A stretch of 44,713 bases of DNA from Bacilli bacterium (GTDB taxonomy: Bacteria > Bacillota_I > Bacilli_A > RF39 > UBA660). The translations under genes were made by a program, and so were the position numbers. The notes beneath the pieces are model-generated. The model was given only the letters and a program-made list of their open reading frames with translations. It was not told where the DNA came from and did no database searches. Below are positions 1 through 44,713 of this stretch, one piece after another (positions within the stretch are counted from its first letter, which is position 1; each line of letters starts with the position of its first letter). The stretch lies in NCBI GenBank assembly GCA_017622175.1, contig JAGARQ010000041.1, forward strand, positions 1-44,713, read 5' to 3'.

Positions 1-755
1 ATTCCTCCAGTAAATAAATATCCAACAGTTATACCCATTTGTTTAAAAATAGATGCTGTCTTTTTAGCAGTATACTTTATAGCATTAACAAAACCAGTAG
101 TTTTCTTTTGCTTCATTCCAATACCATAAACATAAGATGTTTCACCATCTTTTTCTACTTTTTTAGCTTTAAATTTATATGTTTCTTTATCTCCATTATC
201 TTTTTCCACAACAAATGTGTTTTTTTCTTTTGGATTAGCAATTGCTAAATATAAAGAAATATCATCACTAGTCTTAATCTTATGACCATTAATTTCCTTT
301 ACAATATCTCCAGCTTCAATTCCAGCCTTTTGAGCAGGATAATTTTTTGTAACTTCAGTAATCATTGGAGACATTGAAGTTCCTCCCCAAATTAAAGCCA
401 TAAAGAATAAAATTAACACTGCTGAAATAAAGTTATTTCCAGCTCCAAAAAACATAATTAAAAATCTTTGCCAAACAGTTTTTGATTGTAATCTTTTGCT
501 CTTTGGAACTTTTTTCAAATCATCATCTTCAACATCTTCTCCTGCCATTTGACAGAAACCACCAATTGGTATAGCACGTAAAGAATATTCAGTTTCTTTA
601 CCTTTTTTACTCCATAACTTAGGCCCCATACCAATAGAAAATTCATAAACATAAACTCCAGTCAATTTAGCAAAAGTAAAATGACCAAATTCATGTATAA
701 ATACAATTACTCCTAAAATAAGAATAAATAATAAAATATTTAAAATTACTGACAA
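1..755 (-). CDS. rseP: RseP/RasP site-2 metalloprotease, 3' end outside window
   Basis: Membrane-embedded zinc protease that cuts anti-sigma factors and signal-peptide remnants within the bilayer. The 251 residues present begin with a hydrophobic helix carrying the zinc motif HEFGH at residues 21-25, followed by GMGPKLW and IPIGGFCQMAGED, a second membrane segment near 105-120, and a PDZ-like region from about 125 to 210 (SPMITEVTKNYPAQKAGIEAGD). Family members are about 420 residues, so the last 40 percent, including the second active-site motif, lies left of the window. The start is TTG at 755-753, supported by GGAGGG 6 bases upstream; no ATG fits the family N-terminus. It lies 16 bases after cdsA, and uppS-cdsA-rseP is a common bacterial gene order. 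Family assignment is secure. Confidence 0.95.
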   Translation of the reverse strand, partial: MSVILNILLFILILGVIVFIHEFGHFTFAKLTGVYVYEFSIGMGPKLWSKKGKETEYSLRAIPIGGFCQMAGEDVEDDDLKKVPKSKRLQSKTVWQRFLIMFFGAGNNFISAVLILFFMALIWGGTSMSPMITEVTKNYPAQKAGIEAGDIVKEINGHKIKTSDDISLYLAIANPKEKNTFVVEKDNGDKETYKFKAKKVEKDGETSYVYGIGMKQKKTTGFVNAIKYTAKKTASIFKQMGITVGYLFTGG

Positions 756-771
756 GTAAATCCCTCCTTGT

Positions 772-1575
772 TTAAATAATACCTAACACTAAAATAAATG
801 CTAATACAACAAATACTAAACTATCAAATCTGTCTAAAATACCACCATGTCCCGGAATTAAGTCAGAAAAATCTTTTTGACCATAATATCTTTTTATTGC
901 AGAAAATGCTAAATCTCCAATTTGCCCTACTACAGTTAATGCTAAAGTAATTAATATTACAAATACTAATGGTACTGATGAATTAATAACTGTTGTATAA
1001 AAGGCTGTTGCTACAATAGTTCCCATTAAAGAACCACCAATAGCTCCTTCAATTGTTTTCTTTGGAGAAATTTCTGGCGCAAGCTTATGCTTTCCAATAA
1101 ACATTCCAGTAAATAATGCAAATGAATCTGTAATAGTTGTTATCAACAATAAATATATGATATATGCTACATTAAAATTACGAATTACAGTTAATAAATT
1201 AAAACTTAATCCAATAAATACAACAGATCCCACTAAAAACAATGCATCATTTAAATTATATTTCTTACTATTATTTATAAATACCATTGGTACTAAAAAT
1301 AAGAATATAATAGCAGATACTAATCGATAGTCTAAATCATATTGTAAATCTATAGATGAAGCGTTATTTACTATTAAAAACACTGTCATTAAATAAGCAA
1401 GTATTCTCATTACAACTGGAAATTTCTTTTTAACATTTCCACGAACCTTTAATAACTCATAAAGTCCTAAAACCCCAAGTACACTCATTAATATAACAAA
1501 CGGAGTTCCACCAATAATTAAAAATGGAAGTAAAACCGCTATCAATATAACTGCACTAACAACTCTTTTAGTCAT
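772..1575 (-). CDS. cdsA: Phosphatidate cytidylyltransferase CdsA
   Basis: Makes CDP-diacylglycerol from phosphatidic acid and CTP, the branch point of phospholipid synthesis. The protein has 267 residues, normal for the family, and is almost entirely membrane helices. The C-terminal CDP-transferase signature is clear: ISPKKTIEGAIGGS near 170-183, then GQIGDLAFSAIKRYYGQKD and DLIPGHGGILDRFDSLVF near 220-256, with the conserved Asp residues. The start ATG lies 3 bases after the uppS stop, so translation is probably coupled, and rseP follows 16 bases downstream. The stop is TAA. Function is confident from the signature. Confidence 0.96.
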   Translation of the reverse strand: MTKRVVSAVILIAVLLPFLIIGGTPFVILMSVLGVLGLYELLKVRGNVKKKFPVVMRILAYLMTVFLIVNNASSIDLQYDLDYRLVSAIIFLFLVPMVFINNSKKYNLNDALFLVGSVVFIGLSFNLLTVIRNFNVAYIIYLLLITTITDSFALFTGMFIGKHKLAPEISPKKTIEGAIGGSLMGTIVATAFYTTVINSSVPLVFVILITLALTVVGQIGDLAFSAIKRYYGQKDFSDLIPGHGGILDRFDSLVFVVLAFILVLGII

Positions 1576-1578
1576 TTG

Positions 1579-2289
1579 TTAACCACCAAACCTTCTATTT
1601 CTTCTATTGAATTCTAAAATAGCTTTTTCAAATTCATCTTTATTAAAATCTGGGAAATAAACATCTGGGAAATAAAATTCTGCATAACTATTTTGATACA
1701 TCATAAAATTACTTAATCTATATTCACCACTAGTTCTAATCATTAAATCAACAGGTGGTAAATCTTGATATAACTGAGTTTGTACAAATTCAGGAGTAAT
1801 CTCATCTAATTCAATTTTTCCTTCTTTATACATCTCACATAGTTTCTTAGTCATATCACAAACTTCTTGTTGACCACTATATCCTAAACATACATTAAAT
1901 GTACCTTTAGTATTATTCTTTGTTCTTTCTGTAATTTCATCCATTGCCTCAACTACATCTTTTCTTAAACGATTACGTCTTCCAGAAAAAACTATTCTTA
2001 TATTTTCATTATGAATTTTTTCACATTCATTCTTAAACATATTAACAAATATATCCATTAAATAATTAACTTCTTCTTCACTTCTATTAAAGTTTTGTTC
2101 TGAAAAAGCATATACACTTAATACTTCAACCCCTCTATCAAAAATATAAGGAGTTAAATCTCTAATATTTTCAAATCCTTTTTGATGACCTTTTAAAGTA
2201 GGCATTCCTTTTTCTTTAGCCCATCTTCGATTTCCATCTAATACCATTGCTATATGTTTAGGCATTATTAGTTCTTTTTCATTATTCAT
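1579..2289 (-). CDS. uppS: Isoprenyl transferase (undecaprenyl diphosphate synthase) UppS
   Basis: Condenses isopentenyl diphosphate units in cis onto farnesyl diphosphate to make undecaprenyl diphosphate, the lipid carrier for cell wall synthesis; cytosolic. At 236 residues it is of normal length. Motifs: HIAMVLDGNRRWAKEKG near 12-28 (catalytic Asp in LDGN), LSVYAFSEQNFNR near 57-69, DLMIRTSGEYRLSNF near 180-194, and a C-terminal RRNRRFGG. The usual bacterial DGNGRWA has Arg in place of the second Gly, encoded by CGA. GAGAGG lies 7 bases before the ATG. A TATAAT at 2336-2341 on this strand may be the -10 box of the uppS-cdsA-rseP operon; I see no good -35 with it. Confidence 0.95.
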   Translation of the reverse strand: MNNEKELIMPKHIAMVLDGNRRWAKEKGMPTLKGHQKGFENIRDLTPYIFDRGVEVLSVYAFSEQNFNRSEEEVNYLMDIFVNMFKNECEKIHNENIRIVFSGRRNRLRKDVVEAMDEITERTKNNTKGTFNVCLGYSGQQEVCDMTKKLCEMYKEGKIELDEITPEFVQTQLYQDLPPVDLMIRTSGEYRLSNFMMYQNSYAEFYFPDVYFPDFNKDEFEKAILEFNRRNRRFGG

Positions 2290-2353
2290 TATATTACCTC
2301 TCGTTCATAACTATAAATTGCCACTCTACTAATACATTATATAACAATAGCAT

Positions 2354-2379
2354 AAAAAAAGAAAGTCAAAAGACTTTCT
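2354..2379 (-). terminator. Rho-independent terminator after rpsP-khpA
   Basis: On the minus strand a stem AGAAAGTC / GACTTTCT with a TTTT loop is followed by seven T. The stem reaches into the khpA stop codon. It closes a two-gene rpsP-khpA transcript. Confidence 0.85.
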
Positions 2380-2626
2380 AAAATTTATCAATGTCAATTT
2401 TTATATATTTATTATCTTTTAAGGCACTGCTAGCTTGTACTAAAGTTCTAATAGCATTAGCGCATTTTCCGTCTCTTCCGATAACTCTTCCCATGTCACT
2501 TTCTGCTACCATTACTTGAATAAGCATAACATTTTTTTCTTCAGTAGGAAATTCCTTAACACTTACAGCATCAACATCTTCTACTAAAGCTTTAACGATT
2601 TCTTCTGTTAATGTTACTAAATCCAT
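2378..2626 (-). CDS. khpA: KH-domain RNA-binding protein KhpA (YlqC)
   Basis: Small cytosolic RNA-binding protein with a single KH domain; in other Firmicutes KhpA pairs with KhpB/Jag and affects cell-wall and division gene expression. The 82 residues match the family length (76-82). The KH GxxG loop is visible in GRVIGRDGKCANAIRTLV near residues 47-64. It follows rpsP by 2 bases, the usual Firmicutes arrangement. AGGATAAG precedes the ATG. The TAG stop overlaps the operon terminator, so the rimM-trmD-rplS genes that often follow are not in this transcript. Confidence 0.92.
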   Translation of the reverse strand: MDLVTLTEEIVKALVEDVDAVSVKEFPTEEKNVMLIQVMVAESDMGRVIGRDGKCANAIRTLVQASSALKDNKYIKIDIDKF

Positions 2627-2628
2627 AA

Positions 2629-2904
2629 TTACTTATCCTTCTTTACTTTAGATTCAGCATACTTCTTCATGATTCCAGCCTTACTAAATAAGTTTTTAAC
2701 TGTATCAGTTGGAAGCGCACCGTTGTTTAACCATTTTAAAGCAACTTCTTCATTAATTTTTACTTGTCCTTCACCAACTGGAGCATAAGTTCCAATAAGT
2801 TCTAAGTATTGTCCATCTCTTGGACGTCTTGAATCAGTAGCTACGATTCTATAAGTAGGTTTTTTCTTTGCACCCATTCTTGTTAATCTAATTTTAACTG
2901 CCAT
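2629..2904 (-). CDS. rpsP: 30S ribosomal protein S16
   Basis: Structural protein of the small ribosomal subunit. The N-terminal [20 protein letters not shown] and the following [19 protein letters not shown] are the canonical S16 signature; 91 residues is a normal length. It is first in a two-gene operon with khpA, behind a consensus housekeeping promoter and a GGAGGG ribosome binding site 6 bases before the ATG. Arg codons here are AGA and CGT only. Confidence 0.98.
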
Positions 2905-2938
2905 TAATATCCCTCCATTTCCTCGATTACTGATATAT

Positions 2939-2967
2939 ATTCTAGCAACAAAATCCTATATTGTCAA
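2939..2967 (-). promoter_or_regulatory. SigA-type promoter of rpsP-khpA
   Basis: On the minus strand TTGACA and TAGAAT are separated by 17 bases, about 35 bases upstream of the rpsP ATG. It is the best match to the housekeeping consensus in the window. Confidence 0.85.
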
Positions 2968-2982
2968 CCTTTTTTTGATAAC

Positions 2983-3010
2983 AGCAAAAATAACACTCAA
3001 AAGTGTTATT
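2983..3010 (-). terminator. Rho-independent terminator after cotE
   Basis: Minus-strand stem AATAACACT / AGTGTTATT with a TTTG loop and a short T run. The cotE TAA stop lies at the base of the stem. It separates cotE from the rpsP promoter. Confidence 0.75.
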
Positions 3011-3542
3011 AAATACTATCAGTAAGATATTCTTCATTTACCTTATTTTCAATATTTTCTTCATTATTAGCATTACTTTCTTCTAATATTTCATCCCATG
3101 GATCTTCCTCATCATCAGCTTGTACTTTAACCTTAACATCACCTACAAGTTCAATACCAAGTTCTTTTTCAATAGAATAATTAATCTTATCACCATCAAT
3201 TTCAACCTTAATACAATTTGGTTGTTTTAAACTTCTAACAATGATTTGTTCTTCTAAAGATTCATCCCTATCTCTCATTCTAACAATTTCACTATACTGA
3301 TTTGTCTCTTTTACAACCTCAGTTTTTGTATCATTATCATACGAATACCAAATATTAACATCAAAACTACCATTTATTCTTATCTCTTCATTGTTTTTAA
3401 CACCATTAAAATTATGATTTATAACCCATACTCCTAATATAGTCGAAGGTTTATTATTAACTACTACTTCATGGTTTGATGTAAATAATTTTTTTCCCTT
3501 AGCAATAACTGCTTTCGTAACAATCTCTTTATAATTAGCCAT
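3009..3542 (-). CDS. cotE: CotE-family outer spore coat morphogenetic protein
   Basis: CotE in Bacillus assembles the outer coat around the forespore and acts in the mother cell. This 177-residue protein matches the CotE pattern along its length: YKEIVTKAVIAKGKK at the N-terminus (YREIITKAVVAKGRK in B. subtilis), PSTILGVWVINH, INGSFDVNIWYSYDNDTKTEV, QPNCIKVEIDG, and an acidic tail with DDEEDPWDEILEE. Length is near the 181 residues of B. subtilis CotE. The start is ATG with AGGGAGG upstream. A SigE/SigK-like promoter lies just upstream (3560-3587) and a terminator just downstream, so it is probably monocistronic and sporulation-controlled. Its presence, with spoVS, implies endospore formation. 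Confidence 0.92.
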   Translation of the reverse strand: MANYKEIVTKAVIAKGKKLFTSNHEVVVNNKPSTILGVWVINHNFNGVKNNEEIRINGSFDVNIWYSYDNDTKTEVVKETNQYSEIVRMRDRDESLEEQIIVRSLKQPNCIKVEIDGDKINYSIEKELGIELVGDVKVKVQADDEEDPWDEILEESNANNEENIENKVNEEYLTDSI

Positions 3543-3559
3543 ATTCGTCCTCCCTACTT

Positions 3560-3587
3560 TAATCTATGCAATAAACAAAATAAAAGT
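3560..3587 (-). promoter_or_regulatory. Mother-cell (SigK/SigE-like) promoter of cotE
   Basis: Minus-strand CATAGATTA fits the mother-cell -10 consensus CATANNNTA, with an AC dinucleotide 17 bases upstream as in SigK -35 elements. It ends about 18 bases before the cotE ATG. No good SigA promoter is visible there. The same arrangement and spacing recur at 40597-40624. Confidence 0.55.
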
Positions 3588-3589
3588 AC

Positions 3590-3613
3590 AAAAAAATAAA
3601 GTATTTCTACTTT
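3590..3613 (-). terminator. Terminator after the CDP-glucose dehydratase-like gene
   Basis: Minus-strand stem AAAGTA / TACTTT with a GAAA loop, then ATTTTTTT. The TAG stop of the upstream gene lies in the stem. The stem is short, so termination may be partial. Confidence 0.6.
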
Positions 3614-4641
3614 ACTCTTTCTAAAAACTTTCTAATCTGTTCATCAGTTATTTTAATAATATTCTTTTTTGAAATAAACACCTTATTCCATTCTAAAACT
3701 AAATCTAATCTTTCAGAAAAATTATATACAGGTACCCATCCAGTTTCTTTCTTTACTAAATCTATACAAATATATTTTTCTAAAGTTTTATTTTTATCAA
3801 ATATCTTTTTATTCCACGAAATAACATTATCATTTTTTAAACAAAATAATTCCGCAACATCACCCATATAAACATAATCATCTTCATATGGGCCAAAATT
3901 ATATGCATCTTTACTTACTTTTTCCATATATTGTCCATAAGCAACACTTAAATAACCATATAAAGCTTCTAAAACATGAACAAAAGGTCTTCTATTTTCT
4001 GGTGTATTAATATTAATATTTCTACCATTATTAAGAGCATTTAAACACTCTGGAATAATCCTACTATAATTAACATCTCCACCACCAATAACATTAACAC
4101 ATCGTGTTGAAGAATAAAATTTTCTATTATATTTTTTCTTATATTCAATTAATAATCTTTCAGCAGCAGACTTACTCTTTGAATAAACATTATATCCACC
4201 AATTAAATCAGTTTCATAATAAACTTTTTTATTTTTACAAAAATACACAGTATCAGTAGATACATTTACAAAAGACTTAACATAATCAAGATTACAAATT
4301 ATATCTAATAAGTTCTTAATTCCATTAACATTAATATCAATTGCCTCATCAGGATGATTTTCTGCATTTAAAACAATTGCCTGAGCAGCCATATGAATAA
4401 TAATCTCTGGTTGAAATTCTAAAATACTTGTTTTTAATTTATCATAATCTCTAATATCACCATAAATACTATCTACACAATCATCTAATTTAAAAAGGCA
4501 AAATAAACTATTTTCATTAGCAAGTGAATACCCTCTAACTATAGCACCAACATTAACCAGTAATTTACATAACCAACTTCCTTTAAAACCATTATGTCCA
4601 GTAATAAATATTTTCTTACCTCTAAAAAACTCAATATTCAT
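3607..4641 (-). CDS. CDP-glucose 4,6-dehydratase-like NAD-dependent sugar dehydratase
   Basis: Extended short-chain dehydrogenase acting on a nucleotide sugar; CDP-glucose 4,6-dehydratase (RfbG) makes CDP-4-keto-6-deoxyglucose for 3,6-dideoxy and related sugars. From the chosen start the protein has 344 residues. It begins FFRGKKIFITGHNGFKGSW, the RfbG-type Rossmann motif, followed by AAQAIV, the catalytic YSKSKSAAERL (YxxxK) and RCVNVIGGGD. The start is the ATG at 4641, preceded by AAGGTGAT; the longer frame to 4689 has no ribosome binding site. An extended -10 (TGCTATAAT) lies at 4661-4670. No other sugar-nucleotide gene (rfbF, rfbH) is adjacent; the neighbour is cotE, so a role in a spore-surface or capsule glycan is possible but is inference. 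The exact substrate could differ. Confidence 0.82.
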   Translation of the reverse strand: MNIEFFRGKKIFITGHNGFKGSWLCKLLVNVGAIVRGYSLANENSLFCLFKLDDCVDSIYGDIRDYDKLKTSILEFQPEIIIHMAAQAIVLNAENHPDEAIDINVNGIKNLLDIICNLDYVKSFVNVSTDTVYFCKNKKVYYETDLIGGYNVYSKSKSAAERLLIEYKKKYNRKFYSSTRCVNVIGGGDVNYSRIIPECLNALNNGRNININTPENRRPFVHVLEALYGYLSVAYGQYMEKVSKDAYNFGPYEDDYVYMGDVAELFCLKNDNVISWNKKIFDKNKTLEKYICIDLVKKETGWVPVYNFSERLDLVLEWNKVFISKKNIIKITDEQIRKFLERVK

Positions 4642-4733
4642 AAAATCACCTTGTAAATATATTATAGCAATGACCAATATTCTTATCAAATATTAATTAA
4701 TATGTTACAATTAAATAAATAGGAGGCTAAAAT

Positions 4734-5360
4734 ATGGCATCAGCAATAATTCATCTTGCAGTCGCAAAAACATTAGAAAAAAATTTAAATATTGAAAATA
4801 AGAAAGACTATTATCTAGGTTCTATTGCACCAGATATCTCAAAACAAATTGGTGAAAACAAGCAAAAATCTCATTTCTTGATTAATTCAAGAGACGATAT
4901 TCCAAATATAGAATTATTTATAAATAAATATCCAAATTTTAAAGAAAACTCTTTTGATTTAGGTTATTTTATTCATTTATATACAGACAAAATTTGGTTT
5001 TCAAGATTCATGCCAAATATTTGGTCAGGTTCTGGGAGCTGTATAAAACTACTTGATGGAACAATTATAAATTCTACTCCAGAAGAAATACAAAAATTAA
5101 TTTATCAAGACTATACAAACTTAAATGTCAAATTATTAGATGAATATAAAATGGATTTATCATTGTTCTACGAAGACTTTCAAATTCCTAATACAAAACT
5201 AGATGAAATACCAATAGATAAATTAAATATTCTAATTGATAAAATGGGTTTAATAATTGAAAACTCTAAAGAAGAAAAAGCCTATACTTTTGATACATTC
5301 TTAATATTACAATTTATTGATGAAGTATCTCAAGAAATATTAAACATCTTAAACAAATAA
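4734..5360 (+). CDS. Zinc-dependent phospholipase C-like protein
   Basis: The 208-residue cytosolic protein resembles the Zn-dependent phospholipase C fold family: MASAIIHLAVA with an early His, YLGSIAPDISKQIG, a central SHF, and LGYFIHLYTDKIWF with further His and Asp ligand candidates. Distant members of this family are common in Firmicutes and usually have no known substrate; there is no signal peptide, so secretion as a toxin is unlikely. It is one of the few plus-strand genes, with AGGAGG 8 bases before the ATG, and it converges on the miaB operon through a shared terminator. Enzyme activity is inferred only from the His/Asp pattern. Confidence 0.68.
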   Translation: MASAIIHLAVAKTLEKNLNIENKKDYYLGSIAPDISKQIGENKQKSHFLINSRDDIPNIELFINKYPNFKENSFDLGYFIHLYTDKIWFSRFMPNIWSGSGSCIKLLDGTIINSTPEEIQKLIYQDYTNLNVKLLDEYKMDLSLFYEDFQIPNTKLDEIPIDKLNILIDKMGLIIENSKEEKAYTFDTFLILQFIDEVSQEILNILNK

Positions 5361-5388
5361 AAAATAGACTATCAAGTCTATTTTTTTT
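5361..5388. terminator. Bidirectional terminator between converging genes
   Basis: Stem AATAGACT / AGTCTATT with an ATCA loop, flanked by A-run and T-run, so it can serve both the plus-strand phospholipase-like gene and the minus-strand YlbF/YmcA gene, whose stop lies in the stem. Confidence 0.85.
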
Positions 5389-5710
5389 CATTAACAACTT
5401 TATAAAAATAATCATTAAGTTCATCTTTTATAAAATCTATTTTTCTATTTACTTCAGCTAACTTCTTTTGATAACTATCATATAATGGAATACTATCTAA
5501 TCTTGCTTGTTTTGCATCTAACTCTTCTTTTACTTTATCATCTTGAGTACGAACATATTTCTTTTGAAGAACTTTTATATCATTAACTAATTCCTTAATT
5601 TCACTACTTTTGTCCATTAATTCCTTTAGTCTAATACATTCTTTAAATTCTTCACTATCAGTAATAGAAGTAACAACTTCACTAATTGCTTTACTCAACT
5701 TCTTCTCCAT
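5378..5710 (-). CDS. YlbF/YmcA (Ric) family protein
   Basis: Small helical protein of the Com_YlbF family. In B. subtilis YmcA, YlbF and YaaT form the Ric complex, which with RNase Y controls mRNA processing, biofilm formation, competence and sporulation. Here there are 110 residues, mostly charged helix (SEEFKECIRLKELMDK, then IPLYDSYQKKLAEVNRKI near 75-92). It lies directly after miaB, as ymcA does in B. subtilis, and overlaps it by 20 bases, so RicA (YmcA) is the likelier identity; the Cys-rich C-terminal tail of the Bacillus proteins is absent. The start ATG has GGAG 7 bases upstream inside miaB. Confidence 0.8.
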   Translation of the reverse strand: MEKKLSKAISEVVTSITDSEEFKECIRLKELMDKSSEIKELVNDIKVLQKKYVRTQDDKVKEELDAKQARLDSIPLYDSYQKKLAEVNRKIDFIKDELNDYFYKVVNEKK

Positions 5711-7106
5711 CTAAGCTCCATGTTTTACTAGAAGTAATTTTAACATTAACAATTTCTCCTATTTTATGTTCTTTATTAGTTACAAAATTAATTAGCTTAT
5801 TAGTATCGCTATATCCAAAATACATATCTTTTTTCTCAGAAGTACCTTCTAATAAAACTGGTAACACTTTACCTTCCAATTTCTTATTATTTTCTAAGAA
5901 ATATTTATTAACAACTTCATTTAATCTTTGAAGTCTCATTTCCTTTTCTTCTTGAGGAGTATCATCTTTTAATCTAGCTGCAGGTGTTCCTTCTCTTGCA
6001 GAAAATACAAATGTAAATGCATTATCATATTTACATTGTTCAGCTAAGTCTAAAGTTTCTAAAAAATCTTCTTCTGTTTCCCCTGGAAATCCTACAATAA
6101 TATCTGTAGAAATACTAACACCAGGAACAGTCTCTTTAATTTTATTAAATAACTCTAAATAACTTTCTTTAGTATAACGTCTACCCATAAGTTTTAATAT
6201 TCTACTAGAACCACTTTGTACAGGTAAATGAACACTTGGCATAATATTTTTATATTTGCCAATTACTTCAATCATACTATCTGTAAAATCCCATGGATGA
6301 GAAGTCATAAATCTAACTCTAGGAATATCCTTCATAGCAATTTCTTCTAATAAATTACCTAAAGTATAATCTTCATATAAATCTTTTCCATAAGCATTAA
6401 CATTTTGTCCAAGTAAAGTAATTTCTTTATAACCTTCACTTATAAGTTGATCAACTTCTTTTAAAATATCTTCTTTAGCTCTACTTCTTTCACTACCTCT
6501 TGTATAAGGAACTATACAATAAGTACAAAACTTATTACAACCATAAATAATATTTACATATGCTTTATAATTATTAGCTCTAACAACAGGTAATCCTTCA
6601 ATTAAATCACCTTCGCGAGAATATACTTCTATTTGTTGTTTATTTTCAACAATAGCTTTATCTATAATCTCAGGTAATTGATACATATTATGAGTACCAA
6701 ATACAAAATTAACGAACTTATACTTCTTTAATATTTCATCAACAACACTAGCTTCTTGAGCCATACATCCACAAAGTCCAACTAATAAGTCTGATCTTTC
6801 ACTCTTTAAATGTTTTAATCTTCCAAGCATACCAAATGCTTTATTATGAGCATTTTCTCTAATAGAACAAGTATTTAATAATACTAAATCAGCCTTTTCA
6901 TAATCATCAACTTTACTAAATCCAAGTTCTACAAGTAATGCTTCTATATTTTCACTATCGTGTTCATTCATTTGACATCCATAAGTTTTTAAGAAAAAAG
7001 TTTTTCCTTTATATTTTCCTTTAATACTTTCTTCAAATGAAAATTCTACACGTTTATATTCACGTTTATCTCTTGTTCTCGCTTCCTTATAATCTGGTAA
7101 ACGCAT
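5691..7106 (-). CDS. miaB: tRNA-2-methylthio-N6-dimethylallyladenosine synthase MiaB
   Basis: Radical-SAM methylthiotransferase that converts i6A37 to ms2i6A37 in tRNAs reading UNN codons. 471 residues, normal. Order of domains: an N-terminal extension, the UPF0004 cluster-binding domain with Cys in LKTYGCQMNEHDSEN, LLNTCSIRENAHNKAFG and GLCGCMAQE; the radical-SAM core with CxxxCxxC in YGCNKFCTYCIVPYTRG; and a C-terminal TRAM domain (about 395-470). GGAAGTGAT precedes the ATG, and a TTGATT-17-TATTAT promoter lies 30 bases upstream. The YlbF/YmcA gene is cotranscribed. Confidence 0.96.
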   Translation of the reverse strand: MRLPDYKEARTRDKREYKRVEFSFEESIKGKYKGKTFFLKTYGCQMNEHDSENIEALLVELGFSKVDDYEKADLVLLNTCSIRENAHNKAFGMLGRLKHLKSERSDLLVGLCGCMAQEASVVDEILKKYKFVNFVFGTHNMYQLPEIIDKAIVENKQQIEVYSREGDLIEGLPVVRANNYKAYVNIIYGCNKFCTYCIVPYTRGSERSRAKEDILKEVDQLISEGYKEITLLGQNVNAYGKDLYEDYTLGNLLEEIAMKDIPRVRFMTSHPWDFTDSMIEVIGKYKNIMPSVHLPVQSGSSRILKLMGRRYTKESYLELFNKIKETVPGVSISTDIIVGFPGETEEDFLETLDLAEQCKYDNAFTFVFSAREGTPAARLKDDTPQEEKEMRLQRLNEVVNKYFLENNKKLEGKVLPVLLEGTSEKKDMYFGYSDTNKLINFVTNKEHKIGEIVNVKITSSKTWSLDGEEVE

Positions 7107-7136
7107 AATATCACTTCCATTTCCTTACTCGAGAAT

Positions 7137-7165
7137 ATAATACCTTAACCCCATAAAAAAATCAA
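7137..7165 (-). promoter_or_regulatory. Promoter of miaB
   Basis: Minus-strand TTGATT and TATTAT spaced by 17 bases, ending about 30 bases before the miaB ATG. The same hexamers and spacing occur before ssb. Confidence 0.65.
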
Positions 7166-7201
7166 TGATTACAATTTCAAAATAAAAAAAGAAATGTAAA
7201 A

Positions 7202-9322
7202 TTAATTACTTTCCTTTTTATATTGTAATGGTCTTTCTACCTTTACACCATTATATTTACTTTTAGCTTTCAAATCATTAATTACACTCGTAAAATCTAA
7301 TGGCTCATCTTCCTCACTACTTTGAGCCATAGCCATTGTATAATAATCAATTGCTTTAGAAAAATCACCATCATAAGTAGTTTGTCTATAACAATTACCT
7401 AGTCGGGCAAAGATAAAGCTTCTCGGTTTCTCAAGCTTAGGCATAACTGATTGATATAAATCAATTGCCTCTGCATATTCCCAATTTTTATATTTTTGTT
7501 CAGCTAATTTTAATGTTTCCCCAATATTAACATATGGACCAAATTTGTCATAATATCTTAATACTACACGTTTATCTCCAGTTGCCTCTTGAATTGTAAT
7601 TGCTTGAACTTTTGGAACTTTAACAGCAGCAGCCACAACACTTGAAATTTCTTCATCACTCATTGGTTCTAACATAATCATATTAACATCATTTAATATA
7701 TCATCAAGTGCATCAGTTAAACTATATGGAACTTCCATTAAGCTATCAATAGTCTCTAACTTTTCTTCTTGTTCAACAACTGGTAATTCATCTTCTACAA
7801 CCTCTGGTGTTTCTTCTCTAATTTCAACAGGTTGAGTACGTTTTTCTTTAATACCTAACTCTTCTTTAGTTATACCTTCTCTTTCAGCATCTTCAATTAA
7901 CTTTTCATATAAATCATATGTTGGAATTTTAACTCCACCTAATTGTTCAGACATAGATAAAATATCTAAATAAATTGCTGCTTCTTTAAAATTCTTACGA
8001 GCAACATTAAAATAAAAATCTTGAATGTAAGTAGCAACACTAAAATCAAATTCATCTCTACTTAATGTTGATAATAATAAAATTGGTTCACTAAAACTAA
8101 CATCATTTTTTAAAACACTTAACTTAATTAAATCTGCAACATATCCTCTAAATTCACTTTTTCCAATAGAATTTAAATACTCATCTAATAAGTCAAATGC
8201 TGTATTAACATCTTGCCCTATTAAACTAGCAGCAATATTAGCAAACACAGTAGCATTATCATTACTAGCCTCTTTAACTTCAGTTTGCTCAACTATCGGT
8301 TCAACATTCTTAGAAACTAAATCCGTTTTATTTAATTCACCATTTATTCTTTCTAATAAAATACCCATAAATTTACTACTCTTACTAAATTTTCTATTAG
8401 CAGAACATCTATAAATTTCTAATAATTTTTCATAATCATGAGCTTTAACAGCATCAGTAAAACTTTTAATTTCTTTTGTATGATCAACTTCAGGAATCTT
8501 ATTATCTCTTAAAATACCAATTAAATCCTCTATAACAATCAAAAATTGTTCATCCGCAGGATTAATACCATGTAGCTCTTTTGCTCTTAATAACATATCT
8601 TTAGCTTCTTCATAAGACCCATTAACAATATAATTATATAACTGATCATGATATAAAACACTTTGATAAATAGCCTTACTTAATAGTTTTTCAGTAATCA
8701 CTACATTAATTTTCTTATCTCTATCAGCAACTAAACTTTTACTTAACTCTAAAGCTTCTTTAAAATTTTGTCTAAAAACAGCATTTCTAATTTTATTTTG
8801 AAGTAATCTATCACTATATCTATTATCATTTGGTAATGTAAGAATATCCTTAAGAGACATCTTTCTTACTCTCTCTTGATATTCTTCTGGTAATTCCATC
8901 ACAAAACTTAAAAGATATAACCACATATTTTGATCTTTTTTGTAGAATTCATTTTCTGTTTCATCCATTACTTTAAAACTCTCAAAAGCTTCCTCAAATT
9001 CACCAGTAATAGCTAAATTTAAAAAAATTCTAGTATGAACAGAACCATTTTTAGGATCAATTTCTAAACATCTTTTTAATCCTTTAAATGCTTTATCATA
9101 TTCTTTATATCTTTTACTAAAAAGTATTTGTGAATATCTAAATAATCCATTAACACTAGCAAGTTCATAATAACCACGTTTAACTCTATTTAATTTACCA
9201 TCCTCAATTAATCTAGTTAAATCTTTATTAGTAAAACCTGCACTTAGTAATTCTTGTGTTGTAAGTACATCTTTATCAATAAACATATCATACATATTCA
9301 TTTCATTTTTAAAGTTTATCAT
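7202..9322 (-). CDS. AbiEi-type winged-helix plus TPR-like repeat protein, function unknown
   Basis: A 706-residue cytosolic protein not matched to a named gene. The N-terminus (about residues 16-55: VLTTQELLSAGFTNKDLTRL then GKLNRVKRGYYEL) matches the winged-helix domain of AbiEi-type antitoxins. The rest is helical with TPR-like pieces: KAFKGLKRCLEIDPKNGSVH near 75-95, and a C-terminal EAIDLYQSV ... FIFARLGNCYR ... KAIDYYTMAMAQS near 620-680; an acidic Glu/Val/Pro linker sits near 505-540. No AbiEii nucleotidyltransferase toxin is adjacent, so it is unlikely to be a simple antitoxin; a DNA-binding or scaffold role is possible. The start ATG at 9322 has GGGAG 8 bases upstream; the longer frame to 9403 would run into the upstream terminator and lacks a ribosome binding site. 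Confidence 0.75.
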   Translation of the reverse strand: MINFKNEMNMYDMFIDKDVLTTQELLSAGFTNKDLTRLIEDGKLNRVKRGYYELASVNGLFRYSQILFSKRYKEYDKAFKGLKRCLEIDPKNGSVHTRIFLNLAITGEFEEAFESFKVMDETENEFYKKDQNMWLYLLSFVMELPEEYQERVRKMSLKDILTLPNDNRYSDRLLQNKIRNAVFRQNFKEALELSKSLVADRDKKINVVITEKLLSKAIYQSVLYHDQLYNYIVNGSYEEAKDMLLRAKELHGINPADEQFLIVIEDLIGILRDNKIPEVDHTKEIKSFTDAVKAHDYEKLLEIYRCSANRKFSKSSKFMGILLERINGELNKTDLVSKNVEPIVEQTEVKEASNDNATVFANIAASLIGQDVNTAFDLLDEYLNSIGKSEFRGYVADLIKLSVLKNDVSFSEPILLLSTLSRDEFDFSVATYIQDFYFNVARKNFKEAAIYLDILSMSEQLGGVKIPTYDLYEKLIEDAEREGITKEELGIKEKRTQPVEIREETPEVVEDELPVVEQEEKLETIDSLMEVPYSLTDALDDILNDVNMIMLEPMSDEEISSVVAAAVKVPKVQAITIQEATGDKRVVLRYYDKFGPYVNIGETLKLAEQKYKNWEYAEAIDLYQSVMPKLEKPRSFIFARLGNCYRQTTYDGDFSKAIDYYTMAMAQSSEEDEPLDFTSVINDLKAKSKYNGVKVERPLQYKKESN

Positions 9323-9372
9323 CAAGTACACTCCCATCATCATTATAGATATATTTATCATATAACAAAACA

Positions 9373-9400
9373 AACAAAAAAAGCAACTATGCAGTTGCTT
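9373..9400 (-). terminator. Terminator after the ankyrin gene
   Basis: Minus-strand stem AAGCAACT / AGTTGCTT with a GCAT loop followed by T run. The TAG stop of the ankyrin gene lies inside the stem and loop. Confidence 0.85.
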
Positions 9401-10079
9401 CATTCATTGTTGAATTAATAATATTTTCTAATATAGAAGATCTATCTCTCATAATTTCAGTCTTAATATACTCCATATTATCATTAATTACATCAATAAT
9501 TTTTCTTACATCCGGTTCTAATTCTTTCTTATCTAAGTTATCAACAATAACTTCTAAATTATTTAACTTAGAATATTTTCCATAGTAAGAATTTCTAATA
9601 CAAGTCTTATAAAGTTTTTTAAATGTAATTAAATCAATATCATTACATCTTTTATCTTCTAATATTTTAAATACCGTATAGATATAATTATTATTAATTG
9701 CTCTATCTAGCATTGTCTCCCCTTTATTGTTTTTAATATTAGGAGTAAAATTCTTTTTCTTAATTAATTGTTCCATAACTCTTAAAGCCCCAACAGAATT
9801 ATCTAGTACTAAGATATGACCAAAAGTATTACCTTCAACATTTTGATGATTAACATCCCAATTTCTTTTCTTCATAACTTCAATTACTAAATCATATTGT
9901 TTTGCCTTTAAAAGTCTTGTAGCAACATCATTACCTACACCATCACAAACATTAACATTAAGTCTGTTTTCTCTTAATAATTTTTCTATTATCTCAAATT
10001 CACCAGTCTTAATAACATTAAATATCTGGGACGGCTCACCGGTACAAGCATCAACTACTTGTTGTTCACTGTAAAACAT
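9387..10079 (-). CDS. Ankyrin-repeat-like protein
   Basis: A 230-residue protein with ankyrin-type repeats between about 20 and 150: KTGEFEIIEKLLRENRLNVN, then GNDVATRLLKAKQYDLVIEV, GNTFGHILVLDNSVGALRVM with LIKKKNFTPNIKNNKGETML, and LDRAINNNYIYTVFKILEDK. The remaining C-terminus is charged helix. Ankyrin repeats bind proteins; the partner is unknown, and there is no signal peptide. The start is set at 10079 by AGAGGTG 6 bases upstream of ATG; the longer frame to 10151 lacks a binding site. A terminator on each side suggests a single-gene transcript. Confidence 0.72.
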   Translation of the reverse strand: MFYSEQQVVDACTGEPSQIFNVIKTGEFEIIEKLLRENRLNVNVCDGVGNDVATRLLKAKQYDLVIEVMKKRNWDVNHQNVEGNTFGHILVLDNSVGALRVMEQLIKKKNFTPNIKNNKGETMLDRAINNNYIYTVFKILEDKRCNDIDLITFKKLYKTCIRNSYYGKYSKLNNLEVIVDNLDKKELEPDVRKIIDVINDNMEYIKTEIMRDRSSILENIINSTMNEATA

Positions 10080-10193
10080 TTTAAACACCTCTTTGTTCAT
10101 GTGACAGCTATATATTCTATCAAAAGAGTTACTATTTGTCAAATTAATCACCCTACTATCGTTATGGTAATTCCTTCCAAGATTTATTCAAAC

Positions 10194-10217
10194 AAAAAAA
10201 CAACTCATAAGAGTTGT
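10194..10217 (-). terminator. Terminator after the CPBP protease gene
   Basis: Minus-strand stem ACAACTC / GAGTTGT with a TTAT loop and a run of seven T. Confidence 0.85.
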
Positions 10218-10226
10218 CTTTAATAT

Positions 10227-11306
10227 TTACACAAAACTCATTAGTATCATCATCACAACACCAAAGGTATTTTGAACACAGTGAACTCCCATATTTACGC
10301 AGATATTATTAGTTTTTGTATAAACATGAGCCATAACTCCACCCATAACCATATATTGTAATGATTGAACTAAAATATTATAAATTCCTGTTTCAGTTCC
10401 AATTGTATGAAGTAATCCAAATAAAACGGCAGATAAAACAATAAATAATTTATCATTTTTAATAAATCTTCTTAATCCACCTCTAAATATAGATTCTTCA
10501 ACAAATGGAGCCCATATAATAGCAAGAGGTCCAACATACCAAAGAGGCATACTATTTAAGCCCGCTTGATTTGCAGTTTCAACATCTCCACCAAGAACCA
10601 TTCTAATAATAGCAGCAACTAATGATAATCCCAACATGATTCCCCACCATTTAAAGATATATCCAATATAACTACCAAAATTCTTTTTAAACTCTTTAAA
10701 ATCTCTTTTTAATCTCTTACCAAATATATATAATGCTAAAGCAAATATTAAAATATAAAATAATACTTCAAAAATTAAACCAACAGTAGCATTCTTAATA
10801 AACATTGGCGCAATAAACTGAGTTGAATAAGCAAGTACTAACACAACAACCCATAATAAATCTTTACCTGTTACTTTTAATTCTCTTAATTTCTTTATTT
10901 CTTTCTTTTCTTTTTTCTCTTTTTTATTAGCATTAATTCCAATAACTAAAACTAAAGCAATTAAAGCAAGTAATGTTATTAAATCACTTAACCCAATTAA
11001 CATAGATATAACTACTAAAGTAATTGTTAAACCCTTCTTAACAGGAACTCTATCTCTAACAAATAACCATAAAAGTATTCCGCCTAAAACTAAAGCAACA
11101 ATAGCAGTTAACCAAACAGAAGAAACCATTGACTCTAATGTATAAACTTCATCCATCATAGCTTGCATTTCCTTTGGCATAGTAGCAAACATCTCTTTTA
11201 TTAGTTCAAGCTGTCCTTTAGCAATACTATTAACATTAAACATAGTATAAACACTCATTAACATCTGTAAAATAGCATAACCAATTAAATAAATTTTTCT
11301 TTTCAT
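10227..11306 (-). CDS. CPBP-family intramembrane metalloprotease
   Basis: Polytopic membrane protein of 359 residues with a C-terminal CPBP (Abi/CAAX-protease-like) domain. The glutamate motif EExxxR is in FVEESIFRGGLRRF near 268-281 and the histidine motif FxxxH in LFGLLHTIG near 299-307. The N-terminal half adds extra helices and a Lys-rich cytosolic loop near 125-145. Bacterial members include peptide-maturation and bacteriocin-immunity proteases; no bacteriocin gene is nearby, so the substrate is unknown. The start ATG at 11306 has AAAGGTG 6 bases upstream. It is flanked by terminators and looks monocistronic. Confidence 0.88.
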   Translation of the reverse strand: MKRKIYLIGYAILQMLMSVYTMFNVNSIAKGQLELIKEMFATMPKEMQAMMDEVYTLESMVSSVWLTAIVALVLGGILLWLFVRDRVPVKKGLTITLVVISMLIGLSDLITLLALIALVLVIGINANKKEKKEKKEIKKLRELKVTGKDLLWVVVLVLAYSTQFIAPMFIKNATVGLIFEVLFYILIFALALYIFGKRLKRDFKEFKKNFGSYIGYIFKWWGIMLGLSLVAAIIRMVLGGDVETANQAGLNSMPLWYVGPLAIIWAPFVEESIFRGGLRRFIKNDKLFIVLSAVLFGLLHTIGTETGIYNILVQSLQYMVMGGVMAHVYTKTNNICVNMGVHCVQNTFGVVMMILMSFV

Positions 11307-11343
11307 AATACACACCTTTCTATTCTATATATTAAAGATATCA

Positions 11344-11386
11344 TAAAAAATTAAAAAAGATTAAGAAAGAAAATTCCTAATCTTTT
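11344..11386 (-). terminator. Terminator after ydjI
   Basis: Minus-strand stem AAAAGATTA / TAATCTTTT with an imperfect inner stem, followed by TTAATTTTTT. Weaker than the others because the T run is interrupted. Confidence 0.55.
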
Positions 11387-11405
11387 AATTGACACTAATT
11401 TACAA

Positions 11406-12566
11406 TTATTTTAGTTTATGACCACAGTTAGCACAGAAATTCATTCCGTTATTTTTAGTTCCACAGTTTGGACAGAATGCCATAGGTTTAGCTTCTGCTG
11501 AATTTCCATCTAACTCTTCTGCATTTTCACCATGAGCAACAACTCCTGGATGTAATGGTTGACCTTGTGAATTTTGAGCACCTGCATATGGATTTGCATT
11601 TTGTACAGCTCCACCAAATACTCCTCCACTTGCCATATTCATCATACCAACACCCATGAATCCATTCATAGCACCACCTGCATTGTTTGCAGCATCTTGT
11701 ACAGCATTTGCATATGCACCAACAAGAGTTCCTTGTTGCATGAAACTATTAGATGATAATTCATAGTTATCAATTTTCTTTTCACTATCTTCATCAAGAG
11801 TAACACTTTCAACAACAAATCCTACGATGCTAAGTCCACGATCACGAATTGGTTGATCGAATACTTTTTCATCCATAACTTTTTTAATTTCATCAGTACT
11901 ACTTGGTAATTCAAGTACTGGTGTTTTATGTTCAGAATTTCCAAGTTCATTTAATACATTTTGGAATGAACCAATTACTTCTGATCTCATTTGTTCAACA
12001 ATTGCATCTTTTCTAAACTCATCAGCAGTTCCAGCAACTTTACTCATAAATACAGCTGGATCAGCAATCTTAAATGTATATTTACCAAAACATTTAACTT
12101 CTACTCTTAATGGACTCATAACTCCAGTCATTTGATTTGGAATTGGATGAGACCAATCTTGGAATGGAACCGGTGCAGGTGTACCAAACTTATTATCCAT
12201 AATTTCTTTAGCATTTAAATAGAAAACAGCTTGTTCCTTATTAGTAGCTCCATTGTATACAAAACGAGTCCACATTTCTTTAAACACTGGTCCAAATTGT
12301 CCAGCAAAGAATGATGGAGATGTAGATTGATCAAATGTATAAATTCCTTCTTCAGCAGTAGCATCAACAATTTTACCACTATCGAAAATCACTGCAATTT
12401 GTCCAGGTGAAACTTGAATAGCACTATCTTTAGAGATAACACCATTTGGAGTTGAAACCCTTCTCATTAATACATCTTGTCCTAAATCCTCACATCTAAT
12501 ATAATCTTTCCATTGATCGTGTAGAGTACTTCCTACAGCCCCTACAGCAGCTTTAATTAATCCCAT
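11406..12566 (-). CDS. ydjI: SPFH-domain protein YdjI with C-terminal zinc ribbon
   Basis: 386 residues. The body is the SPFH/virion-core-like domain (KDSAIQVSPGQIAVIFDSGK near 44-63, VPFQDWSHPIPNQMTGVMSP near 133-152), followed by a Gly/Asn-rich linker and a zinc ribbon FCPNCGTKNNGMNFCANCGH at the end. In B. subtilis YdjI is made with PspA, YdjG and YdjH under the envelope-stress factor SigW and recruits PspA to the membrane. Here it is the last gene after ydjG and ydjH, with AAAGGAG before the ATG. A TATAAT-like element in the 42-base gap after ydjH may give it its own promoter. No pspA is in the window. Confidence 0.88.
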   Translation of the reverse strand: MGLIKAAVGAVGSTLHDQWKDYIRCEDLGQDVLMRRVSTPNGVISKDSAIQVSPGQIAVIFDSGKIVDATAEEGIYTFDQSTSPSFFAGQFGPVFKEMWTRFVYNGATNKEQAVFYLNAKEIMDNKFGTPAPVPFQDWSHPIPNQMTGVMSPLRVEVKCFGKYTFKIADPAVFMSKVAGTADEFRKDAIVEQMRSEVIGSFQNVLNELGNSEHKTPVLELPSSTDEIKKVMDEKVFDQPIRDRGLSIVGFVVESVTLDEDSEKKIDNYELSSNSFMQQGTLVGAYANAVQDAANNAGGAMNGFMGVGMMNMASGGVFGGAVQNANPYAGAQNSQGQPLHPGVVAHGENAEELDGNSAEAKPMAFCPNCGTKNNGMNFCANCGHKLK

Positions 12567-12608
12567 AATTTTTTCTCCTTTTCTATGTTAAATTAATTAT
12601 ATCACACT

Positions 12609-13484
12609 TTATTCTTTAATCCCACTACCACTTTGTTTAGGTTTACTATTTTTATTTGAAGAACCTCCAGAAAGTGGTGCCTTAAATGTCCTTGAACCCA
12701 AAAACATTTCACTAATATCTATTATTTTCATAGTATCTTTATTTAAGAAATCACTGGCAGAAGTTGCTTTTCTAACCATTCTACTACTTAATACTAAAAT
12801 ACCAATAATAATAGCTGTTCCAACTAATGCAAAAATAGACACTTCTAATAAATGTAAACTCTTAGAAACTTTAACTGTACCATCTTGTGAAACTTTAACA
12901 ACTTCTTCATCATCTGATACAACACCTATTTTTACAAACTCACTAATTGAAGTTGTAAAACTTTTACAAGCTTCAAAAAACTTCTTCTCTTTAGTAAGCA
13001 TAAACACATTCTTTAATATTGGCTCCATTCTAGAATCTGGAAACAATTCCACTGCTCTACCATTAGTAGTCATATAAATACCTTTATAATCCCTATCAAT
13101 AAGAAGAATAATTCCATCATTACCAAAATTATTATAATTATAAAAATCTCTTGTATAATCTTTAGAACTACCTTTATTATTCTTACTAATTGTTACTATA
13201 ACATAATCGATCTTTGTTTTATCAATAAAATGTTTTACATGTTTATACAAAGCTTCTTCTTCACCATCAGTAAGTAAATCAGCAAAATCATATATTTTTT
13301 CTTCAGCATTAACTGCTGGTGTACTTAAAATAGCATTCTTATTAGATTCAGCAACTATAACATCAGGTGGAACCAAGTAATTAACTTCTGTTCTAGTATT
13401 TACTCTAGTACTTGCATTAACATTAACAAAACCAAAACATAAACTTACAATTAATAAACTTATTAATAATCTTAATCTCTTCAT
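12609..13484 (-). CDS. ydjH: TPM-domain membrane protein (YdjH-like)
   Basis: Secreted or membrane-anchored protein of 291 residues: signal peptide (RLRLLISLLIVSLCFGF), an extracytoplasmic TPM domain from about 60 to 195 (IYDFADLLTDGEEEALYKHV, IDYVIVTISKN, GNDGIILLIDRDYKGIYM), a membrane helix near 215-240 and a Ser/Gly/Lys-rich cytosolic tail. TPM proteins are often called phosphatases, but activity here is not shown. It lies between ydjG and ydjI, as in B. subtilis. The start at 13484 is chosen because AGGGGGTG sits 4 bases upstream; ATG at 13487 is the alternative. No catalytic claim is made. Confidence 0.8.
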   Translation of the reverse strand: MKRLRLLISLLIVSLCFGFVNVNASTRVNTRTEVNYLVPPDVIVAESNKNAILSTPAVNAEEKIYDFADLLTDGEEEALYKHVKHFIDKTKIDYVIVTISKNNKGSSKDYTRDFYNYNNFGNDGIILLIDRDYKGIYMTTNGRAVELFPDSRMEPILKNVFMLTKEKKFFEACKSFTTSISEFVKIGVVSDDEEVVKVSQDGTVKVSKSLHLLEVSIFALVGTAIIIGILVLSSRMVRKATSASDFLNKDTMKIIDISEMFLGSRTFKAPLSGGSSNKNSKPKQSGSGIKE

Positions 13485-13494
13485 CATACACCCC

Positions 13495-14553
13495 CTATAA
13501 AGCAACTAATACAAATATTAGTCCTATAACAAATAATATAATAAAGAAAATAATTGACCAGAAAATAGTTTCTTTTATACCTATTGGTATATTTCCAATC
13601 ATCTTTCCAGTTTGTCCATTCATTGCAAAAGTATATGTTTTATCTCTATATTTTATATTAAGCATCCATACTGGTAGCATAATATAATGTGTATATCTTG
13701 AACTAACTCTCAATCCATTATTTATAACTTTTTGGTCACTATGACCAACTGTCTTCTGCATAAGTTCAACAGCAGTATCTTTAGTTCTACCAGTAACTCT
13801 TTGTAAACATTCCATCTCACTAACATCATATTTATCCGCTAAAAAACCAGATAAATATGCATGATTGTAAGAAGTAAAATCATTATAATCATATGGTTCT
13901 AATGAATCCATTAAATCATCAGGAAATCTAGTAGAAGCATCTGCTAAAACTTTTAAGAAATCAAAATGTCCCGATTTTCTAATAGAATATCTATCTACTT
14001 TCTTATATTTATATTTTGAATCATTCCAAGTTTTAGTATCACTAGCTTCAAATTCTACCTCACCATTAGCTTCTAAGTCATATGCCCAAAATGGAATATA
14101 AATACCAGAAATCTTCTCTATATTATTAACTGCCTTAAAACTCTTAGGCATCAACAATTTACCTTTAGTAATCTTTTTAAATCCATTAATAGCATCTTCT
14201 TTAGTAGTCTTAAATGGAATAATATAATTTGGTGCTCTACCATTTAAAATTCTTTCTTTTAAGATAGCTGTACTTCCACAATACACACAAAATGTAGCAG
14301 TTGTTGTTTGATCAGCCATTATTTCAGCACCACAATTTTTGCATCGATATAAATCAACATCTCCTATAGTATCTTCAGGTAATAATTGATCTACCATATT
14401 TGCTTCTTGTTGAACCGGTTCTGGATTAGTACTTCTTTGCATTTCTTCTAAAGTAAATTTGCTAGAACAATAAGCACAATCCCACATCTGATTTGTTGGA
14501 TTAAACATAATTGTTGCTCCACAAGCCGGACATTTATTATCAAGTGCATCCAT
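13495..14553 (-). CDS. ydjG: Zinc-ribbon membrane protein YdjG
   Basis: 352 residues. Two zinc ribbons open the protein: KCPACGATIMF ... WDCAYCSSKF and LYRCKNCGAEI ... TFCVYCGS. The middle (about 85-300) is a soluble domain with FKTTKEDAINGFKK, KISGIYIPFWAYD and LPVWMLNIKYRDKTYTFAMN, and one membrane helix closes it. This is the YdjG architecture. It is first in the ydjG-ydjH-ydjI series; in B. subtilis pspA (ydjF) precedes it, but here a microprotein gene with its own terminator does. AGGGGTG precedes the ATG at 14553, and a TATAAT at 14578-14583 is a likely -10. Confidence 0.85.
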   Translation of the reverse strand: MDALDNKCPACGATIMFNPTNQMWDCAYCSSKFTLEEMQRSTNPEPVQQEANMVDQLLPEDTIGDVDLYRCKNCGAEIMADQTTTATFCVYCGSTAILKERILNGRAPNYIIPFKTTKEDAINGFKKITKGKLLMPKSFKAVNNIEKISGIYIPFWAYDLEANGEVEFEASDTKTWNDSKYKYKKVDRYSIRKSGHFDFLKVLADASTRFPDDLMDSLEPYDYNDFTSYNHAYLSGFLADKYDVSEMECLQRVTGRTKDTAVELMQKTVGHSDQKVINNGLRVSSRYTHYIMLPVWMLNIKYRDKTYTFAMNGQTGKMIGNIPIGIKETIFWSIIFFIILFVIGLIFVLVAL

Positions 14554-14634
14554 CTTATCACCCCTATTCTCTATTACATTATAACACAATAGACATTAAT
14601 AAATACAACTAATAAAAATAATTATTTAACTTTA

Positions 14635-14663
14635 CAAAAAAAATAAAGGACTATCCTTTATTT
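14635..14663 (-). terminator. Terminator after the 45-residue microprotein gene
   Basis: Minus-strand stem AAATAAAGG / CCTTTATTT with ATAGT loop followed by eight T. The microprotein TAG stop lies in the loop. Confidence 0.85.
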
Positions 14664-14788
14664 TTTAAACTTGATTCTTTTTCAACAACCTCTATTAACA
14701 TCTTTCCTTCTTTAGAATTACAATCAACGTTAATATTATACAAACCACTTTCTTTTACTACTGTTTCAATCATTTTATCATTATTCAT
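14651..14788 (-). CDS. Predicted 45-residue microprotein
   Basis: Short frame beginning MNNDKMIETVVKESG and ending VVEKESSLKNKG, mixed charge, no membrane segment. GGTGATG sits just before the ATG, matching the ribosome binding sites used elsewhere here, and the stop falls inside a strong terminator, so a real short gene is likely. The pattern (KESGLYNINVDC ... GKMLIEVVEK) suggests a small alpha/beta fold, possibly two strands and a helix. It lies between the class B sortase gene and ydjG. No family recognised. Confidence 0.6.
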   Translation of the reverse strand: MNNDKMIETVVKESGLYNINVDCNSKEGKMLIEVVEKESSLKNKG

Positions 14789-14830
14789 AACATCACCAGT
14801 ATTAGTTTATGTATAAAACAAATTATTATT

Positions 14831-15841
14831 CTAACGATTTACTTCAGATATTAATTTAGCATGAACAACTTTTCTACCCTTATTATCTTCAGTACAAGTA
14901 GATAAAGTAATTATCTTATCAGTTGAACTAACTTCAACAGAAAAATTAACACTACTTTTACTTTTTAAATTATTAAAGAAATTATTTCTACTATTATCAC
15001 TTATAAAATTTGTTTGTAAATAATAACTAGTAGGATCACTATAATAAATAGAAAATATTTCATAAGTATAAATTTTAGTTTCAGTAATAACCAATATTTT
15101 ATGACTAGAATTATTAAACCAATTAGTTGTAAATATATTAGAAATACTACCAAAAGCAGTTTTATTTAATAGATTATGTCCATAAAATATTGTATTATCA
15201 TCCACCATAGATACATTATTTCTATAATCCATAAATGGCCATCCATTAGATGTCTTTTTCTTTTTAAAATTATTATTCAAATAATAATCATTATTAGTTG
15301 TTTGTACAATAGGATAATTTATATTTGTACCATCTACAACTAACCAAGCTTTAACATCATTATTTGTAAGACGTAATTCTGAAAAATTAATATTATTAAT
15401 TCCCATATTCCCATATATCTTATATAAATTTGTTTCAAGTGGCGGTGTATTAGCACCCGGCTCTTCCACCGGAACTTCTTCAACAATTTCTTTATTATTA
15501 ACATTATCATCAATAATTTCTGAAACCACCTTATCATTATCAACAATCATCTCATCCAATTTAACAATCTCATTAGAATCATAAAAAGCTACATAAAAAG
15601 TTGCTATTAATAAAATACAAGAAAATAGTAATACAAAAAAATATTCTGGTCTTTCTTGTCTAGATTTATAATGTTCTAATAAATTATCTAATTTTTTTGA
15701 TTTTTTAAAAAAAACTTTAAATAAACTAGCAACTGCATAAAAATAAAAATAAAAACCTCTAGAAAAAACTAAACACAAAAAGTAAAATCCTTTATGTGTT
15801 TGATTATAAATATATTTAAAAAACTTACCAACTTTTTTCAT
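14831..15841 (-). CDS. Class B sortase
   Basis: Cysteine transpeptidase that attaches surface proteins to peptidoglycan or cleaves a sorting signal. 336 residues: a basic N-terminus with an amphipathic or reentrant stretch near 15-45, a membrane anchor near 68-88, an acidic linker and a sortase domain from about 140. Catalytic residues are visible: His in FYGHNLL (222), Cys in TLSTCTED (316) and Arg in GRKVVHAK (323). The TLSTC motif and the long spacer before it are class B features. The start ATG at 15841 has AGGTGAT overlapping the stop of the upstream small membrane protein, so the two are translationally coupled. No NPQTN-type substrate gene is adjacent. Confidence 0.9.
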   Translation of the reverse strand: MKKVGKFFKYIYNQTHKGFYFLCLVFSRGFYFYFYAVASLFKVFFKKSKKLDNLLEHYKSRQERPEYFFVLLFSCILLIATFYVAFYDSNEIVKLDEMIVDNDKVVSEIIDDNVNNKEIVEEVPVEEPGANTPPLETNLYKIYGNMGINNINFSELRLTNNDVKAWLVVDGTNINYPIVQTTNNDYYLNNNFKKKKTSNGWPFMDYRNNVSMVDDNTIFYGHNLLNKTAFGSISNIFTTNWFNNSSHKILVITETKIYTYEIFSIYYSDPTSYYLQTNFISDNSRNNFFNNLKSKSSVNFSVEVSSTDKIITLSTCTEDNKGRKVVHAKLISEVNR

Positions 15842-15850
15842 AATAATCAC

Positions 15851-16195
15851 CTAAATAATTTCTTCATCAAATTCAGTAACTAAAATTGGTTTATCAAAAT
15901 ACATTGTATTTTCTAATGTTTCAACTTCTACTGGTCTCATAACTAAAGTTTTTTCTAAACTTAACGCCTCAACATCTTCTTCAAGTTGAATTTTTGACAT
16001 TTTAATTGTTTTTTCTAAATTGTCTTCAGTAACCATAGTTGTCTTAGATTGTACTAATTTAATTCTATCAGGTAATAACTTAGTATCAAGAACAACAAAA
16101 GAACTTGTTTTCTTTTCTTCTATAACAGTAATAATAATACCCGTTATAAATGAAACTATTAATATAGCAAAAAATACAATCCATACTACTGTCAT
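15851..16195 (-). CDS. Single-pass membrane protein coupled to the class B sortase
   Basis: 114 residues: one membrane helix at about 3-24 (VWIVFFAILIVSFITGIIIT), then a soluble tail rich in Glu, Thr and Val with repeated K/E-T-hydrophobic units (LEKTIKMSKIQLEED, LEKTLVMRPVEVETLENTM). No family recognised. GAGGG precedes the ATG. Its stop overlaps the sortase ribosome binding site, so the two proteins are probably made together; a sortase accessory or regulator is a guess. Confidence 0.7.
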   Translation of the reverse strand: MTVVWIVFFAILIVSFITGIIITVIEEKKTSSFVVLDTKLLPDRIKLVQSKTTMVTEDNLEKTIKMSKIQLEEDVEALSLEKTLVMRPVEVETLENTMYFDKPILVTEFDEEII

Positions 16196-16235
16196 ATTAT
16201 CCCTCTATTCTATAATAATTATATAACAGCAAATC

Positions 16236-16265
16236 AAAAAGAAAAAGAGAGTTTATACTCTCTTT
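16236..16265 (-). terminator. Terminator after serS
   Basis: Minus-strand stem AAAGAGAGT / ACTCTCTTT with an ATAA loop followed by TTCTTTTT. Confidence 0.8.
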
Positions 16266-16274
16266 ACAAAATCT

Positions 16275-17561
16275 TTACTTTTTTGGAACTAACTTTTCTA
16301 CTCCACCCATATATGGTCTTAATGCTTCTGGAATATTTACACTACCATCTTCATTAACATTGTTTTCTAAGAAAGCAATTAAACCACGAGGTGTAGCAAG
16401 TACCGTATTATTTAAAGTATGTAAATAATAACTTCCCTTTTCACCTTTAGTTCTAATACCTAAACGTCTAGCTTGAGCATCTCCTAATGTAGAACAACTT
16501 CCAACTTCAAAGTATTTTTGCTGACGTGGACTCCATGCTTCAATATCACAAGATTTAACTTTTAAATCAGCTAAGTCTCCACTACAACATTCAAGTGTTC
16601 TAACAGGAATATCTAAACTTCTAAAGAATTCAACTGTATAATTCCACATCTTGTTATACCAATCCATACTCTCTTCAGGTTCACAAATAACAACCATTTC
16701 TTGTTTTTCGAATTGGTGTACACGATATACTCCTCTTTCTTCAATACCATGTGCTCCAACTTCTTTTCTAAAACATGGAGAATAACTTGTTAATGTATAT
16801 GGTAAATTTTCTTTCTTTAATAATTGATCCTTAAATTTACCAATCATACTATGTTCACTAGTACCAATTAAGAATAAATCTTCACCCTCAATTTTATACA
16901 TCATAGCATCCATTTCTTCAAAACTCATTACACCAGTAACAACATCACTTCTAATCATGAATGGTGGTACACAATAAGTAAATCCTTTGTTAATCATAAA
17001 GTCTCTTGCATAACTTAACATCGCAGAATGAATTCTCGCAACATCACCCATTAAGTAATAGAAACCATTACCTGAAGTTCTACCACTTGAATCTTTATCA
17101 AGACCAGCTAATCTTTCCATAATATCAGCATGATATGGAACTTCAAATTCAGGTACTACTGGTTCTCCATATTTTTCATTTTCAACATTTTCACTATCAT
17201 CTTTTCCTACAGGAACACTATCGTCAATGATTTGTGGAATAACCATCATTTTTTCCTTAATAGTTTTTGTTAATTCTTCAAATTCTTTTTCTAATTCACT
17301 AATTTCATCAGCAGTCTTCGCAATAGTAGCTTTAATTTCATTAGCTTCGTCAATTTTCTTATCTTTCATTAACTTACCAATTTCACCACTTAAACGATTT
17401 TTCTCTGCCTTTAGTCCATCAACTTTAACTTGTACTTCACGTACTCTTACATCTAAATCTTTAATTTCATCTACTAAAGGTAATTTCTTATCTTGAAATT
17501 TCTTCTTAATATTTTCTTTTACCATTTCTGGATTTTCTCTAATTAATTTAATATCTATCAT
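16275..17561 (-). CDS. serS: Seryl-tRNA synthetase
   Basis: Charges tRNA-Ser (and tRNA-Sec where present) with serine. 428 residues, a normal class II length. An N-terminal coiled-coil arm that clamps tRNA-Ser spans about 25-105. Motif 2 is FRKEVGAHGIEERGVYRVHQ, with EKQEMV following; motif 3 is LATPRGLIAFLENN. The serine-binding segment SPCFRKE and GSCSTLGDAQARR are intact. AGGAGG precedes the ATG. A T-box leader with its own promoter lies upstream, so the gene is induced when tRNA-Ser is uncharged. Confidence 0.97.
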   Translation of the reverse strand: MIDIKLIRENPEMVKENIKKKFQDKKLPLVDEIKDLDVRVREVQVKVDGLKAEKNRLSGEIGKLMKDKKIDEANEIKATIAKTADEISELEKEFEELTKTIKEKMMVIPQIIDDSVPVGKDDSENVENEKYGEPVVPEFEVPYHADIMERLAGLDKDSSGRTSGNGFYYLMGDVARIHSAMLSYARDFMINKGFTYCVPPFMIRSDVVTGVMSFEEMDAMMYKIEGEDLFLIGTSEHSMIGKFKDQLLKKENLPYTLTSYSPCFRKEVGAHGIEERGVYRVHQFEKQEMVVICEPEESMDWYNKMWNYTVEFFRSLDIPVRTLECCSGDLADLKVKSCDIEAWSPRQQKYFEVGSCSTLGDAQARRLGIRTKGEKGSYYLHTLNNTVLATPRGLIAFLENNVNEDGSVNIPEALRPYMGGVEKLVPKK

Positions 17562-17670
17562 ATTCTTCTCCTCCTATTTTTTATTTTTATTTATACATAT
17601 CAGCACGAGACTTTACTAAATATCAAATTATTAAAACAAAATTTTTTCATATAAATACACCTCACAAAAC

Positions 17671-17860
17671 AAAAAAAGAATGATACCCAAGGAGTGCCTA
17701 AAAAGACACGGTACCATCCTTTATTTATCTTAATTACATAACGGTATTACCCGGAATTTCTTCATCTATAGAGTAGATAAACAAGGTTTTAATATCGTTT
17801 TCACCAACCACGACTTCTCTAAAATTAAACTTACTTGTTATTAGTTCTAATAATCGATTT
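17671..17860 (-). promoter_or_regulatory. T-box riboswitch upstream of serS
   Basis: The leader reads (5' to 3') a Stem I with AGAGAA and the distal-loop sequence GTGGTTGGTGAAAA, then the T-box core AAAGGATGGTACCGTG at about 17706-17723, overlapping a terminator GGATGGTACC-GTGTC / GGCAC...GGGTATCATTC with seven T at 17671-17677. A UCU (Ser) triplet followed by a purine at 17770-17772, in the loop after the stem ATAACAAG / CTTGTTTAT, is the best specifier candidate. Uncharged tRNA-Ser would hold the antiterminator and allow serS transcription. The element is short, about 190 nt, because the promoter abuts Stem I. The rest of the 336-base gap between 17562 and 17898 holds only an AT-rich leader and the promoter. 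Confidence 0.88.
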
Positions 17861-17866
17861 GTCATT

Positions 17867-17895
17867 ATTATATGCTAAAAATTATTTTTTAGCAA
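17867..17895 (-). promoter_or_regulatory. SigA-type promoter of the serS T-box leader
   Basis: Minus-strand TTGCTA and TATAAT separated by 17 bases. The spacer includes the inverted repeat GCTAAAAA / TTTTTAGC at the end of the upstream gene, which could also act as a weak terminator. Predicted start of transcription is near 17860, just before Stem I. Confidence 0.75.
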
Positions 17896-17898
17896 GTT

Positions 17899-18966
17899 TT
17901 ATTTCATAGTTCCTATTTTCTCCATAACAACATTATATATTTTTTCAACAATTGGAGCTAAATAAGGCCATGCAAAATAAATTACTACTGCAATAGTAAC
18001 TAACATAATTACAGTAATGAAAAATTTCTTTCTTCCATAAGCTTTTTCACTAGCAGTCTTACCACTAGCATCAACTTGACTATCACTAATAGCAGCTGCT
18101 CTAGCAAGTAAACTATATTCAGAGTTCTTATCAAGTCCAATTATAGGAATCATAATAAATGGGAAAAATAATGTTAACCAACCATTCTTATAAAATTTTC
18201 TACCTAAATGATATAAAGACATCAATCCAAATATACCACCAACTATTGGAATCAACATTGTTAAAAATAACCATCCACTACCCATTGAAATCTTAAACAT
18301 AATGTAATTATTATATATAGGAACATAATATCCCCACCAAGGTTCTCCTGCTTTGATATATAATGCTTGCATTGAGTAATTTAAAATAAATGTAATAACA
18401 ACTCCACCTAAAATAGAAATAATTGCTCCTATAGGTATTGTTTGTCCAATAAGTGAAAATGGCATATTACACAAGAAAATTAACCCTGCTGCTAAAAGTA
18501 CATGTAAAATAATATTAGTAATTATACATGCTTTAAAAGGATTTACATTAGAAACAGAATTAGCATTTGCATCAGTCATAGAAAGTGGCTGTTTATCATC
18601 TAAATTAGCTCCTGAAATAAAATGTCCTTGTTTAATACTTTGCCAAGCATATTGCTTCATTGATTCATTATCTGGATGCAAATAATTTAAATTACCACAC
18701 TTCATACAATATCTAGATTCTTTTTTCATTTCACTACCACATTTTGAACAAATCAAAATATTAGGATTAGAAGCTGATGCAGCTGTTTCTGTAGTACCAG
18801 GTACAACACTTGTTGGTGTTGCTTGTACAGCAACTTGTGCACTAACTGTAGGCGCAGCCTGTGGTACATTAGCAATACCAGCTACTCCAGGTTGTACACT
18901 AACTCCAGTATTTCCTTGATTTACATTTGGATTAGTTGGTATAAAAGTATTATTATCTTGATTCAT
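17899..18966 (-). CDS. Zinc-ribbon membrane protein with DUF5684-like domain
   Basis: 355 residues, function unknown. Order: a Gln/Asn/Pro/Val-rich disordered N-terminus (1-70), a zinc ribbon ICSKCGSEMKK ... YCMKCGN near 72-95, then several membrane helices with WWGYYVPIYNNYIMFKISMG near 205-225, a pattern of DUF5684 proteins, and a last helix near 315-335. The start ATG at 18966 is set by AAGAGGTG upstream; the frame to 19041 includes the spoVS terminator. It follows spoVS behind that terminator, so cotranscription is unlikely. Confidence 0.72.
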   Translation of the reverse strand: MNQDNNTFIPTNPNVNQGNTGVSVQPGVAGIANVPQAAPTVSAQVAVQATPTSVVPGTTETAASASNPNILICSKCGSEMKKESRYCMKCGNLNYLHPDNESMKQYAWQSIKQGHFISGANLDDKQPLSMTDANANSVSNVNPFKACIITNIILHVLLAAGLIFLCNMPFSLIGQTIPIGAIISILGGVVITFILNYSMQALYIKAGEPWWGYYVPIYNNYIMFKISMGSGWLFLTMLIPIVGGIFGLMSLYHLGRKFYKNGWLTLFFPFIMIPIIGLDKNSEYSLLARAAAISDSQVDASGKTASEKAYGRKKFFITVIMLVTIAVVIYFAWPYLAPIVEKIYNVVMEKIGTMK

Positions 18967-19004
18967 AAAAACACCTCTTATTCTATATATAACTATATCA
19001 CAAT

Positions 19005-19039
19005 AAAAAAAAAGAGAAAATATCAAAATGATTTTTCTC
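19005..19039 (-). terminator. Terminator after spoVS
   Basis: Minus-strand imperfect stem GAGAAAAATCA / TGATATTTTCTC, followed by nine T. Confidence 0.7.
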
Positions 19040-19047
19040 ATAATTTT

Positions 19048-19308
19048 TTATTTAGCTTCAATAATTAATTTCATAGCAGTTCTTTCTTCACCATCAATTG
19101 CAATATCTTGAAATGCAGGTATACACACTAAATTCTTTCCTGATGGAGCAACAAAACCTCTCGCAATTGCCACTGCTTTAATTGCTTGGTTTAATGCCCC
19201 AGCACCAACTGCTTGAATTTCCACAACTCCTTTTTCCCTAAATACATTTGCTAATGCTCCTGCCACTGAATTAGGATTTGATTTTGTTGAAACTTTAAGT
19301 ATTTCCAT
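19048..19308 (-). CDS. spoVS: Stage V sporulation protein S
   Basis: SpoVS is a small conserved protein of the Alba-like fold, needed for normal septation and coat assembly in sporulating Bacillus, and also present in some non-sporulating relatives. The 86 residues match the family throughout: EILKVSTKSNPNSVAGALAN, VEIQAVGAGALNQAIKAVAI, ARGFVAPSG and CIPAFQDIAIDGEERTA. GAGAGGA precedes the ATG. Monocistronic, with a terminator downstream and the GDSL hydrolase terminator upstream. Confidence 0.96.
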   Translation of the reverse strand: MEILKVSTKSNPNSVAGALANVFREKGVVEIQAVGAGALNQAIKAVAIARGFVAPSGKNLVCIPAFQDIAIDGEERTAMKLIIEAK

Positions 19309-19365
19309 AATTATTATTCCTCTCTTTCTATAATTAAATATATGAGTTTAATAATTAATTAGAAC

Positions 19366-19390
19366 AAAAAAAAACATCCGAAGATGTTTT
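19366..19390 (-). terminator. Terminator after the GDSL hydrolase gene
   Basis: Minus-strand stem AAAACATC / GATGTTTT capped by a stable TTCG tetraloop, then T run. The gene's stop overlaps the stem. Confidence 0.9.
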
Positions 19391-20456
19391 ATTTTAAAAC
19401 TTTCATAACTTCTTTTGTAATAACCTTATATCCTTCATCACTTAAATGAAGTCCATCATATGAATATTCCTCTTTCAAGTTACCTTCACCATCAGCTAAT
19501 AAATCATATACATCCATATAAGTTACATCTTTGTCATTACAAATATCTTTAATTTCTTTATTCATTGACTTAATAACATCATTATCTCTTTCTCCAGCAG
19601 CTTTCCAATCTTCAACAACTTTATTAACAGGATAAATAGATTGGACATAAATCTCTGCATATTTTCTATTCTTTTGAATACCATCTATAATCTTACCAAT
19701 ATTTTGAACTGTTTCTGAAGAATCTATTTCACCAATATCATTAGTACCAATTAATATAAAAACTTTAGATGGATTATATTTATAGATTCTACCATTCATA
19801 TTATCTAAAATATCTCTAGTTTTATGTCCTGAAATACCACTATTAATAGTAGGCATACCTTCAAAATGTTTTTCTAATTTATATCCTTCAAATATAGAGT
19901 CACCTACAAAAACATAGTTATCATCCATAACAATTTTTTCAACTTCTTCTGTAACGGTTTCAACTGTTTTAAAATGATCACTTTCCTTAGCCCAGATACA
20001 ACAAATTAAAAATCCCAAAATAAAAGAAAATACAATAATAACACCTGTTGAAAAAGCATCATTACTCTTAGCTTTGATTACTTCAGATTCAATTTTTTTT
20101 GCTTCTTCTTTATAATCAACTTCTTCTAATATTTCTATTTCTTCTTTAGCTTTTTTCTTTTTACCTTTTCCATCAATAAAACTAAAATCTAAAGACTCTT
20201 TATCTTTTAATCTATCATCATCAATAATAATATCAAATGAATTAGTTCTATCAAGTAATTCTATATCATCAACCTTCTTAGGTTTATTAGTATTTTTATT
20301 AACATTTTTACTTGAAGAAGTCTTTGTCTTATTTGAATTATTATTCTTATTACCATTATTAGTCTTTTTTCTATTATTAGAACCTTTTTTACTATTTCCC
20401 TTATTATTAGTATTTTTCTTAGTAGTTACTTTTTTTTCATCTTTTTTTTCTTCCAT
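19389..20456 (-). CDS. Membrane-anchored SGNH/GDSL hydrolase
   Basis: 355 residues with inside-out topology: a cytosolic Lys/Asn-rich low-complexity N-terminus (1-65), an acidic stretch, a membrane helix near 135-157 (GVIIVFSFILGFLICCIWA) and an extracellular SGNH domain. Block I is VFVGDSIFEGYKL (catalytic Ser), block II SGISGHKTRDIL (Gly), block III LIGTNDIGE (Asn), block V YDGLHLSDEGY (Asp and His). Such enzymes remove acyl groups from wall or surface polysaccharides or lipids; the substrate here is not known. GAGGTG lies 6 bases before the ATG. Confidence 0.85.
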   Translation of the reverse strand: MEEKKDEKKVTTKKNTNNKGNSKKGSNNRKKTNNGNKNNNSNKTKTSSSKNVNKNTNKPKKVDDIELLDRTNSFDIIIDDDRLKDKESLDFSFIDGKGKKKKAKEEIEILEEVDYKEEAKKIESEVIKAKSNDAFSTGVIIVFSFILGFLICCIWAKESDHFKTVETVTEEVEKIVMDDNYVFVGDSIFEGYKLEKHFEGMPTINSGISGHKTRDILDNMNGRIYKYNPSKVFILIGTNDIGEIDSSETVQNIGKIIDGIQKNRKYAEIYVQSIYPVNKVVEDWKAAGERDNDVIKSMNKEIKDICNDKDVTYMDVYDLLADGEGNLKEEYSYDGLHLSDEGYKVITKEVMKVLK

Positions 20457-20559
20457 TTGCTACACCTCTTCCGTCTATTTGTTATTATAACACTAACAAG
20501 ACAAATTACGAAATTATTTCTAACAAATGCATATAAATTAGACTAAAATTTTACATAAA

Positions 20560-21714
20560 CTAAAACTTACCAGTAAGTAAATCTAAAAACTCATTACTAA
20601 AAAGCTTTAAAAAACTTAATGAATTAATATCATTATTTACAGTTAACTCATTAGTCTTAACTATCTTATTTTTATAATAAACATTTATTTTTCCAACAAC
20701 ATCTCCTACTTTTACAGGTAACTTAAAATTATCAATATCTACTTCATAATCATATTTTTTATCATCATCTACATTTTCAACAACAATTAAATCATCTTTC
20801 AAAACAATATCAACAATCTCATGATCAGCTTTATCTAACTTTATCTTTTTTACAACTTCACCTTTACTTCTTAATTTATTTGATTTTAAATTTTGAAAAC
20901 CATAATCAAGTAATTCCATAGTCTCATTATTTCTAACACTTGCATTACTCTCTCCTAAAACAATCGCAACTAATCTAAGACCATTCCTTTTCGCAGTAGC
21001 TGCTAAACAATACCCCGCATTATCTGTGTGACCAGTCTTAAGTCCATCGGCACCATCATAAAATCTAACCAACTTATTAGTATTAACTAACCAAAACTTA
21101 TTCTCAGTATTTTCTCTTAAATAATCTTCATAAACAGAAGAAAACTTAAAAATATCCGGATATTTAGTTATTAATTCCTTGGCAATAATTGCCATATCAT
21201 AAGCACTAGAATAATGTCCATCTTCATCTAGACCAGTACAATTTTTAAAGTAAGTATTTTTTAAACCTAACTCTTTCACCTTTTTATTCATCAAATCAAC
21301 AAACTTCTTCTCACTTCCACTTATATATTCAGCCATTGCAACTGTCGCATCATTACCACTAGCCATAGAAATCCCCTTCATCAAATCCTCTACACTAATC
21401 TTTTCTCCCTCTGCAATATATATTTGTGAACCTCCCATATCCGCAGCATTCTTACTAACAATAACAATATCATTCCATTTAATCTTTCCACTTTCAATAT
21501 TTTCCATAACTATTATTTGTGCAACCATTTTAGTCATAGAAGCAATTGCTAATCTTTTATTAATATCTTTTTTAAAAATAATTTTTCCAGTATCAACTTC
21601 CATTAATAATCCACTAGAAGCATTTTGAATCAATTCATTATCTTCAGCAAATACAACAATTGGAAAAAAATTAACACAACATATTAACATAATAAAAATA
21701 AATATTTTTTTCAT
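20560..21714 (-). CDS. Serine-type D-alanyl-D-alanine carboxypeptidase (DacA/DacF family)
   Basis: Penicillin-binding carboxypeptidase that trims the terminal D-Ala of peptidoglycan stem peptides. 384 residues: a signal peptide (KKIFIFIMLICCVNFF), the S11 catalytic domain with SxxK in ASMTKMV (Ser59, Lys62), SGND for SxN and LKTGHTDNAG for KTG, then a C-terminal beta domain ending in an amphipathic membrane-binding stretch (LSFLKLFSNEFLDLL). The start ATG at 21714 has GGAGG upstream. Divergent from the vanY-like gene. Upstream GTATA-15-CATAAAA loosely resembles a forespore promoter, which would fit DacF, but the match is too weak to call. Confidence 0.9.
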   Translation of the reverse strand: MKKIFIFIMLICCVNFFPIVVFAEDNELIQNASSGLLMEVDTGKIIFKKDINKRLAIASMTKMVAQIIVMENIESGKIKWNDIVIVSKNAADMGGSQIYIAEGEKISVEDLMKGISMASGNDATVAMAEYISGSEKKFVDLMNKKVKELGLKNTYFKNCTGLDEDGHYSSAYDMAIIAKELITKYPDIFKFSSVYEDYLRENTENKFWLVNTNKLVRFYDGADGLKTGHTDNAGYCLAATAKRNGLRLVAIVLGESNASVRNNETMELLDYGFQNLKSNKLRSKGEVVKKIKLDKADHEIVDIVLKDDLIVVENVDDDKKYDYEVDIDNFKLPVKVGDVVGKINVYYKNKIVKTNELTVNNDINSLSFLKLFSNEFLDLLTGKF

Positions 21715-21781
21715 AAATTCCTCCAATAATTTTTTATGCTACAAAAAAATATTTATACATAAACTTAATTAAGGTGATTAA

Positions 21782-22600
21782 ATGAAAAATAAAAATCTCA
21801 TAATTTTTTATTTATTATTACTAATAATATTAATCGTTATATCAAGAACACTAATAAAAAAACAAAAACCAATTTCTTTTGAATCAAAATTAATTAAATC
21901 TGAATATTACAATAAAAACTATAAAAAAAGATATATTAATTATTATAAAAATAATAAATCTCTAAGTATTAATCAAATAATTATAAATGTAAATATTGGA
22001 CTAGATTACCCTTTTTATAAAAATATAAAAAAAACAGATTTAGCAAAAAACAATTTAATATTAGTAAATAAATATAATTATTTAGAAAAAACATATATTC
22101 CAAAACTAGAAACTATAGATGAAAAATATGCAAACAAAAATATGAAACTAACCCCTCTTGCAAAAGATGCCTTTGAAGAATTATCTAAAAACGCCAAAAA
22201 AGAAAACTTAAATATAATTGCTATGTCAACTTATAGAAGTTATACATATCAAAACACTTTATATAATAACTACGTTAACAAAGACGGAAAAGATCTAGCA
22301 GATACATACTCTGCTAGACCAGGACATTCAGAACATCAAACCGCTTTAGCAATTGATGTATATAATAAAACAAAATCATATTTAGAATTTGAAAATACTA
22401 AAGAGTTTATTTGGATGCAAGAAAATGCCCATAAATATGGTTTCATATTAAGATATCCTAAAAATAAAGAACATATTACTGGATATCAATATGAACCTTG
22501 GCACTATAGATATATTGGTATAAATGAAGCAACCTATATCCACTCAAATAACATAACTTTTGAAGAATACTATGCCAAGTTTATTGAAAATAAAAAATAG
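21782..22600 (+). CDS. M15-family D,D-carboxypeptidase (VanY-like)
   Basis: Zinc carboxypeptidase that removes terminal D-Ala from peptidoglycan precursors. 272 residues with an N-terminal membrane anchor (residues 5-22) and an M15B domain from about 110. Zinc and catalytic residues are visible: His185 and Asp192 in GHSEHQTALAIDVYN, Glu238 and His241 in YEPWHYRYIG; AMSTYRSYTYQ precedes them. AAGGTGAT lies before the ATG. Divergent from the serine D,D-carboxypeptidase gene across 67 bases, so two unrelated enzymes of the same activity are paired. No vancomycin-resistance genes are nearby, so a housekeeping wall role is likelier. Confidence 0.9.
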   Translation: MKNKNLIIFYLLLLIILIVISRTLIKKQKPISFESKLIKSEYYNKNYKKRYINYYKNNKSLSINQIIINVNIGLDYPFYKNIKKTDLAKNNLILVNKYNYLEKTYIPKLETIDEKYANKNMKLTPLAKDAFEELSKNAKKENLNIIAMSTYRSYTYQNTLYNNYVNKDGKDLADTYSARPGHSEHQTALAIDVYNKTKSYLEFENTKEFIWMQENAHKYGFILRYPKNKEHITGYQYEPWHYRYIGINEATYIHSNNITFEEYYAKFIENKK

Positions 22601-22618
22601 GATTTCTCCTATTTTTTT
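22592..22618. terminator. Bidirectional terminator between converging genes
   Basis: Stem AAAAATAGGA / TCCTATTTTT with a TTTC loop, A run before and T run after. It serves the vanY-like gene and the minus-strand gene, whose stop is inside it. Confidence 0.85.
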
Positions 22619-23142
22619 GAACTTCTTTTAATTGAACTATCTGTTTTAGAAGAACTTGCTTCGTCTAACATTTCACTAAGTTCATCACCTTTTCCAGCAA
22701 CTTCTCTTCTAGCTTTTTCTCTAACTTCATTAATTGCTGCAACTCTTTCCATCTTAGCTCCATAAGGTATACTAGACTTTAAAACTCTATCTATAGCATT
22801 ATCATAATAACCTTCATCTACTATTTCTTTTCCAGTTTCATCATAAGTAATTCCTAATCTAAAAGTTGCATAATTTGGTGCTTGTGATCTATAACCTACA
22901 ATTTTACTTTTACTAAATTTCAATAAATATTTTAAAGTTGCAAAAAACTTTTCTCTTTTAGTAACATCTTGAGCAACTATTGCACTACCAGTATCATCAT
23001 ATACATAATACTCTAACCTCTTACTTCTTGCTATATTTGCATTTTCTCTATTTACCGCAATATGTGCTCCAATTAAATCACAATCTCCATAATCTGCAAA
23101 AGGTCTATCTACAAAATATCCTTTAAATACTTTTCTACCCAT
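22609..23142 (-). CDS. Conserved-looking protein of unknown function
   Basis: 177 residues, soluble, not recognised. A compact N-terminal part (GRKVFKGYFVDRPFADYGDC, LEYYVYDDTGSAIVAQDVTK) with alternating strands, a basic middle (YLLKFSKSKIVGYRSQAP), and a helical C-terminus with AAINEVREKARREV, ending in a Ser/Lys-rich tail SSKTDSSIKRSSKK. AGGAGTGAT precedes the ATG at good distance, and a terminator follows, so expression is likely. No signal peptide or metal motif. Confidence 0.65.
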   Translation of the reverse strand: MGRKVFKGYFVDRPFADYGDCDLIGAHIAVNRENANIARSKRLEYYVYDDTGSAIVAQDVTKREKFFATLKYLLKFSKSKIVGYRSQAPNYATFRLGITYDETGKEIVDEGYYDNAIDRVLKSSIPYGAKMERVAAINEVREKARREVAGKGDELSEMLDEASSSKTDSSIKRSSKK

Positions 23143-23221
23143 AAAATCACTCCTATTATTAATTATAGTATAAAATATAATTAATAATTAATAAAGCAAA
23201 ATTACATTAATTGTCGTAAAC

Positions 23222-23252
23222 AAAAAAGAAGTTTTTAATCAAACTTCTTTTT
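23222..23252 (-). terminator. Terminator at the end of the adhesin-sortase operon
   Basis: Minus-strand stem AAAAAGAAGTTT / AAACTTCTTTTT with a GATTAA loop and T run. The stop of the membrane protein gene lies in the loop region. Confidence 0.85.
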
Positions 23253-23807
23253 ATAAAATATATATAATTCATAAAATACTGTAATTAAAATCCAAACAAA
23301 GAATAATAAATTACTTATCTGAACAATTGATAAAATAATATCATTTTTATATAAACTAACAGTATCATAAATATCAACTCCACTATATACACATAAAACT
23401 ATAAATGACATAAATAAAAAATATAAAATAGAAAAACAACTATAATTAATTATCTTTTTAATATTACTCATTTTATCACTAAAAATAGTTTTAATCATTA
23501 GTGCAGTTATAAAAGCAAAAATTAAGAAATAAACAAAAGTTGATGGAAAATAAATATAACTAAGAATGGCTTTAACAAACCCATTAATACATAATTGAAC
23601 ATATTCACTATAACTTATTGTTATTCCTAATGCAAAACCTAAATATACTCCTATTGAAGCAATATTTATATATTTATTTTTTACTTTTAAATTAACTAAT
23701 AAAATACATAATAAAAGAAGGCTTAATACGAACATCCCTATTGGTAAGAAAGATGAAAACATATATTTAAAAACAGTTCCAAATTTCTCAAACAAAGACA
23801 TATTCAT
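23235..23807 (-). CDS. Polytopic membrane protein of the adhesin-sortase operon
   Basis: 190 residues with about five or six membrane helices (for example PIGMFVLSLLLLCILLV, STFVYFLIFAFITALMI, LYFLFMSFIVLCVYSGV, SNLLFFVWILITVFYEL). No family or catalytic motif recognised. It starts 11 bases after the sortase stop behind a perfect AGGAGGTGAT, and the operon terminator follows, so it is the third gene of adhesin-sortase-membrane protein. A role in assembly or export of the adhesin is inferred from position only. Confidence 0.75.
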   Translation of the reverse strand: MNMSLFEKFGTVFKYMFSSFLPIGMFVLSLLLLCILLVNLKVKNKYINIASIGVYLGFALGITISYSEYVQLCINGFVKAILSYIYFPSTFVYFLIFAFITALMIKTIFSDKMSNIKKIINYSCFSILYFLFMSFIVLCVYSGVDIYDTVSLYKNDIILSIVQISNLLFFVWILITVFYELYIFYKKKFD

Positions 23808-23818
23808 AGTATCACCTC

Positions 23819-24493
23819 CTATACTAATTCTAAAATATAAACAGTTTGTGCTTGATCATTATTCTTAGTACAAGTAATAAGAGTTAACGTCGTATTATTA
23901 TAACTTCTTACTATCTTTACTTTTCCCGTCTTTGGTACATCATAAACATTAACTAATTTATAAGCATACTTATTTCCATTATAAGTAACATATGCATAAT
24001 CTCCTAGTTTTAAAATATGAAGATATGCAAAATAAGAAATAGCGGCATCACCAGAGTGCGCCATCAATATTAAGTTTCCTTTATCTACATCAGGCATATT
24101 AGATCCTTTTACTAAAGAAACATTATACTGAATATCATTATATCTAGAATCAATATTATAAAAACCTCTTTTTAATCCAATCTTTGGTATTTCTAAAACA
24201 CCTAAATATTTACTATAATCAATTGTTGGTACTGGAGTAACAACTTCATTTTTATCCTCAGGCAAATTATTTGTAATTGGTACTTCGGCAGTAACCTCTT
24301 CTTCATTTTCAGATACTACTAAATTACCATTCATTTTAATTTCCATATCCGCAAAAACATCATTTTTCATCTTTGCAAAATACTCAAATGTCATTGTACA
24401 AAAACCAACAAATACAAGTAAAGAACCAAGTAATAGTATTTGGCTCTTTTTCATATTTTTTTTATTCATCTGTTTTTGGTTTTGCATTTGCAT
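23819..24493 (-). CDS. Sortase, probable class D-like, lacking the usual Arg
   Basis: Membrane-anchored transpeptidase of 224 residues: a short basic N-terminus, a membrane helix (ILLLGSLLVFVGFCTMTF), an acidic linker and a sortase domain from about 95 (YLGVLEIPKIGLKRGFYN). Catalytic His is in LILMAHSGDA and Cys in TLTLITCTKNN near the C-terminus. After the Cys the sequence is TKNNDQAQTVYILELV; the Arg normally found about 7-9 residues on is Gln. The start at 24493 has TAGGT 7 bases upstream inside the adhesin gene; ATG at 24469 is an alternative. Overlap with the adhesin gene and position right after it make that protein the likely substrate. Confidence 0.82.
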   Translation of the reverse strand: MQMQNQKQMNKKNMKKSQILLLGSLLVFVGFCTMTFEYFAKMKNDVFADMEIKMNGNLVVSENEEEVTAEVPITNNLPEDKNEVVTPVPTIDYSKYLGVLEIPKIGLKRGFYNIDSRYNDIQYNVSLVKGSNMPDVDKGNLILMAHSGDAAISYFAYLHILKLGDYAYVTYNGNKYAYKLVNVYDVPKTGKVKIVRSYNNTTLTLITCTKNNDQAQTVYILELV

Positions 24494-25673
24494 AAACAAT
24501 ACCTACACCACTTAATAGAAGTATTAATCCCATAAAGTAAATAGTTTGAGCAACTCCCATTCCTGTATTAGGAACTTCTGGTGTATAGTCAAGTTGAATT
24601 GTTAGAGGATGATTTACATTTTTATTTAAAAGTTTAACATTAGCAACTTTTTGATATTCTCCAGATACATATTTATTAGCACCATAAGTTTTAAATTTAC
24701 CACTTACAGATATTTCTAATGTTTTATTTTCATCAGTAACTTTATCAACAGGTATTCTAACAAAGAACTTAGATGTTGGTGACATATTTTCTAAATCATT
24801 ATATTGATTACCACTTTCATCAACTAATATTGTTCCTTCTGGAACTTTAGAAAGATTAACTGAATACCCTTCAAAACTAGTAATATCTGTAGAACCAGCA
24901 CTACCAGTAACACTAATTAAATCAGTTTGATAAAATTTATTATCATTTGTTACTGAAATATTTTCTGATTTTTTACTAACAGATACTAGCATAACATGAT
25001 TTCTCATTGTTTTTGCTTTTTCAATTAACGTATTAATTCCAAATTGTTCATATAAAGACTTTCCTGCATCAGCAGTAATTACATAATTAGCACTAGAATC
25101 ATATAAACGATTTACATCTTTAACTTTCTCATTCCATGTAACAAAATCAGAGTTTTTAGGATCTCCAGTTTCATATAAATATGACCAAATTGCTGATTGA
25201 GTTAACCAAACTTGAATATTTTCAGCAAGTTCATTTCCATCTGCATCCTTAAATGGAACATTTGGATAAATTTTTGACATTAAATAAATAAGCCCGTAAT
25301 CACCAATTTCTTCTCCTGGTGTATATTCTTTTCCAACAGAATAAGTAACATTGTATTCAATACAGAATATTGGAATATCCGTATCAGTATAAAAACCTAA
25401 AATTGGTAAAACACCATCTTGACCACTTCTAGTTTCTCCAAGTAGACGCATAACATTTTCATCACCTTGCTTAGAAGTAAACTTCTCAGGTAATTGACCA
25501 GTTAAGTCTGCTGCAAATGATATTTGATTAAGTCCAAATACCATAAGTCCAACAATTCCAACAAATGCAATTACTACAAGAGCGGTCATTGAGCCCTTAT
25601 CATTTAATAATTTCTTAAAAAAAGATTGTTTTTTCGGACTCTTATCTCCAGAATCCATATAGATTTTTTCCAT
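24462..25673 (-). CDS. Thioester-domain surface adhesin with C-terminal sorting signal
   Basis: 403 residues. A cytosolic N-terminal leader and signal or anchor helix (MTALVVIAFVGIVGLMVFGL, 29-48) precede a thioester domain: Cys104 in PIFCIEYN and Gln159 in WLTQSAIW are the pair that form the internal Cys-Gln thioester in family adhesins, which can bind host amines covalently. One or two beta-sandwich stalk domains follow (about 210-365), then a sorting signal VPNTG at 367-371, a membrane helix and a short charged tail. VPNTG is a variant of LPxTG. AGGGGAT precedes the ATG and a TATAAT at 25700-25705 is the likely -10 of the operon. The thioester assignment rests on the two motifs; cross-linking is not shown. 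Confidence 0.85.
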   Translation of the reverse strand: MEKIYMDSGDKSPKKQSFFKKLLNDKGSMTALVVIAFVGIVGLMVFGLNQISFAADLTGQLPEKFTSKQGDENVMRLLGETRSGQDGVLPILGFYTDTDIPIFCIEYNVTYSVGKEYTPGEEIGDYGLIYLMSKIYPNVPFKDADGNELAENIQVWLTQSAIWSYLYETGDPKNSDFVTWNEKVKDVNRLYDSSANYVITADAGKSLYEQFGINTLIEKAKTMRNHVMLVSVSKKSENISVTNDNKFYQTDLISVTGSAGSTDITSFEGYSVNLSKVPEGTILVDESGNQYNDLENMSPTSKFFVRIPVDKVTDENKTLEISVSGKFKTYGANKYVSGEYQKVANVKLLNKNVNHPLTIQLDYTPEVPNTGMGVAQTIYFMGLILLLSGVGIVYANAKPKTDE

Positions 25674-25732
25674 TAAAAATCCCCTACCTTTACAAATTTA
25701 TTATAACATACTTTAAAAAAGTTAAAACAAAA

Positions 25733-26962
25733 TTATTCACCAATTGTAAAAATCGTTTCAATATTATCTAAATCAATTTTATCATTAACATAAAGTATTG
25801 CTAAAATATCTCCTTTTTTTACTTTATCTCCAATAAGTTTATTAAGCTTAATTCCAACTGTATGATCAACTTTATCTTCTTTAGTCTTTCTACCAGCACC
25901 AAGTTCAATTGAAAGTTTTCCAACTGCTAAAGCATCAATCTTTTTAATTACTCCATCAATAGGAGCTTTAATTCTTTGCGTTTTTTTAGAAACTTTCATT
26001 TTTTCTAAATGACCACCTTGTGCTTTAACAAGTTCCAAAAACTTTTCATAAGCTCTTCCTTTATTTAAACTTTCTAAAACCATTATTTTAGCATCTTGTT
26101 TAGAAATTTCTTTACCCATACTTACCATCTCAGAAGCAAGATCAATACATAAATCAGAAAGTACTGTTCCATATTGTCTTCCCTTTAATATTTCAATAGC
26201 TTCTAAAACTTCTAAACTATTTCCAGTACAATATCCAAGTGGTGTATTCATATCACTAATTACTGTACGAACTTCCCTTTGGTAAAAACTACCAATCTTT
26301 ACCATTAAGTCAGCTAGTTTTTTAGCTTCTTCTCTATTCTTTAAAAGAGCACCTTTACCAACTTTAATATCTATTAAAATTTTATCTGCTCCACCAGCAA
26401 TCTTCTTACTCATAATACTTGATGCAACAAGTGGAATTGATGAAACTGTAGCAGTAACATCACGAAGTGCATAAATAACTTTATCAATTGGTGTTAAATT
26501 AGCAGTTTGCGATGAAATACTAACACCAATCTTCTTTAACTGGCTTTTTACTTTTTCATCAGTTAAATTTACATTAAATCCTGGAATACTTTCTAGCTTA
26601 TCAATAGTACCACCTGTATAACCAAGACCTCTACCACTCATCTTAACCACCGGAACACCACAACTAGCAACAATAGGTGCAATTACTAAAGTAGTTTTAT
26701 CACCTATTCCACCAGTAGAATGTTTATCAACAATAATTCCAGCATCCCCAAAATCTAAAATATCTCCACTATCAATAAAAATCTTTGTTAAAGCAAATAT
26801 TTCTTCATCACTCATACCATTAATACAAATAGCCATTAGTAATGCTGACATTTGATAATCCTTTACAGTACCATTTAAATATCCATTAAATATAAAATCA
26901 AGTTCTTGATAACTAAGTTCCTTACCAAGACGTTTCTTATTTAGAACATCCACAACCACCAT
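25733..26962 (-). CDS. pdp: Pyrimidine-nucleoside (thymidine) phosphorylase
   Basis: Phosphorolysis of uridine, thymidine or deoxyuridine to base plus (deoxy)ribose-1-phosphate in pyrimidine salvage. 409 residues, slightly shorter than the usual 430-440. The family signature is VDKHSTGGIGDKTTLVIAPI, followed by KMSGRGLGYTGGTIDKLESI; the C-terminal small domain has the AGRKTKEDKVDHTVG segment. The N-terminal helical domain (DVLNKKRLGKELSYQELDFI) is intact. The start at 26962 is chosen because AAGGTG lies 6 bases upstream. It stands alone, with no deoC, cdd or punA next to it, so class (Pdp versus DeoA) is by similarity only. Confidence 0.93.
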   Translation of the reverse strand: MVVVDVLNKKRLGKELSYQELDFIFNGYLNGTVKDYQMSALLMAICINGMSDEEIFALTKIFIDSGDILDFGDAGIIVDKHSTGGIGDKTTLVIAPIVASCGVPVVKMSGRGLGYTGGTIDKLESIPGFNVNLTDEKVKSQLKKIGVSISSQTANLTPIDKVIYALRDVTATVSSIPLVASSIMSKKIAGGADKILIDIKVGKGALLKNREEAKKLADLMVKIGSFYQREVRTVISDMNTPLGYCTGNSLEVLEAIEILKGRQYGTVLSDLCIDLASEMVSMGKEISKQDAKIMVLESLNKGRAYEKFLELVKAQGGHLEKMKVSKKTQRIKAPIDGVIKKIDALAVGKLSIELGAGRKTKEDKVDHTVGIKLNKLIGDKVKKGDILAILYVNDKIDLDNIETIFTIGE

Positions 26963-27051
26963 GTTATACACCTTCTACTCTTTTATCTTATACTAAGTTT
27001 AATATATCATAAATATATAAAAATTACTAGTTACTAGTTACTTTTATAAAT

Positions 27052-27077
27052 AAAAAACAATCAGTTAAACTGATTGT
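27052..27077 (-). terminator. Terminator after the small membrane protein gene
   Basis: Minus-strand stem ACAATCAG / CTGATTGT with a short loop and a T run. Confidence 0.85.
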
Positions 27078-27080
27078 AAA

Positions 27081-27332
27081 TTACTTTTTCTTTTTACTTT
27101 TAATTTTTTTATTAGTACCAACAATTAATATTATAGGACAACCAAATAATACAACTAAAATTGGTACTGCAATTCTTAATAAAGAAATTACTTGATATAA
27201 AATAGATGTTTCAGGAATTGATAATGATACTGTAATTAGTGTTAAAAGAATCCACCATATAAACAAGTATAAAAATAAAATTCCTATTGATTTACCAACA
27301 CTTATTTCCTTCTTATCTTTTTTACGAGCCAT
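27081..27332 (-). CDS. Small two-helix membrane protein
   Basis: 83 residues: a basic N-terminus (ARKKDKKEISVGKS), two membrane helices (about 15-36 and 48-72) and a Lys-rich C-terminus (GTNKKIKSKKKK). Both ends should be cytosolic by the positive-inside rule. No family recognised. The start ATG at 27332 has a perfect AGGAGGTG 7 bases upstream. It lies 47 bases downstream of the methyltransferase cassette in the same direction, with no terminator between that I can see, so it may be cotranscribed. Confidence 0.65.
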   Translation of the reverse strand: MARKKDKKEISVGKSIGILFLYLFIWWILLTLITVSLSIPETSILYQVISLLRIAVPILVVLFGCPIILIVGTNKKIKSKKKK

Positions 27333-27379
27333 CTTGAAGCACCTCCTACTATACACATTATAACATACATTTATAAAAA

Positions 27380-27946
27380 TTAAAGATATTTATTATTTGA
27401 TGCAGCATTTAATCTATCATCTAATCTATCCGCAAAATCACTTTCATCACTATTAACAATCATCCAATCCATGGACTCAGCAAATAATAATATATCTGAT
27501 AACTTATCATCAAAATCCTCATCAACAGAACTTCCTGCAATTGCTCTTAATTCTCTAATCTCATCTAACGGTAAACCTATACCAACAACTCGATCCAAAG
27601 GAATTTCACCATCACTTCTCCATTCATCAATTAAATCAGTAAATGATGCACTACTTTCATCTTCTAAGTCATGATAATGTGCAGTTTTCGCTGCCTCTAT
27701 ATCAGGAGAAATAATAAAACAAAAAGCATGATTAATCCATCCCTCATAAGCAGTACCCATTCTATCTCCACCAGTATAACTATGCTCATCATTTTTTCGA
27801 TATAAACAAACATGTTCATATTCGTCTCCACTATATCCTACAGCACCTCTTGACTTAATCATCCCAGTATCCATAATTGTTAACATTGCTTCTAACGTTT
27901 CAATTTCTATTTTTTCTCCAACACCATGATAATAATATCTATCCAC
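27380..27946 (-). CDS. Unknown protein with an ADP-ribosyltransferase-like N-terminal pattern
   Basis: 188 residues, acidic, soluble. The N-terminus MDRYYYHGVGEKIEIETL followed by MLTIMDTGMIKSRGAVGYSG resembles the opening of ART-fold proteins (aromatic-His-Gly, then a helix and a Gly-Ile turn), and HAFCFIISPD would be a following strand; no catalytic Glu motif is clear, so this is a weak structural hint only. The rest is Asp/Glu-rich helix. The start is GTG at 27946, with AGGTGAT 4 bases upstream overlapping the stop of the methyltransferase gene, so translation is coupled. Third gene of a tight cassette. Confidence 0.65.
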   Translation of the reverse strand: MDRYYYHGVGEKIEIETLEAMLTIMDTGMIKSRGAVGYSGDEYEHVCLYRKNDEHSYTGGDRMGTAYEGWINHAFCFIISPDIEAAKTAHYHDLEDESSASFTDLIDEWRSDGEIPLDRVVGIGLPLDEIRELRAIAGSSVDEDFDDKLSDILLFAESMDWMIVNSDESDFADRLDDRLNAASNNKYL

Positions 27947-27955
27947 TTTAATCAC

Positions 27956-28567
27956 CTAAACTTTTTTATAAAAATAGTACTTCCAATGATCATCATGAGC
28001 AATCATTTCTTCAATAAAAACAAATTTTCCATTTATTTTCTCTTCTATAAACTCTTTTGAAAAACCATATACTTCTCTATCATAATCTTGATTACCAATT
28101 GTCTTATAACTAGCATCTAGCTTTCCAATTTCATTACGCACCACCATACATAAATAACCATCATCATTTAAAATATCATATATTCTTTTAAAACATAGTT
28201 CTAAACTATCTTCTGGAATATGAATTATAGACGCAATAGCAACAATACTATCAAACTTACCTAAATAAGTCAAATCATTTAACATATCATCACAAAAAAA
28301 CGCAATGTCATTATTTCTTTCTTTAGCAATATCAATACAATTTTTACTAAAATCAAGACCAACTGGATTAAGACCTAATTCTTTCATTCTACGAGTTTCA
28401 TAGCCAGAATTACAGCCCAAATCCAAAACTCTAGCTCCATTAGGTAACATACTTGCAACTTTCTTTAAAAAAGGCATCATCATAGTATTATCATACCACT
28501 CATCAGTCCACATCATCGCAGTATCATCATAAAATTCTTTTACACCTTTTACATTATTTTTTTCCAT
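27956..28567 (-). CDS. Class I SAM-dependent methyltransferase
   Basis: 203 residues. Motif I is VLDLGCNSGYETRRM near 45-59, the acidic end of strand 2 is NPVGLDFS, motif II lies in FDSIVAIASIIHIPED, and the post-motif strand in GYLCMVVRNEIG. This is the small-molecule or protein methyltransferase fold of the UbiE/Tam type; the substrate cannot be read from sequence. ATG at 28567 has AAAGGT upstream and lies 14 bases inside the 3' end of the preceding gene; a longer start at 28591 is possible. It is the middle gene of a cassette with two unrecognised proteins. Confidence 0.85.
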   Translation of the reverse strand: MEKNNVKGVKEFYDDTAMMWTDEWYDNTMMMPFLKKVASMLPNGARVLDLGCNSGYETRRMKELGLNPVGLDFSKNCIDIAKERNNDIAFFCDDMLNDLTYLGKFDSIVAIASIIHIPEDSLELCFKRIYDILNDDGYLCMVVRNEIGKLDASYKTIGNQDYDREVYGFSKEFIEEKINGKFVFIEEMIAHDDHWKYYFYKKV

Positions 28568-29876
28568 TACCATTACCTTTTTCTCCATCATTAACTTTCT
28601 TATCTGACATTAATACATTAATAACTCTATTTCTAAGTTCATTTTCCCATTCTGGTATATTTAAATTTGGCATTGTTAAACCACCTAAACTAGAATCAGA
28701 AAAATGAGAAATATATTTCATACCAGTAGCCTCAGAATCTATTCCTTCAAATAACTCTTCAGTTACAGAATAACCATGTTTTTCTAATATTGGTAAGACA
28801 AATTCCTTATATTGAGAAACACTTACATCTAAAAAACCAGGAGTCGCATAAGCTCCACATGCTCTAAGTAAAAACATCATAGTGTCAACAGGCATATCAA
28901 TATCATTTGCTTTATTATATTCAACCAAAGCAATTAATGCTTCATATTCTCTTTTCCACATTCTTCTTGCCATATATTTAGATTCAGAATGAAGTTGTGA
29001 ACCAAATCTTCCAGTTAAAACCGAATAATCTTTCTCTTTCAATAATTCATTCAATTCCTTATTATCATGACTTTCTGGTAATCTATCTGATGGTCTATCC
29101 CATCCATAAGTACCATAAGGTTCTACTTTTTTACCCATATATAAAATCATATTATTAATAGCTAAATTCAAAGGAACACCATCATATTCAATAATCAAAG
29201 CATTAGGATTACTCTTTTGCAATTCCTCTCTTTCACCAAGTGGGCAAAATAATATATAATCATCACCAAGTTCAGCATCACCATCAATATAAGTATCTTC
29301 ACTTTTTACATCTAAAATTTTACTTCTATCTAACTTATCAAGTCCTAGCATAACTGCATACTTATAGCTATCCCAATCATTACCAACACCATGATTTTCA
29401 ACAGGACAATTAAGCGTAAAATGAATTGTATCACTACCACTAGGATAAAATACATGATGCATTTTATCAGTAGCTGGATCTCTAAATGTAATTTCTCCAC
29501 CATCACCATTAGATTCCTTTGTTAATATCTTGTCACCAACTGGAGGAATTACTGTTTTGTGAACCGCAACCAAATCAGATATTTCTCTAAAAGGATGTGG
29601 ATTATCCCTACTATTAGGCATATCTTTACCAAGTATTATTGCTGTATCATAAGGATTTATAACTAAAGGAATCTTTCCAGATTTAGCTAAAGAAATCATT
29701 TCTGATATAATTCTTTTACTTAAAATGATTCTTCCTGGATATTCCTCACTAAAAGCCTCAGAAATAAATAAATTATATTCATCAATTGCTTTTTCTTTTT
29801 CAGCATCGCTAATCAATGGCGAAGCCATAATTTCTTCAACTCTTCTTAATTTATAATCAATATATTCCTTAATCAT
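28554..29876 (-). CDS. Unrecognised 440-residue protein, first gene of the methyltransferase cassette
   Basis: Soluble, no signal peptide. N-terminal helices (KLRRVEEIMASPLISDAEKE) are followed by a mixed alpha/beta core with IPLVINPYDTAIILGKDMPN, the His-rich segments KMHHVFYPSGSDTIHFTLNC and PVENHGVGNDWDSYKYAVML, then DYILFCPLGEREELQ, a helical second half (SESKYMARRMWKREYEAL), and a Gly/Asn/Lys tail EKGNGNGKK. The HFTLN and VENHG stretches have the look of an active-site or ligand region, but I cannot place them in a family. AGGAGATATTT precedes the ATG and an extended -10 (TGATATAAT) lies upstream at 29900-29908. Confidence 0.75.
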   Translation of the reverse strand: MIKEYIDYKLRRVEEIMASPLISDAEKEKAIDEYNLFISEAFSEEYPGRIILSKRIISEMISLAKSGKIPLVINPYDTAIILGKDMPNSRDNPHPFREISDLVAVHKTVIPPVGDKILTKESNGDGGEITFRDPATDKMHHVFYPSGSDTIHFTLNCPVENHGVGNDWDSYKYAVMLGLDKLDRSKILDVKSEDTYIDGDAELGDDYILFCPLGEREELQKSNPNALIIEYDGVPLNLAINNMILYMGKKVEPYGTYGWDRPSDRLPESHDNKELNELLKEKDYSVLTGRFGSQLHSESKYMARRMWKREYEALIALVEYNKANDIDMPVDTMMFLLRACGAYATPGFLDVSVSQYKEFVLPILEKHGYSVTEELFEGIDSEATGMKYISHFSDSSLGGLTMPNLNIPEWENELRNRVINVLMSDKKVNDGEKGNGNGKK

Positions 29877-29913
29877 AAATATCTCCTACTTTCACATAAA
29901 TTATATCATAACA

Positions 29914-29941
29914 AATAAAAAAACAGATTATTAATCTGTTT
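29914..29941 (-). terminator. Terminator after the lipoprotein gene
   Basis: Minus-strand stem AAACAGATT / AATCTGTTT with an AAT loop followed by T run; bounds the methyltransferase cassette on its upstream side. Confidence 0.85.
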
Positions 29942-30447
29942 TATTTACAAGAATATCCTGATAAGCTTCTCTTCTTAAATTCTTCAAAAGATAACCCTTT
30001 TACATTATATAAAGCATCATCATCAGAATCATACATATCTCCTAATTGACTTTTTAATTTAGAATAATCTAACTTTTCATAATCAACAGTTGTAGTTGCT
30101 TTAATAGAACTATCACTATGTTTTTCATAAGAAACACTTACACCTTCAACTGCATTTATAGCATCAGCTAATAGTTCTCCAAAAGATAATGTAAAATCAA
30201 CTAAAGTTGGATCAGTCTCAATAATAGATGTTGACTTAGCACTTAATACTTTAGAACTATCATATGTCACAACCATTTCTTCTGTTGTCTTATATCCATC
30301 TTCATCTACTTCTTCATGTGTACAAGTTACGGTCTTCGTTGAAGAAAATAATCCACCAGAATTATTGCTTCCAGTAACATCACTACCACATCCTGTTAAT
30401 AAAATAACTCCTAATAATAAACTAATTCCCAATAAAATCTTTTTCAT
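29941..30447 (-). CDS. Lipoprotein, YehR/DUF1307-like
   Basis: 168 residues: lipoprotein signal with lipobox LLTGC (Cys20), a Gly/Ser/Asn-rich spacer, and a domain from about 38 with TVTCTHEEVDEDGYKTTEEM and VVTYDSSKVLSAKSTSII, a pattern seen in YehR-like lipoproteins (DUF1307). Surface-anchored, role unknown. AAGGAG lies before the ATG. Single gene with its own terminator. Confidence 0.8.
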   Translation of the reverse strand: MKKILLGISLLLGVILLTGCGSDVTGSNNSGGLFSSTKTVTCTHEEVDEDGYKTTEEMVVTYDSSKVLSAKSTSIIETDPTLVDFTLSFGELLADAINAVEGVSVSYEKHSDSSIKATTTVDYEKLDYSKLKSQLGDMYDSDDDALYNVKGLSFEEFKKRSLSGYSCK

Positions 30448-30515
30448 AATTAATACTCCTTCTCTTATGATTTAATTATAATACAAAATGCATCAAATAC
30501 CATAAAAACTTATTT

Positions 30516-30959
30516 TTATTTTACACAATCAATATAATAAAGTTTCTCTCCACACTTTAAATCTTCAACGTATATTGCACCAAACTTTTCATAATAATTA
30601 TTTAAATCTGTTTTTAAATAAATTCTTTTATAGCCCAGTTTAATTGCTTCTTCAATTATCATTTCATTTAATACTTTAGAATAACCATTGCCTCTATATT
30701 CTTCTTTTACATACATAGTCGCATACCAAGGAGATAAATCTTTTCTTTCATCACCATCATATTTAAATAGTGAAATAAATCCAATAAGTTTTCTGTCTTC
30801 AACTATTCCCAAAACACTTATTACTTTATCTCCAGATAATATTAAATTTATCTTATCTTGTATTTCAATATTATTCTTAGGTTTTCCCCATTCCAATGCA
30901 CACAATTCTACATATTCCTTTAAAAATGATAAATCCGTTTTCAAATCCACTTTAATCAT
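30516..30959 (-). CDS. GNAT-family N-acetyltransferase
   Basis: 147 residues. The acetyl-CoA binding motif A is MYVKEEYRGNGYSKVLNEMI (RGNGYS matching Q/RxxGxG/A), preceded by the strand IGFISLFKYDG and followed by GYKRIYLKTDLNNYYEKFGA, the typical motif B ending in YEKFGF/A. Substrate unknown. GGTGATGAT lies just before the ATG. Confidence 0.9.
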   Translation of the reverse strand: MIKVDLKTDLSFLKEYVELCALEWGKPKNNIEIQDKINLILSGDKVISVLGIVEDRKLIGFISLFKYDGDERKDLSPWYATMYVKEEYRGNGYSKVLNEMIIEEAIKLGYKRIYLKTDLNNYYEKFGAIYVEDLKCGEKLYYIDCVK

Positions 30960-31004
30960 ATCATCACCATAATTATCATATCATAAAATACAATTAATAA
31001 TCCA

Positions 31005-31034
31005 TTAACAAACATAATATTAATATGTTATAAT
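31005..31034 (+). promoter_or_regulatory. SigA-type promoter of the 31056 gene
   Basis: TTAACA and TATAAT separated by 18 bases, 21 bases before the ATG at 31056. Confidence 0.7.
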
Positions 31035-31055
31035 GAACATAGTGAGGTGAATAAA

Positions 31056-31541
31056 ATGAGTTTAAAAGAAAGACTTATTAATTTAAAAAACAAATTACTT
31101 AGAAAAAAAGAAATGGAAAAACCAAAACCAAAATATAACATCGAAGAAAGTAATAAAAAACAATTAGAAAGAAAGAATCAACAATGTGATTCCTTAATTG
31201 AACAATTAGAAAATTCAGAACAACTTGTATATACAACAGAAGATAACGAACAAATAACTATATCAGAAGAAACAAAAGAACATTTTCTAACAGTATTAAG
31301 AGAATATAGAAAAGAAGACTTCATAAGATATACTATTTTTACTGAAGAAACAGAATATGCAAGTTTCAAATATTATTTAGACTCTGATGAAAAAGGTATT
31401 AGTTTAACATCGAGAACATATGACCATCCAATAGCCGCAGCATCACACAAACATTATTATAATCCAGCAGAAATGTTATATAGATTTTCATTGCTAGACG
31501 TTAATACAAAATCAGACAGCAAAGGAAGTTCAAAAAAATAA
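31056..31541 (+). CDS. Unknown charged protein
   Basis: 161 residues, soluble, not recognised. The first third is a Lys/Glu-rich helix likely to form a coiled coil (LKERLINLKNKLLRKKEMEK, then NKKQLERKNQQCDSLIEQLE), the middle looks like a small alpha/beta domain (EETKEHFLTVLREYRKEDFI, YASFKYYLDSDEKGISLTSR), and the end is a Ser/Lys tail KSDSKGSSKK. ATG at 31056 has GAGGTGA 6 bases upstream and a good promoter. Divergent from the GNAT gene and converging on ssb through a shared terminator. Confidence 0.65.
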   Translation: MSLKERLINLKNKLLRKKEMEKPKPKYNIEESNKKQLERKNQQCDSLIEQLENSEQLVYTTEDNEQITISEETKEHFLTVLREYRKEDFIRYTIFTEETEYASFKYYLDSDEKGISLTSRTYDHPIAAASHKHYYNPAEMLYRFSLLDVNTKSDSKGSSKK

Positions 31542-31567
31542 AAAAGCAGATTATTCATCTGCTTTTT
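31541..31567. terminator. Bidirectional terminator between the 31056 gene and ssb
   Basis: Stem AAAAAGCAGAT / ATCTGCTTTTT with a TATTC loop. The ssb stop lies in the loop and the plus-strand gene ends at its edge. Confidence 0.88.
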
Positions 31568-31892
31568 CTTCTGGTTTTTTATTTGATAAAAATGTTATTT
31601 TTTCAGCAATAATTTCCATTAAATATTCTGTCTTATCATCTTTTTCAACTGTTCTTGATTGTACTCTACCTTTTACTCCAACAATATCTCCTTTTTCACA
31701 ATATTCCTTAGTATTTTCCGCAATATTATCAAATGCAACACAATCAATAAAGTCTGTATCATAACCTCCTTCCATATTCTTAAAACTTCTTGGAATAGCC
31801 AAAGAAATAGTCGCTACCTTAACCCCCTTATCCGATTTATTAACAGTAATATTTCTAGTTAATCTTCCTACTAAAACTATTTGATTAAGTAT
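31551..31892 (-). CDS. ssbB: SsbB-like single-stranded DNA-binding protein with ATA start
   Basis: 113 residues if begun at ATA (31892-31890), exactly the length of B. subtilis SsbB. The OB fold reads LNQIVLVGRLTRNITV, VATISLAIPRSFKN, TDFIDCVAFDNIAEN, YCEKGDIVGVKGRVQSR and YLMEIIAEKITFLSNKK, and it ends PEEKADE without the DDDIPF tip of replicative SsbA, as in SsbB, which protects incoming DNA in competence. The initiator position that is Met in homologues is ATA here, 7 bases after a perfect AAAGGAGG; the only canonical in-frame start is a TTG 33 codons later, which would remove the first strands of the OB fold. A sequence error of one base is the alternative. Confidence 0.85.
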   Translation of the reverse strand: MLNQIVLVGRLTRNITVNKSDKGVKVATISLAIPRSFKNMEGGYDTDFIDCVAFDNIAENTKEYCEKGDIVGVKGRVQSRTVEKDDKTEYLMEIIAEKITFLSNKKPEEKADE

Positions 31893-31915
31893 ATTATCAC
31901 CTCCTTTCGAGAGGT

Positions 31916-31944
31916 ATAATACTTTAATAAAAAGACATAATCAA
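31916..31944 (-). promoter_or_regulatory. Promoter of ssbB
   Basis: Minus-strand TTGATT and TATTAT with a 17-base spacer; predicted start of transcription near 31909, giving a leader of about 16 bases to the ATA. Confidence 0.65.
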
Positions 31945-31981
31945 ATCACCAATTCTATAAATTAAAAATACTTTCAACCAC

Positions 31982-32018
31982 AAAAAAATGAAATCTTCTA
32001 ACAGAAAATTTCATTTTT
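31982..32018 (-). terminator. Terminator after sufB
   Basis: Minus-strand stem AAATGAAAT / ATTTCATTT, extended inward by TTTCT / AGAAG around GTT, then seven T. Ends the SUF operon. Confidence 0.8.
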
Positions 32019-32055
32019 ATTATCATATTTTATCAAATAAACAACTTCACTACTT

Positions 32056-33369
32056 TTATAAATTTCTTTTAATTAGTTGGTTTAATTCAACTGCATATTC
32101 CATAGGAAGCTCTTCTCTAAATTTTTCTAAGAAACCTAGTACAATTAATTCCATAGCTCTCTCACGAGATATTCCTCTACTCATTAAGTAAAATAAATTA
32201 TCTTCACTAATTTTTGAAACAGTAGCTTCATGTTCAATATTACTACTTATGTTATAGCAAGAATTAATTGGAATTGTATCACTCTTAGATTTCTCATCAA
32301 GTATTAAAGTATCACACTTAACATTAGCTACACTATTTACTGCATTAGTATCAATATATACTTTACCACGATATGTTGCATTACCACCATTTCTCGCAAT
32401 ACTCTTAGAAATAATATTACTTTTGGTATTCTTACCTAAGTGAATCATTCTAGCTCCACTATCTTGTTCTTGTCCTGAAGATGCAACAGATATTGTAATA
32501 CAAGTCCCTTCCGAATTATCACCCTTTAATATACAACAAGGATATTTCATAGTAACTTTACTTCCAATATTACCATCTATCCATTCCATAGTACCATTTT
32601 CATCAACCATTGCTCTTTTAGTAACAAGGTTATAAACATTATTAGCCCAGTTTTGAATAGTTGAATAACGACACTTACTATTCTTACCAACATAAATCTC
32701 TACTACTGCTGCATGAAGAGATGATTCACTATAAGTTGGTGCAGTACATCCTTCTATATAATGTAAATCACTATTATCATCAACAATAATTAATGTTCTT
32801 TCAAATTGACCCATGTTCTTACTATTAATTCTAAAATAACTTTGAAGCGGTCTATCTAACTTAGTATTTTTAGGAACGTATATAAAACTACCTCCACTAA
32901 ATACTGCTCCATTTAAAGCTGCAAACTTGTTTTCATCATTACTAACAATCTTTCCAAAATATTTTTCCACAAGTTCTGGGTAATCTTTCATAGCTCTTTC
33001 AATCGAAGTAAATACAACTTTCTTCTTTTCAAGCTCTTCAAGCATACTATGGTAAATTACTTCACTTTCATATTGAACACCCATACCACCTAAATGCTTT
33101 TCACTTTCAAGAACACCAAGTTCATCAAGTTCATCCACTACTGGTTTTAAAACACTATTCCAATCATTACTAATAGCATCATCTTTTTCATTCGATTTAT
33201 AATAAACAATTTTTGAAAAATCAAGGTCAATATGAGGACCAAACTTAGGCATATCTATTTCATTAAAGTTCTTAAAACTTTTAAGTCTATAGTCTCTTAC
33301 CCAATCAGCCTCATGCTTTTTATCAGATATTGCCTTAATTTTCTCCTCATCTAATCCTATTATTTCCAT
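32056..33369 (-). CDS. sufB: Fe-S cluster scaffold SufB
   Basis: Core subunit of the SufBCD scaffold that assembles Fe-S clusters and passes them to targets. 437 residues, slightly shorter than the usual 465. The beta-helix core has SFIYVPKNTKLDRPLQSYFR, WIDGNIGSKVTMKYPCCILK and SVASSGQEQDSGARMIHLGK; the conserved C-terminal helix region is FYLMSRGISRERAMELIVLG. GGTGAT lies before the ATG. Last gene of the operon, 14 bases after an unrecognised gene. Confidence 0.94.
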   Translation of the reverse strand: MEIIGLDEEKIKAISDKKHEADWVRDYRLKSFKNFNEIDMPKFGPHIDLDFSKIVYYKSNEKDDAISNDWNSVLKPVVDELDELGVLESEKHLGGMGVQYESEVIYHSMLEELEKKKVVFTSIERAMKDYPELVEKYFGKIVSNDENKFAALNGAVFSGGSFIYVPKNTKLDRPLQSYFRINSKNMGQFERTLIIVDDNSDLHYIEGCTAPTYSESSLHAAVVEIYVGKNSKCRYSTIQNWANNVYNLVTKRAMVDENGTMEWIDGNIGSKVTMKYPCCILKGDNSEGTCITISVASSGQEQDSGARMIHLGKNTKSNIISKSIARNGGNATYRGKVYIDTNAVNSVANVKCDTLILDEKSKSDTIPINSCYNISSNIEHEATVSKISEDNLFYLMSRGISRERAMELIVLGFLEKFREELPMEYAVELNQLIKRNL

Positions 33370-33383
33370 TTAAATCACCATTT

Positions 33384-33899
33384 CTATTTTGAATAGACTT
33401 TTTTTACTCCACGTTCTGCAAAAAAACTATCCATTTCTACTTTACTATGTTCATCTTTTACTTTTGTATCAACTAAAAGCATAATATCACGAGTACTTAA
33501 CTTTCCTTGTTCTAATCTTCTTTCAATCAATTCAGCTCTATTATGAAAGTAATAACCACTTCTTAAAACGTAATCTTCAACTTCTTTAAGGCTTACCTCA
33601 TCCTTATGAAAAACACGTTTAAAATCAACATCAGAAAGTAACCAAGCTTCTCCCGTTGCTTCTTCACCACATACATGTTCAATCTTAGTTCCAAAATAAT
33701 CTTCAGTACTATATGCATTTGTTGTATTAGGTATTCTTCTATATATTGGAGCTAATTCTCCTGGATTTAATACATTAATATATGTATCTCCTCTATTTAA
33801 TAAAACAACTCTTGAAACAGCATCAGTATATTCTAATCCATTATGTTCCTTATCAAAATATCTTACATCTGCTACTGTTAAATCTTTTACTTTAATCAT
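33384..33899 (-). CDS. Unknown protein encoded within the SUF operon
   Basis: 171 residues, soluble, not recognised. It begins MIKVKDLTVADVRYFD, continues with LNRGDTYINVLNPGELAPIY, HVCGEEATGEAWLLSDVDFK and GYYFHNRAELIERRLEQGKL, and has only one Cys (in HVCGEE), so it is unlikely to bind a cluster alone. It overlaps the sufU stop by 8 bases, has GGAGGAG before its ATG, and leads to sufB 14 bases later. The position implies cotranslation with the SUF proteins; the role is unknown. The run of His and Cys residues could be metal-related, but that is a guess. Confidence 0.75.
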   Translation of the reverse strand: MIKVKDLTVADVRYFDKEHNGLEYTDAVSRVVLLNRGDTYINVLNPGELAPIYRRIPNTTNAYSTEDYFGTKIEHVCGEEATGEAWLLSDVDFKRVFHKDEVSLKEVEDYVLRSGYYFHNRAELIERRLEQGKLSTRDIMLLVDTKVKDEHSKVEMDSFFAERGVKKVYSK

Positions 33900-34320
33900 C
33901 TTTTTTCTCCTCCAGCATCTCTCTTATTGCAACACTTGGTAATAATGCACAATTCTTTCTATTTGGTTGTTTACAAATTTCATCATACACATTAAGTTCC
34001 CCAAGTATTTCACTATCATATTCTTCTTCATTAATCATCTTACGATAATTATCTATAATTAAATTTACTTCTTCTACTTTCTTTCCAATTAAACTTCTGA
34101 TCATAATTGAAGTAGCCGAAGTACTAATAGCACAAGCTTCTCCATCAAATCTTATATCCTTTACAATTCCATCTTCTATCTTCATCATAAAATCAAGATT
34201 ATCAATACAACTCTCACTATTAGTATTAACTTTCATATAACTTTCATCTTCAATTAATCCTCTATTCATCGGATCTTGATAATTATCTAGTATTATTTCT
34301 CTACGTAAATTACTATCCAT
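33892..34320 (-). CDS. sufU: SufU sulfur-transfer protein
   Basis: Zinc-containing sulfurtransferase that takes persulfide from SufS in Gram-positive SUF systems. 142 residues. The three conserved Cys positions are present: SESCIDNLDF (Cys and Asp of the CxD zinc site), GEACAISTSATSIM (usual GEGCSIS) and RKNCALLPSVAI (usual R/KCA). AGGAGG precedes the ATG. It lies between sufS and the unknown gene, the usual position after sufS. Confidence 0.92.
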   Translation of the reverse strand: MDSNLRREIILDNYQDPMNRGLIEDESYMKVNTNSESCIDNLDFMMKIEDGIVKDIRFDGEACAISTSATSIMIRSLIGKKVEEVNLIIDNYRKMINEEEYDSEILGELNVYDEICKQPNRKNCALLPSVAIREMLEEKKDD

Positions 34321-34328
34321 AATACCTC

Positions 34329-35522
34329 CTATATAACTATCTTAAATATATCTTCACTATTTTTTAAAACTTCAATAAGTTTATCAACATCATTTTTATC
34401 ATTATATAAATACATACTAACTCTAACAGTATTTTTAACACCTATTTCATCCTTAAGCATCTTAGTACAATGATTTCCAGCTCTAACATAAATATTATAA
34501 TTATTTAAATAAATTGAACTATCTTGGGCAAAAACACCATCAATATTAAATGCTAGTATACCACTTTCACTATTCTCATTATAAATTTTAATATTAGGAA
34601 TATTCTTTAACTCACTAACTAAGTACTTTTTAAGTTCCATCTCATGTTTATGAATATTATCTATTCCAATATTCTCTAAATATAAAATAGCTTCTCTAAG
34701 ACCAATTACTTCTGCAATCGCAGGAGTACCTGCCTCAAACTTAGTAACTCCCTTTTTCAATTCATAAGAGTTATCTTCCTCAAAGAAATTATTCATTCCC
34801 CCACCATAACATAACGGTTCCATATCATTTAAATATTTCTTCTTTAAAACTAAACATCCTACTCCAGTAGGTCCACACATCTTATGTCCAGAAAAGCTTA
34901 AAAAATCTATATTACTATTTTTAAAATCAACCTTCATGTGAGGCACACTTTGTGCACCATCTACACAAAAGTAAATATCTTTTTCTTTACAAATTTTACC
35001 AATACTTTCAATATCTCTAACATCACCAATTACATTAGTAACATGAGCAATAGAAATAACTTTAGTCTTATCAGTAATACTTTTTCTTACACTTTCTACT
35101 GTTAAAGAATAATCATTATCAAGTTCCATATACTTAATAACAATCCCCTTCTTTTCACTAAGTTTTATCCAAGGAAGAACATTTGAAGCATGTTCACTCT
35201 TAGTAAGTAGCACTTCATCTCCCTTATTTAAAACTTTCTCCATATATCCAAATACAACCATATTTATAGACATTGTTGTACCACTAGTAAAAATAACCTC
35301 ATCACTATCAGAATTAATAAATTTAGAAACAACTACTCTAGTATCATCATATAGTTTATTAGTCTTAATAGCTGCATCATAATCTCCCCTATGAATATTG
35401 GAAGTATGTTTAGTATAATAATCAATCACACTATTAACAACACATTTAGGTTTTAAAGTTGTTGCACCATTATCAAAAAATACAATATCATTATCTAACA
35501 TTGTAAAATCTTCTCTATGCAT
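34329..35522 (-). CDS. sufS: Cysteine desulfurase SufS
   Basis: Pyridoxal-phosphate enzyme that takes sulfur from cysteine as a persulfide. 397 residues. Substrate and PLP motifs: VIFTSGTTMSINMV, THVTN-type AHVTNVIGD, VDGAQSVPHM (PLP Asp and Gln), FSGHKMCGPTGVGCL (Schiff-base Lys) and RAGNHCTKML for the catalytic Cys loop, where most SufS have RxGHHCA. AGGAGGTGA precedes the ATG. Confidence 0.95.
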   Translation of the reverse strand: MHREDFTMLDNDIVFFDNGATTLKPKCVVNSVIDYYTKHTSNIHRGDYDAAIKTNKLYDDTRVVVSKFINSDSDEVIFTSGTTMSINMVVFGYMEKVLNKGDEVLLTKSEHASNVLPWIKLSEKKGIVIKYMELDNDYSLTVESVRKSITDKTKVISIAHVTNVIGDVRDIESIGKICKEKDIYFCVDGAQSVPHMKVDFKNSNIDFLSFSGHKMCGPTGVGCLVLKKKYLNDMEPLCYGGGMNNFFEEDNSYELKKGVTKFEAGTPAIAEVIGLREAILYLENIGIDNIHKHEMELKKYLVSELKNIPNIKIYNENSESGILAFNIDGVFAQDSSIYLNNYNIYVRAGNHCTKMLKDEIGVKNTVRVSMYLYNDKNDVDKLIEVLKNSEDIFKIVI

Positions 35523-35533
35523 ATCTTCACCTC

Positions 35534-36112
35534 CTAAATCTTTTCAATTTCATCTAAAAATAACTTTATTTTATCCTTTTCAATACTATCACTATTAATT
35601 AGAAAACCATTTAACAATAATCTATAAGCAACTTCTCTGCTTATACCTCTACTCATTAAATAAAACATTGCCTCATCTTTAAATTTACCAATATAAGCAG
35701 CATGATTACTATCGACATCATAATTATCTATTAATAAATTAGGACAAATTGCACTTTTACCATTATCCATATTTATAATTTGATTATCCTGATTACAAAT
35801 ACATTTACTACTATTTTTTAAAACAACCCCATCAACATAATACATTAACTTATTACAAAATACATTAACACCATGATTATATAATTCACTATGAGTATTT
35901 TTCTTTAAATGATTAACTTTAATACTAAACTTATTATCATCATAATTAATATTATTATAGTAATAATCAAGTCTAACTCCTTCTTTATCTAAATCAATAA
36001 TAACTTCACTGCTACTATTAATTGAAAAATGATAAATAATTGTATCTTCTTTTATATTATATTTATAATTCTTATTTTCGTTATCTTCAACAATATATAT
36101 TACCTTAGACAT
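35534..36112 (-). CDS. sufD: Short SufD-like protein
   Basis: 192 residues against the usual 400 or more for SufD. The C-terminal signature is present: YDVDSNHAAYIGKFKDEAMF with the conserved His, then YLMSRGISREVAYRLLLNGF. The N-terminal half of a normal SufD is missing, and this is not an artefact of the start: sufC ends right there and overlaps by 8 bases. The middle (YYYNNINYDDNKFSIKVNHL, HSELYNHGVNVF) looks like a reduced beta-helix. It should still pair with SufB, as the order sufC-sufD is normal, but with a smaller interface. Confidence 0.82.
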   Translation of the reverse strand: MSKVIYIVEDNENKNYKYNIKEDTIIYHFSINSSSEVIIDLDKEGVRLDYYYNNINYDDNKFSIKVNHLKKNTHSELYNHGVNVFCNKLMYYVDGVVLKNSSKCICNQDNQIINMDNGKSAICPNLLIDNYDVDSNHAAYIGKFKDEAMFYLMSRGISREVAYRLLLNGFLINSDSIEKDKIKLFLDEIEKI

Positions 36113-36857
36113 TTACACCAGATCCTATTCCTAAATAACCATCCTTTTCAACAGTAAACGCTAAATCAATATTACCAGTTTTTTGGATTTTTCCATCAAC
36201 CATAACATGAACATAATCTGGTTTAATATATTCAAGTATTCTAGGATAATGTGTAATAATTAAAATACTTGTTTCAGGATTTTCCTTAATATATTCATTA
36301 ATATTTTCACAAACAATTCTTAAACTATCAACATCAAGTCCAGAATCTAATTCATCTAAAATAATAAACTTTGGTTTTAAAACCTTTAATTGTAAAACCT
36401 CATTCTTTTTCTTTTCTCCACCACTAAAACCTTGATTTAAAGATCTATGTAACATATTACTATCAAGACTAACACTCTTCATAGCACTATCCATATCTTT
36501 AATAAAAGAATATAAATTTACTTTTTCACCAGTAATTTCACCTTTAGCAGTTCTTAAAAATTCACTATTAGAAACGCCCTCAATTACAGTAGGATCTTGC
36601 ATGCAAAGAAAAATACCCTTCTTTGCTCTTTCATTCACTTCCAATGAAACAATATTATCATTATCAAATAAAATATCTCCACCAGTAACTTCATATCCAT
36701 AATGTCCCATTAAAACTTTAGCTAAAGTACTTTTACCAGTACCATTAGGTCCCATAATAGCATGAATCTCTGAACTATTTATTTTTAAAGAAAAATCTTT
36801 TAATATTTCAATTTCTTTATCTTTAACCTTAGCATTTAAATGATTAATTTCTAACAT
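36105..36857 (-). CDS. sufC: SUF ATPase SufC
   Basis: ABC-type ATPase of the SufBCD scaffold. 250 residues. Walker A is IMGPNGTGKSTL, the signature is NQGFSGGEKKKNEVLQL, Walker B is PKFIILDELDSGLD, and the His switch is LIITHYPRIL. The start at 36857 is taken because GGAG lies 9 bases upstream; the frame to 36872 has no site. First gene of the operon behind a promoter at 36922-36950. Confidence 0.96.
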   Translation of the reverse strand: MLEINHLNAKVKDKEIEILKDFSLKINSSEIHAIMGPNGTGKSTLAKVLMGHYGYEVTGGDILFDNDNIVSLEVNERAKKGIFLCMQDPTVIEGVSNSEFLRTAKGEITGEKVNLYSFIKDMDSAMKSVSLDSNMLHRSLNQGFSGGEKKKNEVLQLKVLKPKFIILDELDSGLDVDSLRIVCENINEYIKENPETSILIITHYPRILEYIKPDYVHVMVDGKIQKTGNIDLAFTVEKDGYLGIGSGVNV

Positions 36858-36921
36858 CTTGCTCATCTCCATCTATAAATATATTTTGTACTAAAATCTA
36901 CCAAAATATAAAATCACTTAT

Positions 36922-36950
36922 ATTCTATCACAAAAGAGATAACTATACAA
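36922..36950 (-). promoter_or_regulatory. Promoter of the SUF operon
   Basis: Minus-strand TTGTAT and TAGAAT separated by 17 bases; the -35 box overlaps the T tail of the preceding gene's terminator. Confidence 0.65.
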
Positions 36951-36979
36951 AAAAAAGATCACCGAAATGATCTTTTTTT
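36949..36979 (-). terminator. Terminator after the large acidic protein gene
   Basis: Minus-strand stem AAAAAAGATCA / TGATCTTTTTT with a TTTCGG loop and T tail. Confidence 0.9.
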
Positions 36980-36993
36980 ATTAATATTTTTAA

Positions 36994-39018
36994 TTATTGA
37001 TCTAATAAAGTTTGAGCATCTGCTAAAATTCTAACAAGTTCTTCTTTACCTTCAACTTGTGGTCTTAAAGATTCAAGTTCTCTTGATTGACTAGCAATAA
37101 CTTTATCTTGATCACGAACTTTATTTTCTAATACTTCAAGTTTTGCTTCAAGTTTAGTAACTATTGTTTCGTAGTTCTTTAATTTATTCTTTAAAACTTC
37201 AGCATCTCTTAATTGCCCTCTTGCTTTATCAACAACTTTCTTATAAGCTGCAGCCGCTTGATCTAATTTATCTTCATAAGATGCAATTACTTGTTTTTGA
37301 CTCTTATTTTGTCTAATTAAATTAGTCATTGTAGAAGCAACATCTTCAATAATTGAATCCTTTGCTCCACCAACTTTATAACTAAAGTCATTATAACTAT
37401 CATCTACATCAATCTTATCAGCATGTACTGTTGAATCAGCAAATATATCAGATTCTAAATCTACATCAAATAAATCATTTTTAAAATCTGAAACTACATC
37501 TTCAACTGGTAAATCTTCTTCAACATCAGTATATACATCTTCTGTAGATCCAACTTCTTCATTAAAGTCAAATTCCATTAATTTATCATCAGTAGTTTCA
37601 ACTGTATCTTCAACAATATCTTCTGAAACAACTTCACTTTCTTCACTAAGAGCATTAGCAAAAGCTTCATCCATTGCTTCACTAACTTCATCTACAGGAG
37701 CTTCTTCTGTTACTTCAGTTTCAACATCTGCTGTTGGAATTTCTTCTTCAACTGGAACTTCATCAGCAACAACTTCTTCTGGAACTGTCTCTTCAACCGC
37801 AGTTTCTGGAACTGCACCTTCAACAGGAACATCTGCAGTAACTTCTTCTGAAACAAATTCTTCTTCTGGAACAACTGTTCCTTCAAAAGCCATATCAGAA
37901 TCTAAATCAGTTGGAACATCAACTGGAGTTTCTTCAGGAACTACAGCATCGTTTACTGCTCCTTCGGCAACCGGTGCTTCTGTTACTGCTTCTCCAGTAA
38001 CAACTTCATCTGTATTTTCAACAGGTAACTCTGTATTTTCTTCTACAGGATTATCAACTAAACTTTGATCTAATTGAAGTGGATCATCAACTTCAACAAC
38101 CTCTTCTTGAACTGTTTCTTCTTGATTAATTGAATCAGGAATAACTGAAATAGGTTCTTCTGAATCATCATCCTCTTCATCTTCCTCAACTTCTTCAGTT
38201 GGAGTAACTGCCTCAGTTGAAGTATGAACCTCTGCAGTACTTGCATCAACAACAGAAGGTTCTACAGGAAGTGGTTCTTCTACTGAAGCACCATCCATTA
38301 CTGACTCAAAGTCCTTTTCAGTAATATCAGCGGCATTAAATCCAACAACTTTTTCTTCTGCTTGCATAGCACCATCAATAGTTTCTTGAGTTACTTCAGT
38401 ATTTTGAACATCTAAAGGTGCTTCTTCTGCTTGAGCAACAAACATACGATTTGTAATTGAATACTCTAAAACAGGAGAATCTGCTGTATTTTTACTTAAA
38501 TATAATGTTTCATTATTTTTAATTGCAATAAAACTAAAATATTGGTTATCTAATATATTATTACCACTATAATCACAAACAGTAGCCTCAGAAAATTGAT
38601 CATTAAAAATAAATCTTCCCTCTGGCCCCATCTTAGCATTTATCTTTTCTTTAATACCTGCAGGTGTAGTAACAAGTTTTGTTGCTGCTAAAGGATCACT
38701 TCGCATACTATTAGCTTCAACAACACTTGGTGTAGTTGAATTAGCAACTTCAACTAATAAAAGCCCATCCATAATTGGCTTTATTGATTTATTTTCAAAT
38801 GGAATAACAACTGTTCCATTCGCATCAATAACACCAATAGATGATGCTACTACAACTGGGTCTATTGCTTCTACTAAAACTGTTGATGCAATAATATTAC
38901 CATTTGACATAGAAGTATTATCTAAAAAATAATATTGTCTACCCTCTTCTGTTAATCCATAAGTACATAAAATGTCATTACGATCCTTATATTTTACTAA
39001 TCCTTTTTGTATTTGCAT
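36994..39018 (-). CDS. Large acidic protein with WG-like N-terminus and C-terminal coiled coil
   Basis: 674 residues, cytosolic, no signal peptide, not recognised. Three parts are visible: (1) about 1-200, a beta-rich domain with WG-repeat-like units (SIGVIDANGTVVIPFENKSI, then YSGNNILDNQYFSFIAIKNN); (2) about 200-530, a Glu/Val/Pro/Asp/Thr-rich disordered stretch with many VPVE/VPE/VEE repeats; (3) about 560-674, a long coiled coil (TNLIRQNKSQKQVIASYEDK through VEGKEELVRILADAQTLLDQ). Such a layout suits a scaffold or cell-structure protein. GGGTGG precedes the ATG; a terminator follows, so it is monocistronic. The acidic spacer makes homology searches unreliable. Confidence 0.75.
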   Translation of the reverse strand: MQIQKGLVKYKDRNDILCTYGLTEEGRQYYFLDNTSMSNGNIIASTVLVEAIDPVVVASSIGVIDANGTVVIPFENKSIKPIMDGLLLVEVANSTTPSVVEANSMRSDPLAATKLVTTPAGIKEKINAKMGPEGRFIFNDQFSEATVCDYSGNNILDNQYFSFIAIKNNETLYLSKNTADSPVLEYSITNRMFVAQAEEAPLDVQNTEVTQETIDGAMQAEEKVVGFNAADITEKDFESVMDGASVEEPLPVEPSVVDASTAEVHTSTEAVTPTEEVEEDEEDDDSEEPISVIPDSINQEETVQEEVVEVDDPLQLDQSLVDNPVEENTELPVENTDEVVTGEAVTEAPVAEGAVNDAVVPEETPVDVPTDLDSDMAFEGTVVPEEEFVSEEVTADVPVEGAVPETAVEETVPEEVVADEVPVEEEIPTADVETEVTEEAPVDEVSEAMDEAFANALSEESEVVSEDIVEDTVETTDDKLMEFDFNEEVGSTEDVYTDVEEDLPVEDVVSDFKNDLFDVDLESDIFADSTVHADKIDVDDSYNDFSYKVGGAKDSIIEDVASTMTNLIRQNKSQKQVIASYEDKLDQAAAAYKKVVDKARGQLRDAEVLKNKLKNYETIVTKLEAKLEVLENKVRDQDKVIASQSRELESLRPQVEGKEELVRILADAQTLLDQ

Positions 39019-39179
39019 ATTAATACACCACCCAATTTTACTCTTCTTTTTTACCCTATTATATACCTTATATTAGCACAATTACTCTTTTTATACAACA
39101 CCAATTTTCAAAAATTCGCAACTTTTCTCCACCATTTGCAAAACACTAAACAATAAGATACAATTATCTTGGTGATAAT

Positions 39180-39923
39180 ATGAATGAAGGACAAAAATTA
39201 ACCCTACAAATGTCAATATTTTTCCTAATAAGTTTTGTACTTTTAGGTACTTTAGTTATAAAAGAAAAACAAAATGTTCTATTTTTACCAAAAATAGAAA
39301 CATCAATAACAAACTATATTTCAGAAAAATATAAGGATTTAGATATAAATAAATCAAAAATAATAGAAAAAGACGATATATTTAAAATGAAAGTAACCAA
39401 TAACAAAAATAAAAATCATTACTTTTATATAACTTATTCTAAAAAAAATATCACAGATACATATAAAACAGATTATTTAGAAGGAAAAACAATATTAAAT
39501 CATCTTAGTGATAAATTAGAAAAAGATATTGAATCAAAAACAAACAAAAAATATGAAATAACATTTGATAATACATTGAATAATTATTCAAATAAAGTAC
39601 AAGATAAAATATTAGAAGAAGACATAAATACTTTAAAAATATATACTGCAGAAAAAGAAATTGCAACTACATGGGATATAGAAACAATAACAAATAAAAT
39701 ATCCGACACAATGTCTACTCTAGATAAAAATAACTTTACGCCAAAAAATTACACAATCACTATAACCAATATAAATGATATAACTACATCAATAAAAATA
39801 TATAATTTAAAAAGTTCTTTACTAGAAAATAACAAATTACATATTATAATAAATGATATAATAAATAACAAGCAATCAAGTATTATAAAAGAAAATAAAA
39901 TCACATATGAATATTTAAATTAG
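39180..39923 (+). CDS. Membrane-anchored protein of unknown function
   Basis: 247 residues: one N-terminal membrane helix (about 10-27, MSIFFLISFVLLGTLVIK) and an Asn/Lys/Ile/Thr-rich extracellular part with repeated beta-strand patterns (FKMKVTNNKNKNHYFYITYS, NYTITITNINDITTSIKIYN). No motif recognised. GGTGATAAT lies just before the ATG. It is followed 10 bases later by the HIT gene, so the two are likely cotranscribed. Divergent from the large acidic protein gene across 161 bases in which I see nothing else clear. Confidence 0.7.
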   Translation: MNEGQKLTLQMSIFFLISFVLLGTLVIKEKQNVLFLPKIETSITNYISEKYKDLDINKSKIIEKDDIFKMKVTNNKNKNHYFYITYSKKNITDTYKTDYLEGKTILNHLSDKLEKDIESKTNKKYEITFDNTLNNYSNKVQDKILEEDINTLKIYTAEKEIATTWDIETITNKISDTMSTLDKNNFTPKNYTITITNINDITTSIKIYNLKSSLLENNKLHIIINDIINNKQSSIIKENKITYEYLN

Positions 39924-39933
39924 GAGGTATATT

Positions 39934-40326
39934 ATGAACGATTGTATTTTTTGTAAAATTATTAAAGGAGAATTACCATCAAAAACAGTATATGAAGACG
40001 ATTTAATCAAAGTAATTATGAACATCAATCCAACTACAAATGGACATCTACTTGTTCTACCAAAAGAACATTATGTAGATATATTCGATATTGATGAAAA
40101 AATCATTAATCATAGTTTTAAAGTAATTAGAGATACACTTTATCCACTACTAAGAGATAACCTAGGCTGTGAAGGAGTAACATTATCAGAAAACAATTTA
40201 CTTGGCCAAGAAGTGCATCACTTCCATATCCATGTAACACCACGTTATCAAAACGATTTAGTTGACTATATATATAATAAGGATAACTTAGAAGACTTAG
40301 ATACAGTATTTGAAAAATTACAATAA
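39934..40326 (+). CDS. HIT-family nucleotide hydrolase/transferase
   Basis: 130 residues. The histidine triad is HHFHIHVTPRY near 106-116, and the N-terminus CIFCKIIKGELPSKTVYED is the typical start of Hit/HinT proteins, with a Cys pair that may bind zinc. Family members hydrolyse nucleotide phosphoramidates or dinucleoside polyphosphates. AGGAGG lies 7 bases before the ATG. Confidence 0.93.
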   Translation: MNDCIFCKIIKGELPSKTVYEDDLIKVIMNINPTTNGHLLVLPKEHYVDIFDIDEKIINHSFKVIRDTLYPLLRDNLGCEGVTLSENNLLGQEVHHFHIHVTPRYQNDLVDYIYNKDNLEDLDTVFEKLQ

Positions 40327-40328
40327 TA

Positions 40329-40361
40329 AAAATACCAAGATAATTTCTTGGTATTTTTTTT
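40329..40361. terminator. Bidirectional terminator between HIT gene and the microprotein pair
   Basis: Stem AATACCAAGA / TCTTGGTATT with a TAATT loop, A run on one side and eight T on the other. Confidence 0.88.
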
Positions 40362-40470
40362 AGCACCCTAATGTGCCTCCTAAAATAATAGCTAATAAAA
40401 TATATAAAACAATAACTAATACAAAACCATTACCTCTGCCACAAGAAGCATTGTTTGTAGAATTACACAT
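40360..40470 (-). CDS. YjcZ-like membrane microprotein, 36 residues
   Basis: Reads MCNSTNNASCGRGNGFVLVI followed by VLYILLAIILGGTLGC: a short Cys/Asn/Gly head and one membrane helix. This is the shape of YjcZ-family sporulation proteins, tiny hydrophobic proteins made late in spore formation. AGGAGGTG precedes the ATG. It is second of a tandem pair, 14 bases after the next microprotein, and its stop abuts the terminator. Confidence 0.72.
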   Translation of the reverse strand: MCNSTNNASCGRGNGFVLVIVLYILLAIILGGTLGC

Positions 40471-40484
40471 TAAAATACACCTCC

Positions 40485-40565
40485 TTAAATATTAGCACCT
40501 AAAATAATAATTAAAAGAATAAATAATACTAAAACTATTGCGGAACCAGAAACATGATTATTCAT
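40485..40565 (-). CDS. YjcZ-like membrane microprotein, 26 residues
   Basis: Reads MNNHVSGSAIVLVLFILLII then ILGANI: a polar start and a single helix with the VLVLFILLII pattern typical of YjcZ proteins. AGGAGGA precedes the ATG. First of the tandem pair behind a CATANNNTA-type promoter. Too short for automatic gene callers, but the strong ribosome binding site and the paired structure make it credible. Confidence 0.72.
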   Translation of the reverse strand: MNNHVSGSAIVLVLFILLIIILGANI

Positions 40566-40596
40566 AAAACTTCCTCCTTTTTATATGCTTTCAAAA

Positions 40597-40624
40597 TATT
40601 CTATGGTAAAAGCACAATTTGTGT
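40597..40624 (-). promoter_or_regulatory. Mother-cell (SigK-like) promoter of the microprotein pair
   Basis: Minus-strand CATAGAATA matches CATANNNTA, with AC 17 bases upstream, as before cotE. It lies 31 bases before the first microprotein ATG. Confidence 0.5.
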
Positions 40625-40643
40625 GATAATTCTTTTATATTTA

Positions 40644-40672
40644 TTGCACTAAAAAAAAATTTTTGTTATTAT
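40644..40672 (+). promoter_or_regulatory. Promoter of prsA
   Basis: TTGCAC and TATTAT with a 17-base spacer that is an A run then T run, 25 bases before the prsA ATG. Confidence 0.6.
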
Positions 40673-40697
40673 AAATAATTGTATAGGAGGAAAAATT

Positions 40698-41702
40698 ATG
40701 AAAAACAAAAAGATAATTTTAGGAATGTTCAGTCTTTTATTAATTTCTCTATTCGCAACAGGATGTAAGCAAGAAATTGAAATCAAAGATGGTTCAAAAG
40801 TTGCAGTTCAATTAGATGGTGTAAAAATCACTGCTACAGAATATTATGAAAAAATAAAAGAATCAAATGTATCAATCTTAGTTGATATGATAGATAAAGC
40901 TTTATTTGAAAAAGAATATCCAACTACAGAAGATGAAGATAAAGAAGTAGAAAATCAAATATCTCAATTAAAGAAAAATTATTCTGATGAAGATACTTTC
41001 AAACAAGTATTAACACAATACTTTGGAGTAGAAACAGAAGAAGAATTAGAAGAAATCTTAAGATTAGAATACAAAAGAAATCAAGCTGTAGAAGACTATA
41101 TCGCAAAAAATCTATCAGATAATGAAATTGAAAAATATTACAAAGATGAAATTTCTGGAGAAGTAAAAGCAAGTCATATCTTAATTATTCCATCAGTATC
41201 AGATGATGCAGATGAAGATGAAATTGCTGAAGCTGAAGCACAAGCTTTAAAAACAGCTAAAACTGTTATTAAAAAATTAAACGAAGGAGAAGACTTCGCA
41301 AAACTTGCTAAAAAATATTCTAACGAAGAAGCAACAGCAACCAAAGGTGGAGACTTAGGATATTTTGAACTTGATGAAATGGTAGATGAATTCTCAAATG
41401 CCGTTAAAGAATTAAAAGTAAAAGAATATACTAAAGAACCAGTTAAATCTCAATTTGGTTACCATATCATCTTAAAAACTGGAGAAAAAGAAAAACCAGA
41501 ATTAAAAGATGTTAAAGAAGAAATCAAAGAAAAAATTACAAAGCAAAAATTAAGTTCTGATGTAACTCTTTACTATCAAACACTAATCGATATTAGAAAA
41601 GATAATAATATCAAATGGAATGATACAGTAATTGAAAAACAATATAATGAAATCATGGATCAATTACTAGAAGCTGCAAAACAACAAGCAGAACAACAAT
41701 AA
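40698..41702 (+). CDS. prsA: PrsA-type peptidyl-prolyl isomerase lipoprotein
   Basis: Extracellular foldase anchored by a lipid to the membrane; helps secreted proteins fold after Sec export. 334 residues: lipoprotein signal with lipobox FATGC (Cys23), an N-terminal chaperone region (SurA-like helices, 30-145), a parvulin domain at about 150-255 (EVKASHILIIPS, EDFAKLAKKYSNEEATATKG, GDLGYFELDEMVDEF, SQFGYHIILKTGEKE), and a Gln/Glu-rich helical end. AGGAGG lies 7 bases before the ATG. Confidence 0.92.
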   Translation: MKNKKIILGMFSLLLISLFATGCKQEIEIKDGSKVAVQLDGVKITATEYYEKIKESNVSILVDMIDKALFEKEYPTTEDEDKEVENQISQLKKNYSDEDTFKQVLTQYFGVETEEELEEILRLEYKRNQAVEDYIAKNLSDNEIEKYYKDEISGEVKASHILIIPSVSDDADEDEIAEAEAQALKTAKTVIKKLNEGEDFAKLAKKYSNEEATATKGGDLGYFELDEMVDEFSNAVKELKVKEYTKEPVKSQFGYHIILKTGEKEKPELKDVKEEIKEKITKQKLSSDVTLYYQTLIDIRKDNNIKWNDTVIEKQYNEIMDQLLEAAKQQAEQQ

Positions 41703-41703
41703 T

Positions 41704-41733
41704 AAAAAGATTCGATTAAATCGAATCTTTTTT
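41704..41733. terminator. Bidirectional terminator between prsA and the membrane protein gene
   Basis: Stem AAAAAGATTCGA / TCGAATCTTTTT with TTAAA loop and T tail; the minus-strand gene's stop lies within it. Confidence 0.88.
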
Positions 41734-43146
41734 CTTATATAAAATTATATTATCTTTATTAAAAATATTTTCGTAATTATCGTTATAATGTAAATAAGTA
41801 TTAATTGGATACTTTTCAGATACAAGGAAATAATCAAAATCATATTTCTCAATCAATTTAATATAGTCTCCTTGTAACATTGATATATTACTATAATCAC
41901 TTAAATTATATCGAGAATATAAATCAGCTCTTCCATCAACAAATACTGATATATCATTATAAATTAATTCTCCACCATAATCATACATATTGAAAAGTCT
42001 TTCTGGGCTTTCTTTTTTTATTATATTAATCATTTCATCATCAATAAAGTTTTTCTTATATTCTTTATTTAACAAACTATAATTTGTAATAAAAATTCCT
42101 AAGAATATTGCTCCAAGCATAAATAAAATTCTAGTAGTTCCTCTATCAACTTTTCTTTCTGGAATATAATTAAATACTACATAACTCATTAAAATATAAG
42201 TATAACCCCAAAACCTAATACTTTTTAACCCTAGAAAAACAGCTATACCAAATAAAGTTAAATCAATAAACTTTATTTTTTCTTTACTAAATAAAAGTAC
42301 ACCTGCAATAAAAACAATTAATATAAAATATGGATAATGATTAATATTACTTATTGTTGTTGGTTGCCATTCACTAATAAAGTTAATCATCACCGTATCT
42401 ATAATATTTGAATAAGGATATAAAAGCATTCTTACTCCATGAGGATTTATACAAATAACTAAAGCACACATAAGTGCTACACTTAAATATTTTAGTATTT
42501 GTTTTTTATTAATTCTTTCAGATTCAATTTTTGAAAACTTAAACTTAAATAATCCTATAATCACAAAAACCAAACAAAATATATAACTTAAATTACTAGA
42601 ACCACCATGAAAGTTAGCCCAAAATAACGTCACTAATGGTAAAAAATAAATTTTCTTTGATTTCTCATTTTTAAATAAATCATATAAAAACCAAATTGCT
42701 AGAGCTAAAAAGATAAAACTAATCATATGTGGTCTTGCTTGTATAAAAACACAAAATATCAAGAAAGCCACAATCCAAACTAATGAAAAAATAATATTTT
42801 TCAAGTAATTCTTTCTATTACTAAAAAATAATATTAGCAATAAACCAGTTATACAAATAAATGGATAAATAAACAAATGAGCATTTCCAAATAAATATTT
42901 TAGTAAATAAATAAGATAGTCAAATGCCCACTCATGTGACATCCAATACTTTCCATTCATAAACCAAGAAAATATATCTTTCATTAATATTTCCTTATTA
43001 TTAAACATGTACTCTCCTGCTTTTATATGCCAAAAGTAATCACTTTCCTTATGAAATAATAAAGTCATAAACAATGAAAAACATATAAGCAAAAAACTTA
43101 TCCCAATAGTATATTTATGTTTCTTAAACCATTCCCTAATCTTCAT
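41716..43146 (-). CDS. GT-C-like polytopic membrane protein
   Basis: 476 residues with about ten membrane helices and a C-terminal soluble part. The segment KESDYFWHIKAGEYMFNN with MSHEWAFDYLIYLLKY matches the DxDxxWHxxxG / HEWL pattern of GT-C-type glycosyltransferase-like membrane proteins that use lipid-linked sugars; the first extracellular loop carries the Asp and His. The C-terminus has FVDGRADLYSRYNL. No glycan operon is adjacent. The start at 43146 has AAAGGAT upstream and lies inside recX, so the two are coupled. Donor and acceptor are unknown. Confidence 0.72.
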   Translation of the reverse strand: MKIREWFKKHKYTIGISFLLICFSLFMTLLFHKESDYFWHIKAGEYMFNNKEILMKDIFSWFMNGKYWMSHEWAFDYLIYLLKYLFGNAHLFIYPFICITGLLLILFFSNRKNYLKNIIFSLVWIVAFLIFCVFIQARPHMISFIFLALAIWFLYDLFKNEKSKKIYFLPLVTLFWANFHGGSSNLSYIFCLVFVIIGLFKFKFSKIESERINKKQILKYLSVALMCALVICINPHGVRMLLYPYSNIIDTVMINFISEWQPTTISNINHYPYFILIVFIAGVLLFSKEKIKFIDLTLFGIAVFLGLKSIRFWGYTYILMSYVVFNYIPERKVDRGTTRILFMLGAIFLGIFITNYSLLNKEYKKNFIDDEMINIIKKESPERLFNMYDYGGELIYNDISVFVDGRADLYSRYNLSDYSNISMLQGDYIKLIEKYDFDYFLVSEKYPINTYLHYNDNYENIFNKDNIILYKKKDSI

Positions 43147-43882
43147 AATATAATCCTTTCTGATAAAGTTTTTCCTTAATTTTATATTCAAGTTCTTTAC
43201 CTTCATACTTACGACTTAATTTTTTATAAAGTTTTTCATATTCATGCTTCGCAAGTTCTTTATCATTAGAAAAATCATAATCATTAACAACTTTAGAAAT
43301 AGTTAAAGTATCATAACCAAGATTAACTAAATCATTAACTATCTTTTTCTTTAAAACACTCCCTCCTCTATTTCTATTACTGTTATAAAGTCTATTCGCC
43401 ACTTTTCTAATTTTTTCAAGTTGAGTTTCTTCATCAAACACTTCAAGTTCTTCATCAATTATATTTGAATCCACCCTATGTTCCCCTAACTCTCTTCTTA
43501 TCTTATATGGACCATTATTTGTAGTAATAATTTTATTATTAATAAAACTTTTCACAAAACTACGATCATTTAAATATCCTTGACTTAACAATTTCTCAAT
43601 TGCTTTATCAACCATCTCAATAGGATATTCTTTCTTCAATAAAGTCTCTTTTAAATCATAAACACTTTTAAATCTATGATTAATACTCTCAAGTCCTACA
43701 TGATAAACATCACATTCCTGATTAAATAACTCAACTTCCACTATATCCTTTTCAAGTATCTCTTTCTTTAAAAGAAGTTCAAATTTCAAAATTGCATCTT
43801 CATATAACAAAAGTTCCCTACCATCATCTAAATAAATTTTATATCTACCTTTAGTTGTCTTTTTATATTTAATAATTTTCAT
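43136..43882 (-). CDS. recX: RecX-family regulator of RecA
   Basis: RecX binds RecA filaments and limits their extension. 248 residues, in the range of Firmicutes RecX (about 260). An N-terminal beta part (MKIIKYKKTTKGRYKIYLDD) is followed by triplets of helical repeats, for example LLKKEYPIEMVDKAIEKLLS and GYLNDRSFVKSFINNK, with the RecX signature LxxxGYLND and GPYKIRRELGEH. AGGTGATGAAC precedes the ATG at 43882. Downstream gene overlaps by 11 bases. Confidence 0.9.
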   Translation of the reverse strand: MKIIKYKKTTKGRYKIYLDDGRELLLYEDAILKFELLLKKEILEKDIVEVELFNQECDVYHVGLESINHRFKSVYDLKETLLKKEYPIEMVDKAIEKLLSQGYLNDRSFVKSFINNKIITTNNGPYKIRRELGEHRVDSNIIDEELEVFDEETQLEKIRKVANRLYNSNRNRGGSVLKKKIVNDLVNLGYDTLTISKVVNDYDFSNDKELAKHEYEKLYKKLSRKYEGKELEYKIKEKLYQKGLYYED

Positions 43883-43919
43883 GTTCATCACCTAACTTAA
43901 GTATATCAAACTTTTTAAA

Positions 43920-43943
43920 CAAAAAAAAGGAGACTACTCTCCT
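43920..43943 (-). terminator. Terminator after rpoZ
   Basis: Minus-strand stem AGGAGA / TCTCCT with a GTAG loop and eight T. The rpoZ TAG stop is the loop itself. Confidence 0.85.
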
Positions 43944-44140
43944 CTTTTTGCCACCTTGATTAAGCCTTCAGAGACCTCCTCAAGAGCCCTTCCAATATTC
44001 TTTTTGCATTTGTACTCGGATTCAGGCATTTGTAGATATCCATCTTTTGCTATTTGTTTACTTCTTCTAGCTGATATGTGAACCAACTCATATTTTGAAT
44101 CAACTATATTAAGTAATTTGTCGATAGAAGGATAAATCAT
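43934..44140 (-). CDS. rpoZ: RNA polymerase omega subunit
   Basis: Small subunit that helps assemble the beta' subunit. 68 residues, normal for Firmicutes. MIYPSIDKLLNIVDSKYELV and ISARRSKQI match the omega signature, and GRALEEVSEGLIKV its C-terminal helix. The start ATG at 44140 is chosen by the family N-terminus and GGGAG upstream; the frame to 44194 adds a hydrophobic stretch not found in omega. It is not beside gmk, its usual partner, but stands alone between recX and the ASCH gene. TTGATT-17-TATTCT further upstream may be its promoter. Confidence 0.88.
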   Translation of the reverse strand: MIYPSIDKLLNIVDSKYELVHISARRSKQIAKDGYLQMPESEYKCKKNIGRALEEVSEGLIKVAKRGE

Positions 44141-44237
44141 TCGTATCACACTCCCTATTATTAGAATAAAACACCCTAATAAAATAATCAACAAACCTTA
44201 CACAATTAGACACTTTTATTTACAAATGCACTTTACA

Positions 44238-44573
44238 CTATACAAGTTGTATTTCTATCCCAACAACTCCATACTTTTCTTGCTCTTCTTTAGAATAATA
44301 TAATTCCATATCTTCAGGTTTTGCTTCTTCATCTTCTGCATATCCCATAGACACTTTATCGAAATCCTTATATAAATCAGCAAAACTATTATAAGTATGT
44401 AATGCAACTACTTTAGTTACTTGCTTTTCACCAGTTGCTCTACTAGTAAATTCTATTTCATCTCCAACTTTTATTTCTTGTCTTTTTTCATCATAAAGTC
44501 TTAATTCAATAGTTTTAGTACCAGCTTTAATTAACTTAAATGGTTCATCATGTAATCTCATTTCATGCTTCAT
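44238..44573 (-). CDS. ASCH-domain protein
   Basis: 111 residues forming a single ASCH domain, a PUA-like fold thought to bind RNA or a nucleic-acid cofactor, in some cases an amidohydrolase for modified nucleosides. Signature LHDEPFKLIKAGTKTIELRL (GxKxxExR), then VGDEIEFTSRATGEKQVTKV. AGAGGTGAT precedes the ATG at 44573, and the stop of the upstream gene overlaps that site, so the two genes are likely coupled. Confidence 0.9.
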   Translation of the reverse strand: MKHEMRLHDEPFKLIKAGTKTIELRLYDEKRQEIKVGDEIEFTSRATGEKQVTKVVALHTYNSFADLYKDFDKVSMGYAEDEEAKPEDMELYYSKEEQEKYGVVGIEIQLV

Positions 44574-44584
44574 TATAATCACCT

Positions 44585-44713
44585 CTAATCATTTATTTTA
44601 ACTGCAAGTTCTAATGCTAAAAGCATAACTTCCTTCTTTTTATCAATATTAGTAAGTCCAGATAAACTTCTCTCATCCCACTCTGTACTATCTAAATTAT
44701 CACCTGCATAATA
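44585..44713 (-). CDS. C-terminal end of an unidentified gene
   Basis: The last 42 codons of a gene that begins right of the window: YYAGDNLDSTEWDERSLSGL then TNIDKKKEVMLLALELAVKI and ND. Too short to name. Its TAG stop overlaps the ribosome binding site of the ASCH gene, so they belong to one transcript. Confidence 0.6.
   Translation of the reverse strand, partial: YYAGDNLDSTEWDERSLSGLTNIDKKKEVMLLALELAVKIND

Follow-up and report, generated by a model that had tools for sequence, protein, structure and literature searches.

The ssbB gene carried in the window, the whole stretch of 44,713 nucleotides of a gut bacterium that was analysed, is very probably translated from an AUA codon, as a genuine near-cognate initiation that is held by strong Shine-Dalgarno (SD) pairing and is expected to be weak and IF3 sensitive. 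AUA as the ssbB start codon is well supported by comparative sequence reading, and this codon may tune competence. The phenomenon is wider than a preliminary description of this DNA had assumed: AUA, AUU, or AUC (AUH) initiators extend to a second competence gene, comEA, and recur across the family. The repeated move of ssbB and comEA to weak starts in related bacteria suggests that DNA uptake is kept low at the level of translation.

The ssbB gene and its initiation region

ssbB occupies positions 31551 to 31892 of the minus strand and encodes 113 residues including the initiator, with TAA (31551-31553) as the stop codon. The product contains the OB-fold SSB domain (Pfam PF00436, 84.6 bits with a cutoff of 26) and also passes the NCBIfam ssb model TIGR00621 (78.5 bits versus a cutoff of 53.95). 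The nearest solved structure is that of Bacillus subtilis SsbB (PDB 3vdy; E value of 1.1e-25). The C terminus is short, ends with KKPEEKADE, and is devoid of the SsbA acidic tip; a longer, SsbA-like SSB gene is located elsewhere in the same genome, G000 (G000:C2:39285, open frame of 169 residues). A terminator-like hairpin of AAAAGCAGAT and ATCTGCTTTT followed by a T run was read directly at 31542 to 31566 of the minus strand, where it overlaps the ssbB stop codon. Another terminator-like repeat is found between sufB and ssbB. ssbB looks monocistronic.

Besides ssbB, these genomes contain the competence genes for ComEC, ComEA, and a GspE/ComGA-like ATPase. The open frame of the ATPase in the related species G002 (G002:C2:426265-429597) is unusually long, with 1111 codons and a repetitive tail rich in asparagine and lysine, and no comGB-like frame follows it on the same strand.

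Direct reading of the minus strand bears out the arrangement given in the preliminary description, which had placed the ssbB start at an ATA codon 7 nt behind an SD sequence and a promoter. The ATA codon (31890-31892, minus strand) is followed by CTT AAT CAA, and the frame continues as LNQIVLVGRLT. The 7-nt spacer TGATAAT (31893-31899, minus strand) separates GGAGG from AUA. The extended SD sequence AAAGGAGGTGAT spans 31896 to 31907 of the same strand, with the core AAAGGAGG at 31900 to 31907. Its match of 11 nt is the longest among the noncanonical candidates in a screen for an SD sequence plus an open frame, and the SD sequence AAAGGAGGUGAU could pair with most of the 3' end of the 16S rRNA. 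Close to the 5' side of the SD sequence lies a sigma-A-like promoter, comprised of a -35-like TTGATT (31939-31944, minus strand), 17 nt, and a -10-like TATTAT (31916-31921, minus strand) whose spacing and position are kept in relatives. Due to the proximity of this promoter-like element to the SD sequence, transcription is predicted to start immediately ahead of the SD sequence, and the ssbB leader is predicted to be very short, with ∼20 nt. TTGATT is part of a conserved ATTTG motif found 5' of ssbB across genera. This motif at the -35 position (window positions 31916-31949) occurs upstream of ssbB family-wide at a fixed distance from the -10 element and the SD sequence and differs from the element upstream of comEA.

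In agreement with the earlier reading, no ATG, GTG, or TTG is found in frame between the upstream TGA stop codon and the ATA codon of ssbB, and on the downstream side, a canonical codon is not reached in frame until the TTG of codon 31 (31800-31802, minus strand). This TTG is not conserved and is implausible as a start; the first canonical in-frame codon is the ATG of codon 40 in G001 and the TTG of codon 11 in G002. ssbB therefore shows an AUH initiator with no canonical alternative, and its extended SD sequence lies at the proper distance, as in genes of the infC, pcnB, and ccpN type.

The genus of the genome carrying the window, g1, comprises three species, each with one genome: G000, G001 (JAFQCG, from goat cecum), and G002 (JAFQSD, from goat colon). 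All three share the ATA codon of ssbB together with its SD sequence and spacer. The SsbB proteins of G001 and G002 are 96% and 94% identical to that of G000. Within codons 2 to 30, G000 and G001 differ by 13 synonymous and no nonsynonymous changes, G000 and G002 differ by 12 and 1, and G001 and G002 differ by 10 and 1, respectively; such nearly exclusively synonymous changes are the mark of a translated ssbB N terminus. From the -10 element through codon 4, the three sequences do not differ, while divergence has set in farther upstream. Outside the genus, close relatives have ATG at the alignment position of the ATA codon, behind the same kind of SD sequence, and ATG is the start in most relatives' ssbB genes. 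The alignment of SsbB homologues from the first residue, as previously described, holds as well: residue 2, directly after ATA, pairs with the post-Met residue of B. subtilis SsbB in the 3vdy alignment, and the ATG-bearing relatives have their ATG at exactly that position.

These comparisons bear on two explanations that would do without AUA initiation. A sequence or assembly error concealing a true ATG, which had been considered from the outset, would fit a fragmented metagenome-type assembly of 66 contigs and the ATG found in most relatives of other genera, but its probability is negligible: ATA stands behind the same SD sequence and spacer in three separate assemblies that differ at many synonymous sites, and independent AUH starts of ssbB are found in other genera and in one other family. 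The preliminary description had named ATG-bearing relatives together with a mutation unique to this genome as the case against unusual initiation. Such relatives exist, but the ATA codon is not unique, and its conservation in the genus supports unusual initiation, as the comparison with related genomes proposed there was meant to reveal. It is also very improbable, if slightly less so, that ribosomes initiate at another site, either the TTG at 31802 or, through a frameshift, an upstream codon, with ATA as an internal Ile codon or part of the leader. TTG is a legal start codon, but here it is found without an SD sequence, is missing in G001 and G002, and would delete the first OB-fold strands, and the segment preceding it evolves as protein. 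Upstream, a TGA interrupts the frame, and the ATG of relatives lies exactly at the position of ATA behind the same SD sequence.

AUH starts in ssbB and comEA across the family

The family set contains 386 genomes, 249 of which have an ssb gene of the pattern start-LNQ...VG behind GGAG. A scan of the 386 genomes for start codons not ending in G yielded 14 matches, 13 of which are true. All 13 are AUH (ATA in 4, ATT in 7, and ATC in 2 genes, from six genera), and non-G-ending codons outside AUH are absent from these true matches. Genuine starts at which fMet-tRNA tolerates a third-position mismatch would show such a confinement to AUH. ATA is found in all three g1 species and in G017, and ATT is found in four species of g5, in G167, and in G278. 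The three genes of g103 start with ATC, ATC, and ATT, thus differing between species but always with AUH. Another family of the class also includes an ssbB gene with an ATC start (G532:C5:51461-51498; L121). The 14th match, in G124, reflects a misplaced reading of a TTG start. FNMLVLVG-type ATA matches (G398 and G089) and ATA-ATG matches were dropped because their ATA is followed by an ATG immediately or a few codons later.

Six switches between AUH and canonical starts are required on the SsbB tree, and at least five of them fall on well-supported branches (a minimum of five to six). The spacer after GGAGG measures 7 nt in 11 of the 13 AUH genes and 8 nt in the others, compared to a mode of 6 nt in the ATG ssbB genes of the family. 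A spacer of at least 7 nt goes with AUH in four to five of five independent tree pairs and never the reverse (P of 0.06 to 0.125, from few pairs). GGAGGTG occurs in 10 of 13 AUH ssbB genes versus 30 of 141 (P = 8e-5 without kinship correction). No independent pairs support this link once kinship is controlled; GGAGGTG was thus rejected as an independent correlate of AUH, and its association with AUH in ssbB is shared ancestry. GGAGGTG looks permissive, not acquired together with AUH.

comEA starts with GGAGGTGATTTC ATA ACA in all three g1 species (G000:C13:50186-50224, L280; L278; L279). The gene adjoins comEC on its upstream side, and its product contains HHH_3 and SLBB domains and scores above the cutoff of TIGR00426; this position and these family matches make the identification as ComEA certain. 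A family-wide search with a pattern for one ComEA N-terminal type, allowing any NTN start, recovered ∼42 genes. AUH is found in 17 of these, in seven genera, and ATG, GTG, or TTG is found in 25; other NTN codons do not occur among the ∼42 genes of this N-terminal type. ATA is used in three genes each of g1 and g77 and in g71; ATT is used in four genes of g90, two each of g153 and g103, and in G352; and ATC is used in G181. GGAGGTG precedes 17 of 17 AUH comEA genes compared to 12 of 24 parsed canonical ones (P = 0.0004, not corrected for kinship). The comEA tree needs eight changes of state, just two of which are forced by the best-supported branches, and both AUH and canonical starts occur within g103 and within g153. 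Several genera carry AUH in only one gene of the pair, ssbB in g5 and comEA in g77, g90, and g153, which indicates that the two genes are not tightly coregulated by AUH.

A conserved (T)TCGAATAATA element is found ∼15 to 25 nt upstream of the comEA SD sequence in several genera (L214, L217, L219, L216, L263 to L265, L270, L272, L286, and L287). The element is similar to the streptococcal ComX box TNCGAATA and may represent a site for a competence sigma factor.

Proposed initiation mechanism and possible selection or drift

AUH genes with a strong SD sequence are few in the genus. Open frames with a strong SD sequence over a noncanonical codon were screened in ∼2.2 Mb from three genomes, covering ∼1.27 Mb of G002 (∼85% of the genome), 0.89 Mb of G001 (∼60%), and, for G000, the window and individually selected loci; by its requirement for a strong SD sequence, the screen passes over AUH starts with weak ones. 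All five noncanonical matches with an SD match of at least 8 are AUH, namely, ssbB three times, comEA in G002, and a DUF2624-like gene in G001. Besides ssbB, the genus has few genes of this kind, namely, infC (AUC), the DUF2624-like gene (AUU), and comEA (AUA), and AUH as a general habit of these genomes was rejected. The DUF2624-like gene encodes 82 residues from an apparent ATT behind AGAGGTGAT (G001:C4:767774, minus strand; G002:C2:446708, plus strand). Two further candidates were not counted: the gene of a DUF3792-like membrane protein (G001:C4:760827, minus strand), which has ATT in G001 but ATG in G002, and a phage-type HTH_36 gene with an apparent ATA behind GGGGGTGATAGC (G002:C3:713424, plus strand), which has no relative in the compared DNA. 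A match in prfB (G002:C3:631285) fits a programmed frameshift and not an AUU start.

infC begins with ATC in g1 and with ATA in G017. The IF3 domain is intact (116.8 bits), as it is in all six genomes tested, and loss or damage of IF3 was rejected as a cause of the AUH starts. With an intact IF3 and infC itself at AUC, AUH codons are expected to be discriminated against. In the proposed mechanism, the long SD sequence at the 7-nt spacer would hold the 30S subunit over AUA, and fMet-tRNA (CAU) would initiate there with a third-position mismatch. IF3 is expected to reject most of these complexes, so that SsbB would be made at a small, IF3-dependent fraction of the AUG yield. The simplest account would be that ssbB and comEA are expressed at a low level from ordinary or induced mRNA. 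We infer a low yield of SsbB, its sensitivity to IF3, and a purpose in limiting the DNA-uptake machinery or coupling it to the condition of the translation apparatus. The original suggestion that AUA keeps a competence protein low because IF3 discriminates against it gains support from analogy with known systems and from the convergent AUH starts of comEA, the low yield itself being presumed.

How the AUH starts came to be kept can be read in several ways. Weak, IF3-sensitive AUH initiation in ssbB, comEA, or both might be a recurrent, selected control of competence in the family, with DNA uptake following the IF3-to-ribosome state, although this appears rather unlikely. Selection is favored by the retention of AUH across species, by the swaps among AUH codons in g103 without a return to AUG, and by the occurrence in two genes of one pathway. 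Permissive drift is favored by the uncoupling of ssbB and comEA and by the ancestral nature of the strong SD sequence. Under drift, which can be proposed tentatively, initiation would be carried by the extended SD sequence, leaving AUH nearly neutral in competence genes of weak expression, and no regulation would be selected. GGAGGTG predates AUH, as the sister genus (L035) and G006 combine it with ATG, and the loss of its link with AUH in ssbB after kinship control means that a strong SD sequence may merely permit drift to AUH. The frequent gain and possible loss of AUH in the trees point in the same direction. Against drift stand the retention of AUH across g1, g5 (a clade of four species), and g103 despite synonymous changes in up to 45% of codons, the invariance of the block from -10 to codon 4 in g1, and the very small number of AUH genes in the screen, two of which belong to one pathway.

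An additional layer could come from the inverted repeat TATTATACCTC...GAGGTGATAATA (31891-31922, minus strand), which covers the -10 element, the SD sequence, and the start and is predicted to form a hairpin in read-through transcripts (-11.7 kcal/mol; z of about -3.4 to -3.8; identical sequence in the three g1 species). Its 5' arm is the -10 element and would therefore be missing from the promoter's own transcript. A switch by transcript choice can be envisaged, with AUA as one layer, in which only the short mRNA from the gene's own promoter is translated since the -10/SD repeat would fold in longer read-through mRNA and mask the SD sequence. The strength of the predicted hairpin over the SD sequence and start in all three species and the terminator-like repeat between sufB and ssbB would suit such a switch, but it is improbable. 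The sister genus and several AUH genera lack the hairpin, whereas some ATG genes have it; this distribution indicates that it is independent of the AUH start. Similar hairpins are found in G027, L037, G107, and G384.

Comparison with known systems

To our knowledge, only a handful of natural AUH starts have been documented in bacteria. Gene finders accept only ATG, GTG, and TTG, and AUH-start genes are consequently cut short or lost; by these rules, ssbB would start at the nonconserved TTG and lose its first 30 codons. Recurrent AUH in two competence genes provides natural replicates in which the requirements of AUH initiation, such as SD length and 7-nt spacing, could be examined, along with whether IF3 discrimination is used to control a pathway beyond the synthesis of IF3 itself. 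In the searchable open-access literature, which largely leaves out subscription papers, no reports of AUH starts in ssbB or comEA were found. AUH starts with an extended SD sequence are already known from infC, pcnB, ccpN, cvfC1, and citZ; their repeated evolution in two competence genes is unusual and appears undescribed.

SsbB of B. subtilis (3vdy) resembles the protein described here in family, length, and start position and likewise is a short SSB alongside a longer SsbA-like one. The B. subtilis protein is ComK regulated. ssbB as found here differs in starting at AUA. The AUU, AUC, or AUA start of infC, encoding IF3, is autoregulated in Escherichia coli, Streptomyces, and Staphylococcus aureus. 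infC shares with ssbB an AUH initiator behind a strong SD sequence, which in these genomes is AUC (AUA in G017), but encodes the discriminating factor itself, which closes a feedback loop. Since ssbB and comEA function in DNA uptake, any effect of IF3 on them would be one-way.

Extended SD sequences accompany the AUA starts of infC, ccpN, and citZ and the AUU start of cvfC1 in S. aureus (PMC13009471). Reporters of ccpN, citZ, and cvfC1 reach ∼10% of the AUG level, and ccpN rises to as much as 30% in rich medium (PMC13009471). From established background and from the S. aureus and Streptomyces work (PMC13009471 and PMC5472188), AUH behind a long SD sequence initiates at roughly 10 to 30% of AUG under the control of IF3. 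ccpN, cvfC1, and citZ resemble ssbB and comEA in the conserved AUH, the extended start-proximal SD sequence, and the low-GC Gram-positive background. They are other genes, with starts measured by Ribo-Ret and reporters, whereas the starts of ssbB and comEA are deduced from sequence; in comparison to the S. aureus cases, the family of ssbB and comEA reached AUH many times. The AUU start of E. coli pcnB (Binns and Masters 2002, as cited in PMC13009471) is similar in that an inefficient start limits the amount of a nucleic-acid enzyme, and different in concerning a single gene outside competence. sigR of Streptomyces starts at GTC with AGGAGGTG and is repressed by IF3 (PMC5472188). It shares with ssbB a noncanonical start conserved in one genus but uses GUC instead of AUH and sets a sigma/anti-sigma ratio (PMC5472188).
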